From positions 1 to 46,535 of the forward strand of contig QHTD01000064.1 of the NCBI GenBank assembly GCA_003220675.1: a DNA stretch of 46,535 nucleotides, given 5' to 3'. The notes beneath the pieces were generated by a model. That model was not told the DNA's origin. It was given only the letters and a program-made list of their open reading frames with translations, and did not search any database. The translations under genes and the position numbers were made by a program. Origin of the DNA: Candidatus Rokuibacteriota bacterium. GTDB lineage: Bacteria; Methylomirabilota; Methylomirabilia; Rokubacteriales; CSP1-6. Within the stretch, counting starts at the first letter, position 1; every line of letters begins with the position of its first letter. Of this stretch, positions 1-46,535 are shown one piece after another.

Positions 1-35
1 CCTCCGGAAACGCGCCCCTGAGCCCGGAGAAAGGC

Positions 36-557
36 CTATCTGGCGAAGTGGTCGCGCGCGAGAGGCGGTCGCACCTCGGCGCCGGAGAAGAGCAGCGTCA
101 CGATGATTTCGACCGACGCGTTGCCGCCGAGTCCCTGGCAGCCGATCGCGGCGCGCGTCGGCTTGCCTCGCTCTCCGAAGAGCTCGACGAGCAGATCGGC
201 CGCCCCGTTGATCACGCGGGGCTGGTCGCTGAAGCCTGGCGCCGAGTTCACGAAGCCCGTCATGTGGACGATCCGCTGCACACGGTCCAGATCGCCGAGG
301 GCGTACTTGACGACCGCGAGCGTCGTGAGGGCCGCGTAACGGGCGGCCTCGTAGCCTTGCGCGACCGTGAGGTCCTTGCCGACCACGCCTGGCAGATAGG
401 GTTGGCCGCCTTTCCTCGGGGTGGTGCCCGACAGGTAGAGGAGGTTCTGCACCGGGTAATGGGAGATGTAGTGAGCGCCCGACGGGTTCGTGCGGTACAG
501 GTCCTCCAGGCTCGACACTTCCAGCTCGAGCCTCTTGAGCGTCTCCTCGACTTTCAT
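36..557 (-). CDS. RidA family protein (YjgF/YER057c/UK114-like)
   Basis: A 173-residue protein with the RidA fold pattern: a central segment on self-association and strand pairing (GYEAARYAAL, then VHMTGFVNSAPGF) and a C-terminal half ending in an IEIIVT-like strand. Classical RidA deaminates reactive enamine/imine intermediates; this protein is longer (about 130 residues is usual) because of an N-terminal extension, so it belongs to a RidA subgroup whose substrate I cannot name. It starts at ATG, one base after the stop of the acyl-CoA dehydrogenase gene, so the two are surely co-transcribed, and the dehydrogenase is first. The pairing suggests clean-up of, or action on, an acyl-CoA pathway intermediate; that is inference. 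Confidence 0.85.
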   Translation of the reverse strand: MKVEETLKRLELEVSSLEDLYRTNPSGAHYISHYPVQNLLYLSGTTPRKGGQPYLPGVVGKDLTVAQGYEAARYAALTTLAVVKYALGDLDRVQRIVHMTGFVNSAPGFSDQPRVINGAADLLVELFGERGKPTRAAIGCQGLGGNASVEIIVTLLFSGAEVRPPLARDHFAR

Positions 558-558
558 G

Positions 559-1722
559 TCAGTAGCTCTTCGGCAGGCCGAGCACGTGCTCCGAGAGATA
601 GTTGAGGACCATCTGCTGGGAGACCGGCGCGATCTTGTAGAGGCGGATCTCGCGCCAGAGCCGCTCGACGTAGAACTCCTTGGCGTACCCGTACCCGCCG
701 TGGGTCTGGAGCGCGACGTCGCACGCCTCGAAGCCCGCGTCCGCCGCGAGGAGCTTCGCCGTGTTCGCCTCGGCGCCGCACGGTCGGCCGTGGTCGAAGA
801 GCCACGCGGCCTTCAGGCACACGAGCTCGGCCGACTCGAGCTTGGCCCACGCGAGCGCCAACGGGTGGGCGACCGCCTGGTTCTGGCCGATCGGCCGGTC
901 GAAGACGACGCGGTCCTTCGCATACTGGACCGCGCGCTCGAGGGCGGCCCGGCCGATCCCGACCGCCTCGATCCCGGTGAAGATGCGCTCGGGGTTGAGC
1001 GAGTCGAGGAGATGGTAGAAGCCGCGGCCCGGCTCGCCCACGACGTTCTCCTGGTCCACCTCGAGCCCGTCGATGAAGATCTCGTTCGAGTCGACCGCCG
1101 CGCGCCCGAGCTTCTCGATCTCGCGCACGGTGATCTTCGACCGATCGAACTCGGTGAAGAAGAGCGTCATCCCGGCGAACGGCTTCGCCGCGTCGCGCGG
1201 CGACGTGCGGGCGAGGAGCAGGATATGGGTCGCCTGGCGTGCGTTCGTGTTCCACACCTTGCGGCCGTTGATGACGTAGCGGTCGTCCTTTCGCTCCGCC
1301 CGCGTCTGGATGCGCGACGTGTCGGTCCCGGCGTTCGGCTCCGTGACGCCGAACGACATGACGATCTCGCCCGTCGCGATCCGCGGCAGGTACTTGCGCT
1401 TGAGCGCCTCGGAGCCGTGCTTGATCACCGGCATCGGCGGGAACAGGTAGAAGTGGATGGGCGAGGCGCCGGAGGTGCCGGCGCCGGAGGCGCAGACCTC
1501 GTGGAGCATGATCGTCGCCTCGGTGACGCCGAGGCCGGAGCCGCCGTACTCCTCCGGGATGATCATCCCGAGCCAGCCCGCCTGGGCGAAGGTCTTGACC
1601 CAGTCCCACGGGTACTCGGCCTTCCTGTCCTTCTCTAGCCAGTAGTCCAGGGAGAAGGAGCGCGCGAGCGTCGCGACTTCCTTCCGGATCAACTCCTGTT
1701 GTTCAGTTAACGCGAAGTCCAT
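559..1722 (-). CDS. Acyl-CoA dehydrogenase
   Basis: A flavin-dependent acyl-CoA dehydrogenase of about 387 residues, the usual size. It has the N-terminal helical domain, the central FAD-binding segment (SFGVTEPNAGTDTSR), and the C-terminal helical domain ending in GGYGY and GEHVLGLP-like sequence (here SEHVLGLPKSY). I place the start at ATG 1722 (MDFALTEQQ) rather than at an ATG nine bases upstream, because a good -10 hexamer (TACAAT, 1735-1730) lies 7 nt before it and would give a leaderless mRNA. The usual catalytic Glu of the MCAD type (in YEGT) is replaced: the aligned stretch is LYKIAPVS. This may be normal for the subfamily. Forms a two-gene operon with the RidA gene. Confidence 0.9.
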   Translation of the reverse strand: MDFALTEQQELIRKEVATLARSFSLDYWLEKDRKAEYPWDWVKTFAQAGWLGMIIPEEYGGSGLGVTEATIMLHEVCASGAGTSGASPIHFYLFPPMPVIKHGSEALKRKYLPRIATGEIVMSFGVTEPNAGTDTSRIQTRAERKDDRYVINGRKVWNTNARQATHILLLARTSPRDAAKPFAGMTLFFTEFDRSKITVREIEKLGRAAVDSNEIFIDGLEVDQENVVGEPGRGFYHLLDSLNPERIFTGIEAVGIGRAALERAVQYAKDRVVFDRPIGQNQAVAHPLALAWAKLESAELVCLKAAWLFDHGRPCGAEANTAKLLAADAGFEACDVALQTHGGYGYAKEFYVERLWREIRLYKIAPVSQQMVLNYLSEHVLGLPKSY

Positions 1723-1729
1723 GGCGCGC

Positions 1730-1735
1730 ATTGTA
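1730..1735 (-). promoter_or_regulatory. Candidate -10 element for the acyl-CoA dehydrogenase operon
   Basis: TACAAT on the minus strand, five of six matches to the sigma-70 consensus, 7 nt before ATG 1722. If used, transcription would begin at or next to the start codon (leaderless). No clear -35 was seen. Confidence 0.4.
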
Positions 1736-1820
1736 GCTCATCCGGCCGGGCGGAGGTGGGTGCGGGTCACCGTACTCCACCCCCACTCGGCCTCACGGCG
1801 ACCAGCAGTGCTATGATGTC

Positions 1821-2582
1821 GTGCCGATGGCAGTCCAGGCGCTGTACGCGCTGCAGAACGGCTTCCTGGGCTTTGAGCGCTCGGGGCTCTTCTACGGCGA
1901 GTTCTCGGGCGAGCGGGTCCAGATCCCCATCGCCTGCTGGCTCATCCGCGCCGCCGACGCGATCGTCCTCTTCGACACCGGCCTCTCACCCCGGGCCGTC
2001 CCCGGCCTCATGCGCAACGACCCGATGGCGCGCTTCACCGAAAACGACCTGCTGGTCAAGCGTCTCGACGCGCTCGGCCTCGAGCCCGACAACGTGGACA
2101 TGGTCGTGATCTCTCACCTGCACTACGACCACGCGGGCGGCGCGCAGCTCTTCCCGAAGTCCGAGCTCGTTGTCCAGAGGGACGAGTACGCCTACGCTCA
2201 CTACCCGGCCTCGTTCTTCGAGAGCTTCTACTACCGCAAGAACTTCGAGCTCCCGGGCTACCGCTGGCGGCTCCTGGACGGCGACAGCGAGCTCGCGCCC
2301 GGCGTGACCGCGCTGCGCACCGACGGCCACACGCCGGGCCACCACTCGCTGCTCGTCGAGCTGCCCGCGACCGGGCCGGTCATCCTCGCCGCCGACGCCT
2401 GTTATTGGCAGGAGCACATCGACAAGGAACGGGTGCCCGGCGTCGTCTGGAACCCGACGCAGGCACTCCACTCGATCAAGAAGCTGAAGACGATCGCCCG
2501 GCTGACGGGCGCCCGCATCTTTCCGGGTCACGACCCGAACTTCTGGGAAACAGTGAGGCAGCCTCCGGACGCGTACCGCTAG
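1821..2582 (+). CDS. MBL-fold hydrolase, N-acyl homoserine lactonase family
   Basis: A 253-residue metallo-beta-lactamase-fold enzyme with all metal ligands visible: H99-x-H101-x-D103-H104 (HLHYDH), H170 in DGHTPGH, D192 in AADACY, and H237 in FPGHD. The overall pattern (CWLIRAAD..LFDTG, then the HxHxDH block and a C-terminal PGHDPNFW) fits the AttM/AiiA-like N-acyl homoserine lactonase family, which hydrolyses lactone rings. Whether the natural substrate is a quorum signal or a catabolic lactone cannot be told. GTG 1821 and in-frame ATG 1827 are both possible starts; a TATGAT hexamer at 1812-1817 sits just upstream and favours ATG 1827. It is a single gene, divergent from the acyl-CoA dehydrogenase operon. 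Confidence 0.85.
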   Translation: MPMAVQALYALQNGFLGFERSGLFYGEFSGERVQIPIACWLIRAADAIVLFDTGLSPRAVPGLMRNDPMARFTENDLLVKRLDALGLEPDNVDMVVISHLHYDHAGGAQLFPKSELVVQRDEYAYAHYPASFFESFYYRKNFELPGYRWRLLDGDSELAPGVTALRTDGHTPGHHSLLVELPATGPVILAADACYWQEHIDKERVPGVVWNPTQALHSIKKLKTIARLTGARIFPGHDPNFWETVRQPPDAYR

Positions 2583-2592
2583 GTCCCCAGCG

Positions 2593-3306
2593 TCATGCCT
2601 TCGCGGAGCGAAGGCGCCGGTCGATCAGGAGCAGGACCACGAGCAGGTAGGTCACGCCGCCCACGAGGCCGCCGATCACGTCACTCAGCCAGTGCACTTT
2701 CAGGTAGATCCGGCTCGCGGCGACGCCGAGCACGAGCAGGCACGCGAGCAGCGTGCCGAGCCAGCGGAGGGCGCGAGAGACGTCGCTCGTCCAGAGCACG
2801 TAGACGACGGCGCCGAAGAAGATCACGGCGCCCAGGGCGTGACCGCTGGGGAAGCCGTAGTCCCCCCCGCGCGGACGGGGACGCGATACGAGCCACTTGG
2901 TCAGGACATCGAGCAGGAAGCCGCCGGCGACGGTCGCGGGCACGAAGCGCGCCAGCGGATGGCCGAGGCGGCGGAGACCGAGCCAGCCGAGCGCGCTCAG
3001 CGCGGCCAGGATCCAGCCGGAGCCGAGGAGCGTGAGCGCGCGCATCGGCGACTCGAGGAGCGGATGGCCGAGGCGGCGGAGACCGAGCCAGCCAAGCGCG
3101 CTCAGCGCGGCCAGGACCCAGCCGGAGCCGAGGAGCGTGAGCGCGCGCATCGGCGACTCGAGGAGCGGATGGCGTGCACCCTGAACGAGCGCCTGCACCG
3201 TATAGTCCAGTGAGAAGATATGCTGCGCGCGGGCGAGCACGGCGAGGGCCAGGAATGAGAGCGCGGAGAGCACGGCGAGCAGCGTCACCGCTCTCGGGAG
3301 TTTCAC
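2593..3306 (-). CDS. Phosphatase PAP2 family membrane protein with internal 35-residue duplication
   Basis: A 237-residue integral membrane phosphatase of the PAP2 superfamily (lipid phosphate or undecaprenyl-pyrophosphate phosphatases). All three signature motifs are intact: K137-x6-R144-P145, PSGH at 153-156 (H156), and S198-R199-x5-H205-x3-D209. Residues 46-80 are repeated almost exactly as 81-115 (one V/I difference); each copy carries one hydrophobic helix (LTLLGSGW.LAALSALGWLGL) and a basic end (LRRLG). The duplication adds one apparent membrane segment before the catalytic motifs, which would invert the N-terminal part unless one copy stays out of the membrane. The start is GTG 3306, with a CATAAT hexamer 8 nt upstream. 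Divergent from the 2OG oxygenase gene across 16 bp. Confidence 0.9.
   Translation of the reverse strand: MKLPRAVTLLAVLSALSFLALAVLARAQHIFSLDYTVQALVQGARHPLLESPMRALTLLGSGWVLAALSALGWLGLRRLGHPLLESPMRALTLLGSGWILAALSALGWLGLRRLGHPLARFVPATVAGGFLLDVLTKWLVSRPRPRGGDYGFPSGHALGAVIFFGAVVYVLWTSDVSRALRWLGTLLACLLVLGVAASRIYLKVHWLSDVIGGLVGGVTYLLVVLLLIDRRLRSAKA
2957..3173. repeat. 105-bp tandem direct repeat inside the PAP2 gene
   Basis: Copy A is 2957-3061 and copy B is 3062-3166, followed by seven bases of a third copy (3167-3173). The period is exactly 105 bp (35 codons), so the reading frame is kept. I count two base differences: one is synonymous, the other changes Val to Ile. The near-identity points to a recent duplication, a strand-slippage product, or an assembly artefact. 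Confidence 0.95.
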
Positions 3307-3313
3307 CGCTCCC

Positions 3314-3320
3314 GATTATG
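3314..3320. promoter_or_regulatory. Candidate shared -10 region between divergent PAP2 and 2OG oxygenase genes
   Basis: The 16-bp gap between the divergent starts holds a single AT-rich island, GATTATG. On the minus strand it reads CATAAT (five of six consensus), 8 nt from the PAP2 GTG; on the plus strand it reads GATTAT close to the oxygenase ATG. This could be a two-way promoter giving leaderless or near-leaderless mRNAs. No -35 elements were recognised. Confidence 0.35.
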
Positions 3321-3322
3321 GC

Positions 3323-4042
3323 ATGAGTGTCGCCATGGACTTCAAGGCCCGGCTCGCGGCGCTCGACTGGCCGGCGATCGAGCAGTCGCTCTGGGAGCTC
3401 GGCTACGCGAAGACGCCGCCGGTGCTCACACCCGCCGAGTGCACCGAGCTGATCGCGCTCTACGCCGACGACCGCCGCTTCAGGAGCCGCGTGGAGATGG
3501 CACGTTACAAGTTCGGCGTGGGCGACTACCAGTACTTCGACGCGCCGCTGCCGCCGCTCGTCGAGGCGCTGCGCGTCCATGCCTACCCGCCCCTGGCGGC
3601 GATCGCAAACCGGTGGGAGGCCGCGCTGGGAACGGCGACGCGCCACCCGCCCGATCTTCCATCGCTCCTCGCCCTCTGCCGCCGCCGCGGCCAGACCAAG
3701 CCGACCCCGCTCCTCCTCCACTACGAGGCAGGCGGCTACAACTGTCTCCACCAGGACCTCTACGGCGACGTCGTCTTCCCCCTGCAGCTCACCGGCTTCC
3801 TCTCCCGCCGGGGTGTGGACTACACGGGCGGTGAGTTCTTGCTGGTCGAGGCGCGACCGCGCGCCCAGTCACGCGGCGAAGCCGTGGCGACCGAACAGGG
3901 CGAGATCGTCATTTTTACGACGCGCTACCGACCCGCGCGAGGCACGCGCGGCTACTACCGCGCCGTGATGCGCCACGGCGTGAGCCGCGTCCGCTCCGGC
4001 TCGCGCTACACCCTCGGCGTCATCTTCCACGACGCACAGTGA
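3323..4042 (+). CDS. 2-oxoglutarate/Fe(II) oxygenase
   Basis: A 239-residue protein with the double-stranded beta-helix motif of Fe(II)/2-oxoglutarate dioxygenases: H143-x-D145 (HQD, in CLHQDLYG), distal H218 (MRHGVSRV), and R228 (SRYTLGVIF) placed to bind the 2-oxoglutarate carboxylate. The stretch YTGGEFLLVE is typical of prolyl-4-hydroxylase-like members. The N-terminal 30 residues (DWPAIEQSLWELGYAK) match the family that modifies a protein or small molecule of unknown identity. ATG 3323 is taken as the start; ATG 3335 in the same frame is an alternative. It is a single gene that converges on the next metallo-hydrolase gene with a 33-bp gap. Confidence 0.85.
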   Translation: MSVAMDFKARLAALDWPAIEQSLWELGYAKTPPVLTPAECTELIALYADDRRFRSRVEMARYKFGVGDYQYFDAPLPPLVEALRVHAYPPLAAIANRWEAALGTATRHPPDLPSLLALCRRRGQTKPTPLLLHYEAGGYNCLHQDLYGDVVFPLQLTGFLSRRGVDYTGGEFLLVEARPRAQSRGEAVATEQGEIVIFTTRYRPARGTRGYYRAVMRHGVSRVRSGSRYTLGVIFHDAQ

Positions 4043-4075
4043 TGGCTTCGGGTGATCCTCCCGTCGGACTCGCGC

Positions 4076-4807
4076 TCAGACCACGAACTCCCGGCCGTCC
4101 TCCGCCGCCTCGACACCGAGCTCGTCGAGGCGCCCCAGCACATCGTCGCTCATGTGGGTCACGACGAGCCGGCGGCAGTCGAGCCGCGCGCGGTTCGCGA
4201 GCAGCGTCTGCGCGTCGAGGTGGAACTTGACGCGCTTGTCGACGAAGAGCGCCTCCGCGATGAACAGGTCGGCCGCGCGTGCCGCGTCGAGCAGGACCTC
4301 GGTCCACTCGGTGTCCCCCGAGTAGGCGATCACCTTGCCGTCGCACGCCAGGCGCAGCGCAAACGACGGCGCCCCGCTGGCGTGCACCACGGGGAACGGC
4401 GTCACGGTAAACGGCCCGAGTCCCTGCGGCAGCCGGTCGGCCAGCTCGACGAAACGCGTGACGAATCGGCGCTCGACCGCCGTCGAGCCGGGGAACAGCA
4501 CCTCCATCGTCGCGCGGACCCGCGCCTCGACGCCCGGTGGGCCGGCCACGGTGAGCGGCCGTGTGCGCCGCTTGAATTGAGCGTCGAGGATCAGGAAGGG
4601 CACGCCACCGAAGTGATCACCGTGCAGGTGCGAGAGGACGACGGCGTCGATCGCCTGCGGGTCCACGCCGAAGCGGCGCATCGCGACGAGCGAGGAGGCG
4701 CCGCAGTCGAGCAGCACCTGCGCACCGGCCGCCTGGACGTGGATGCACGTCTGGAACCGCCCGCCGCTGCCGAACGCATCGCCCGATCCGAGAAACCGGA
4801 CCCTCAC
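4076..4807 (-). CDS. MBL-fold metallo-hydrolase, RNase Z-like
   Basis: About 243 residues. The N-terminus VRFLGSGDAFGSGGRFQT and the HLHGDHFGG motif are typical of the ribonuclease Z/ElaC-like branch of the metallo-beta-lactamase superfamily. A second metal-binding Asp lies in YSGDTEWT and a late His in VVTHMSDD. It lacks the long exosite expected of a true tRNase Z, so a small-molecule or phosphodiester substrate is likelier. I favour GTG 4807 because GGAGG lies 6 nt upstream; GTG 4828 in the same frame would add seven residues (PERRAGV region). Divergent from the MmgE/PrpD gene. Confidence 0.85.
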   Translation of the reverse strand: MRVRFLGSGDAFGSGGRFQTCIHVQAAGAQVLLDCGASSLVAMRRFGVDPQAIDAVVLSHLHGDHFGGVPFLILDAQFKRRTRPLTVAGPPGVEARVRATMEVLFPGSTAVERRFVTRFVELADRLPQGLGPFTVTPFPVVHASGAPSFALRLACDGKVIAYSGDTEWTEVLLDAARAADLFIAEALFVDKRVKFHLDAQTLLANRARLDCRRLVVTHMSDDVLGRLDELGVEAAEDGREFVV

Positions 4808-4831
4808 ACCCGCCCTCCGCTCTGGCACTCA

Positions 4832-4840
4832 TGATATCGT
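4832..4840. promoter_or_regulatory. Candidate bidirectional -10 region between MBL hydrolase and MmgE/PrpD genes
   Basis: The short divergent gap contains TGATATCGT, with the palindrome GATATC. The minus strand reads TATCAT (five of six consensus) ahead of the hydrolase; the plus strand reads TATCGT six nt before GTG 4847, a leaderless arrangement. The two -10 boxes would overlap. Confidence 0.4.
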
Positions 4841-4846
4841 GCCCCT

Positions 4847-6211
4847 GTGAGCCTCACGGCCCGGCTCGCGGAGTTCGCCGTCAAGACCGCGCTCGAGGAC
4901 TGCCCGCCCGAAGCGCTCGCCCGCGTGCGTCTGGCCGCGCTCGATACGCTCGGCGTGATGCTCGCCGGCGCGGGCGAGCCCGCCGCGCGCGCCGTCCGCG
5001 CGGTCGCGCGCGCCGAGGGCGGCACGCCCCTGGCGACCGTCGTGGGCACCCGGTTCGTGACCTCCCCCGGGTGGGCCGCGCTCGCCAACGGCACGGCCGG
5101 GCACGCGCACGACTTCGACGACACGAACTTCGCGCTGATGGGGCATCCGAGCGTGCCTCTCCTGGCGGCCGCCCTCGCGGCGGGAGAGGCCGAGACGGCC
5201 GACGGGCGCGCCGTGACGCTCGCCTACATCGTCGGCTTCGAGGTCGGCGCGACTCTCGGCGCCGCGCTCAATCCCGAGCACTACACTCGCGGCTGGCACG
5301 CGACGTCCACGATCGGTACCCTCGGCTGCGCCGCGGCGGCGGCGCGGCTCCTGCGGCTCGACGTGATCCAGACGCGCCACGCCCTCGCGATCGCCGCCAC
5401 GCACGCGTCGGGGCTCAAGGAGAACTTCGGCTCGATGACCAAGCCCTATCATGCGGGGCACGCGGCGCGGAACGGGATCCTCGCCGCGCAGCTCGCCCGC
5501 GAGGGGCTGACCGCATCCGAGTCGGCGCTTGAGGGCAAGCAGGGGTACGTCGCCGCGTTCGGAGGCGCCCGGCGGCTCGAGCCGGCGCTGGACGGGCTCG
5601 GCCGCGCCTGGCAGCTCCTCGCCTCGGGCATCGCGGTCAAGCCCTATCCGTCGTGCGCCCTCACCCACTCGGCGATCGACTCGCTCCTCGACCTGCGCGC
5701 CGCTCACGGGCTGACGCCGCGCGATGTGACAGCTGTTGAAGTCGCCGTGAACCGCGTCGTTCCCGACGTCCTTGCTCACACGCGGCCGACGACGGCGCTC
5801 GAGCGGAAGTTCTCGATGCAGTTCTGCGCCGCGGCGGCGCTCGCCGAGGGACGCGTGGACCTTCGCTCGTTCGAGGACGGCGAGGTCCGGAACCACGCCG
5901 TGCGCGACCTCATGGAGCGCATCACAGTGGTCGTAGACCCGGCGCTCCCGGACGAGCTCGCGCAGCACGCGTGGAGCCGCGTCACCGTGCGGGTGCGGGA
6001 CGGGCGCACGCTCACGGCCGGGCCGCGCGGCGCGCGCGGGCATCCGGACACGCCCCTCGACCCCGACGCGCTCCGCGCCAAGTTCCGCGCGTGCGCGACG
6101 CTCGTCCTGCCACGCGACGAGGCCGAGGGAGTCGCCGAGCAGCTCGCGCACCTCGAGGACATCCCCGACATTCGCGCCCTCACCTCGCGCCTCGCGGGCG
6201 ACCTGGACTGA
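4847..6211 (+). CDS. MmgE/PrpD family protein
   Basis: A 454-residue member of the MmgE/PrpD family (2-methylcitrate dehydratase, cis-aconitate decarboxylase and relatives). Visible family features are the N-terminal helical segment (LARVRLAALDTLGVMLAGAG), GTAGHAHDFDDTN (the conserved DDT region), the HATSTIGTLG block, and AVKPYPSCALTHSAID in the C-terminal half. Such enzymes hydrate, dehydrate or decarboxylate tricarboxylic acids; many environmental paralogs have unknown substrates. It starts at GTG with a TATCGT hexamer 6 nt upstream. It shares its strand with the CoA-transferase and MFS genes downstream but is separated from them by a hairpin-rich 141-bp gap. Confidence 0.88.
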   Translation: MSLTARLAEFAVKTALEDCPPEALARVRLAALDTLGVMLAGAGEPAARAVRAVARAEGGTPLATVVGTRFVTSPGWAALANGTAGHAHDFDDTNFALMGHPSVPLLAAALAAGEAETADGRAVTLAYIVGFEVGATLGAALNPEHYTRGWHATSTIGTLGCAAAAARLLRLDVIQTRHALAIAATHASGLKENFGSMTKPYHAGHAARNGILAAQLAREGLTASESALEGKQGYVAAFGGARRLEPALDGLGRAWQLLASGIAVKPYPSCALTHSAIDSLLDLRAAHGLTPRDVTAVEVAVNRVVPDVLAHTRPTTALERKFSMQFCAAAALAEGRVDLRSFEDGEVRNHAVRDLMERITVVVDPALPDELAQHAWSRVTVRVRDGRTLTAGPRGARGHPDTPLDPDALRAKFRACATLVLPRDEAEGVAEQLAHLEDIPDIRALTSRLAGDLD

Positions 6212-6216
6212 TCGAC

Positions 6217-6246
6217 ATCGGGGGGAGCGGCGTCGCTCCCCCCGAT
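6217..6246 (+). terminator. 13-bp perfect hairpin after the MmgE/PrpD gene
   Basis: Left arm 6217-6229 and right arm 6234-6246 are exact reverse complements around the loop GCGT. The stem contains a run of six G:C pairs. There is no T-tract after it, so it may be a non-classical terminator, an mRNA-stabilising hairpin or an extragenic palindrome. It is the first of three hairpins in this gap. Confidence 0.5.
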
Positions 6247-6290
6247 ACCCCCCATCGGTCGCCCGCGGCGGCCGCGCTGGGGGACCGGTT

Positions 6291-6337
6291 GCGCGGGCAA
6301 AGCCCGCGCTCGAACCGCAGGAGTCCGAACACTCCTG
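6291..6337 (+). repeat. Two further hairpins ahead of the CoA-transferase ribosome binding site
   Basis: An 8-bp perfect stem (6291-6298 with 6302-6309, loop AAA) is followed by a 7-bp perfect stem (6318-6324 with 6331-6337, loop CCGAAC). The ribosome binding site GAGGAG (6341-6346) follows, 6 nt before ATG 6353. The second stem also contains AGGAG, so it could mask a competing binding site. Confidence 0.5.
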
Positions 6338-6352
6338 ACTGAGGAGACTCGC

Positions 6353-7546
6353 ATGGGCGTGCTCGACGGAATCAAGATTCTCGAGCTGGCGCGAGTGCCG
6401 CCGGCGGAGTTCCCCGGGATGCTGCTGGCTGACATGGGGGCGGACGTCCTGAAGATCGAGACCCCCGAGCCCGGGCGGCAGATGGACGAGGACTGGGTCC
6501 GCCGGACGATCCACACGTTCACGAACCGCAACAAGCGCTCGATGACGCTGAACATGAAATCCGGCGACGGGCAGGAGATCTTCAAGAGGCTCGCGGCGAG
6601 CGCCGACGTGGTCGTCGAAGGCTTCCGCCCGGGCGTCATGAAGCGGCTCGGCGCCGACTATGAGACGATCGGCCACCTGAACCCGCGCGTCGTCTACTGC
6701 TCGCTCTCGGGCTTCGGCCAGGATGGCCCGTACCGGGACTACCCCGCCCACGACATGAACTACCTCTCGCTCGCCGGCGTCCTCGGCCTGATCGGCGAGC
6801 CTGGCCGCAAGCCCGTCATCCCGCTGAACCTCGTCGCCGACTATGCCGGCGCCGGAATGCACGGCGCTCTCGGCATCGTCCTCGCGCTCTATGCGCGAGA
6901 GCGAACCGGGCGCGGCCAGCACGTGGACGTCGCCTACCTCGACACGTCGGTCTCGCTCCTCGCCGCGACGCCCAACATGCGCTTCTTCTTCAGCGACGGC
7001 CTGGCGCCGCGGCGCGGCGAAGGGTTCCTCGGGGGGTCCTACCCCTACTACGCGATCTACGAGACCCGCGACGGCAAGCTCCTCACGATCGGCTGCACCG
7101 AGCCGTGGCTCTGGGAGAACTTCTGCAAGGCGATCGGCCGCCCGGAGCTCGCGCGGTTCGCGCGCAAGCCCGACCAGTTCGTGCGCGCCGCCAACGCCGA
7201 GGAGGAGGCGGCGCGGCGCGAGATCGAGGCGATCATCCGGACGCGCGACCGCGACGAGTGGTTCGCCCTCCTCACGAAGGCCGACGTGTGCGTGGGCAAG
7301 GTGTACGAGGTCGAGGAGATGGTGCGGGACCCGCAGCTCAACCACCGGCGGATGATCGTGGACGTCGAGCACCCGAAGCACGGGCGCGTCCGCCAGGTCG
7401 GCGTCGCCATCAAGCTCTCCGACACGCCTGGCGCGATCCGGAGCGCCGCGCCCCTGCCCTCCGAGCACACCGAGAACGTCCTGAAGGACCTCGGGCTTTC
7501 CGCCGCCGACATCGGGCGGCTCCGCGAGAAGGGCGTCATCGAGTAG
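6353..7546 (+). CDS. CaiB/BaiF family CoA-transferase
   Basis: A 397-residue class III CoA-transferase. The N-terminus (LDGIKILELARV, then LLADMGADVLKIETPEPG) is the family signature, and the acceptor Asp is expected around residue 160-170 (NLVADYAGAG, with the Asp in VADYAG). These enzymes move CoA between an acyl-CoA and a free carboxylate, forming the CoA-thioester of a dicarboxylate or aromatic acid. GAGGAG lies 6 nt before ATG 6353. Ten bases separate it from the MFS transporter gene, suggesting uptake and activation of one substrate; the MmgE/PrpD enzyme upstream could act on the same acid. The substrate is unknown. Confidence 0.9.
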   Translation: MGVLDGIKILELARVPPAEFPGMLLADMGADVLKIETPEPGRQMDEDWVRRTIHTFTNRNKRSMTLNMKSGDGQEIFKRLAASADVVVEGFRPGVMKRLGADYETIGHLNPRVVYCSLSGFGQDGPYRDYPAHDMNYLSLAGVLGLIGEPGRKPVIPLNLVADYAGAGMHGALGIVLALYARERTGRGQHVDVAYLDTSVSLLAATPNMRFFFSDGLAPRRGEGFLGGSYPYYAIYETRDGKLLTIGCTEPWLWENFCKAIGRPELARFARKPDQFVRAANAEEEAARREIEAIIRTRDRDEWFALLTKADVCVGKVYEVEEMVRDPQLNHRRMIVDVEHPKHGRVRQVGVAIKLSDTPGAIRSAAPLPSEHTENVLKDLGLSAADIGRLREKGVIE

Positions 7547-7555
7547 CGCACACGC

Positions 7556-8764
<1,209 letters not shown>

Positions 8765-8805
8765 TGGCCTCGCGCGGACAGGGACCTAGGAGCGCTGGGG
8801 GGGGT

Positions 8806-8830
8806 TGGGGGGCCATGTCGGGGCCCCCCA
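8806..8830. terminator. Hairpin between convergent MFS and patatin genes
   Basis: A 9-bp stem (8806-8814 with 8822-8830) around a 7-nt loop, with six consecutive G:C pairs. On the plus strand it is followed by TTT. It lies between convergent stops, so it may serve both directions. Confidence 0.6.
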
Positions 8831-8835
8831 TTTCC

Positions 8836-9963
8836 TTACACGGCGAAGGGCTGGAGCTGCAGGCGCCTGAGCAGCCGTGCGCCGTGCTCGTCGAGCCACT
8901 CCCGCGTGGAGTCGTAGCCGAACCGAAGCGCCGCGCGACTGGCCTCGAAGCCCATCGAGGGCCCGAAGAGCGGCGCCTCCGCCAGCGAGGGCTGGATCAG
9001 GAAGAACTCGGTCCGCGGGTACTTCACGCGCAGCGTCGAGAGGCCCAACTGGAGCAGGTTCTGGCTGTAGATCCGGCCGGCCTGCTCCATGATCGAGTAG
9101 AGGCCCCGGCTGCGCAGGGAGACGGCCATCTTCTCGTAGTTCGGCACGAGCGGGTTCACAACGACCACGATCCGAGCGCCCGCCTCGGCGGCGAGGTCCG
9201 CGTGGCCGCTGAAGCCCACGCCGCCGTCGACGTAGTCACGCCCGTAGATCGCGTAGGGCTCGAAGAAGCCGGGGATCGCCGAGGAGGCCGCGATCGCGGC
9301 GCTGATCGGCACGTCACGCAGCTCGTCACGGCCGAACACGACGCGCTGCGCGCGGTCGAGGTCGATCGCCGGGATCAGGAGCGTGCGCTCGATGTCTGCG
9401 AAGGAGTTCCGGAGCCCTCGCTTCTCGAACGCCTCCCGCATGAAGCGCTCGAGCGGCTGGAGGCTGAAGAATCCCGCCGGCAGATCGCGCTCGGCGTGGG
9501 CGAGCATGTCGGGCACCGAGATGCGCTGCCCCCTGATCGCGCTCTTGCCGACGGCCCAGACGAGCCGACCGAACCGCCCGGCGGCGTGACGGAACGAGTC
9601 CGAGGCGTAGACCGCGGTGCGCCGGAAGTTCAGCGGGTCGTCGAGGTCGTGGTCGATGACACGGAAGAGCTCGGAGGCGGCCACGCCGTTGGCGAGGAGC
9701 GATGCCACCACTGCGCCCGAGCTGCAGCCGACGTAGATGTCGAATCGGCCGTGGCCGCTCAGCCGCTCCTCGAGGGCGGTGATCGCCCCGACCTCGTACA
9801 TCCCGCCGATGACCCCGCCGCCCGCCAGCGCCAGTGCGAGCCGGGGCCGCTGCCCAGGACGCCAAAGCTCCTTTAAGCGCTGCAGCCACTCCATGCCAAA
9901 CTTCATTCTAGCAAGTCGCCTGCCAGCGCCTCCTCGGATCTCGAAAACTATCGAATTTCCCAT
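8836..9963 (-). CDS. Patatin-like phospholipase family protein
   Basis: A 375-residue patatin-fold serine hydrolase. The oxyanion loop GGGVIGG (48-54), the nucleophile elbow G79-C-S81-S-G83 and the second dyad residue D246 in DGGVG are all present. Bacterial patatins release fatty acids from phospholipids, or act as lipid-droplet or polyhydroxybutyrate-linked hydrolases. Residues 20-38 may be a membrane-associating amphipathic helix. ATG 9963 is preceded by a G-rich stretch containing GGGGAG and a CATAAT hexamer farther up; ATG 9906 would remove 19 residues. It is a stand-alone minus-strand gene with its own likely promoter. Confidence 0.88.
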   Translation of the reverse strand: MGNSIVFEIRGGAGRRLARMKFGMEWLQRLKELWRPGQRPRLALALAGGGVIGGMYEVGAITALEERLSGHGRFDIYVGCSSGAVVASLLANGVAASELFRVIDHDLDDPLNFRRTAVYASDSFRHAAGRFGRLVWAVGKSAIRGQRISVPDMLAHAERDLPAGFFSLQPLERFMREAFEKRGLRNSFADIERTLLIPAIDLDRAQRVVFGRDELRDVPISAAIAASSAIPGFFEPYAIYGRDYVDGGVGFSGHADLAAEAGARIVVVVNPLVPNYEKMAVSLRSRGLYSIMEQAGRIYSQNLLQLGLSTLRVKYPRTEFFLIQPSLAEAPLFGPSMGFEASRAALRFGYDSTREWLDEHGARLLRRLQLQPFAV

Positions 9964-10058
9964 GGGGCTCCCCCCGGAACCCCTGGAATTATGACGCAGA
10001 GCGGAGCCGATAAGTTCTCAAGCGGTCCGGCCAAGATGGCGCCAGAGTGACGACAAGC

Positions 10059-10820
10059 CTAGCGACGGGCGAGCAGATCGGCTGCGAGAACCTTCGAGCT
10101 CTTCGTGCGCGCGTTCCGGCTCGTCCGGAGGATCACGGCGCCGCGGAACCCCGCAGCCCCGAACTCCTGGAGGAAGGCCCCGCCTTCCCTGGCTCCCGCG
10201 ATTCAGGCGAACCAGTCGGCCTCGCTGAACCGGGTCGTTGGGGGCAGCGGCTCATGGAGGATCAATTCGGCGGCGAACACCGCCCCGCCCGGCCGCACGA
10301 CGCGCGCGAGCTCGCGGAAGATCTCGGCGCGCGCCGGGTTCAGGTTGAAGATGCCGTTGACGAGCGCCACGTCGATCGAGCCGTCGCTCACAGGCAACCG
10401 CTCCGCCTCGGCGCGGCACACGTCGAGGTTGCGCGCGCCCGCCTCGGCCACGGCGGCGTGCGCGCGGGCCAGCATCGCCTCGCTGAAGTCGACCCCGAGG
10501 ACGCGCCCCCGCGCGCCGACGCGGCCGGCCGCGATGAGCGCATCGAGCCCCGCACCGCAGCCGAGGTCGAGGACGCGGGCGCCGGCGGGAATCTCGGCGA
10601 CGACGGCGACGTTCGAGACTCCCGCGAAGGCCTCCACGGCGACGGAGGGGATCGAGTCGAGGAGCTCGAGAGGATAGCCGAGACTGGCTGCCAGCTCGCG
10701 GCCTACCGGGAACGGGTGCGCGCCGCCGGGCTGGCGCGCGGCGCTGGAGTAGGCGCTCCGAACGGCCTCGCACAGGCGGGCCTGCGCCTCTTCTGTCAGG
10801 AGCGCCCCATCGATGACCAT
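10059..10820 (-). CDS. ArsM-like SAM methyltransferase, candidate selenoprotein (in-frame TGA read as Sec206)
   Basis: A class I SAM-dependent methyltransferase. The SAM-binding motif I is VLDLGCGAGLD and the next acidic strand is VLGVDFSEAM. Read conventionally it ends at TGA 10205-10203 after EADWFA. The same frame continues for 47 codons to TAG 10061-10059 (IAGAREGGAF.., with the family-like AAGF turn). In ArsM-type enzymes the matching site is W-x-x-C-x-x-G-A, so TGA replaces the conserved Cys. A hairpin at bacterial SECIS distance follows. The other ArsM arsenite-ligand Cys (in SNC) is Gly here (VNGIFNL), so the substrate may not be arsenite. ATG 10820 has GGAGG 6 nt upstream and TATAAT at 10852-10847. 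The total is 253 residues if Sec is inserted. A single base error or true truncation is the alternative. Confidence 0.75.
10172..10205 (-). promoter_or_regulatory. Candidate bacterial SECIS hairpin after the in-frame TGA
   Basis: On the minus strand, the TGA (10205-10203) is followed 14 nt later by a perfect 7-bp stem, GGAAGGC (10188-10182) with GCCTTCC (10178-10172), and the loop GGG (10181-10179). The loop begins 21 nt after the TGA and starts with G. From memory, bacterial SECIS elements lie within the coding region just after the UGA, with a small apical loop holding a G among its first bases. A SelB-binding assay or structural comparison has not been made. Confidence 0.6.
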
Positions 10821-10846
10821 ACTGGCCCTCCAATTGGCGTCTCCTA

Positions 10847-10852
10847 TTATAC
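10847..10852 (-). promoter_or_regulatory. -10 element of the methyltransferase gene
   Basis: A perfect TATAAT on the minus strand, 26 nt before ATG 10820, leaving room for a short leader with GGAGG. It is the best -10 match seen in this GC-rich window. No convincing -35 was found. Confidence 0.55.
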
Positions 10853-10932
10853 GTGCAGTAGACATCGGTGGCGCCGATAATCCCGGCTCCACAGCTGAAG
10901 TCAGCCGGTCGGACGAAGCCCGCCGCGACGGT

Positions 10933-11589
10933 CTACTCGCCCGAGAGTCGCTGCTGGCGCAGGCGCTCGAGCTCGGGCTCGACGTACTTCGTGCGGCACT
11001 CCGGGCAGATGCCGTGGGTGAACTGCGCCTCGGAGTGCCCCTCGATGTAGCTCTCGACTTGCTGCCAGTAGTTCTGGTCGTCGCGGACCTTCTTGCAGTA
11101 GGAGCAGATCGGCAGGAGCCCGTGGAGCAGCTTCACGCGGGCGAGCGCGGCCTCGAGCTCTTTCACTCGGTCGGCGAGGGTCGCCTGGAGCTCGAGCAGT
11201 CGCTCGCCGACGCGGACCCGCGCGTGCAGCTCATCCCGCTGGAAGGGCTTGACGATGTAGTCGTCGGCGCCCGCCGTGAGGCCCGTCACGATGTCCTGGG
11301 TGCGCGCCCTCGCCGTCACGAAAATCAGGTAGGGTTTGATCGGCTTCGGCAGCCCGCGGACCCTCCGGCACAGCTCGAGGCCGTCCATGCCCGGCATCGT
11401 CCAGTCGAGGATCGCGAGCGACGGCGCGGCGTCGCTCTCGAGGATCGCCAGCGCCTCCTCGCCCGTGGACGCCGCGACGACCTCGTAGCCCCAGCCCTTC
11501 AGGGACGTCTGGATCAAGCGACGGATGCCTGGCTCGTCGTCGACGACCAGCACCCGCAGCCCGCTGGTCGGGGTGGGACCGATCGGCAT
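10933..11589 (-). CDS. Response regulator receiver protein with C-terminal four-cysteine module
   Basis: A 218-residue protein. Residues 11-128 form a CheY-like receiver with acidic pocket D17-D18, phospho-acceptor D62 (AILDWTMPG), T92 and K114 (IVKPF). A coiled-coil-like stretch follows (about 128-157), then a short module with C162-x2-C165 and C195-x2-C198 (ICSYCKKVRD, GICPEC). This tail recurs on bacterial receivers and PAS proteins; its role is unknown but it looks zinc-binding or redox-sensing. No DNA-binding domain is present. ATG 11589 overlaps the stop of the preceding metallo-hydrolase (TGATG), so translation is coupled. No histidine kinase gene is nearby. Confidence 0.88.
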   Translation of the reverse strand: MPIGPTPTSGLRVLVVDDEPGIRRLIQTSLKGWGYEVVAASTGEEALAILESDAAPSLAILDWTMPGMDGLELCRRVRGLPKPIKPYLIFVTARARTQDIVTGLTAGADDYIVKPFQRDELHARVRVGERLLELQATLADRVKELEAALARVKLLHGLLPICSYCKKVRDDQNYWQQVESYIEGHSEAQFTHGICPECRTKYVEPELERLRQQRLSGE

Positions 11590-12413
11590 CACACCGCCAT
11601 CAGGTCTTCGCCGACGACGACGGGCCCGGCGTAGTGCTTTCGGGCGGCGGCGCAAAGCTCCGCCGGGTCGGACGCGGGCAGCAGGTGGGTCATCACGAGC
11701 TCCTTCGCGCGCGACTCTTCCGCCACCAAGCCGATCTGATCGGGCTGGGTGTGGTACGAGGCGAGGTCCCTGATCTTGTCCTCGATCGTCGGCCAGCCGC
11801 AGCCGGGGTACCACGACGTCTTCGCCATCTCGCAGCATTCGTGGATGAGGCAGTCGACCTTGTGCGCCCAGCGCACGAGGTTCTCGCACGGCCGCGTGTC
11901 GCCGGAGACGACGACGCTGCGCCCGTCGCCCTCGAAGCGGAAGCCGTACGCAGGCTTCACCGGGCCGTGCTCGACGAGGAACGCGCTCACCCTGACGCCG
12001 CCGGCCTCCATCACCTTACCCTCTTCGATCTCCGTCACGCGGACCTCGGGCGGCTTCCGGTCGTGCATGTGGGCGCGGCGGACCTCGATGTCCCACGCGA
12101 GGTAGTCGAGCAGCCGGTCGACTTGGCGGCGCGTCCCCGCCGGCCCCCAGATCTCGAGCGGCGCGTTCTGGCCGACGATCCAGCGCGTGATCAGGAGGTG
12201 CCCCAGGTCGATCGTGTGATCCGAGTGGTGGTGGGTGATGAAGATGCGCGGCCAGTCGTAGGGCCTCAGGCCCGCCTGGACAAGCTGCGCGCCGACGCCC
12301 GACCCGGCGTCCACGAGGAAGCGCTCGTCGTCGAGCGAGAGCAACGTCGCCGGGCCGCGCCGCCTCGGGTTGGGCGGCGGGGAACCGGTGCCGAGGAGAG
12401 TGGCGCGTAGCAT
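11589..12413 (-). CDS. MBL-fold metallo-hydrolase (ribonuclease Z-like)
   Basis: A 274-residue metallo-beta-lactamase-fold protein with H61-H-H63-S-D65-H66 (HHHSDH), a later VVSGDTRPC Asp and a C-terminal VMTHLLP His. The start LRATLLGTGSPPPNP and the HHH variant are typical of the RNase Z/arylsulfatase-like branch. It begins at ATG 12413 with AAGGAG a few bases upstream and ends inside the start of the response regulator. Coupling to a regulator is unusual and suggests it makes or removes a signal, or that the regulator controls it post-translationally; both are inference. Confidence 0.87.
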   Translation of the reverse strand: MLRATLLGTGSPPPNPRRRGPATLLSLDDERFLVDAGSGVGAQLVQAGLRPYDWPRIFITHHHSDHTIDLGHLLITRWIVGQNAPLEIWGPAGTRRQVDRLLDYLAWDIEVRRAHMHDRKPPEVRVTEIEEGKVMEAGGVRVSAFLVEHGPVKPAYGFRFEGDGRSVVVSGDTRPCENLVRWAHKVDCLIHECCEMAKTSWYPGCGWPTIEDKIRDLASYHTQPDQIGLVAEESRAKELVMTHLLPASDPAELCAAARKHYAGPVVVGEDLMAV

Positions 12414-12452
12414 GGGACTCCTTCGGGGTCGAATTGCGAGGGATACTAGCAC

Positions 12453-12470
12453 GGGGCGACGCGTCGCCCC
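12453..12470 (-). terminator. Palindromic hairpin at the end of the acyl-CoA ligase gene
   Basis: An 18-bp perfect palindrome (GGGGCGAC then GCGTCGCCCC) beginning at the ligase stop codon. As RNA it gives a 7-bp stem with a 4-nt loop; there is no clear U-tract. It probably separates the four-gene operon above (starting with MoxR) from the metallo-hydrolase gene. Confidence 0.45.
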
Positions 12471-14083
12471 TAACGCCGCTTCTTCCTCGCGCGGAGGTCG
12501 ACCGCGCCGGGCCGCCGGCGCGGGTCCTCGCCGCGAGGGAAGATCTGGGTCTTCTGCACCTTCTGGGTCCCCGTGGTCGGCAAGCTCGAGACGAAGAGAA
12601 ACCAGCCGGGCGCCTTGAAATAGGCGAGCTTGTCGATGCACCAGTCGAAGAGCCGCTCGGCGAGCGCCTGGTCGGCCCTCACGCCCGTCATCGGCACGAC
12701 GCAGGCCATGACCTCTTCTTCTCGGATCTCGTCCGGCACCGCGAGAACCGCCACCTGGGCCACGGCCTCGTGGGCCTGGAGGGCCGCTTCCACCTCGGCG
12801 GCGGCGATGTTCTCACCGGAGCGCCGGATGATGTTCTTCTTGCGGTCCACGAAGTAGAGCATGCCGCCCTCGGCCTGCCGCACGACGTCGCCCGTGTGGA
12901 ACCAGCCGCCGCGCCACGCCTGCTCGGTCGCCTCGGGGTTCTTGAGGTAGCCCGAGAAGAATCCCCGGCGCGGGTCCGGCCCGGCGCAGCGCACGACCAG
13001 CTCGCCTTCGGTCCCGTGCGGGACCTCGCGGTCGTGCTCGTCCACCACCCTGCCCTCGAACTCGCCGAAGGGCCGACCGAAGGCGCGGGTCGCGATCTGT
13101 CGCGGCTCGTGGCAGTCGCCGTAAATGCGCCCGGTCTCGGTCATGCCCCAGACCTCGATCAGCGGGAAGCCGAACCGCTTCTCGAAGTCCTCGTGGAGCT
13201 GGGGCTCGACGCCCGCGCCCATGCCGAACTTCACTCGGTGCCGTGTGTCGTCGGGCGCCTGCGGCTGGTTGAGGAGCAGCGGCGGGATCACCCCGAGGTA
13301 GTGGATGACGGTCGCGCGTGTCGCGACCACATCCCTCCACCAGTGCGTGGGGCTGAAGCGCCCGGGCAGGATCAAGCAGTTCGCGGTGAGGATGACGCAC
13401 GTCGCGGTCACCGCCTGACAGTTCATGTGGAAGAGCGGCAGCGGATTGAGGATCCGGTCGCGGCCCCGCTCGAAGCTGATGCGTCCCCCGAGATCCCGGT
13501 ACCAGGCACCCGCGTTCAGGTAGTAGAAGTTCGTCAGGATACAGCCCTTGGGCCGTCCCGTCGTGCCCGAGGTGTAGAGGAGGCTGCACTCGGTGTCGAG
13601 CCCCGGCGCGCCCGGCCTGGGCGCCGGCCCGGGCTTCGGCAACTTCGTGGGCACCGCCTCGGCGTTCACGACCGGCAGGGGCCTCGTGCGCCCGCGCGCG
13701 ACGGCCTCGAGGTCGGCCACCCGGCTCGCAATCGAAATCACGAGGTCGGCGTCGGAGTGGTCCATCTGGTAGAGCATCTCGTCGTGTCGGTAATCGGGGT
13801 TCACCGGCACGATGCTGCACCCGAGGCCGTTGAGCGCCAGATAGTGGAAGAAGAACTCGGGCCGGTTCTCGAGCAGGAGCGCCACGCGGTGGCCGTGGCC
13901 GTAGCCCGCAGCGGCATACAGTTCGCGGAACCTGAGGATCTCGGCCCTCACCTGAGCGTATGTGAGCTCGACCCCATCGGGGTGGTAGGCACGGCCCGGG
14001 GCGGGCGGCACCACGAGGAAGGCGTTGTCGGGCGCCGCCTCGGCGGTCGCCATGAAGGCCTCGTCGACCGTCGTCGCCATCAT
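12470..14083 (-). CDS. AMP-binding acyl-CoA ligase (carnitine-CoA ligase-like)
   Basis: A 537-residue adenylate-forming ligase. The P-loop-like motif LLYTSGTTGRPKG, the A5-type motif WGMTETG, and the A7/A8 blocks GWFHTGD and DRKKNIIRRSGENIA are clear; the C-terminal catalytic Lys would lie near QKVQKTQI. It activates an organic acid with ATP and joins it to CoA. The spacing and the KNIIRRSGENI motif resemble CaiC-like crotonobetaine/carnitine-CoA ligases, but substrate prediction is not safe. Its start is 2 bp from the TgpA stop, so it is the last gene of a MoxR-DUF58-TgpA-ligase operon, an odd partner for a cell-surface system. Confidence 0.88.
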   Translation of the reverse strand: MMATTVDEAFMATAEAAPDNAFLVVPPAPGRAYHPDGVELTYAQVRAEILRFRELYAAAGYGHGHRVALLLENRPEFFFHYLALNGLGCSIVPVNPDYRHDEMLYQMDHSDADLVISIASRVADLEAVARGRTRPLPVVNAEAVPTKLPKPGPAPRPGAPGLDTECSLLYTSGTTGRPKGCILTNFYYLNAGAWYRDLGGRISFERGRDRILNPLPLFHMNCQAVTATCVILTANCLILPGRFSPTHWWRDVVATRATVIHYLGVIPPLLLNQPQAPDDTRHRVKFGMGAGVEPQLHEDFEKRFGFPLIEVWGMTETGRIYGDCHEPRQIATRAFGRPFGEFEGRVVDEHDREVPHGTEGELVVRCAGPDPRRGFFSGYLKNPEATEQAWRGGWFHTGDVVRQAEGGMLYFVDRKKNIIRRSGENIAAAEVEAALQAHEAVAQVAVLAVPDEIREEEVMACVVPMTGVRADQALAERLFDWCIDKLAYFKAPGWFLFVSSLPTTGTQKVQKTQIFPRGEDPRRRPGAVDLRARKKRR

Positions 14084-14085
14084 GG

Positions 14086-16134
14086 TTATTGGGGTCGCAA
14101 GGCCAGGCCGCGGCGGCGTAACTCCAATACCGATTGATCCACGGCCGCGGCTTCCTCAAGGGTCAGGGGGCGCAAGCCGAAGCGCACCCTCTCGTACGCG
14201 GCCGTGAGTCGTGCGAGCGGCTCGGCGCAGGCCGGGACCGCGGTCTCGACCCGCCGCGCGAACTCTCGCGCCGTTTCCCCGTCGTGTGGGCGGAGCCCGC
14301 GGCGCCCGAGTGTCCAGAGCGCCCGCGCGTAGAATCTCGGCAGCGCAGCCCGCGCGCCGGCAGCGTGCCCCGGGCGGCGACGGCGGGAGACGAGCAGCAC
14401 GGCCACGAGCGCGACGAACGCCAGCAGGACGGCAAGCGCACGGGGAAGCGCACGCCAGTCGCGGAGCTCGGGCGCGGAGAGACGCCACGCGAGCACCGCC
14501 TGATGGAGCCTCACGGCCGCCAGGACCTGGTCCTGCAGGCTCCAGCTGACGACGTAGCGGTACCAGCGCACGCGCAGCGCGTCGAGGTAGAGCGCCACGG
14601 CGGCGGGCGGTCCCCCGGGCTCGGTGTCGCCGCGGGGCGAAGGATCGAAGCTCACCCATTCGCCGTCCACGGACGCCTCGACCCAGGAGTGCGCGTCGAG
14701 GAGGCGGACGATGAAGTACCGGCCGTAGGGATTCCACTCGCCCCGCTGGAATCCGTTCACTACGCGCGCCGGGATGCCGAGCGTCCGGAGCATGATCGCC
14801 AGCGATGCGGCGAAGTACTCACAGTTGCCCGACCGCTGGACGAAGAGGAACTCCTCGACGGGATCGAGCGCCGTCGTCCGCCTGAGCACCCGCGTGTACC
14901 GGTACCGGCCGGCGAGGTGCGACGTGAGGGCCTCCGCCGCATCCCGCGCCCCTCGCGTGCCGGCCGTGACGTCTCGCGCCAGCTCCCGGACACGGGCCGA
15001 CAGCGGCGGGAGCTGGAGGAACCGGGCGCGCGTCGCCGCGTCGAGCGGCGCTCCGCGCCCGGACGCGGCGGACTCGAGCTCGGACCGCGCGATGTAGCGA
15101 AAGCGCGCGGCGGCGTTCGGCACGGAGACGCCGCCCGTGTCGTCCACCACGATCGCGTTGGCGCGCAGCGAGAGACCGAGCAGGCGAGGCGCCGCGAAGA
15201 GCATGTCGGTGCCGAAGGGCTCGAGGTAGATCTCCTGGACGAGGACGGGTCCCCTCGCCCGGAGGCGCCCGATCTCGAACTGGCCCGTCGACGAGCGCCA
15301 GACCTCCGACCGCTCGCCTCGCGCGGCGGACCACGCGTGCCCGTCGTACGTGTCGAGGGCCACGCCCCGCCACCTGAGGTTCGGGAGCCGCTCGGGCTCG
15401 ACCACCGCCTGCTCGGGGATCTGGACTCGCATGGCGACCGCGCGGTCGGTCTCGATCTCGCCGAACGATCCGAGCTGCACGCGATCAGAGAAGCCGGTGA
15501 CCATCCGGGCCGCGTGGAGCCTGAGCGTGAGGGCGGCCTGCCCGATGCGCGGGATCACCAAGAAGAGCGCGGCCGTGATGACGAGCGTCGCCACCGAGGC
15601 TCCGAGGCTCAGCCCGAGGAGGTCCCGGCCGAGACCGGCCGTCGGCGGATCGAGGCGGCCCATCGCCCGCTCGGACTCGACCGCAACGTGGTAGAGCATC
15701 AGCAGCCACGTGCCCAGCACGAGGAACGCGAGGAACACGAACAGGTAGCCGACCCCGAAGGTGAACGGCGCGGCGGCGACCAGCATGAAGAACGCCAGGA
15801 ACGCGACGTCGCGCAGGTCGCGCACGGCGCTACGCATCGCGAGGCGGTAGAGGAGCAGGAAGAGCAGGAGGCGCACCAGGCCGTCGAGCGTCGAGCTCGC
15901 GAGGTAGCCGAGGTCGAGCGCCGAGGCGATCGCGGCGATGAGCACGAGCCCGCGCCCGAGCCCCGGCACCGCGTTCACGCGGTCGCGGAGCGGCTCGTTC
16001 CACCACGTCGCGGCCACGGCGACGGCGGCCGCCAGGGCGCCTGCATCGCCGACCAGCCCCGCGAGGTGCAGGGCCGCGAGACCGTCGCACGCGAGGAGGA
16101 GCGTCGCGAGGCGGAGCGCCGGGAGGTGCGACAC
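14086..16134 (-). CDS. DUF3488/transglutaminase-like membrane protein (TgpA-like)
   Basis: A 682-residue protein with several N-terminal membrane segments (about 10-200), a periplasmic transglutaminase-like domain with Cys438 (SGNCEYFA), His482 (DAHSWVEA) and Asp497 (SFDPSP), another membrane helix (about 560-580), and a cytoplasmic tail. This is the TgpA architecture: a cysteine protease or transglutaminase fold that acts on periplasmic or cell-wall proteins. It starts at GTG 2 bp after DUF58 ends. TgpA, DUF58 and MoxR genes are frequently clustered; together they are thought to form a membrane module with AAA+ chaperone activity. Confidence 0.9.
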   Translation of the reverse strand: MSHLPALRLATLLLACDGLAALHLAGLVGDAGALAAAVAVAATWWNEPLRDRVNAVPGLGRGLVLIAAIASALDLGYLASSTLDGLVRLLLFLLLYRLAMRSAVRDLRDVAFLAFFMLVAAAPFTFGVGYLFVFLAFLVLGTWLLMLYHVAVESERAMGRLDPPTAGLGRDLLGLSLGASVATLVITAALFLVIPRIGQAALTLRLHAARMVTGFSDRVQLGSFGEIETDRAVAMRVQIPEQAVVEPERLPNLRWRGVALDTYDGHAWSAARGERSEVWRSSTGQFEIGRLRARGPVLVQEIYLEPFGTDMLFAAPRLLGLSLRANAIVVDDTGGVSVPNAAARFRYIARSELESAASGRGAPLDAATRARFLQLPPLSARVRELARDVTAGTRGARDAAEALTSHLAGRYRYTRVLRRTTALDPVEEFLFVQRSGNCEYFAASLAIMLRTLGIPARVVNGFQRGEWNPYGRYFIVRLLDAHSWVEASVDGEWVSFDPSPRGDTEPGGPPAAVALYLDALRVRWYRYVVSWSLQDQVLAAVRLHQAVLAWRLSAPELRDWRALPRALAVLLAFVALVAVLLVSRRRRPGHAAGARAALPRFYARALWTLGRRGLRPHDGETAREFARRVETAVPACAEPLARLTAAYERVRFGLRPLTLEEAAAVDQSVLELRRRGLALRPQ

Positions 16135-16136
16135 GC

Positions 16137-17201
16137 TCAGTCCAGCGCCACGCGGATCTCGCGGAGCCGTGAGTCCGACGGGGGGCCCTCGGCCCGCGTC
16201 GGCGGAGGCGAAGCGGCGGGCTCATACAGGGCGAGCGCCGTGAGGATGCGCGTGCGCTGCGCACGCCCGCTGCCGAGCGGGACCTGAACGTCGGGCCCGA
16301 CCAGCGCGACCGCGGCGCCGTCGTGGAGGAGGTGGACGGCGAGCGACGCCGCTTCGGCGAGGCCGCGCTCGAGCCGCTCGCGATCGCGGTGCCCCGTCCC
16401 CTCGAGCACGAGGCGGGTGTCGAGCGCCGAGTCGGCTTCCAGCTCGCGCACCATCAGCGTGGCGGACTTCGCGCTCGACCGCCAGTGGATGAGCCGCGGG
16501 TTGTCGCCGAAGCGGTACTCTCGCAGATTGTGGAGGCCGTGGCCGCGGCCGCGCCGAGGCGCCGGGGCGCCCCCCGTCCCATCGAGCTCACGGCGCCGGT
16601 CGGCGGAGATCGGGCCGATCGCCGGGTAGACAACGACCTCCCGGTTCGGCGCGAGCTGCGCTGTCTTGACGAACAGGCCGAACGGAAAGCGCGTGGCGAC
16701 CTTGGAGCTCGCGAGCCGCCAGCGCCCCCGCGCCCGCGGCGTCTCCTGCCACGTGATGAGCCGCTCGGCACCCGGTTCCAGCTTGGCCAGATACGCGCGA
16801 TGACTCCCGCCCAGGCCCTCGACGGTGATCGAGTAGGAGGCCCGCCAGCGCTTGCGGTTGGCTACCCGGGCCCCGAAGAGCGCGAGCTGACCGGCGAAGA
16901 GCTCGTCGGGCAGGACGGGCTCGACGCGGACCCGACGGATCGACTGCTCGGAGAGCACGCCCGACACGATGATCAGGCCGAGCAGCATCGAGACGAGGAG
17001 GTAGAGGAGATTGTTCCCGGTGTTGATCGCCGCGAATCCGAGCCCGAGCGCGGCGCCGAGGCACCACCAGCCGTCGCGCGTGGGCCAGAGCCTGCGCCGC
17101 GGCCACCACCACCCGAACCGACGCTCGGATGTCACGCGAGGGTCACCGGGGAACGGGCGGCCGGGCGGGGGGCGGCTCGACCACGCGGCTCGCGTGCGCA
17201 T
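16137..17201 (-). CDS. DUF58 domain protein
   Basis: About 354 residues from ATG 17201. Two N-terminal hydrophobic segments (LGAALGLGFAAINTG and LLYLLVSMLLGLIIVSGV) are followed by a soluble domain containing the DUF58 signature: LREYRFGDNPRLIHWRSSAKS, a VWA-like fold lacking the classic MIDAS motif. It works with MoxR-type AAA+ ATPases in metal-binding or envelope assembly. GTG 17135 is a credible alternative start, with GGTGA 7 nt upstream, and would skip a Pro/Arg-rich leader. It lies between MoxR and TgpA with short gaps on both sides. Confidence 0.87.
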   Translation of the reverse strand: MRTRAAWSSRPPPGRPFPGDPRVTSERRFGWWWPRRRLWPTRDGWWCLGAALGLGFAAINTGNNLLYLLVSMLLGLIIVSGVLSEQSIRRVRVEPVLPDELFAGQLALFGARVANRKRWRASYSITVEGLGGSHRAYLAKLEPGAERLITWQETPRARGRWRLASSKVATRFPFGLFVKTAQLAPNREVVVYPAIGPISADRRRELDGTGGAPAPRRGRGHGLHNLREYRFGDNPRLIHWRSSAKSATLMVRELEADSALDTRLVLEGTGHRDRERLERGLAEAASLAVHLLHDGAAVALVGPDVQVPLGSGRAQRTRILTALALYEPAASPPPTRAEGPPSDSRLREIRVALD

Positions 17202-17220
17202 AGCCGGTCGCGGCTGGGCG

Positions 17221-18162
17221 TCATCGCGGCACCGGAATCTCGCGCACGATGGTGCCGATGACGGACTCGGCGTCGACGCCACGATCGCGCGGCTGGCCCG
17301 TCCCGCCTCTCACGAGCACGCGGTGGGCGAGCGCCGGGACGGCGAGGGCCTTGACGTCGTCGGGCACAAGGTAGTCGCGGTCGTCCGCGAGCGCCCGTGC
17401 CCGCGCCGCGCGGAGCAGCGCGAGCGCGCCGCGCGGGCTCACGCCCAGCGAGAGCAGCGGGGACGAGCGCGTCGCCGCGACGACGGCGAGCATGTAATCC
17501 AGGATCGGCTCCTCCGCGCGCACGCGCTCGGCCTCCGCCTGGAGGTGGAGCACGTCCTCGACGCCGAGCACCGCGTCGAGCGCGTCCGCCGACGGCACGC
17601 CGGCGCCGCGCAGGATCGTCTTCTCGTCGCCGACTCCGGGGTAACCGATCCGGATTCTCAAGAGAAACCGGTCGAGCTGGGATTCGGGCAACGGGTGCGT
17701 CCCCTCGTATTCCAGCGGGTTCTGCGTGGCGAGGACCATGAAGGGCCGCGGCAACGGATAGGTCGAGTGGTCGAGCGACACCTGCGCTTCATTCATGGCT
17801 TCCAGCAGACTCGATTGGGTCTTCGGGGTTGTTCGATTGATCTCGTCGGCCAGCACGATGTTGGTGAAGAGGGGGCCCGGCTTGAAGACGAAGTCGCTGC
17901 GCTCGGGCTGCCAGACCGAGACACCGAGGATGTCGGACGGGAGCATGTCGGAGGTGAACTGGATGCGCTGAAACCCTGCGCCGATGGAGCGCGCCAGCGC
18001 GGCCGCGAGCGTCGTCTTGCCGACGCCCGGCACGTCCTCGATCAGGAGGTGGCCACGCGCCACCAGGCCGAGCACAGCGAGGCGCACCACCTCCGGTTTG
18101 CCGACGAGGGCGCGGCCGACGTTCGCCTCCAGCCGGCGGATCAGCTCGAGCGCACGGCCCAT
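17221..18162 (-). CDS. MoxR family AAA+ ATPase
   Basis: A 313-residue AAA_3-type ATPase. Walker A is DVPGVGKTTLA, Walker B is IVLADEINR, sensor 1 is VLATQNPLEYEGTHPLPE with the conserved Q-x-D-RF (ESQLDRF), and a lid domain follows. MoxR proteins are chaperones, often with VWA or DUF58 partners; the downstream DUF58 and TgpA genes provide that setting. It begins at ATG 18162 and is first in the operon; the 41-bp space before it separates it from the amino acid permease gene on the same strand. Confidence 0.93.
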   Translation of the reverse strand: MGRALELIRRLEANVGRALVGKPEVVRLAVLGLVARGHLLIEDVPGVGKTTLAAALARSIGAGFQRIQFTSDMLPSDILGVSVWQPERSDFVFKPGPLFTNIVLADEINRTTPKTQSSLLEAMNEAQVSLDHSTYPLPRPFMVLATQNPLEYEGTHPLPESQLDRFLLRIRIGYPGVGDEKTILRGAGVPSADALDAVLGVEDVLHLQAEAERVRAEEPILDYMLAVVAATRSSPLLSLGVSPRGALALLRAARARALADDRDYLVPDDVKALAVPALAHRVLVRGGTGQPRDRGVDAESVIGTIVREIPVPR

Positions 18163-18203
18163 TCTCCAGTCATAGCACCGGAGGGAGCGCGCGCAAAGCG
18201 ACG

Positions 18204-18854
18204 TCAGGACGGGCGCTGAAGGCGCGCTTCGGCCCGCCGGGCGAGCTGGGTCAACGGAAAGCAGATGAGGAAATAGATGGCGGCCGCGACCATGTAGATC
18301 TCGAAGGAGCGCAGCGTACGCTCGATGGTTTCCTGCGCGGCCCGGGTGAGCTCGAAGACGCCGATGATCGCCGCCAGCGAGGTGTCCTTGATCAGGATCG
18401 TGCAGAGGCCGACGAACGGCGGGATCATGCGGCGGACCGCCTGAGGGACGATCACGTGGCGCATCGTCGGCAGCCAGCCGAGACCGAGCGAGCGCGCCGC
18501 CTCGAACTGCCCGGCGGAGATCGACTGGATGCCGCCCCGCACGACCTCAGCCGTGTTGACGGTCATCCAGAGGCTCATCGCGAGCACCGCGGCGGGAAAG
18601 GTGGGGAGTCTGATCCCGAGCGCTGGCAGCCCGAAGAAGATGAAGAACATCAGGAGGAGGAGCGGCACGGCGCGGGCCAGCTCGACGGCCCAGCCGATCG
18701 CGGTCCCGACCCGGCGCCAGGGCACGAAGCGGAGCACACCCAGGACAAGCCCGAGCGCCGTGCCCACCGCGATCACGGCGAGCGATAGCCCGACGGTGAC
18801 GAGCGTGCCGCGGAGGAGGTACGGCAGGCTCTCGAGGACGACGCGGGCGCTCAC
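18204..18854 (-). CDS. Polar amino acid ABC transporter permease (second subunit)
   Basis: A 216-residue inner-membrane permease of the His/Glu/Gln type, with five to six hydrophobic segments and the EAA loop (EAARSLGLGWLPTMRHVIVPQA, cytoplasmic contact with the ATPase). It starts at GTG 18854, whose bases overlap the TGA of the first permease (GTGA), so the two are coupled. It partners that permease as a heterodimer. No ATPase gene follows: the next gene on this strand is MoxR. The ATPase must come from elsewhere in the genome or be shared. Confidence 0.88.
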   Translation of the reverse strand: MSARVVLESLPYLLRGTLVTVGLSLAVIAVGTALGLVLGVLRFVPWRRVGTAIGWAVELARAVPLLLLMFFIFFGLPALGIRLPTFPAAVLAMSLWMTVNTAEVVRGGIQSISAGQFEAARSLGLGWLPTMRHVIVPQAVRRMIPPFVGLCTILIKDTSLAAIIGVFELTRAAQETIERTLRSFEIYMVAAAIYFLICFPLTQLARRAEARLQRPS

Positions 18855-19528
18855 CGGACCCGGGCCATTCGGCGCTCGGCCAGGTGGAGCGCGCGCGTGA
18901 GGAGCATCACGAGCAGGATGTAGAGCCCCGCGGTGGTCCCGTAGATCTCGAACGTCCGGAAGTTGTTGAACGAGATGTCGTTGGCGACGAACATCAGCTC
19001 GACCATGCCGATCGTCGAGACCAGCGACGAGTTCTTCACGAGCGAGACGAGGTTGTTGCCGAGCGCCGGGAACGCGATCCGGATCGCTTGGGGAACGATC
19101 ACGAACCTCATCGCTTGCCATGCGCCGAGCCCGATCGAGCGCGCCGCCTCGTGCTGGCCCTTCGGTACGGCCTCGAGCCCCGCGCGGAAGATTTCGGCGT
19201 TGTACGCCGCGGCGTAGACGACGAGGGCCACGAGCCCCGACGCGAAGGGCGCCAACCTCAACCCGAGCTGTGGCAGCCCGAAGTAGACGATGAAGATCTG
19301 GATCAGGAGCGGGGTGTTACGGAAGACCTCCACGTACGCCCGCACCAGCGGGCGCGCGACGCCGCCCCGCACCTGGGTGAGCGCCGCCAGGACGAGCCCC
19401 AGCGCCACCGCCAGCACCATGGCCTGGGCCGAGATGAGGATGGTCAGGCCCGCCCCCTGGAGGAGATACGGCAGGCCCCGCCAGATCGCGGACCACTCGA
19501 ACGAGTAGGCGGTCGGCCCGCCCGTCAC
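18851..19528 (-). CDS. Polar amino acid ABC transporter permease (first subunit)
   Basis: A 225-residue permease with the HisMQ-type pattern: EVFRNTPLLIQIFIVYFGLPQLGL and the EAA loop EAARSIGLGAWQAMRF. It starts at GTG 19528 inside the stop of the binding-protein gene (GTGA) and ends inside the start of the second permease, so the three genes form a tight unit of binding protein, permease and permease. Import of glutamate, glutamine or related amino acids is likely from the family; the exact solute is not readable. Confidence 0.88.
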   Translation of the reverse strand: MTGGPTAYSFEWSAIWRGLPYLLQGAGLTILISAQAMVLAVALGLVLAALTQVRGGVARPLVRAYVEVFRNTPLLIQIFIVYFGLPQLGLRLAPFASGLVALVVYAAAYNAEIFRAGLEAVPKGQHEAARSIGLGAWQAMRFVIVPQAIRIAFPALGNNLVSLVKNSSLVSTIGMVELMFVANDISFNNFRTFEIYGTTAGLYILLVMLLTRALHLAERRMARVR

Positions 19529-20331
19529 GGCTTGACGAGGTTCGCCTCCACGTCGGCGAAGTACTTCTTCCAGAGCCGGTCGTAGGTCCCGTCCTTCCTC
19601 ATCTGCGCGAGCTCCGCGTTCACCCACGTGATGAACTCGGTGTCGCCCTTGCGCACCGCGATGCCGTACGGGCGCGGCACGAAGGGCGTGCCGACGGCCT
19701 TGAGGTCCGGGTTCTCCTTGGCAAGGCTCAGGATGACGATGTCGTCATGCACGTAGGCGTCGGCGCGCCCGCCCTTGACGGCGAGGACGGCCTCAGAGAC
19801 CTTGCCGAACTTGATCCGGTCGGCCTTCGGCACGAGCTCGGCCACGTCCCTGTCCTGGATGGCGCCCTGGACCACGGCGACAGTCTTCCCCGCGACGTCC
19901 TCGAGGCCGCGGACCGTCGACGTCTTGGGCACGAGCAAGAGCGAGCCGGACATGAAGTACGGGTTCGAGAACTCGACCACCTGGCGGCGCTCGTCGGTAA
20001 TCGTCACCGTCGCGATGATGATGTCGATCTTCCCCGACTGGAGGAAGGGAATGCGGTTGCCGGAGGTGACCGCGACCAGCTCGACCTGGTTCTCGTCGTT
20101 GAAGAGCGCCCTCGCGAACCGATGCGCGACGTCGACGTCGAAGCCGACGTTTTTCCCGGCGGCGTCGATCGTGCCGAAGGGCGGGAAATCGGTCTTCACG
20201 CCTGCGATCAGCTTGCCGCGCTTCTTCACGATCTCGAGCGTCGACTGCGCTTCCACCCAGCCGGTGGCGCCGAGCACCAGCGCGAGCCCGAACGCCACAG
20301 CACAAACGAATCCTCGTCGCGACATGTCCAT
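19525..20331 (-). CDS. Amino acid ABC transporter substrate-binding protein (SBP_bac_3 type)
   Basis: A 268-residue periplasmic binding protein. Residues 1-25 are a signal peptide (MDMSRRGFVCAVAFGLALVL, then cleavage near VEAQ). The mature part has GVKTDFPPFG, VGFDVDVAHRFA and YFMSGSLL, typical of family 3 binding proteins that take up polar amino acids. ATG 20331 is chosen because a strong GGGGGAGG lies about 8 nt upstream; GTG 20340 and ATG 20325 are in the same frame. The gene is 34 bp after the molybdenum hydroxylase subunit gene, and an AT-rich pocket before it may hold its own promoter. Confidence 0.88.
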   Translation of the reverse strand: MDMSRRGFVCAVAFGLALVLGATGWVEAQSTLEIVKKRGKLIAGVKTDFPPFGTIDAAGKNVGFDVDVAHRFARALFNDENQVELVAVTSGNRIPFLQSGKIDIIIATVTITDERRQVVEFSNPYFMSGSLLLVPKTSTVRGLEDVAGKTVAVVQGAIQDRDVAELVPKADRIKFGKVSEAVLAVKGGRADAYVHDDIVILSLAKENPDLKAVGTPFVPRPYGIAVRKGDTEFITWVNAELAQMRKDGTYDRLWKKYFADVEANLVKP

Positions 20332-20365
20332 GAGTCGCACCTCCCCCGAGAGGAAATGGAAGACG

Positions 20366-22693
20366 TCAGGTGGAATATGAAGTCATCGGTCTCTTACCTA
20401 TGAAATTTATGATGATTTCTGGTCGGATTGGTAGCTGGGTCACGCGCACCCCGAGGCCGCGGACGGCGTCCGCGACGGCGTTGGCGATCGCGGCGGGGGC
20501 GCCGATCGTGCCCCCCTCGCCCATGCCCTTGAGGCCACCCGGCATCAGGGGCGACGGCGTCTCAAGGTGGCTGATCTCGAAGGCCGGGATGTCGTCCGCG
20601 CGCGGGAGCGCATAGTCCATGAGCGTCCCCGTGAGGAGCTGGCCGCCGTCGTCGTACACGACGCGCTCGAGCAGCGCCTCGCCGATCCCCTGCGCGACCC
20701 CGCCGTGGACCTGGCCGTCGACGATCATGGGATTGATCACGGGGCCGCAGTCCTCGACTAGGGCGTACCGCCTGATCGCCACACGTCCAGTCTCCGGGTC
20801 GACTTCGACGACGGCCACGTGCACGGCACCGGAGAACGTCGGCCCCGGCGGGTTGAAGTACACCGTCGCCTCGAGGCCGGGCTCGAGCCCGCCCGGCAGG
20901 CCGCCGCGCGGCAGCCAGTACGCGAGGCGCGCGACCTCGGCGAGCGTCACGGCGCGATCGGGGAAGCCACGCACCGAGGCGCGTCCCTCCTCGACCGCAA
21001 CGTCGGCTGGGCTCGCCTCCAGGAGATGGCCGGCGAGCGCCTGGAGCTTCTCGCGCAGCCGGTCCGCGGCGGCGGCCGCGCTGCCCGCCATCGACACGGC
21101 GCCACGGCTTCCGAAGGTGCCGCTCCCGCGCGGGGCGGCGAGCGTATCGACCGGAAGCACGCGGACCGATTTCATCGGAACGCCGAGCCGGTCGGCGACG
21201 AGCTGGGTGATCGTCGTCGCGTGGCCCTGCCCCTGGGACGGGAAGCTCGTCGCGCAGCTCACCGTCCCGTCAGCGTCCATCGTCACCGTGGCGGCTTCGA
21301 TGCCCGGCACGTCCGACATCCCTCGCCGGCGGAAGACCTCGGCGCCCATGCCCGTGTACTCCGTGTAGCAGGCGATGCCGACGCCGATGAGGCGCCCGGC
21401 GGCGCGCGCCGCCGCCTGCTCGAGGCGGAGCCCGCCATAATCCACCGCCGCCAGGACTTGCTCGAGCGCCTTGGGGAAATCGCCGCTGTCGTACGTCATC
21501 CCGCTCGCCGAGGTGAACGGGTACGCCTCGCGCGGGATCAAGTTGCGCCGCCGCACCTCGGTGGGATCGAGCCCGAGGCGCTCGGCCACCGTGTCCAGGA
21601 GGCGCTCCATGACGAAGGCGCCCATGGTCATGCCGACGCCGCGGTAGGCGCCGAGCGGCGGCTTGTGAGTCGCGACGGTGACCGCCTCGTACTCGTAGAC
21701 CGACGTCCGGTACGGCCCGGGCAAGATTCCCAGGCTGCCGAGCGGCTCGAGGGCGCCGGTGAGCGGGTAAATGTGATAGGCCCCACCGTCGGAGACGGCG
21801 CGCGCGCGCAGGCCGAGGAGCACGCCGTCACGTCCGACCGCGACCTCGACGTCCATGCGCTGGGCGCGGGCCTGCGACGCCGCGGCGAGGCTCTCACGCC
21901 GCTCCTCTACCCACTTCACCGGCCGCCCGAGCTGGCGGGCGATCGCGGCGACCGCGACGTCCTCGGGAAAGACGTGGCTCTTGAGGCCGAAGCCGCCGCC
22001 GACGTCGGGGACCAGGATCCTCACACGCGTCGAGGGAAGGTCGAGCACGGCCGCGAGGGTCGTCTGGATGACGGAGGGCGTCTGGGTGGACGCCCACACC
22101 GTGAGCGTCTCGCCATCCCAGTCGGCGAGGACACCGCGCGGCTCGAGCGGCGACGGCGCGCACCGCGCGTGCTCGAACGTCTCGCGCAGAACCAGCGGCG
22201 CGTTCGTGAGCGCGCCATCGACGTCGCCCTGGCGGTGGCGGCGGCGGAAGAGGACACGGTCCGCCGCGAGCGCGGCGTCGATCGACGCGAGCACCGGGAG
22301 CGGCTCGTACTCGACCCGGACGAGCTCGCGAGCGTCGGCAGCGACGTAGCCACTCGTCGCCACGACCGCGGCGACCGCCTCGCCGCAGAAGTTGACGCGG
22401 CCGTCGGCGAGCGCGGGCCACGCGGTCGGCGTGAACCCGTCGCCCTCGAGCCGAGGCTGGAGCGGCCGGGCGAGCGCCCGCAAGTCGTCGGCGGTGAAGA
22501 CGCCCAGGACGCCGTCGAGGCGGCGCGCCGTGCTCGCGTCCACCCGGCGGATCGCCGCGTGGGCGTGCGGGCTCCTCACGAAGGCGAGCGACACCATCCG
22601 CGGCAGGACGATGTCGTCGAGGTAGCGGCCGCGGCCCCGGAGCAGGCGGGGATCCTCGACGCGCTTGACCCGGGCGCCCGTGTAGCGGATCAG
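20366..22693 (-). CDS. Xanthine dehydrogenase family molybdopterin-binding (large) subunit
   Basis: About 775 residues of a molybdenum hydroxylase catalytic subunit. Motifs: GGGFGLKSH near the Mo-binding loop, AYRGVGMTMG in the AYRG-type loop, QGQGHATT (Q of the cofactor pocket), and the catalytic Glu in LKGMGEGG. Family members hydroxylate N-heterocycles, aldehydes or CO, with the oxygen from water. The N-terminal piece RYTGARVKRVEDPRLLRG is encoded upstream of the first ATG; the natural start is CTG 22693, which overlaps the TGA of the LLM gene (CTGA) and has GAGG 6 nt upstream. The matching FAD and 2Fe-2S subunit genes are not adjacent. The AYRGVG loop is not the CO-dehydrogenase type (AYXCSFR). 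Confidence 0.88.
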   Translation of the reverse strand: MIRYTGARVKRVEDPRLLRGRGRYLDDIVLPRMVSLAFVRSPHAHAAIRRVDASTARRLDGVLGVFTADDLRALARPLQPRLEGDGFTPTAWPALADGRVNFCGEAVAAVVATSGYVAADARELVRVEYEPLPVLASIDAALAADRVLFRRRHRQGDVDGALTNAPLVLRETFEHARCAPSPLEPRGVLADWDGETLTVWASTQTPSVIQTTLAAVLDLPSTRVRILVPDVGGGFGLKSHVFPEDVAVAAIARQLGRPVKWVEERRESLAAASQARAQRMDVEVAVGRDGVLLGLRARAVSDGGAYHIYPLTGALEPLGSLGILPGPYRTSVYEYEAVTVATHKPPLGAYRGVGMTMGAFVMERLLDTVAERLGLDPTEVRRRNLIPREAYPFTSASGMTYDSGDFPKALEQVLAAVDYGGLRLEQAAARAAGRLIGVGIACYTEYTGMGAEVFRRRGMSDVPGIEAATVTMDADGTVSCATSFPSQGQGHATTITQLVADRLGVPMKSVRVLPVDTLAAPRGSGTFGSRGAVSMAGSAAAAADRLREKLQALAGHLLEASPADVAVEEGRASVRGFPDRAVTLAEVARLAYWLPRGGLPGGLEPGLEATVYFNPPGPTFSGAVHVAVVEVDPETGRVAIRRYALVEDCGPVINPMIVDGQVHGGVAQGIGEALLERVVYDDGGQLLTGTLMDYALPRADDIPAFEISHLETPSPLMPGGLKGMGEGGTIGAPAAIANAVADAVRGLGVRVTQLPIRPEIIINFIGKRPMTSYST

Positions 22694-23682
22694 GCGCCGC
22701 CTCGAACGCGCGGCAGCACGTCGCCCGCGATCAGCTCGAGCTGCTCCATCCCCCAGTTGAGCGGGTTCAGCACGATCGTGTCCACCCCGCCGTCGAGCGC
22801 CTCGATCCGCGCGCTGATCCGCTCCGCGAGCTCCTCGGCTTCACCGAGCAGGTAGTGCGTCCGCCAGTAGTCGAGGTCCATGCCCGAGTAGACGGAGAAG
22901 TGCGGGGTCGCGGACTCCGGTTTTTCGCCCTTCTGAAGCACCCAGATGAAGTTCGAGTAGACGCGACCGATCGTTCTCGGGTCACGTCCGACGTCCCGCG
23001 CAAAGCGCTGCACCTTCTCCCAGTCCCCCTTCACCATCTCGGGCGTCGCGGAGGAGTGCGGCACCCAGGTGTCGGCGTACTTCGCAATCCGCCGCAGCAC
23101 CGGATCGATGTTCGTCACGGTCTGGCCGTAGACCTTCTCGAAGGGCTGCGAGCCGCCGCCGATCCAGATCGGCGGGTGCGGCCTCCGGACGGGCTTCGGG
23201 TCGATCGTGAGGTTGCGCACGCGGTAGTACTTGCCCTCGTAGGTCACGTGGTCGCCGGCCCACAGCGCCTTCAGCACCTCGATCGCCTCGTTCATCCGCG
23301 GTCCGCGCTCGCGGTGGGGCACGCCCATCAGCGCGAACTCCTCCTCGTGCCAGCCGACGCCGATGCCCAGGATCGACCGCCCGCCCGAGAGGAGGTCGAG
23401 GGTCGCCCACTCCTTGGCGAAGTAGACGGGGTTGCGGAGCGGCAGGACGAGGACCATCGTCCCGAGCTTCAGCGTGCGCGTCACACCGGCGAGCGCCGAC
23501 AGGAGCGCGATCGGCTCGAGCCACGTGCACGCGTACGCGGGCGGCGTGCGCAGCAGGTGGTCGATCGAAACGGCGCAGTCGAAGCCCAGGTCCTCGGCGC
23601 GGCGGAGGTACCGCCCCATCTCCTCGAGCGTGGCCGTCCGGGGCCCGAGGGCAAACGATGGGATGCGGAGCCCGTGCCTCAT
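22690..23682 (-). CDS. LLM class flavin-dependent oxidoreductase
   Basis: A 330-residue TIM-barrel oxidoreductase of the luciferase-like monooxygenase family. Typical features are GFDCAVSIDH, KLGTMVLVLPLRNPVYFAKEWATLD, the GIGVGWHEEEF motif and PHPPIWIGGGS. Such enzymes use FMN or F420. ATG 23682 overlaps the stop of DUF1185 (ATGA), and its stop overlaps the CTG start of the molybdenum hydroxylase subunit, so three genes are coupled. It may oxidise or open the ring product in the same pathway; that is inference from position only. Confidence 0.88.
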   Translation of the reverse strand: MRHGLRIPSFALGPRTATLEEMGRYLRRAEDLGFDCAVSIDHLLRTPPAYACTWLEPIALLSALAGVTRTLKLGTMVLVLPLRNPVYFAKEWATLDLLSGGRSILGIGVGWHEEEFALMGVPHRERGPRMNEAIEVLKALWAGDHVTYEGKYYRVRNLTIDPKPVRRPHPPIWIGGGSQPFEKVYGQTVTNIDPVLRRIAKYADTWVPHSSATPEMVKGDWEKVQRFARDVGRDPRTIGRVYSNFIWVLQKGEKPESATPHFSVYSGMDLDYWRTHYLLGEAEELAERISARIEALDGGVDTIVLNPLNWGMEQLELIAGDVLPRVRGGA

Positions 23683-24251
23683 CGCAGGCCGTCCTCTTTC
23701 TTGGCTTCGTCCTTGGTGAGGCCGCCCACGCGCGGGTGGGGCCGGCCGCCGTCCGTCACGGCGATCGCGAGCACGATCTCGTTGGCGCGCGGCGCGTCGT
23801 GGAGCCGCACCTCCATCGCGTCGTAGTGGGTGCGCACGAACGCCGCGTCCTTGAAGTGCAGGGGGACGTCGATCGTCGTCCCGGGGCCCCCGAGCTTTTT
23901 CGCCGAGGGGATGATCGCCTTGCCACCGGCCACGGCCGCGCGGAGCGGCGCGCCGAGCTTGGGGTGGAGCAGCGCGGCGGCGTGCTCGTACTCACCCGCC
24001 TCGCCGACGATCGCGGCCTTCCCGTAGGACTCGGCGGGAGCGCCGAGCGCCTCGGTGGCCTTCTTCGCGAGCAGCGCCCCGAGCTCCTCCCCCGCGTCGA
24101 CGAGCGGCGTGAGGTCCTCGACAAACTTCCCGGCGAACGGGTTCTCGATGACGGCGACCGTCGCCACCTTGCGCACCGGGCGCTTCGCCGGACGCCCGCC
24201 GTCGGTCAGGATCTCCTCGACGACGGTCACGAGCTTGCGGATGTTCACCAT
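23679..24251 (-). CDS. Amino acid synthesis family protein (DUF1185)
   Basis: A 190-residue protein recognised from its DUF1185/AA_synth features: VTVVEEILTDGG, the VAVIENPFAGKF strand, GGKAIIPS, a small GGPGTTIDVPLHFKDAAFVRTHYDAME block and AVTDGGRPHPR at the C-terminus. The family is widespread beside amidohydrolases and oxidoreductases; its biochemical function is not established. It is coupled by ATGA to the LLM gene and sits 21 bp after DUF1015, in the enamidase operon. Confidence 0.82.
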   Translation of the reverse strand: MVNIRKLVTVVEEILTDGGRPAKRPVRKVATVAVIENPFAGKFVEDLTPLVDAGEELGALLAKKATEALGAPAESYGKAAIVGEAGEYEHAAALLHPKLGAPLRAAVAGGKAIIPSAKKLGGPGTTIDVPLHFKDAAFVRTHYDAMEVRLHDAPRANEIVLAIAVTDGGRPHPRVGGLTKDEAKKEDGLR

Positions 24252-24272
24252 CGAGCGCCCCTCCTTCGCTGG

Positions 24273-25541
24273 TCACTCCCTCAGCCGGTAGAACACGAGC
24301 CCGTCCAGGAGCTTCGGGTAGAAGTGCGTGGACTTCTGCGGCAGCAGCTCGCCGCCGCGCACCACCTTCTGGAGCTCCTCGGGCGTCGGCGGCGCGATGA
24401 GGAAGGCGGCCTGGTACGTGCCCGCGCGCGCGAGACGGACCGCCTCCGCCTGGTCCGCCGTGTAGTCCACGTGGGTCCTGGCGTCGAGCCTGGCGTCGGT
24501 GATCCCGAGGAGCGGCTTGAGGAGCCCCTCGTGGAGGATCGACACCGCGAGCTCGCGCCAGGCGCGCGACGTGCCTGGCGGCCACGCGACCAGGTCGAAC
24601 CGCTCGGCACGGAGTGTGAGCGTCGCCGCGTCGGAACCGGAGACGACGCCGATCACCCGGTTCGCCGGGCGGAAGGCGAGCGGGTCGGGAAGCGGCCCCG
24701 CGTCGAACCACCCGCGCGCAGCATCCATGAGATCGTCGAAATCGAAGCTCGCGACGTGGTGGACGAGCCGGTGATTCGGGAAGATCGTGAGTCCGGGCGC
24801 CTCGAGCGTGAAGAACGCCATGAGCTTCTCCGTCGCCTCCGGGTGGCGCCGCGCGTACGCGACAGCCGTCTCGTACCGGTGGTGCCCGTCGGCGATGATG
24901 GCCTGGCGCGGCTCCATCAGCTTCTGCACGCGCGCGATGCACGCCTCGTCCGTGATTCGCCAGAGGCGGTGGAGCTCGCCCTGGAGGTCGCGTGCCTCGG
25001 CGACCGGCTCGCCCGAGGGCGCCGTAGCGCGCAGGAGCTCGCCCCCGGGGTCGCTCACCAGCATGAAGAGGAGCCCGACGTCGGCGCGTGTCGCCTCGAG
25101 GAGGTCCAGGCGGTCCTTCTTCGGCCCCGCGTGCGTCCGCTCGTGCGGGAGCACCACGCCACGCGTGTAGTCGCTCGCCTCGCCCAGCGCGACGAAGCCT
25201 TGCCGCGTCACGGACTGGCCGCCGACACGGTAGGTCTGGATGTAGGGATAGATCGCGGGACGGTCCTCGCGCCGCCAGACGCCGCGCGCCAGCCAACCGT
25301 CGAGGACCTCGCGCGCGCGAGCGTACTTGTCCTTCTGATTCGCCGTCGGGCGCGCCGGAGCACCCGCGTTCGGGCGGTCATCCCTCGGATACGTCACGCG
25401 CACGATGTTCTCCGGGCTCATCGCGTAGAGCCGCTCCTGGGTCGCAGGGCTGATCTGGTCGTACGGCGGCGCCACGACCGGCGACACGTCGCGGCTCGTG
25501 CCGACGGCGTAGCGGTAGCCACGGAAAGGCTCGACGCGCAT
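24273..25541 (-). CDS. DUF1015 family protein
   Basis: A 422-residue protein with the DUF1015 signature near the start (FRGYRYAVGTSRDVSPVVAPPYDQI), the block ADGHHRYETA (around residue 215) and a C-terminal LDGLVFYRLRE end. The family is broad and annotated as uncharacterised; the HHRYETA motif suggests a metal-dependent or phosphoprotein role but is not proof. Start ATG 25541 lies 2 bp after the amidohydrolase stop. It is placed in the middle of the Liv/enamidase operon, as in many related gene clusters. Confidence 0.85.
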   Translation of the reverse strand: MRVEPFRGYRYAVGTSRDVSPVVAPPYDQISPATQERLYAMSPENIVRVTYPRDDRPNAGAPARPTANQKDKYARAREVLDGWLARGVWRREDRPAIYPYIQTYRVGGQSVTRQGFVALGEASDYTRGVVLPHERTHAGPKKDRLDLLEATRADVGLLFMLVSDPGGELLRATAPSGEPVAEARDLQGELHRLWRITDEACIARVQKLMEPRQAIIADGHHRYETAVAYARRHPEATEKLMAFFTLEAPGLTIFPNHRLVHHVASFDFDDLMDAARGWFDAGPLPDPLAFRPANRVIGVVSGSDAATLTLRAERFDLVAWPPGTSRAWRELAVSILHEGLLKPLLGITDARLDARTHVDYTADQAEAVRLARAGTYQAAFLIAPPTPEELQKVVRGGELLPQKSTHFYPKLLDGLVFYRLRE

Positions 25542-25543
25542 GC

Positions 25544-26719
25544 TCAGTGTCCTCCGACCGCGGCCCCGTGGCCTTTGACGACCTCCGCCGCGCGCGCGGC
25601 GGGCGGCGTGTTGCGGCTCCGGCCGATCGTGACCTTGCCGTCGATCAGGACCATCGAGATCCCGGGGAGGTCGCCGGCCGCGAGCGCCGACAGCGCGTCC
25701 GTGCCCACGGAGCCCGTCGGCGCGTCGCAGACGACGAGGTCGGCCTCCCGGCCCTCCGCAAGCGTCCCGACGCCGAGCTTGTAGACGCGCGCGGTGTTGC
25801 CCGTGGCGCACGCGACCGCCTCGGCCGGTGGCATGCCGCCGAGGGCCGCGAGCAGCGCGAGCGTCCGGAGCACGCCGAGCGGGATGACGCCCGTGCCCGA
25901 GGGCGCGTCGTTGCCGATGATGATCCGGTGCGTGGCGCGCGCGGCGGTCGCGACGCGGAGCGTGTGGAGCGCGGTCTTCATGTTCCCGCACTGGACGATC
26001 TCGAGGGCCATGTCGGTGGCGACCAGCCGCTCGATCTCCGCGGGCGTCATCGAGGTGGTCCCGCCGTTGATGTGGCCGACGACGTCGGGAGCCGCTTCGA
26101 GGACGACGTCGGCGTTGATGGGGCTCGAGCCGGCGATCGAGGGGCCGCCCGTGTGGATGGTCACCGTCATCCCGTGCGTCTTGGCCCAGCGGACCATCGG
26201 CGCCGCGTCCTTGCCGGACCTGACCGAGCCGAGCCCGATCTCGCCGACGAGTCGCACACCCGCCGCGGCCATCTCGGCGAAGTCGTTCTCGACCATGCCG
26301 AGCTCGAGGATGGGCGCTCCCGCATGGACCTTCACGCCGCCAGGCCGGAAGTTCGCATACGCCTTCGCCGCGACGATCGCGAGCGCCTTGAGCCCCACGA
26401 CATCCCTCGGGCGCCCGGGGAGGTGCACCTCGCCCGCCGAGATCGCGGTCGTGACACCGCCGTTCATCATCGAGTCGATGAAGTCCACCGTGCGCTGGCG
26501 CGGCGTGAAGTCGCCGAACACCGGGTGAACGTGGGAGTCGATGAGGCCCGGCATGACGGTCGTTCCGTTGGCGTCGATCACCGTGTCCGCGTCGTCGTCG
26601 AGCCCATCGCCGACCCGAGCGATCTTCCCGTCCCGGATCAGCAGCGAGTCGCCCTCGAGGATAGGTCGCCGAATGTCTCCGCTGACCAGGGCTCCGATGT
26701 TTCGAATGAGCGTCTTCAT
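25544..26719 (-). CDS. Enamidase-like amidohydrolase
   Basis: A 391-residue amidohydrolase-superfamily enzyme. The metal centre would use H63-x-H65 (DSHVHP), E160 (VGEIGLG), H189 (IHTGG), H216 (GHINGG) and D271 (NDAPSGTG). The layout, the VGE-x-GLG motif and the NTPPAARAA C-terminus closely resemble the enamidase of the Eubacterium barkeri nicotinate pathway, from memory; that enzyme opens a six-membered cyclic enamide by hydrolysis. ATG 26719 overlaps the LivF stop (ATGA), so it is translated right after the importer. It shares the operon with a molybdenum hydroxylase and an LLM oxidoreductase, which supports a ring-cleavage role. Confidence 0.82.
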   Translation of the reverse strand: MKTLIRNIGALVSGDIRRPILEGDSLLIRDGKIARVGDGLDDDADTVIDANGTTVMPGLIDSHVHPVFGDFTPRQRTVDFIDSMMNGGVTTAISAGEVHLPGRPRDVVGLKALAIVAAKAYANFRPGGVKVHAGAPILELGMVENDFAEMAAAGVRLVGEIGLGSVRSGKDAAPMVRWAKTHGMTVTIHTGGPSIAGSSPINADVVLEAAPDVVGHINGGTTSMTPAEIERLVATDMALEIVQCGNMKTALHTLRVATAARATHRIIIGNDAPSGTGVIPLGVLRTLALLAALGGMPPAEAVACATGNTARVYKLGVGTLAEGREADLVVCDAPTGSVGTDALSALAAGDLPGISMVLIDGKVTIGRSRNTPPAARAAEVVKGHGAAVGGH

Positions 26720-27417
26720 ACGCTGAGGTACGCCCTCCGTAGAGACTCGTTGGCGTCGAGGTGCCCGAACGAGCCCTCGAACCGGATCTGCCCCTTCTCG
26801 ATGATGTACGCGCGGTCCGCGAGCCGCCGGGCGAACTTCACGTTCTGCTCGGACAAGAGAATCGTGAGCCCGCTGCCCTTGAGGGCGGCGATGTTCTCCG
26901 CGAGCGCGCGCACGACCACCGGCGCGAGCCCCTCCGACGGCTCGTCCAGCAGGAGGAGCCGCGGGTTGGTCATCAGCGTCCGCGCGATCGTCAGCATCTG
27001 CTGCTCGCCGCCGGAGAGGCTCGCGCCGCGCTGGCCGCCGAGCTCCCGGAGCTTCGGGAAGAGCCCGAAGACGCGCTCGACCGTCCACCCGCCGCCGGGC
27101 CGCTCGCCGACCCTCAGGTTCTCGACCACCGTGAGGTCGCCGAAGATCCGCCGGTCCTCCGGCACCAAGCCGATGCCCAGGCGCGAGATCTCGTGGGTGC
27201 GGAGCCCGCGCAGCGACCGTCCCTCGTACAGGATCTCGCCTCCCGTCACGTCTACCAGCCCGACGATGGACTTGAGCGTCGTCGTCTTGCCGGCGCCGTT
27301 CCGGCCGAGCAGCGAGACGACCTCCCCTTCCCGCGCTGCGAGGTCCACGCCGTACAGCACGTGGCTCCGACCATAGTAGGCGTGGACCTGCCGGAGCTCC
27401 AGCATCACGTCGTCCAC
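26716..27417 (-). CDS. livF: Branched-chain amino acid-type ABC transporter ATP-binding protein LivF
   Basis: A 233-residue ABC ATPase: Walker A GRNGAGKTT, signature LSGGEQQML, Walker B LLLLDEPSEGLAP, and the E-D-R block LVPEDRRIFGDLTV typical of LivF. It starts 13 bp inside the end of LivG. LivF pairs with LivG below the LivHM permease to import branched-chain amino acids, amides, or other hydrophilic small compounds. In this operon the solute is probably the substrate of the enamidase and the oxidoreductases. Confidence 0.92.
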   Translation of the reverse strand: MDDVMLELRQVHAYYGRSHVLYGVDLAAREGEVVSLLGRNGAGKTTTLKSIVGLVDVTGGEILYEGRSLRGLRTHEISRLGIGLVPEDRRIFGDLTVVENLRVGERPGGGWTVERVFGLFPKLRELGGQRGASLSGGEQQMLTIARTLMTNPRLLLLDEPSEGLAPVVVRALAENIAALKGSGLTILLSEQNVKFARRLADRAYIIEKGQIRFEGSFGHLDANESLRRAYLSV

Positions 27418-28163
27418 GCCTCCTCCCCCAGGTACACCGCCTGGACCTCCGGGTCGGCGCGCACCTCGTCCGGCGCGCCGTCGGCGATGACGCGCCCCTG
27501 GTGCAGCACCATGATGCGCCCCGCGATCGCGAAGACGACGTCCATGTCGTGCTCGGTGAAGAGCACCGTCAGCGTCCGCTCGCGCGCGATCGACGCGGTG
27601 AGCGCCATGAGCGCGCCGCGCTCCGCCGGAGCCATGCCTGCGGTCGGCTCGTCGAGGAGCAGGAGCTCGGGGTCGTTCGCGAGCGCGATCGCCAGCTCGA
27701 GCTTCTTCAGGTCGCCGTAGGCGAGCACGCCCGCGGGCCGCACCGCCTGGTCGGCCAGCCCCACCTGCTCGAGGAGCGCCAGCGACCGCTCGACCTCGAG
27801 GCCGTCCGCCGGCCGCCGGAGCATCCGGCTGTCGCCGGTGTGCGAGAGGCGTGCGACCCGCACGTTCTCGAGCGCGCTGAGCGTCGCGAAGGTCGCGGTG
27901 ATCTGGAACGTGCGGCTCACGCCTCGCCGCCAGATGACGTAGGGCGCCAGCCCGAGGATCTGCTCCCCGCGGTACGCGACCGCGCCGCCGTCGGCGCGGA
28001 GCTGGCCGGCGAGGATGTTGAAGAACGTCGACTTGCCGGCGCCGTTCGGGCCGATCAGCGCACGGATCTCGCCGCGCGCCAGATCGAAGCTCACGCCGTC
28101 CACCGCGCGGACGCCGCCGAACGCTTTGCGGACATCACGCACCCGGAGCAGCGGCTCAGGCAC
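27405..28163 (-). CDS. livG: Branched-chain amino acid-type ABC transporter ATP-binding protein LivG
   Basis: A 252-residue ABC ATPase with Walker A GPNGAGKST, the LivG motif GVSRTFQITATFATLSALENV, and Walker B LLLLDEPTAGMAP; the usual LSxGQ signature reads LAYGDLKKLE. The start overlaps the permease gene by 8 bp and its end overlaps LivF. It works with LivF and the fused permease in one importer. Confidence 0.92.
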   Translation of the reverse strand: MPEPLLRVRDVRKAFGGVRAVDGVSFDLARGEIRALIGPNGAGKSTFFNILAGQLRADGGAVAYRGEQILGLAPYVIWRRGVSRTFQITATFATLSALENVRVARLSHTGDSRMLRRPADGLEVERSLALLEQVGLADQAVRPAGVLAYGDLKKLELAIALANDPELLLLDEPTAGMAPAERGALMALTASIARERTLTVLFTEHDMDVVFAIAGRIMVLHQGRVIADGAPDEVRADPEVQAVYLGEEAWTT

Positions 28164-29988
28164 GACGACGGTCTCCGACCACTCCGAGAATCCCGCGCGG
28201 AAAGACCAGCACGAGCAGGATCAGGATGGCGCCGAGGACGAGCTGCCAGTAGTCCGTGTACCTCGTCGCCACCGTGTCGAGGAGCTTGTAGACCGCCGCG
28301 CCTACCGGCGCGCCGGCCAGCGCCTGCACGCCGCCGAGCAGCACCATCACGAGCGGCTCCACCGACATCGGCACGGCCAGGTAATCGGGGAAGACGCTGC
28401 CCTTCAGAAACACGAACGTCCCGCCGGCGAGACCGCCGAAGAAGCCCGCGACGATGAACGCCAGCCACTGGTGGAGCCGGATGTTGATCCCGACCGTCTC
28501 CGCCCGCGGGGCATGGTCTCGCGCGGCCCGGAGCGTGAGGCCGAACGGCGCCCGCTCGACCAGCGCGAGGAGGGCGATCCCGCCGCCGCAGCTCGCGAGC
28601 GCCAGGTAGTAGTAGGCGAGCGGCCCCGCCAGCCACGGGGCGGGCCAGATGCCGAGCAGGCCGTTGTCGCCGCCCGTGACGTCGTACCACTGGTGGACGA
28701 TCGCAAAGGCGATCTGGGCGAAGGCGAGCGTGAGCATCGCGAAGTAGATCGAGGACAGGCGCACGCAGAAGTAACCGTACAGGGCGGCGCACACGGCCGC
28801 CGCGAGGGGCGCGGCGGCGAGTGCCACGAGCATCGGCGCCTTCGCCCACGTCACGCAGAGCGCCGCGCCGTAGGCGCCGAGTCCGAAGCTGGCCGCGTGG
28901 CCGAACGACACCATCCCGCCCGTTCCCATCAGGAGGTGGAGGCTCGCGGCGAACAGAGCGAAGGCGAGGATCTCGACCAGCACCCAGACGTGGAACGTCG
29001 GCAGCACGGGCGGCACGACGATCAGCAGGGCTACGACGGCAGCCATCCACGGTCGCGGCACGCGGAGAGCGCTCGCCGTAACGATGGCGCCACCGGCGGT
29101 CCGCGGCTGGGCGGGGGGCCGCCCGAGCAACCCCCACGGCCGCACGATCAGGATGACCGCCATCACGACGAACATCATGACGAGCGACGCCCTGGGGAGC
29201 ACGAGGACGCCGAACGCGTCGATGACGCCGATGACGACCGCGGCGAGCAGCGCACCGGGGACCGAGCCCATGCCGCCGACGACGACCACGACGAACGCCT
29301 CGGTGATGATCGACGTGTCCATCACGTTGGTCAGCGCCTGCCGCGGGACCTGGAGCGCTCCGCCCAGCCCCGCGAGGAACGAGCCGAGAACGAACACCGA
29401 GGTGAAGAGCCGCGCCTGATCGACGCCCAGCACGGCGACCATCTCGCGGTCCTGCGTCGCCGCGCGGATCAGGACGCCCCACCGCGTCCGATAGAAGAGC
29501 CACCAGAGGGCGGCGGCGACGAGCGGCCCCAGCGCGATCAGCGCGAGGTCGTACGTCGGGAAGAGCTGGCCGGCAACCGGGACCGAGCCCGCGAGCCCCG
29601 GCGCGGCCGGCCCCGTCAGGTTCTCGCTGCCCCAGAAGAACTTCACGCCGTCGGCGATCACCAGCACCAGCGCGAACGTGAGGAGGAGCTGATAGAGCTC
29701 GGGCGCCCGGTACACGCGCCGCAGGAGGACCACCTCGACGCCGAGGCCCGCGAGGCCGACGGACGCCGCGGCGAGCGGCACGGCAACGTAGAACGCCGCC
29801 ACGCCGAGCGGCAGCGTCGCGGTGAGCGTGTAGGTGAGGTACGCGGCGAGCATGTAGAAGGAGCCGTGGGCGAAGTTGACGATGCGGGTGACGCCGAAGA
29901 TGAGCGAGAGCCCGGAGGCGATGAGGAAGAGCACCATCGCGTGCGCCAGGCCCGACAGCAGCTGGATCAGAATCAGCGACGGGGACAT
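28156..29988 (-). CDS. Fused LivH-LivM ABC transporter permease
   Basis: A 610-residue permease in which a LivH-like half (residues about 1-290, GLSLIFGVTRIVNFAHGSFYM; EAFVVVVVGGMGS) is joined to a LivM-like half (about 310-600; GTGGMVSFGHAASFGLGAYGAA; SVEPLVMVLLGG). In most bacteria these are two genes. Each half shows the expected row of hydrophobic segments and both have the cytoplasmic loop for an ATPase. The fusion fixes the stoichiometry of the permease. It lies 180 bp after the binding-protein gene, across a strong inverted repeat. Confidence 0.9.
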   Translation of the reverse strand: MSPSLILIQLLSGLAHAMVLFLIASGLSLIFGVTRIVNFAHGSFYMLAAYLTYTLTATLPLGVAAFYVAVPLAAASVGLAGLGVEVVLLRRVYRAPELYQLLLTFALVLVIADGVKFFWGSENLTGPAAPGLAGSVPVAGQLFPTYDLALIALGPLVAAALWWLFYRTRWGVLIRAATQDREMVAVLGVDQARLFTSVFVLGSFLAGLGGALQVPRQALTNVMDTSIITEAFVVVVVGGMGSVPGALLAAVVIGVIDAFGVLVLPRASLVMMFVVMAVILIVRPWGLLGRPPAQPRTAGGAIVTASALRVPRPWMAAVVALLIVVPPVLPTFHVWVLVEILAFALFAASLHLLMGTGGMVSFGHAASFGLGAYGAALCVTWAKAPMLVALAAAPLAAAVCAALYGYFCVRLSSIYFAMLTLAFAQIAFAIVHQWYDVTGGDNGLLGIWPAPWLAGPLAYYYLALASCGGGIALLALVERAPFGLTLRAARDHAPRAETVGINIRLHQWLAFIVAGFFGGLAGGTFVFLKGSVFPDYLAVPMSVEPLVMVLLGGVQALAGAPVGAAVYKLLDTVATRYTDYWQLVLGAILILLVLVFPRGILGVVGDRRRA

Positions 29989-30009
29989 GTGGCAAGAGGC
30001 GACGGGGAG

Positions 30010-30160
30010 GCGGGCAGGCGGCGGGGCCCGGGTGGGGTCCGAAGACCCGTTCGCGCCGACCGCGGCTGCGCGCTAGGCGTTGCCTGGAACACCGCCGCGG
30101 CCCGCCGCGCGCCAGAGCGCGTGGTCGCCGGACCCCGCCCGGGCCCCGCCGCCTGCCCGC
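30010..30160 (-). repeat. 32-bp inverted repeat in the gap between the Liv binding-protein and permease genes
   Basis: Arm 30010-30041 is the reverse complement of 30129-30160, with one T/G (wobble) position in 32 and an 87-nt loop. The arms are G/C-only stretches. In the transcript this would be one long stem in the 180 bp between the binding-protein stop and the permease start. Such hairpins often stabilise the binding-protein mRNA and lower downstream expression. The 151-bp unit could instead be a small mobile or extragenic palindromic element. The 29989-30168 gap holds no gene I can support. Confidence 0.85.
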
Positions 30161-30168
30161 TCCGTGCG

Positions 30169-31383
30169 CTAGTTCCCCGTGCGCATCTTCTTCACTTCGT
30201 CGTCCGAGGGCAGGACTCTGTCGCCCGCGATGTACTCGTAGTTGACGATGATCCCGACGCCGCGCTTGGCGTCGAGCTTGGTCGTGCCGACCCACGCACC
30301 CATCGTCGACTGACCGTCTGACGCGCGGAAGCTGATCGGTCCGATCGGCGTCTCGACCGTGAGCCCGCGGAACGCGGCGACGAGCTTGTCGGTGTCCGTC
30401 GAGCCCGCCTTCCGGATCGCCTCGGCGATCGAGAGGTACGTGACGTAGCCGACCAGCGAGCCGAGCACCGGGTTCTTGTCCGTGCGCTTCATGAACTTGG
30501 CGACGAACTCCCTGTGCGCGGGCAGCTGGATGTCGTACCAGGGGTAGCCCGTGACGAGCATGCCCTCGGGCGCCTCGAGCTTGAGCGGATCGATGTACTC
30601 GGGCTCGCCGAGCAGGATGCCGACGACGAACATCTTCTTGAAGACGCCCCGCTTGTCCGCCTCTCGGACGAACGCGATCCAGTCGCTGCCGAAGAGCGAG
30701 ACGTAGAGCGCGTCGGGGCTCTGCGCGAGGATCGCCGTCACGAACTGGCTCGGCTCGATCTTGCCGAGCGTCGGCCAGTGCTCACCGACGATCTGCACGT
30801 CGGGCCGGAGCTCTTTCAGGCGGTCGCGGAACGTCTCCCATGCCCGTTTGCCGTACTCATAATTCGGTCCGATCGCGGCCCACCTCGTGGGCTTGAGCTT
30901 GGCCGCCTTCTCGGCGAGCATGCGCCCCTGCTCGTACGTGTTGGGGCGCACCCTGAAGACGTAGTCGTGACCCTTCGCCCACGTGAGCGCCTCGGTGAGC
31001 GGCTCCGCCGCGACGAAGAGGACCTTGTTCTGCTTCGCCCAGTCCGAGACCGCGAGGCCGACGTTCGACAGGAACGTTCCCGAGATCAGGGCGACCTTCT
31101 CCGACGCCACCAGCTCCTGCGCGTGCTTCTGGGCCTCGGCGGGCTGGCCCTTGTCGTCGCGGAAGATGACCTCGATCTTGCGGCCGAGCACACCGCCCTT
31201 CGCGTTGACCTCGTCGACCGCCATCTCGACCGCCTGCCGGTACGGTCCGGTGAACGGTGCGCCGATGCCGCTGAACGAGTTGATCTCCCCGATCCTGATC
31301 GGCGCCTGCTGCGCCGTGGCCGGCGCCGCCGTCGCGAAGACCACGATGGTCGCAAGCACTCCGAGAACGCGGTGTCGTCTCAT
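30169..31383 (-). CDS. Liv-type ABC transporter substrate-binding protein
   Basis: A 404-residue periplasmic binding protein of the amide-urea/branched-chain type. Residues 1-27 are a signal peptide (RRHRVLGVLATIVVFATAAPATAQQ). The mature part starts PIRIGEINSFSGIGAPFTGPYRQ, with LGRKIEVIFRDDKGQPAEAQKHAQELV as expected of ligand-binding family 6. ATG 31383 is the only credible start; a G-run lies just upstream. It is the first gene of the long minus-strand operon. The nature of the ligand is unknown, but the downstream enzymes suggest a ring or amide compound rather than leucine. Confidence 0.9.
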   Translation of the reverse strand: MRRHRVLGVLATIVVFATAAPATAQQAPIRIGEINSFSGIGAPFTGPYRQAVEMAVDEVNAKGGVLGRKIEVIFRDDKGQPAEAQKHAQELVASEKVALISGTFLSNVGLAVSDWAKQNKVLFVAAEPLTEALTWAKGHDYVFRVRPNTYEQGRMLAEKAAKLKPTRWAAIGPNYEYGKRAWETFRDRLKELRPDVQIVGEHWPTLGKIEPSQFVTAILAQSPDALYVSLFGSDWIAFVREADKRGVFKKMFVVGILLGEPEYIDPLKLEAPEGMLVTGYPWYDIQLPAHREFVAKFMKRTDKNPVLGSLVGYVTYLSIAEAIRKAGSTDTDKLVAAFRGLTVETPIGPISFRASDGQSTMGAWVGTTKLDAKRGVGIIVNYEYIAGDRVLPSDDEVKKMRTGN

Positions 31384-31408
31384 CGCGAGCCCCCCCGTGG
31401 TGCGGCTA

Positions 31409-31437
31409 AATGTCGGGCCAAAGCACGGAGAAGTCAA
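31409..31437 (-). promoter_or_regulatory. Candidate promoter of the Liv/enamidase operon
   Basis: TTGACT (31437-31432), a 17-bp spacer and GACATT (31414-31409) on the minus strand, 25 nt upstream of ATG 31383. The -35 is good, the -10 is weak (three of six). Confidence 0.35.
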
Positions 31438-31484
31438 GCGCGGGGCGCCGTGCCGCTCACGCGCTCGCCTCGCGACGGCGGTGG

Positions 31485-31490
31485 TAGACT
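31485..31490 (+). promoter_or_regulatory. Candidate leaderless -10 element of the UroD gene
   Basis: TAGACT, 6 nt before ATG 31497, with no purine-rich ribosome binding site. This fits a transcript that starts at the ATG. Confidence 0.35.
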
Positions 31491-31496
31491 CCCCGC

Positions 31497-32483
31497 ATGA
31501 CGAAGCGCGAGCGCGTCGTCGCCGCCCTCGGAGGGCAGCCGGTCGATCGTCCACCCGTCGCGTTCTGGCGCCACGCGCCCGACGTCGACCACACGGCCAA
31601 GGGTCTCGCGGAGGCGATGCTCAGCTTCCACCGGCGGTTCGACCTCGACCTCGTCAAGGTCATGTCGAGCGGCGTCTACTGCGTCGAGGACTGGGGGTGC
31701 CGGGTCGCCGACACCGGCGCGCCGAGCGGCGCCAAGCAGTGCGTCGAGCACGCCGTCAGGGCCGCGGCGGACTGGGCGCGCGTGCGCGAGCTCGACCCCG
31801 GCGGCGGCGCGCTGGGCCGCGAGCTCGAGGCGGTGCGCCTCATCGTCCGCGGGCGGCACGACGACGCGCCGGTGCTCCACACCGTCTTCACACCGCTCAC
31901 GATCGCGAAGAAGCTCGCCGGCGACCGGCTGCGCGACGACCTGCGCGCGGCACCTGCCGCGGTCGAGGGCGCGCTCGAGACGATCACCCGGACGATGACG
32001 CGCTACGCGAATGCGGCGTTGGACGCGGGCGCGGACGGGCTCTTCGTCGCGACCCAGACGGCGACCCGCGAGGCGCTCGCCGCGGAGGCGCTGGCGCGGT
32101 TCGAGCTGCCATACACCCGCCGCCTCGTCGAGGCCGTCGCAGGACGGGCGACGCTCACGCTACTGCATATCCACGGCCGCGAGATCGCCTTCGACGAGCT
32201 GGCGGCGCTCCCCGTCCACGCGATCAACTGGCACGACCGGCTGACGCCGCCCACGCTCGGCGCCGCGCGCCGCCGCTTCGCGGGCGCGGCCGTCGGCGGC
32301 CTCAGCGAGTGGGAGACGCTCCGCCGCGGTCCCGTCCGCGCGATCGCCGACGAGGTGGACGACGCCGTCCGCCAGACCGGCGGCCGCGGCGTGATCGTGG
32401 CTCCCGGGTGCGTGCTGCCGCTCGACGTGCCGGAGGCGCATCTGGACGCCGTCGTCGACGCCGTCAAGAGGAGCCGGCCATGA
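31497..32483 (+). CDS. Uroporphyrinogen decarboxylase (URO-D) family protein
   Basis: A 328-residue URO-D-fold protein starting TKRERVVAALGGQPVDRPPVAFWRH, like the start of uroporphyrinogen decarboxylase and the MtaA/CmuA-type methyltransferases. It contains TLLHIHGRE and, near the end, VAPGCVLPLDVPE, where methyltransferase members carry metal-binding His/Cys residues. The context (cupin, extradiol dioxygenase, oxidoreductases) makes haem synthesis unlikely; a demethylase or other catabolic URO-D is the better guess. The family cannot be refined further. The next gene, a cupin, begins 34 bp downstream with GGAGGAGG ahead of it. Confidence 0.82.
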   Translation: MTKRERVVAALGGQPVDRPPVAFWRHAPDVDHTAKGLAEAMLSFHRRFDLDLVKVMSSGVYCVEDWGCRVADTGAPSGAKQCVEHAVRAAADWARVRELDPGGGALGRELEAVRLIVRGRHDDAPVLHTVFTPLTIAKKLAGDRLRDDLRAAPAAVEGALETITRTMTRYANAALDAGADGLFVATQTATREALAAEALARFELPYTRRLVEAVAGRATLTLLHIHGREIAFDELAALPVHAINWHDRLTPPTLGAARRRFAGAAVGGLSEWETLRRGPVRAIADEVDDAVRQTGGRGVIVAPGCVLPLDVPEAHLDAVVDAVKRSRP

Positions 32484-32516
32484 AGTACACTTGAGCCGCT
32501 CACGGAGGAGGCCGCC

Positions 32517-32897
32517 ATGGACGACGAGGTCGCTGTCGCCGCGACGACGAGGGTCGCGCAGGTGTTCGATCTCCACGCGCTCAAGGCCTTCGCGCCCGAC
32601 AAGCGCGTGCGGAAGATGCTCTTCAAGACGGAACAACTCTGGTCCGAGATCGCCTGCTACGAGCCGGGACAATCCACCGTCATGCACACGCACCCCCGGG
32701 AGGAAGAAGCGATCTTCGTGCTCGAGGGCACCGCGAACATGAACATCGCGGGCGAGGAGGTCGTGGTGCCCGGCGGGTCCGTCGTGAAGTTCCCGAGCAA
32801 CGTCCCCCACGACGTGCGCAATCTCCGGAACGAGCGCTGCGTCATCATGTTCATCAAGGCGAATCCGAAGATCCTGAGGGGCGTGTCCGATGGGTAA
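32517..32897 (+). CDS. Cupin domain protein
   Basis: A 126-residue single-domain cupin. Motif 1 is MHTHPREEEAIFVLEG (metal ligands H-x-H-x-E-type) and motif 2 is VPHDVRN. Small cupins in catabolic clusters often isomerise, decarboxylate or regulate. A strong ribosome binding site (GGAGGAGG) lies 7 nt before ATG. Its 3' end overlaps the start of the LigA-like gene by 8 bp, so the two are co-translated. Confidence 0.82.
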   Translation: MDDEVAVAATTRVAQVFDLHALKAFAPDKRVRKMLFKTEQLWSEIACYEPGQSTVMHTHPREEEAIFVLEGTANMNIAGEEVVVPGGSVVKFPSNVPHDVRNLRNERCVIMFIKANPKILRGVSDG

Positions 32898-33231
32898 CGT
32901 CGAACGCTGCGACAAGACGCTGCCGACCAACGAGATGATGTTCTACGTCCGGCGCGACCCCGCGCTTCGGGCGCGCTGGCTCACGGATCTCCGTGGGATC
33001 GCGACGGAGTTCGGCCTGAGCCGCGCGGAGTACGAGGCGATCCGTGACCGAGACCCGAAACGGCTCATGGACCTCGGCGTTCACCAGTACTATGTCCCGC
33101 AGATCCTGCGCCTGTTCTTCGGCGCCGCCCAGAACACCAACGCGAGCGCGGCGCTGGAGTGCTACAAGCGCGCCTTCCCGGAGGAGACGGCGAGGGCGAT
33201 GGCGCTGGAGGCGCGACTGGAGGGCACGTAG
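32890..33231 (+). CDS. LigA-like extradiol dioxygenase small (alpha) subunit
   Basis: A 113-residue, mostly helical protein that matches the LigA (protocatechuate 4,5-dioxygenase alpha) type: SRAEYEAIRDRDPKRLMDLGVHQYYVPQILRLFFG. The alpha subunit does not bind metal but caps the active site of the LigB-type partner. It overlaps the cupin gene and is followed 3 bp later by the beta subunit gene, as in the ligAB pairs. Confidence 0.82.
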   Translation: MGNVERCDKTLPTNEMMFYVRRDPALRARWLTDLRGIATEFGLSRAEYEAIRDRDPKRLMDLGVHQYYVPQILRLFFGAAQNTNASAALECYKRAFPEETARAMALEARLEGT

Positions 33232-33234
33232 GCG

Positions 33235-34098
33235 ATGGCAAGGATCGTCGCGGCGATGGCCATGACTCACTCTCCTGGTCTCACCGGCTGGTTCACGCGC
33301 GCGCCCGAGGCGCACCAGCAGCTCGCCCTCGGGGCCACGGCAGAGATGCGACGGCGCCTCGAGGCCGCGCGCCCCGACGTGCTCGTGATGTTCACCAACG
33401 ACCACCTGCTCAACTGGCCGATCAACAACATTCCTGAGTACGCCGTCGGCATCGGCGACGAGCACATCGGCCCGGCCGATTGGTTCGACGAGTGGCTGGG
33501 CATGGAAAAGTACCGCGTCCCCGGCCACCCCGCGCTGGCGCGGTGGATCGTCAACGAGGGGGCGCGCCGGCACCTCCAGTTCGCCTGGCTGCGCCGGATG
33601 CAGTTCGACGACGGGATCTCGGTGCCCACCCACTACCTGAACCCCGACGCGAGGTTCAGGCTCGTCCCGGTCGGGATGAACTGCACCGTGCCGCCGCTGC
33701 CGGCGCCGGAGCGCGCCTACCACGTGGGCACCGTCCTGCGCGACGTCCTCCGGGCCTATCCCGGTGACGATCGCATCGCCGTGATCGCCACGGGCGGGCT
33801 CTCCCACGAGCCGGGTGGACCGCGCTACTTCTGGATCGACGAGGAATTCGACCGGTGGTTCCTCGACTTGCTCGCGAAGGGCGACCACGAGACGCTCCTC
33901 GCCGAGTGCACGCTCGAACGCATGGAGGCGGCGGGCTCCGGCGGAACCGCCGAGCTCCTCTCCTGGTTCCTCGTTCTCGCCATGACCCGCGGCCCTGCGG
34001 ACGTGCTCGCCTACATGCCCGCGATCGCCTGGCGCTCCGGCACGGGCATGGTCGCGTGGAACGAGATCGCCCAGGACCCGGCGCTCGCGATGGACTGA
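33235..34098 (+). CDS. LigB-like class III extradiol dioxygenase catalytic (beta) subunit
   Basis: A 287-residue LigB-fold enzyme. Residues match the LigB active site from memory: H12 (MTHSPG) and H57 (TNDH) as Fe ligands, E240 (GGTAELLSW) as the third ligand, and H191 (LSHEPGG) as the catalytic base. It would cleave a catechol- or gallate-type ring next to the hydroxyls (meta cleavage). Substrates of this branch include protocatechuate, gallate and aminophenols. It comes 3 bp after its LigA-like partner. Confidence 0.87.
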   Translation: MARIVAAMAMTHSPGLTGWFTRAPEAHQQLALGATAEMRRRLEAARPDVLVMFTNDHLLNWPINNIPEYAVGIGDEHIGPADWFDEWLGMEKYRVPGHPALARWIVNEGARRHLQFAWLRRMQFDDGISVPTHYLNPDARFRLVPVGMNCTVPPLPAPERAYHVGTVLRDVLRAYPGDDRIAVIATGGLSHEPGGPRYFWIDEEFDRWFLDLLAKGDHETLLAECTLERMEAAGSGGTAELLSWFLVLAMTRGPADVLAYMPAIAWRSGTGMVAWNEIAQDPALAMD

Positions 34099-34140
34099 GG
34101 CGATGGGCGCCACGCACGCGCTGAACTGCGACACGGCCCG

Positions 34141-34926
34141 ATGATGCTCGATCGCCTGGACCACCTGGTGCTGACCGTCCGCGATCCCGCGGCGACGTGC
34201 GATTTCTACCGCCGGGTCCTCGGTATGGAGATGGTGACCTTCGGGCAGGGACGGCTCGCGCTCCGGTTCGGATCGCAGAAGATCAACCTGCACGGGACCG
34301 GGCAGGAGTTCGAGCCGAAGGCGGAGCGGCCAACCCCCGGATCTGGCGACCTCTGCTTCCTGACGGACGAGCCTCTCCAGACGTGGGTCGGGCGTCTCGC
34401 CGAGAACGGCGTCCCGTTGCTCGAGGGGCCCGTCAAGCGGACGGGCGCGCTCGGCCCGATCGAGTCGATCTATCTGCGCGACCCCGACGGCAATCTCCTC
34501 GAGATCGCCCGCCGGCTCGAGACGGACCGCGACGGCTTCGCTCAGGTGCGCGAGTGGCTAGGCGCCCTTCAGGCGTGCGTCAGGGCGCGCGACTTCGACG
34601 GCGGACGCCGGCTATGCGCTCCCGACACGATCGCCTTCGGCACGGTCGCCGACTTCGTCGAGGGCGTGGACCGGATCATGGAGCGCCAGTGGCGCCGCGT
34701 CTGGCCGAACATTCGCGACTTCACGATCCGGATCGACGAGGCGCGCGGCGCGGTCCAGGGCGACCAGGCCTGGGTCGCGGCCCCGTGGGACTCGCGCGGC
34801 GTGCGTCCCGACGGCACGACGTTCCCGCGGCCGGGGCGGCTCACGGTCGTCCTCGCGAGGCGCGAGGGCCGATGGCTCGCCGTGCACACCCACTTCTCGC
34901 TCACACCGTCGTCCACTCAGCTGTGA
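34141..34926 (+). CDS. VOC domain-SnoaL-like domain fusion protein
   Basis: A 261-residue protein with two parts. Residues 1-130 are a vicinal-oxygen-chelate (glyoxalase/extradiol dioxygenase) domain: DRLDHLVLTVRDPAATCDFYRRVLGMEMV and IYLRDPDGNLLEIA. Residues 138-261 form a SnoaL/ketosteroid-isomerase-like cone domain (WLGALQACVRARDFDGGRRL.., VHTHFSLTP). The VOC part may bind a metal and act on a ring-cleavage product; the second domain often holds a small aromatic or polyketide ligand. It follows the LigB-like gene by 42 bp. Confidence 0.85.
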   Translation: MMLDRLDHLVLTVRDPAATCDFYRRVLGMEMVTFGQGRLALRFGSQKINLHGTGQEFEPKAERPTPGSGDLCFLTDEPLQTWVGRLAENGVPLLEGPVKRTGALGPIESIYLRDPDGNLLEIARRLETDRDGFAQVREWLGALQACVRARDFDGGRRLCAPDTIAFGTVADFVEGVDRIMERQWRRVWPNIRDFTIRIDEARGAVQGDQAWVAAPWDSRGVRPDGTTFPRPGRLTVVLARREGRWLAVHTHFSLTPSSTQL

Positions 34927-34957
34927 ACCCCTGAGTCCGAACCCGGAGGAGGGCGCG

Positions 34958-35794
34958 ATGCACATCGGCGTCTGCATGTTCAACACCGACTACGCGATCC
35001 GGATCGAGGAGCTGGCCCGGGCGGCGGAGGCGAGTGGCTTCGAGTCACTCTTCGTCCCCGAGCACACCCATATTCCCGCGAGCCGTCGCACGCCGTTCCC
35101 CGGCGGCGGTGAGCTGCCGCGCGAATACTCCCACACGCTCGACCCCTTCGTCGCGCTGGCCCATGCCGCGGCCGTGACGACCCGGCTGAAGCTCGGCACA
35201 GGGATCTGCCTGATCATCGAGCGGGACACGATCACGACCGCTAAGGAGGTGGCGAGCGTGGACTTCGTGTCGAACGGGCGGTTCCTGTTCGGGATCGGCG
35301 GCGGCTGGAACATCGAGGAGATGGAGAACCACGGCACCGACCCCACGACGCGCTTCAAGCGGCTCGGGGAGCAAGTGCTCGCGATGAAGCAGATCTGGAC
35401 GAAGGACGCCGCCGAGTTCCATGGGAAGTACGTGAGCTTCGATCCGATCTGGATGTGGCCGAAGCCGGTACAGAAGCCCCACCCGCCAGTCCTCCTCGGC
35501 GGCGAGAGCGGTCACACGCTGCAACGGGTCGTGGACTTCTGCGACGGCTGGTTCCCCCGTGGGCGGGCGGGCGACGCGATCTTCACGGGGCTCGCGGACC
35601 TGAAAGCGCGCGCAGCCCGCGCGGGGCGCGACATGAAGACGATCTCCGTCTCCGTGTTCGGCGCCAAGCCCGAGCACGCCGCGCTCGACCGCCTCAGGGA
35701 GGCGGGAGTGACGCGCGCGATTCTGAGATTGCCGCCGGAGCCTCGCGACCGGGTCCTACCGCTCCTGGATCAGTACGCCAAGCTCATCCGGTGA
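34958..35794 (+). CDS. LLM class oxidoreductase (F420-dependent type)
   Basis: A 278-residue luciferase-like TIM-barrel enzyme (LEARAAEASGFESLFVPEHTHIP type N-terminus, GIGGGWNIEEMENHGTD, KPHPPVLLGGES). The length and the N-terminal VPEHTHIP stretch are typical of TIGR03619-like F420-dependent oxidoreductases. GGAGGAGG sits about 8 nt before ATG 34958. The stop overlaps the start of the PPOX-type gene (GTGA), and both are of F420-associated types, which suggests that the cluster uses deazaflavin chemistry. Confidence 0.87.
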   Translation: MHIGVCMFNTDYAIRIEELARAAEASGFESLFVPEHTHIPASRRTPFPGGGELPREYSHTLDPFVALAHAAAVTTRLKLGTGICLIIERDTITTAKEVASVDFVSNGRFLFGIGGGWNIEEMENHGTDPTTRFKRLGEQVLAMKQIWTKDAAEFHGKYVSFDPIWMWPKPVQKPHPPVLLGGESGHTLQRVVDFCDGWFPRGRAGDAIFTGLADLKARAARAGRDMKTISVSVFGAKPEHAALDRLREAGVTRAILRLPPEPRDRVLPLLDQYAKLIR

Positions 35795-36228
35795 GCCTGG
35801 ACCTCCCGGCGTGGGCCGCCGAGTTCCTCCGTGAGAGCCGTGTCGCGCGGCTCGGGACGGCGGACCGCGCCGGGCGGCCGCTCGTGGTCCCGGTTTGCTA
35901 CGCCTTCGACGGGCACGCCTGCTTCTCGGCGATCGACGCGAAGCCCAAGCGCGTCGCCGCCCGCGCCCTCCGGCGGGTGCGCAACATCGAGCAGAACCCG
36001 CAGGTCTCGCTCGTGGTGGACCGCTACGACGAGGACTGGGCGCGGCTCTGCTGGGTGATCGTCGAGGGCCGCGCCGACCTCCTGACGGAAGGGCCGGTGC
36101 GCGCGACGGCCGTGGACCTCTTGGTGAGCAAGTACGCGCAGTACCGCGCGATGGGTCTCGATCGAGAGGGGGCGACCGTCATCAGGATTGCGCCCGAGCG
36201 GGCGCTCGCCTGGAGGTACGCTGGCTAG
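35791..36228 (+). CDS. PPOX class (F420-dependent) oxidoreductase
   Basis: A 145-residue split-barrel flavoprotein like TIGR03668 PPOX-type F420-dependent enzymes: SRVARLGTADRAGRPLVVPVCYAFDG, then RRVRNIEQNPQVSLVVDRYDEDW. It starts at GTG 35791, whose bases overlap the TGA of the LLM gene. Its stop TAG shares CTAG with the stop of the convergent downstream gene. The physiological substrate is unknown. Confidence 0.87.
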   Translation: MSLDLPAWAAEFLRESRVARLGTADRAGRPLVVPVCYAFDGHACFSAIDAKPKRVAARALRRVRNIEQNPQVSLVVDRYDEDWARLCWVIVEGRADLLTEGPVRATAVDLLVSKYAQYRAMGLDREGATVIRIAPERALAWRYAG

Positions 36229-37628
36229 CGCTTCTGGAACTCGAGCTTGCTCGGCGTCACCAGCACACCAGCCTGGCCCGCCTGCCGCATCGCTTGGGAG
36301 AGCCCCATCTTCTCGAGGACCGTCCGGAGCCCCGAGTCGCCGTGGGCGTCGAAGAACTCGAGCATGATCGTCACGAGGTAGGCGACCTTGCCCTGGTTGT
36401 CCTGGAGCTGGAGGACCTGCGCGTTCCCCTGGAGCTCGTGGAAGTCGTAGATCGTGCACATCGGGAACTCGCGATGCAGGTACTCGCGCAGCACGGCGAT
36501 CTTCCCGTCGTGGTTCACGGGCTTCTCGAAGAACTTCCGCCATTGCGGTGCGAGCTCGCCATTCGGTGGGAGCGTGACGACGTCGCGAAGCGGGGGCTGT
36601 CTGCGGTCCTCGCGCCCTTTCGGCTCCCCCGCCAAGCGCTCTTTCGGCTCCCCCGCCAAGCGCTCTTTCACCTCTCCGCGTCGCCCCGCCCCCCCATTGC
36701 GGGAGGGCCCCGAGTGCGAGGCCGTCGGCTGCTTCTCGGGCGCAGGGCGGGCGGTCTTCTCGGTCGGGGTGGCAGCGGGGACATCCTCGGCTGCAAGCTT
36801 CTCGAGGAACTTCTGCCACTCGGGATTGTCGGCGAGCTGGCGGACGAGATCGGCGTCGTCGGTCGGGGTCGCCGGCTGCGACGCGACCTTCCAGGGCGCC
36901 GCCATGGCCGGGGCGCCGGCGATCGGCGCGCCCGACGCCGCGACGGGCGCCGGAGACTCGGCCCGCCCAGGTGAGGGCTCGGCCGTCGGCGTCTCGCTCG
37001 GCCGCTTGAGGAGCCCGAACCAGTGCGACGGCTGCGTGTCCCGGGTGACCGCGGGCGCAGCGTCCTCAGTAGCGGCGCGCTGTGGCGCCGTCGTGGCCTC
37101 GCGCCGGACGTCATCGGCGAGCCCGGCCTCCTCAGCGCGAATCACCGGCGAGGCGGCGGCAGAGGGCTCGCTCCGCGCCCAGTCGACGGCGTCGAGATAG
37201 AACCCGGTTGCGCCGTTGACGTCGACGCACCGGTACTCGAAGCAGTTCACGGCGGGGAACGTGAGGAGCCTGATCTTTCTCAGGAAGGACTCGGGCAGGC
37301 GCTCCGCGATGAACACGACGCGCGGCGGCCAGCCGTCAGCGCCACCCTCAGCCGGCATGAGACGCCGGACGGACTCGGGGTACTCGAGCGACCACGCGTA
37401 GGCCTCGACGATCCTGAAGAGCATCGCGTCGTCGCCCGTGAGGCCGAGCGCGACGAGCGCGGGCGTCCCGCGCCCATCCAGGCCGACGAGCTCGACCGTC
37501 GAGCGACCGAAATTGACTGTGCCGGCGAGGACGCGGAATCCGGATTCGATTGCCTCGGCGTGTTCGGTGACGAGCGTCTGGAGCTGAGACAGGTCCTTGA
37601 CTTCGCGGCGCCTGAATGTCAGTTTCAT
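36225..37628 (-). CDS. Multidomain protein with NucS/PDDEXK-like N-terminal domain, function unknown
   Basis: 467 residues from ATG 37628. Residues 1-150 look like a degenerate restriction-endonuclease-type fold of the DUF91/NucS kind (SGFRVLAGTVNFGRSTVELVGLDGRG; YAWSLEYPESVRRL), but the catalytic D-ExK is not obvious, so it may bind without cutting. About 150-385 is a low-complexity Ala/Pro-rich linker, with an 8-residue KERLAGEP repeat around 365. The C-terminal 80 residues form a compact acidic-then-basic domain (LEFFDAHGDSGLRTVLEKMGLSQAM) I do not recognise. No Shine-Dalgarno is evident. Convergent with the PPOX gene and divergent from the GAF-GGDEF genes across 330 bp. Confidence 0.7.
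   Translation of the reverse strand: MKLTFRRREVKDLSQLQTLVTEHAEAIESGFRVLAGTVNFGRSTVELVGLDGRGTPALVALGLTGDDAMLFRIVEAYAWSLEYPESVRRLMPAEGGADGWPPRVVFIAERLPESFLRKIRLLTFPAVNCFEYRCVDVNGATGFYLDAVDWARSEPSAAASPVIRAEEAGLADDVRREATTAPQRAATEDAAPAVTRDTQPSHWFGLLKRPSETPTAEPSPGRAESPAPVAASGAPIAGAPAMAAPWKVASQPATPTDDADLVRQLADNPEWQKFLEKLAAEDVPAATPTEKTARPAPEKQPTASHSGPSRNGGAGRRGEVKERLAGEPKERLAGEPKGREDRRQPPLRDVVTLPPNGELAPQWRKFFEKPVNHDGKIAVLREYLHREFPMCTIYDFHELQGNAQVLQLQDNQGKVAYLVTIMLEFFDAHGDSGLRTVLEKMGLSQAMRQAGQAGVLVTPSKLEFQKR
36621..36668. repeat. 24-bp tandem repeat in the linker of the PDDEXK-like gene
   Basis: Two consecutive 24-bp units (36621-36644 and 36645-36668), identical as far as I can see, encode the eight-residue KERLAGEP repeat in the linker. 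A short in-frame slippage product. Confidence 0.8.
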
Positions 37629-37958
37629 CTGGAGAGGAATCGAGCAACCGGTGTGCCAGCGGCGGTAGCTCCCTTCGGCCCGCCGAATCAACACGTTAGA
37701 ATGGGCGGAGGCTCCGGAAACTGTCAGGAGTCGGTCACACTGACACTCGCGAACGCGAGCGCGTGCCATGGAGCGTCGCGCCGATGGGATCGGCTAGAAT
37801 TTGACCAATGTTGCTAGCCGGTCAAGATCTAGGCATACGAGTTGGGGCGGATCCCGACCGCGGGCTCGAGCGTACTGATTTGGAAAAGGAAAGAGGTATG
37901 ACGACCGACACCCGGACCGTAGCATCTGGATCGCGCCCCTTTGGGATCCACTGAGACG
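37629..37958. other. 330-bp divergent intergenic region
   Basis: It lies between the PDDEXK-like gene (minus) and the first GAF-GGDEF gene (plus). It must hold promoters for both. Visible items are TAGAAT hexamers at 37697-37702 and 37795-37800, a TTGACC at 37801-37806, and near the plus-strand gene a short 18-codon reading frame (37898-37954). I see no RNA gene and no regulator site that I can name. Confidence 0.5.
37898..37954 (+). CDS. Possible 18-codon leader peptide upstream of GAF-GGDEF 1
   Basis: ATG at 37898 has AAGGA about 7 nt upstream and reads 18 codons to TGA at 37952-37954, 4 nt before ATG 37959 of the first diguanylate cyclase. It could couple or attenuate that gene, which has a weak ribosome binding site of its own. 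The peptide (MTTDTRTVASGSRPFGIH) resembles nothing known to me. It could also be chance. Confidence 0.3.
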   Translation: MTTDTRTVASGSRPFGIH

Positions 37959-39011
37959 ATGTCGCTTGCGATCAACCTCACTGAGGCGTTCCGGGACCTC
38001 GTGCAGATCGGCATCGCACTCACGAGCGAGCGGGACCTCTCCACCCTGCTCAACAGGATCATGGCCGAGGCGCGGCGCTTCACGCGCGCCGAGGCGGGTA
38101 CGCTCTTCCTGCGCGAGAATGACGAGCTGCACTTCGCGGTCGTCCAGAACGACCGCCTTGCCCGCCGGCTGGGAGAGGCGGAGATGCAGCGCCTGCTCCA
38201 GGCCGAGCCGCTCAAGGTTTCCGACCTGAGCCTCGCCGGCCACGTCGCGATGATGGGCGAGGTCGTCAACATCCCCGACACGTACACGATCTCGCCCGAC
38301 CGCCCCTACAACTTCAATCCGCTCTTCGACGCGCGGTGTGACTACAAGACCCGGTCGGCCCTCGTGGTGCCGCTGCAGGACCCCGCCGGGCACATCTTCG
38401 GGGTCCTCGAGCTCATCAACGCGCTCGACAAGACCGGGTGCGTCGTGCCGTTCGACATCGAGTACGAGGCGCTCGTGCGTGCGCTCGCCTCGCAGGCCGC
38501 CGTCGCGATCCGCAACGCCCGGCTGGAGGACCTCTCGTTCAAAGATGCGCTGACGGACGTCTACAACCGGCGGTACTTCGTCGTGCGCATCGAGGAAGAG
38601 TCCCGGCGGCACCTGCGGTTCGCCGAGCCGGTGTCGCTCGTCCTGCTGGACCTCGACCGCTTCAAGGACGTGAACGACCGGTTCGGGCACCGCGCGGGCG
38701 ACGAAGCCCTGCGCGAGGTCGCGCGGCTGCTCCAGAAGCACTCGCGGAACTTCACTGTCGTCACCCGGTACGGGGGTGACGAGTTCGCCGTGCTCCTCGT
38801 CAACACCGCCAAGGCGGGCGCGGTCGCGTACGCGGAGCGGATCCGTGAGGTCATCGAGCAGCACGAGTTCGCGCACGGTATCGTGACGGTCAGTCTCGGC
38901 GTCGCGAGTCTCCCGGAGGATGCCGCCAGCGGCGACGACCTGGTGGTCGCCGCAGACAAGGCGATGTACGAGGCGAAACGACTGGGCCGAAATCGAGTCG
39001 CCGTGGTCTAA
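37959..39011 (+). CDS. GAF-GGDEF diguanylate cyclase 1
   Basis: A 350-residue cytosolic sensor. A GAF domain (about 20-187; GTLFLRENDELHFAVVQND) precedes a GGDEF domain (about 195-350). The active site YGGDEF (271-276) and the cyclase N-terminal motif DLDRFKDVNDRFGH-RAGDEAL are intact, so it should make c-di-GMP from GTP. The inhibitory RxxD site five residues before GGDEF is absent (RNFT). ATG 37959 is chosen; TTG 37941 in the same frame is possible. It is the first of three tandem paralogs. It is likely to be read by a small-molecule signal bound to GAF. Confidence 0.9.
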   Translation: MSLAINLTEAFRDLVQIGIALTSERDLSTLLNRIMAEARRFTRAEAGTLFLRENDELHFAVVQNDRLARRLGEAEMQRLLQAEPLKVSDLSLAGHVAMMGEVVNIPDTYTISPDRPYNFNPLFDARCDYKTRSALVVPLQDPAGHIFGVLELINALDKTGCVVPFDIEYEALVRALASQAAVAIRNARLEDLSFKDALTDVYNRRYFVVRIEEESRRHLRFAEPVSLVLLDLDRFKDVNDRFGHRAGDEALREVARLLQKHSRNFTVVTRYGGDEFAVLLVNTAKAGAVAYAERIREVIEQHEFAHGIVTVSLGVASLPEDAASGDDLVVAADKAMYEAKRLGRNRVAVV

Positions 39012-39036
39012 CGGTCCCGGCCCTCAGGAGGATACG

Positions 39037-40095
39037 CTGCCGCATCCGGAACTCAACCTCACCCAGGCGTTCAAGGAGCTGGTGCAGATCGGGATCACGC
39101 TGACCAGCGAGCACGACCTGGCCATCCTGCTGGAGCGGATCCTGAGCGAAGCCCGGCGTTTCACGCGCGCCGAGGCCGGGACGCTGTTCCTCCGCGAGGG
39201 TGACCACCTCCGCTTCGCCGTCGTCCAGAACGACCGGCTGGCGCGAGAGATCGGCGAGCCGGAGATGAAGCGCCTCTTCCAGGAGCAGCCGCTCAAGCTC
39301 CGCGAGCTGAGCCTCGCCGGGCACGTCGCGCTCACGGGCGACACCCTGAACCTCCACGATCCCTATATGATCCCGCCCGACCAGCCCTACAGCTTCGACG
39401 CACGGGTCGACGCGCGCATGAACTACCGGACCCAGTCCATCCTGGTGGTCCCGCTCCAGGACCCCCCGGCCAACATCCTGGGCGTGCTCGAGCTGATCAA
39501 CGCGATGGACCGGGGCCAGATCGTCCCCTTCGACTCCCAGTTCGAGTCGCTCATGCGCGCGCTGGCGTCGCAGGCCGCGGTCGCCATCCGCAACGCGCGG
39601 CTCGAAGACCAGTCGCTCAAGGACGCGCTGACCGACGTGTACAACCGCCGGTACTTCATGATCCGGCTGGAGGAGGAGGTCAAGCGTCACTCACGCTTCG
39701 GCGAGCCGCTGTCGCTCGTCATGCTCGACGTCGACCACTTCAAGGAGATCAACGATCGCTTCGGCCATCGGGCCGGCGACGAGACGCTCCGCGGTATCGC
39801 CGAGCTCCTCCTGAAGCACTCGCGGAGCTTCAGCGTGGTCACCCGGTACGGGGGCGACGAGTTCGCCATCGTCCTCGTCAAGACCCCCAAGGCCGGTGCC
39901 CTGACCTATGCCGACCGGATGCGGAGCGTCGTGGCGCAGCACCAGTTCAGCCACGGCACGGTCACCGTGAGCCTGGGCGCGGCCTCTCTCCCCGAGGACG
40001 GCGCCTCCGGCGACGATCTCGTGGTGGCCGCCGACAAAGCGCTCTACGATGCGAAGCGCCTGGGGCGGAATCGAGTCGCGGCACCATTGACGTAA
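39037..40095 (+). CDS. GAF-GGDEF diguanylate cyclase 2 (CTG start)
   Basis: A 352-residue paralog of the upstream gene: GAF (GTLFLREGDHLRFAVVQND) and GGDEF (RYGGDEFAIVLV) with the DVDHFKEINDRFGHRAGDETL motif intact, so it should be catalytically active. The natural start is CTG 39037, because AGGAGG (39026-39031) ends 5 nt before it and there is no ATG or GTG in frame nearby. The I-site is missing (RSFS). It begins 25 bp after the first paralog stops, so the two are in one transcript. Confidence 0.88.
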   Translation: MPHPELNLTQAFKELVQIGITLTSEHDLAILLERILSEARRFTRAEAGTLFLREGDHLRFAVVQNDRLAREIGEPEMKRLFQEQPLKLRELSLAGHVALTGDTLNLHDPYMIPPDQPYSFDARVDARMNYRTQSILVVPLQDPPANILGVLELINAMDRGQIVPFDSQFESLMRALASQAAVAIRNARLEDQSLKDALTDVYNRRYFMIRLEEEVKRHSRFGEPLSLVMLDVDHFKEINDRFGHRAGDETLRGIAELLLKHSRSFSVVTRYGGDEFAIVLVKTPKAGALTYADRMRSVVAQHQFSHGTVTVSLGAASLPEDGASGDDLVVAADKALYDAKRLGRNRVAAPLT

Positions 40096-40100
40096 CGGTC

Positions 40101-41144
40101 ATGCTCGACCGAACCAGGCTCCTTGAAGAGCTCCTCGAGATCGGGATCGCGCTCACGAGCGAGCGGGACCTCGGCGCACTCCTCGAGCGCATCCTCGAGC
40201 AGGCCCGGCGCTTCACGCGTGCCGAGGCCGGTACGCTGTTCCTGCGCGACGGCGACCACCTGCGCTTCGCGGTCGTCCAGAACGACTTCCTCGAGGCGCG
40301 GCTGGGCAAGCGCGAGATGCAGCGGCGCCTGCAGGCCGAGCCGATGCCGCTCAGCGAGCCCAGTTTGGCCGGGCACGTCGCCCAGACCGGGGAGATCATC
40401 AACGTCCGCGACGCGTACGCCATCGGCGGGCAGCGGAGGGTGACGTTCAACAAGACCGTCGAGGAGGTGAACGACTACGCGACCCGCTCCGTCTTCGCCG
40501 TGCCGCTCCAGGACCGCAACGGCAGCATCGTGGGCGTGCTCGAGCTCCTCAACGCGCTCGGCGAGGATGGCGCGACCGTCCCGTTCGACCCCGAGCACGA
40601 GAAGCTGATCCGCGCCCTCGCCTCCCAGGCCGCCATCGCGATCCGCAACGCGCGGCTCGAGGACCTGTCGGTCAAGGACGCGCTGACCGACCTCTTCAAC
40701 CGGCGCTACTTCGCGCTTCGACTCGACGAGGAAGCCAAGCGTGGGGCGCGATTCGGTCATCCCCTCTCGCTCGTCTACATCGACCTCGACGACTTCCAGA
40801 AGCTCAACGAGGGCAAGGGGCGGCCCGCGGGCGATGAGGTGCTCAAGGAGGTCGCGCGGCTCCTCGTGAAGCACTCGCGCAGCTTCACGATCGTGGCGCG
40901 CCGGCAGGACGACGACTTCGCCGCGATCCTCGCGAATACCCCGAAGGCCGGCGCGATGAGCTACGCCGAGCGCATCCGGGGCGTCATCGAGCAGCACCCG
41001 TTCCCGCAGGGCCCGGTCACAGCGACCCTCGGCGTGGCCGCCTTCCCAGCCGACGCGGCCACCGCCGAGGACCTGATGGCGAAGGCCGAGCATGCGCTGA
41101 ACGAGGCGAAGGCGCGCGGTCGGAACCGCGTCGGGCAGCTCTAG
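40101..41144 (+). CDS. GAF-GGDEF paralog 3 with degenerate active site
   Basis: A 347-residue paralog with the GAF domain well kept (about 20-185; GTLFLRDGDHLRFAVVQND) but a degraded GGDEF domain. The catalytic motif has become RRQDDDF (YGGDEF in the others), and DLDDFQKLNEGKGRPAGDEV replaces the usual DLDxFKxxND..GH..GD. It should not make c-di-GMP; it may bind GTP or c-di-GMP or act as a partner that tunes the two active cyclases. It starts at ATG 40101, 5 bp after the second stop. The three paralogs share a strict GAF-GGDEF order, pointing to tandem duplication and later decay. Confidence 0.88.
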   Translation: MLDRTRLLEELLEIGIALTSERDLGALLERILEQARRFTRAEAGTLFLRDGDHLRFAVVQNDFLEARLGKREMQRRLQAEPMPLSEPSLAGHVAQTGEIINVRDAYAIGGQRRVTFNKTVEEVNDYATRSVFAVPLQDRNGSIVGVLELLNALGEDGATVPFDPEHEKLIRALASQAAIAIRNARLEDLSVKDALTDLFNRRYFALRLDEEAKRGARFGHPLSLVYIDLDDFQKLNEGKGRPAGDEVLKEVARLLVKHSRSFTIVARRQDDDFAAILANTPKAGAMSYAERIRGVIEQHPFPQGPVTATLGVAAFPADAATAEDLMAKAEHALNEAKARGRNRVGQL

Positions 41145-41158
41145 ACAGGCTCGTCTAG
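41141..41158. terminator. Inverted repeat carrying both convergent stop codons
   Basis: CTAGAC (41141-41146) and GTCTAG (41153-41158) flank a 6-nt loop. The TAG stops of the third GGDEF gene and of the convergent gentisate dioxygenase-like gene both lie within the arms. It could act as a weak terminator in either direction. Confidence 0.3.
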
Positions 41159-42195
41159 GCCCGGGTCTCCTCGCCCCAGAGCCCGAGCGCGCGAAGCGCG
41201 GGCTCGTCGTTGAACTGGAAGAGACAGGCCGGCGCGGACGGCGCCGCGTTCCGGTGCTCCACGAAATGCCAGGGCGGCGCCACGAACGTGTCGCCCTCCT
41301 CCCACGCGAGCAGCGCGTCGCCGATCCGTGACTCGCCGCGCCCCTCGAGCACGTAATAGACGGCGCTCGCCGTGCTGCGCGCGGCGCGCGGCGCCTCGCC
41401 CGGGCGAAGCCACTGGCACTCGCACCCCATGGTCGGGAGCGGCGGCGCGCCGGTCTTGGGGTTCACGTAGGAGAGCGCCACGGGCTGGTCCGCCGGCGCC
41501 GCAGCCGCCATGCTGGCCAGGGCGCGGCGGACGGTGGCCCACGGCCAGCGTACCTGGGGATACCCGGTGTCCGCATAGCGCGACCGCCGCGGCACAAGGC
41601 CGGCCGCGGTGAACTCGTCCTGCGACGAGTCGATAGACGTGGACGGCGGCCGCGCCGGCCGCATCTTCGATGCCCAGCTCGCGTCGACGCTGCGCACGAG
41701 CGGAATGTCGAGCCCGTCGAGCCACACGACCGGCTCGCTCCCTTCGTGGCCGTGATCGTGCCAGCGCATCGGCGGTGTGATGATCAAGTCGCCCGGCTCC
41801 ATCGCGCACTTCACGCCGTCAACCGTGGTGAAGGCGCCGCGCCCCTGGACGACCAGGCGGAGCGCCGCCGGCGTGTGGTGGTGGCTGGGCGCGGCCTCGC
41901 CGGGCAGGATGATCTGCAGCCCCGCAAACAGGGTCGAGGTAACAGCGTACGCCCCTCCGAGGCCGGGGTTCTTCAAGACGAGCACGCGCCGCTCTGCCTG
42001 CTCGATCGGGACGAGCCGCGCCGCTTCGAGCAGAAGCGGCCCGAGGTCCCGCCACCGCCACCGGTGCGGCACCGCGGAGGTCACCCGCTCGTTCGGCAGG
42101 AGGACGTGGAGCGCGGTCCAGAGCGGTCCCACGGAGAGCGCTTCCAGCGTCTCGCTGTACGCAGGCGGCAGGCTCGCGTCGCGTGTCGTCAGCAT
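41155..42195 (-). CDS. Gentisate 1,2-dioxygenase-like bicupin
   Basis: A 346-residue bicupin. The first cupin carries SHHHTPAALRLVVQG (H105, H107) and WHDHGHEG (H146) as Fe(II) ligands, in line with gentisate 1,2-dioxygenase and 1-hydroxy-2-naphthoate dioxygenase. The second cupin (AVYYVLEGRGESRIGDALLAWEEGD) lacks a complete metal site, as usual. It cleaves a gentisate-type ring between C1 and C2. It is divergent from the HDO gene across 86 bp and converges on the GGDEF genes, sharing an inverted repeat with their stop. Confidence 0.85.
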   Translation of the reverse strand: MLTTRDASLPPAYSETLEALSVGPLWTALHVLLPNERVTSAVPHRWRWRDLGPLLLEAARLVPIEQAERRVLVLKNPGLGGAYAVTSTLFAGLQIILPGEAAPSHHHTPAALRLVVQGRGAFTTVDGVKCAMEPGDLIITPPMRWHDHGHEGSEPVVWLDGLDIPLVRSVDASWASKMRPARPPSTSIDSSQDEFTAAGLVPRRSRYADTGYPQVRWPWATVRRALASMAAAAPADQPVALSYVNPKTGAPPLPTMGCECQWLRPGEAPRAARSTASAVYYVLEGRGESRIGDALLAWEEGDTFVAPPWHFVEHRNAAPSAPACLFQFNDEPALRALGLWGEETRA

Positions 42196-42281
42196 CGGCG
42201 TGGTCCGATGATACCCGGCAATGCCGTCTCCCGCGACTCACCGTTGACGTGTATTCTGGTGGACCGAGAAAGGAGCTTCCC

Positions 42282-42965
42282 ATGGCCGAGACAAGCTCGT
42301 TCCGCGAGGAGCTCGAAGCCGCCGTCAACGCGCGGCACAGCCGCCTGAACCCATTCACCGAGAAGTGGGTGAGGGGCGAGCTGACGCGCGCCCAGCTGGG
42401 TGCCTGGGCGGCGCAGCACTATCAGTACGTGTCGAAGTTCCCGCGGTGGTGCGCGACGGTGTACGGCGAGTGCCCGGACCCGGACGCGCGGGACTTTCTG
42501 CTCGAGAACATCATCGAGGAGGAGTCGGGGACCAAGCACGTGGACCTGCTGATCCGCTTCGCCGAGGCGTGCGGCGTGAGCCGCGCGGAGGTCGAGACCG
42601 CGCGGCAGCTTCCGACCACGCGCGGGCTCACCGCCTGGTGCCACGAGATGTCCCGCCAGCCGTTCCACGTCGCCGCGGCGGGGCTCCTGGTCGGCCTCGA
42701 ATCGCAGGTGCCCGGCATCTACAAGCGCAACCTGCCACCGCTCAAGGCGCACTACGGCTTCTCCGACCACGAGGTCGAGTTTTTCGCGATCCACATCGAG
42801 GCCGACGAGGTCCACGGCGAGCGCGGCTACGCGATCGTCGAGCGCCACTCGACGACGCCCGAAAAGAAGGCGGAGGCGATCGATGCCGTGCGTCAGGCGA
42901 CCGAGATGCGCTGGCAGTACATGAGCGGCCTCTACCGCGCCTATGTCCTCAAGGAAGCGACGTAG
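42282..42965 (+). CDS. Heme-oxygenase-like diiron protein (PqqC/CADD-like)
   Basis: A 227-residue helical protein of the PqqC/TenA/HDO superfamily. The metal ligands that define the HDO group are seen: E79-x6-H86 (EEESGTKH), E140 (VGLESQ), and H171-x3-D175-x2-H178 (HIEADEVH). The spacing matches chlamydial CADD from memory, which uses its own residues to make para-aminobenzoate; PqqC is cofactorless and lacks these. GGAG lies 7 nt before ATG 42282. The next gene is a Rieske protein, so electrons may be passed to the diiron site. The substrate is unknown. Confidence 0.85.
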   Translation: MAETSSFREELEAAVNARHSRLNPFTEKWVRGELTRAQLGAWAAQHYQYVSKFPRWCATVYGECPDPDARDFLLENIIEEESGTKHVDLLIRFAEACGVSRAEVETARQLPTTRGLTAWCHEMSRQPFHVAAAGLLVGLESQVPGIYKRNLPPLKAHYGFSDHEVEFFAIHIEADEVHGERGYAIVERHSTTPEKKAEAIDAVRQATEMRWQYMSGLYRAYVLKEAT

Positions 42966-43018
42966 GGCGAGCCTGTGAGCGTGACAGTGCGAGCCGCAGG
43001 CGAGGCGAGCCTGTGAGC
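42966..43018 (+). repeat. 15-bp direct repeat at the start of the Rieske gene
   Basis: Copies at 42966-42980 and 43004-43018, offset by 38 bp, repeat the piece that contains the Rieske GTG start. The first copy opens a 13-codon frame whose TGA overlaps that GTG. Confidence 0.7.
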
Positions 43019-43321
43019 CTGGTCAACGTGGCTCGCCTGGACGACCTCCGGGCCGGCCAGCCCAAGCTGGTGGAGGTGGGCGGCGCGCGCCTCGTCCTCG
43101 TATGCGTCAAGGACGAGGTCTACGCGTGCGACGACGTGTGCGCCCACCAGGGCGGCCCGCTCAGCCAGGGCAAGCTCTCGGGCGTGCGCCTGGCCTGCCC
43201 CTGGCACGGGTGGATGTACGATGTGCGGACGGGCGAATGTGTGATGCCCGGGCGCGGCAACCGTGTGGCGAGCTATGCAACCCGGATCGAAGGGGGCACA
43301 GTCTGGGTGCAGGTTCCCTGA
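43013..43321 (+). CDS. Rieske [2Fe-2S] ferredoxin-like protein
   Basis: A 102-residue Rieske protein: C-x-H (VCAHQGGPLSQG) and C-x2-H (ACPWHGWMYD) bind the cluster; the G-E-C-V end fits the ferredoxin components of dioxygenases. It starts at GTG 43013 47 bp after the HDO gene and ends 3 bp before the GlcG-like gene. It may reduce the HDO or a distant oxygenase. A 15-bp direct repeat lies just upstream. Confidence 0.88.
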   Translation: MSLVNVARLDDLRAGQPKLVEVGGARLVLVCVKDEVYACDDVCAHQGGPLSQGKLSGVRLACPWHGWMYDVRTGECVMPGRGNRVASYATRIEGGTVWVQVP

Positions 43322-43323
43322 CG

Positions 43324-43749
43324 ATGGCGCTCACGCTGAAGCGAGCCCACGAGTGCATCCAGCGCGGCGTTGCCAAGGCGCAGACCCTCGGCTTCAAGGT
43401 CGCCATCGCCGTCGTGGACGACGCGGGTCACCTCGTCGCGTGCGAGCGCATGGACGGCGCGCTCTGGGCCACCCCCGAGATCGCCCGGGCGAAGGCCAAC
43501 GCCGCCGCCGCCTTCCGGGCGACGACGCTCGAGCTCGAGGAGCGCTTCAACAAGGGGCGCCAGCTCTTTGCGTCGAACGTCGCCACGCTCGGTGACTACC
43601 AGTTCGTCTTTGGCCGCGGCGCCGTGCCGATCGTCGACGGCGGGCAGATCATCGGTGCCGTCGGCGTGAGCGGCGCGGTCCCTGCAGACAACGACCACAC
43701 GATCGCCGACGAAGCCGCGGGGCACCCCGACCTTCCCAAGGGCCACTAG
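43324..43749 (+). CDS. GlcG/HbpS family heme-binding-like protein
   Basis: A 141-residue protein with the family signature: LGFKVAIAVVDDAGHLVACERMDGA, LWATPEIARAKANAAAAF, and VPIVDGGQIIGAVGVSGA near the C-terminus. Family members (GlcG, HbpS) bind heme or cobalamin or act in catabolic clusters of unclear role. It follows the Rieske gene by 2 bp and the reading frames differ, so they are co-translated. The substrate or cofactor cannot be read. Confidence 0.83.
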   Translation: MALTLKRAHECIQRGVAKAQTLGFKVAIAVVDDAGHLVACERMDGALWATPEIARAKANAAAAFRATTLELEERFNKGRQLFASNVATLGDYQFVFGRGAVPIVDGGQIIGAVGVSGAVPADNDHTIADEAAGHPDLPKGH

Positions 43750-43791
43750 CCCGCCGAGCCCACGGGGCTGCCCCTCCCTCTGGTTCTGAGG

Positions 43792-43797
43792 TAAGCT
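43792..43797 (+). promoter_or_regulatory. Weak candidate -10 element for the small protein and CoA-transferase
   Basis: TAAGCT, 6 nt before GTG 43804. Only three of six matches; listed because the spacing is that of the leaderless genes elsewhere in the window. Confidence 0.2.
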
Positions 43798-43803
43798 TCC
43801 CCC

Positions 43804-43962
43804 GTGAAGTTCGAGGTGGAGGTCTACGAGAACGAGGCGAGGGAGTGGGTGGCGACGGCCGTCACCTACAACGTGACGGCGACGGGTCGCACCGAGAAGG
43901 AAGCCCTCGCCCGCGTCATGGAGGCCCTCGCCCAACACTTCAAGACGTCGCCCCGCACATGA
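43804..43962 (+). CDS. Small protein, HicB-like fold possible
   Basis: A 52-residue protein from GTG 43804, ending MEALAQHFKTSPRT. The pattern of two or three beta strands (FEVEVYENEAREWVATAV) and an E-K-E-A-L-A-R-V helix resembles HicB-type antitoxins or related small folds (weak). TGA overlaps the ATG of the CoA-transferase (ATGA), so it is translated with it. No toxin partner is present, so a regulatory or structural role is possible. Confidence 0.55.
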   Translation: MKFEVEVYENEAREWVATAVTYNVTATGRTEKEALARVMEALAQHFKTSPRT

Positions 43963-45143
43963 ACGGCGCGCTCGCGGGTCTCCGCGTCATCGACTGCTCC
44001 CGTCTCATCGCCGGCGGCGTGCTGGCCACGATCTTCGCCGACTACGGCGCTGACGTCGTCAAGGTCGAAACCCCGCGGGGCGGCGATCCCCTGCGCACCT
44101 GGCTGAAGGAGCGCGGCGAGCTCTGGTGGAAGGTCTACGCTCGCGGCAAGCGCTCGATCACCCTCAACCTCGCCCATCCGCGCGGCCAGGCGCTGCTCAC
44201 GCGGCTCGTGAGGGACGCCGACGTCCTCATCGAGAACTTTGTCCCGGGCACGCTCGAAAAATGGGGGCTCGGCTGGGACGTCCTCTCCGCCGAAAATCCG
44301 CGGTTGGTTCTCGCGCGCGTGTCGGGTTGGGGGCAGGACGGCCCCTACCGCGACCGGCCGGGCTTCGGCACGATGGTGGAAGCGATGAGCGGCTTCGCCG
44401 CGGCGACCGGGCCGGCGGACGGGCCGCCGACGCTTCCCTCGTTCCCGATGGCCGACATGGTCGCCGCGCTGGCGGGGGCAGCCGCGGTGCTCGCGGCGTT
44501 GCGCCACCGCGATCAGATCGGGGGCCGCGGTCAGGTGATCGACATCTCGCTCTACGAGCCGCTGCTCTCCGTCCTCGGACCCGCCGCCGCCGAGTACGCG
44601 CTCGACGGCAAGATCCGGGCGCGCCACGGCAACCAGTCCGACAACGCGAGCCCACGCGGCACCTACCGGACGCGCGACGGTGAGTGGATCGCCCTCTCGG
44701 CCTCGACGCCCGCGTCGGCGAGGGCACTCTTCGACGGACTCGGCCTCGGCGACCTCATGAAGGACCCCAGGTTTGCCACGAACGACGCGCGGGTCGCCCA
44801 CAACGACCTCGTGGACGCGGCCCTCGCGCGCGCGATCGGTGCACGCACGCTCGACGAGATGCTCCACCTGTTCGAAACGATGGACCTCACGGCGGCGCCC
44901 GTCTACGACATCGCGGACATCACCGAAGACCCGCACGTGGTCGCGCGCGGCATCTTCATGGACGTCCCCGATCCCGATCTCGGCACCGTGCGCATGACGG
45001 CGCCCACGCCCCGCCTCGCCGACACGCCCGCCTCGGTCCGCTGGGCAGGGCCTTCGCTCGGCGCCCACAACCGTGACGTCTATGCGTCGCTCGGGCTCAG
45101 CGACGCCGAGCTCGGCGAGCTGAAGCGTGCCGGCGTCATCTAG
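43959..45143 (+). CDS. CaiB/BaiF family CoA-transferase
   Basis: A 394-residue class III CoA-transferase: LAGLRVIDCSRLIAGGVLATIFADYGADVVKVETPRGGDP at the start and VSGWGQDGPYRDRPGFG after it; the catalytic Asp lies in FPMADMVAAL. It has the same family architecture as the enzyme at 6353-7546 and differs in detail, so the two probably have different acids as substrates. ATG overlaps the stop of the small protein; its 3' end overlaps the amidohydrolase start by 17 bp. Together with the acyl-CoA ligase at the right edge, this suggests CoA activation of a carboxylic acid product of ring cleavage. Confidence 0.9.
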   Translation: MNGALAGLRVIDCSRLIAGGVLATIFADYGADVVKVETPRGGDPLRTWLKERGELWWKVYARGKRSITLNLAHPRGQALLTRLVRDADVLIENFVPGTLEKWGLGWDVLSAENPRLVLARVSGWGQDGPYRDRPGFGTMVEAMSGFAAATGPADGPPTLPSFPMADMVAALAGAAAVLAALRHRDQIGGRGQVIDISLYEPLLSVLGPAAAEYALDGKIRARHGNQSDNASPRGTYRTRDGEWIALSASTPASARALFDGLGLGDLMKDPRFATNDARVAHNDLVDAALARAIGARTLDEMLHLFETMDLTAAPVYDIADITEDPHVVARGIFMDVPDPDLGTVRMTAPTPRLADTPASVRWAGPSLGAHNRDVYASLGLSDAELGELKRAGVI

Positions 45144-46017
45144 CTCGGCGCGCACGCTCGCCATCGCGCTTGCGCTCGCCGGCCTCGTCGCGGGGTCCGT
45201 GACGGTCGCCGTCGCCGGGGCCGAGTACGCGGGACCGCTGATCGATGCGCACTCGCACCTGTCGAACGCGGGGGCGATCGACGCCTACGTGGAGGCGATG
45301 AAGCGGCACAACGTCACCAGAGTGGTGCTGCTCGGCGTCGGCGGCGTCCAGAAGGACGACGCGGAGTGGATCGCCGCCGCGGCCCGCAAGTACCCCGACC
45401 GCGTGATCGCGGGGCTTCCCGTGCCCGACCCGACCTCCGATGTCGCGGCGCAGCGGCTCGCTGACGATCTCGCCCGCCGCCGGCCGCGCGTCCTCGGCGA
45501 GGTGCACCTGCGACAGCTCGGGCGTCGGAACATCGAGCGGGATCCTAACGACGCCGCGTTCGGGAAGGTCCTCGACCTCGCCGCCCAGTACGGCGTGCCG
45601 GTGGCCGTGCATTACGAGCTGACCGACACGGCCGCCGCCGCACTCAGTCGCGCGCTCGCGGCGCACCGGAAGGCGACACTCGTCCTCGCCCACGCCGGCG
45701 AGGGCCCGCCCGCGCGCGTGGAGGGGCTGCTCGCGCGCAACCCGAACCTCATGGTCGACCTCTCCGGGATGCACTTCCTGCGCAAGCCCTCGCTCGCGTC
45801 CGAGAACGGGCCACTCGATCCTGCATGGAAGGCGCTGATCGAGAAGATGCCGGACCGCTTCCTGATGGGCGTCGATGTGTGGGCGCCGCGGCTCCTCGAG
45901 CCGGCGATGCTCGACCGGCTCTTCACGTGGACGCGCCGTGTCCTCGGGGAGCTCACACCGGAGGTGGCGGCGCGCGTGGGGCACCGGAACGCGGTCGCGC
46001 TCTTCCGCCTCGAGTAG
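45127..46017 (+). CDS. Exported amidohydrolase (TIM-barrel metal hydrolase)
   Basis: A 296-residue amidohydrolase-2 type protein. Residues about 11-30 are a signal peptide or membrane anchor (LAIALALAGLVAGSVTVAVAG). The metal ligands are H42-x-H44 (DAHSHL), H162 (VHYEL), H189 (AHAGEG) and D250 (GVDVW), in the expected order. Related cytoplasmic enzymes hydrolyse or decarboxylate ring compounds; export is unusual and may point to a periplasmic substrate. It starts at GTG 45127 inside the CoA-transferase gene. Confidence 0.8.
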   Translation: MPASSSSARTLAIALALAGLVAGSVTVAVAGAEYAGPLIDAHSHLSNAGAIDAYVEAMKRHNVTRVVLLGVGGVQKDDAEWIAAAARKYPDRVIAGLPVPDPTSDVAAQRLADDLARRRPRVLGEVHLRQLGRRNIERDPNDAAFGKVLDLAAQYGVPVAVHYELTDTAAAALSRALAAHRKATLVLAHAGEGPPARVEGLLARNPNLMVDLSGMHFLRKPSLASENGPLDPAWKALIEKMPDRFLMGVDVWAPRLLEPAMLDRLFTWTRRVLGELTPEVAARVGHRNAVALFRLE

Positions 46018-46023
46018 CCGGCC

Positions 46024-46535
46024 GTGGTCGCCAACCCGTTCGCAGACACCACCGCCGCCGCCATGCTCGACGCCGTCGCAACACGGTATGGGTCGCGCGA
46101 GGCGATGGTGTTCGGCGAGGTGCGCGTCTCGTTCGCCGAGTTCCGCGAGCGCGTGAACCGGCTCGCCCGTGGCCTCGCAGCCCTCGGCATCCGCCACGGC
46201 GAGAACGTCGCGATTTGGCTCCCGAACCGGCCCGAGTGGTTCTTCGCCCAGTACGCGTGCGCGCGTCTCGGCGCCGTCGTCATCGCGCTCAACCCGCGCT
46301 ACAAGGCGCACGAGCTGTCGTACATCCTCGGCCAATCGGAAGCGAAGGCACTCCTCATGACCGACCACCTCGGCGGCATCGATTACTTCGAGGCGCTCCA
46401 TGAGGTGCTGCCCGAGCTGCCCGCGTCGGTCCCCGGCGAACTCACGAGCGTGAGATTTCCCGAGCTCCGCCACGTCATCGTGGACGCCGACGACCCCTAC
46501 CCCGGATGCCATCGCCTCGCGGACGTCGTCGACCT
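46024..46535 (+). CDS. AMP-binding acyl-CoA ligase, N-terminal part (cut by window edge)
   Basis: The first 170 codons of an adenylate-forming ligase from GTG 46024: TRYGSREAMVFGEVRVSFAEF, RLARGLAALGIRHGENVAIWLPNRPEWFF, and ARLGAVVIALNPRYKAHELSYILGQSEAK. This is the N-terminal domain of a long-chain or aromatic acyl-CoA ligase; the AMP-binding and catalytic blocks lie outside the window. The start is 6 bp after the amidohydrolase stop, so it is in the same operon. Confidence 0.85.
   Translation, partial: MVANPFADTTAAAMLDAVATRYGSREAMVFGEVRVSFAEFRERVNRLARGLAALGIRHGENVAIWLPNRPEWFFAQYACARLGAVVIALNPRYKAHELSYILGQSEAKALLMTDHLGGIDYFEALHEVLPELPASVPGELTSVRFPELRHVIVDADDPYPGCHRLADVVD

Follow-up and report, generated by a model that had tools for sequence, protein, structure and literature searches.

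A minus-strand gene in the 46,535-nt stretch of Candidatus Rokuibacteriota DNA analysed here (the window) very probably encodes a selenocysteine (Sec)-dependent SAM methyltransferase of the ArsM superfamily, which may act on a selenium or other soft-element compound and probably does not follow the three-cysteine arsenite route. Many known selenoproteins have Cys homologues, and Sec is usually seen as an upgraded Cys. In the clade described here, which is widespread, Sec is practically fixed and is coupled to the loss of two partner cysteines.

Gene and encoded protein

The gene starts at ATG 10818-10820 and ends at TAG 10059-10061. Its frame reads ...SEADWFA-TGA(10203-10205)-IAGAREGGAFLQEFGAAGF...LLARR-TAG(10059-10061), with 47 codons from TGA to TAG. 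This bears out the preliminary description, which had the frame stopping at TGA after EADWFA and 47 same-frame codons following to TAG; all of its points on the sequence hold, and the minus strand was not mentioned there. The features of the locus are as follows.

10059..10820, minus strand: Sec methyltransferase CDS, 253 residues including predicted Sec206 (Pfam Methyltransf_31, 3.4e-23; AlphaFold model)
10203..10205, minus strand: in-frame TGA, codon 206, predicted to be read as Sec (TGA in every clade row except one Gly)
10062..10202, minus strand: 47-codon tail after the UGA (last helix 213-223, last two strands 227-234 and 244-252)
10171..10189, minus strand: SECIS-type hairpin, 8-bp stem pairing 10182-10189 with 10171-10178, apical loop GGG 10179-10181, 21 nt after the UGA
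10617..10619, minus strand: codon 68, Val, at the ArsM Cys72 position, where the GCGNP motif is GVSNV (CmArsM alignment, superfamily tables)
10353..10355, minus strand: codon 156, Gly, at the ArsM Cys174 position, where the SNC motif is VNG (CmArsM alignment, superfamily tables)
10827..10831, minus strand: GGAGG, ribosome-binding-like site before ATG 10820 (sequence inspection)
10846-10851: TATAAT hexamer (sequence inspection)

Read through, the 253-residue product has matches to Pfam methyltransferase domains, among them Methyltransf_31, and its AlphaFold model has a mean pLDDT of 91.1 and a pTM of 0.90. The Pfam domain is accompanied by a Rossmann-type methyltransferase fold in the model and its PDB matches, and the product is assigned with high confidence, by homology and modelling, to the class I SAM methyltransferases. 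The nearest solved folds are ArsM/AS3MT, with TM-scores of about 0.6-0.7 by query length. The clade protein shares the class I fold and an aligned substrate-site position with canonical members (CmArsM 4fsd, CrArsM 5evj, and human AS3MT 8xt7), but it is shorter and lacks the ArsM C-terminal part.

Probable selenocysteine at codon 206

UGA206 almost certainly specifies Sec, as judged by comparison of homologous sequences. About 85,000 species genomes were scanned for homologues, and the 80 loci obtained were aligned with loci from the class of the window. TGA is retained at codon 206 in approximately 60 homologues that span about nine phyla and share roughly 50-70% identity. A count of TGA, TGT, and TGC at this codon, suggested in the preliminary description, gave TGA in 61 aligned rows, well past what chance would give; these comprise 59 clade rows (one contig, L012/L102, is counted twice) and the outer relatives L014 and L015. 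The sole clade row without TGA, L139, has Gly (GGG), and Cys is found in no aligned clade member. The 14 rows with Cys are 13 distant SNC-type ArsM relatives and L153, which was rejected as a Cys form of the clade because its Cys appears only in an out-of-frame fragment. The TGA had been described as aligned with a conserved ArsM Cys; it does align with the last ArsM cysteine, but close homologues show no Cys there.

By record titles, carriers belong to Acidobacteria, Chloroflexi, Planctomycetota, Methylomirabilota, Nitrospirota-type, Actinobacteria-type, Gemmatimonadetes, and several proteobacterial/desulfobacterial lineages; all are drafts, and isolated occurrences, for example in a Nitrosomonas MAG, may reflect misbinning. 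Sampling 396 Acidobacteriota and 400 Chloroflexota genomes yielded eight clade matches, each with exactly one in-frame TGA; three of the genomes behind them were already in the homologue set. The clade forms a single branch in the tree (SH-aLRT 99). Its distribution is patchy: a full copy is missing from the three congeners of the window's genome, pointing to transfer or loss. No plasmid copy of the gene was found. In L139 (854-1612), the row with Gly at the Sec codon, the hairpin appears weaker by eye, and the genome has selA.

The probability that the TGA is an assembly error or marks a pseudogene, or that UGA is read as an ordinary amino acid, is negligible. Only draft genome quality speaks for an error, and both error and pseudogene are refuted by homologues that share the TGA across many phyla, in genomes independent of one another. 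Reassignment of UGA was rejected because TGA terminates the neighbouring genes.

Sequence on both sides of the UGA is conserved at the protein level. Homologues were expected to continue past codon 206 if the Sec reading was right, and in 59 clade genes the tail is constrained as protein. Codon positions 1/2/3 differ at 0.26/0.22/0.61 after the TGA and 0.35/0.26/0.64 before it, and beyond the true stop the difference is flat (0.74/0.75/0.74). The next stop after the TGA lies 48 codons on in most of these genes and 46-55 codons on in all but two. Residues G209, A210, E219, G224, F225, N236, and R238 are invariant after the UGA in 43 aligned sequences. In the AlphaFold model the tail supplies the final helix and two strands of the methyltransferase fold, and termination at the UGA would leave the methyltransferase incomplete, without its last strands. 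This last fifth of the protein is missed by gene callers that treat the UGA as a stop.

It is very improbable that the TGA is a real stop, with a functional 205-residue protein and the tail as a relic or regulated extension. Because UGA ends neighbouring genes of the window as an ordinary stop, translation could terminate at codon 206, and a truncated product could arise at low selenium. However, the constraint on the tail in 59 genes across phyla, its invariant residues, its place in the modelled fold, and the SECIS-type hairpin all stand against a real stop. A relic tail was rejected on its protein-level constraint and place in the fold.

The hairpin after the UGA reads GGGAAGGC-GGG-GCCTTCCT, with its loop 21 nt from the UGA. 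The published bacterial SECIS (bSECIS) model (PMC13188914, Fig. 2) fits the window gene and 53 of the 59 clade genes overall. By sequence the hairpin is a candidate for such an element, sharing the loop distance, the 8-bp stem, and a GG or GU loop start; the loop begins with GG in 40 clade genes, GU in 15, and GA in 4. Taken by itself, the window hairpin has a folding energy that is ordinary for its GC-rich composition (z 0.42, single sequence), and a comparative synonymous-codon test was therefore used. On average 7.29 of 8 stem pairs are kept, versus 6.46 +/- 0.10 under synonymous-codon resampling (z ~8, an upper view because the resampling ignores the relatedness of the genes). Several stem pairs are altered on both sides (G-C to A-U, G-C to C-G). 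An Rfam scan of the window gave no match. The hairpin, directly after the UGA, is well supported as a putative signal directing Sec decoding.

UGA206 would be decoded by SelA, SelB, SelD, and tRNA-Sec under the direction of this hairpin. A search of the source genome for selA, selB, selC, and selD, proposed in the preliminary description, found selA, selB, and selD and the 3′ part of tRNA-Sec. The selA and selB genes are adjacent on contig C392 and selD lies on contig C120, all over cut-off; selD itself has an in-frame TGA. Of tRNA-Sec, the 3′-terminal 43 nt are present; they lie at the extreme end of C392 (L084, 1-43) and are identical to the 3′ end of the tRNA-Sec of a congener. In relatives tRNA-Sec sits ~1.4 kb before selA. 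Standard tRNA searches score it absent because C392 begins inside its gene: no tRNA-Sec was over cut-off in this genome, and the sub-threshold matches were Ser, Leu, Gly, Tyr, and other tRNAs. Across genomes, selA is over cut-off in 35 of 38 clade holders versus 250 of 396 evenly drawn Acidobacteriota (Fisher p 1e-4; the sets differ in phyla). The three clade genomes without selA over cut-off (G041, G049, and G052) are drafts, as is G350, a clade carrier in the Acidobacteriota sample that is not among the genomes listed with selA; missing selA is weak evidence in drafts. Together, the conserved TGA, protein-like tail, SECIS-type hairpin, and sel genes make Sec likelier than a nonsense mutation or chance, as originally argued.

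One selA gene is reported with an in-frame TGA of its own, which may be an error or a Sec codon, on contig C353 (463-1812) of G067, the Planctomycetota draft that holds L136.

Arsenic site and ArsM superfamily

In the CmArsM alignment, Cys72, Cys174, and Cys224 correspond to Val68, Gly156, and Sec206. The replacement of the SNC cysteine by Gly, already noted in the preliminary description, is thus Gly156, and both partner arsenic cysteines are gone across the aligned clade members. A published ArsM survey demanded at least three of four As-binding cysteines (PMC5552862), CmArsM 44, 72, 174, and 224. The window protein has Val, Gly, and Sec at the last three and falls short of that number; at most two could be kept, since the Cys44 position falls outside the aligned span. 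The protein scores 155.1 bits against the ArsM model NF008823, below the cut-off of 263. With both partner cysteines lost, arsenite cannot be held by three cysteines, and the sequence indicates that the enzyme is probably not a three-cysteine arsenite methyltransferase. The earlier suggestion of a substrate other than arsenite gains support, two of the three As-binding cysteines being gone clade-wide.

In ~190 superfamily rows, Sec accompanies partner-cysteine loss with one exception. These rows come from two tables that share six reference rows; the first is mostly this clade, and 19 Sec rows lie outside the clade. Cys-Cys-Cys occupies the As site in about 89 rows (74 and 17 in the two tables). 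A hydrophobic residue and Gly/Ala occupy the partner positions in all covered Sec rows except L274, and no hydrophobic-Gly-Cys form was found in the tables. This pattern suggests that Sec usually marks a different site and not an upgraded ArsM. The tree is compatible with one or two origins of the hydrophobic-Gly/Ala-Sec pattern.

The exception, L274 (Desulfobulbia G136, contig C69, 23804-24301), is the only Cys-Cys-Sec homologue seen, keeping both partner cysteines with TGA at the third position.

We regard as improbable an arsenite methyltransferase made faster by a Cys-to-Sec replacement, the reading under which related NCBIfam selenoproteins are annotated. In its favour, ArsM supplies the nearest models and structures, the literature lists a Sec-ArsM (PMC13188914), and L274 has a true Cys-to-Sec form. 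Against this stand the missing partner cysteines of aligned clade members, the low arsM score, the cysteine number used in the published survey, and the window itself, in which no arsenic genes were seen beside the Sec methyltransferase.

Known relatives

The preliminary description knew of no described Sec version of this group, which is wrong as worded. A 2026 review (PMC13188914) lists both a UxxG-type Sec arsenite methyltransferase (WP_011987699; Fomenko et al. 2007) and, in NCBIfam, three ArsM-like selenoprotein families with fused domains (Haft and Tolstoy 2025). Like WP_011987699, the clade has a UxxG Sec in an ArsM-superfamily protein; in the clade this Sec is placed at the third As-site cysteine, both partner cysteines are missing, and no Cys counterpart was found.

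The three fused families are also the best NCBIfam matches (1e-54 to 2.5e-46) and share with the clade an ArsM-like domain with UxxG. All score far below cut-off: NF041537 (ArsM/AhpD) at 185.7 versus 510 bits, NF047649 (methyltransferase/UXPK-star) at 170.8 versus 460 bits, and NF041536 (ArsM/DUF2284) at 158 versus 575 bits. The protein thus falls outside these families. It has one Sec only and no fused C-terminal AhpD, UXPK-star, or DUF2284 domain, and the model matches stop at residue 230-237 of 253. No model in NCBIfam of June 2026 matches the clade protein over cut-off. Searching the literature for a methyltransferase of this kind in Acidobacteria gave no result. For one Methylomirabilota MAG, 63 predicted selenoprotein genes have been reported (PMC13188914).

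What looks new is a clade that lies below all such model cut-offs, is essentially always Sec, and has Val68 and Gly156 in place of the partner cysteines. The clade looks undescribed and chemically distinct, although Haft and Tolstoy 2025 may mention it. If this reading is right, the name "arsenite methyltransferase" may be wrong for a number of selenoproteins, and the capabilities of a single selenolate in a methyltransferase can be tested directly in this group.

Gene neighbourhood and proposed role

Immediate neighbours vary between loci. A LysR gene lies directly upstream on the opposite strand in 7 of ~57 loci (raw count). The top model for all seven is NF040786, a selenium-metabolism LysR, at 166-248 bits, below its cut-off of 250. 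A selenium-linked LysR subfamily has been described (PMC5322559). Phosphonate-type binding proteins with top model TIGR04553 (putative selenate transport) are encoded in L109, L124, and L147, three of ~57 loci (raw count), and are over cut-off in two. Within the window, no selenium gene lies beside the Sec methyltransferase. The neighbours favour a role in selenium or soft-element metabolism, on raw counts from a minority of loci.

By homology and modelling, Sec206 would be placed where Cys224 sits in the CmArsM arsenic site. Its lone selenolate may act as a nucleophile or soft ligand, holding a thiophilic substrate in position for the SAM methyl group. Because some loci adjoin selenium-type regulators and transporters, the likeliest substrate class would be a selenium compound, either selenide or a selenol, or failing that another soft element that already has its own ligands. 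A selenium compound in particular is proposed tentatively, as a substrate that is plausible yet short of probable. A broader proposal is somewhat more doubtful: that the Val-Gly-Sec group is a distinct ArsM-superfamily catalytic class, with one selenolate replacing a three-thiolate metalloid site, and that the clade methylates selenium itself. If so, a selenoprotein would control the homeostasis of its own element.

Sec206 could instead confer resistance by methylation of a different soft metal or metalloid (mercury, antimony, tellurium, or bismuth), which we consider unlikely. Cation-efflux, MerR-type, heavy-metal RND, and P-type ATPase genes adjoin the gene in several Acidobacteria loci (raw observations), but the metal genes differ from locus to locus and none recurs across phyla.

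A phosphorylase-superfamily gene lies ~15-41 bp from the Sec methyltransferase in L111, L115, L118, L121, L123, L133, and L140, mostly on the same strand and mostly in Acidobacteria; it perhaps serves the removal of S-adenosylhomocysteine. One Chloroflexi MAG (L127, 2965-4500) has a tandem of two different Sec ArsM-like genes, one of this clade and one of a GVGN/SNG type. The window's own genome has a second ArsM-like Val-Gly-Sec gene (L090, contig C253, ~2918-3418), which is apparently frame-shifted, its match splitting into two frames.
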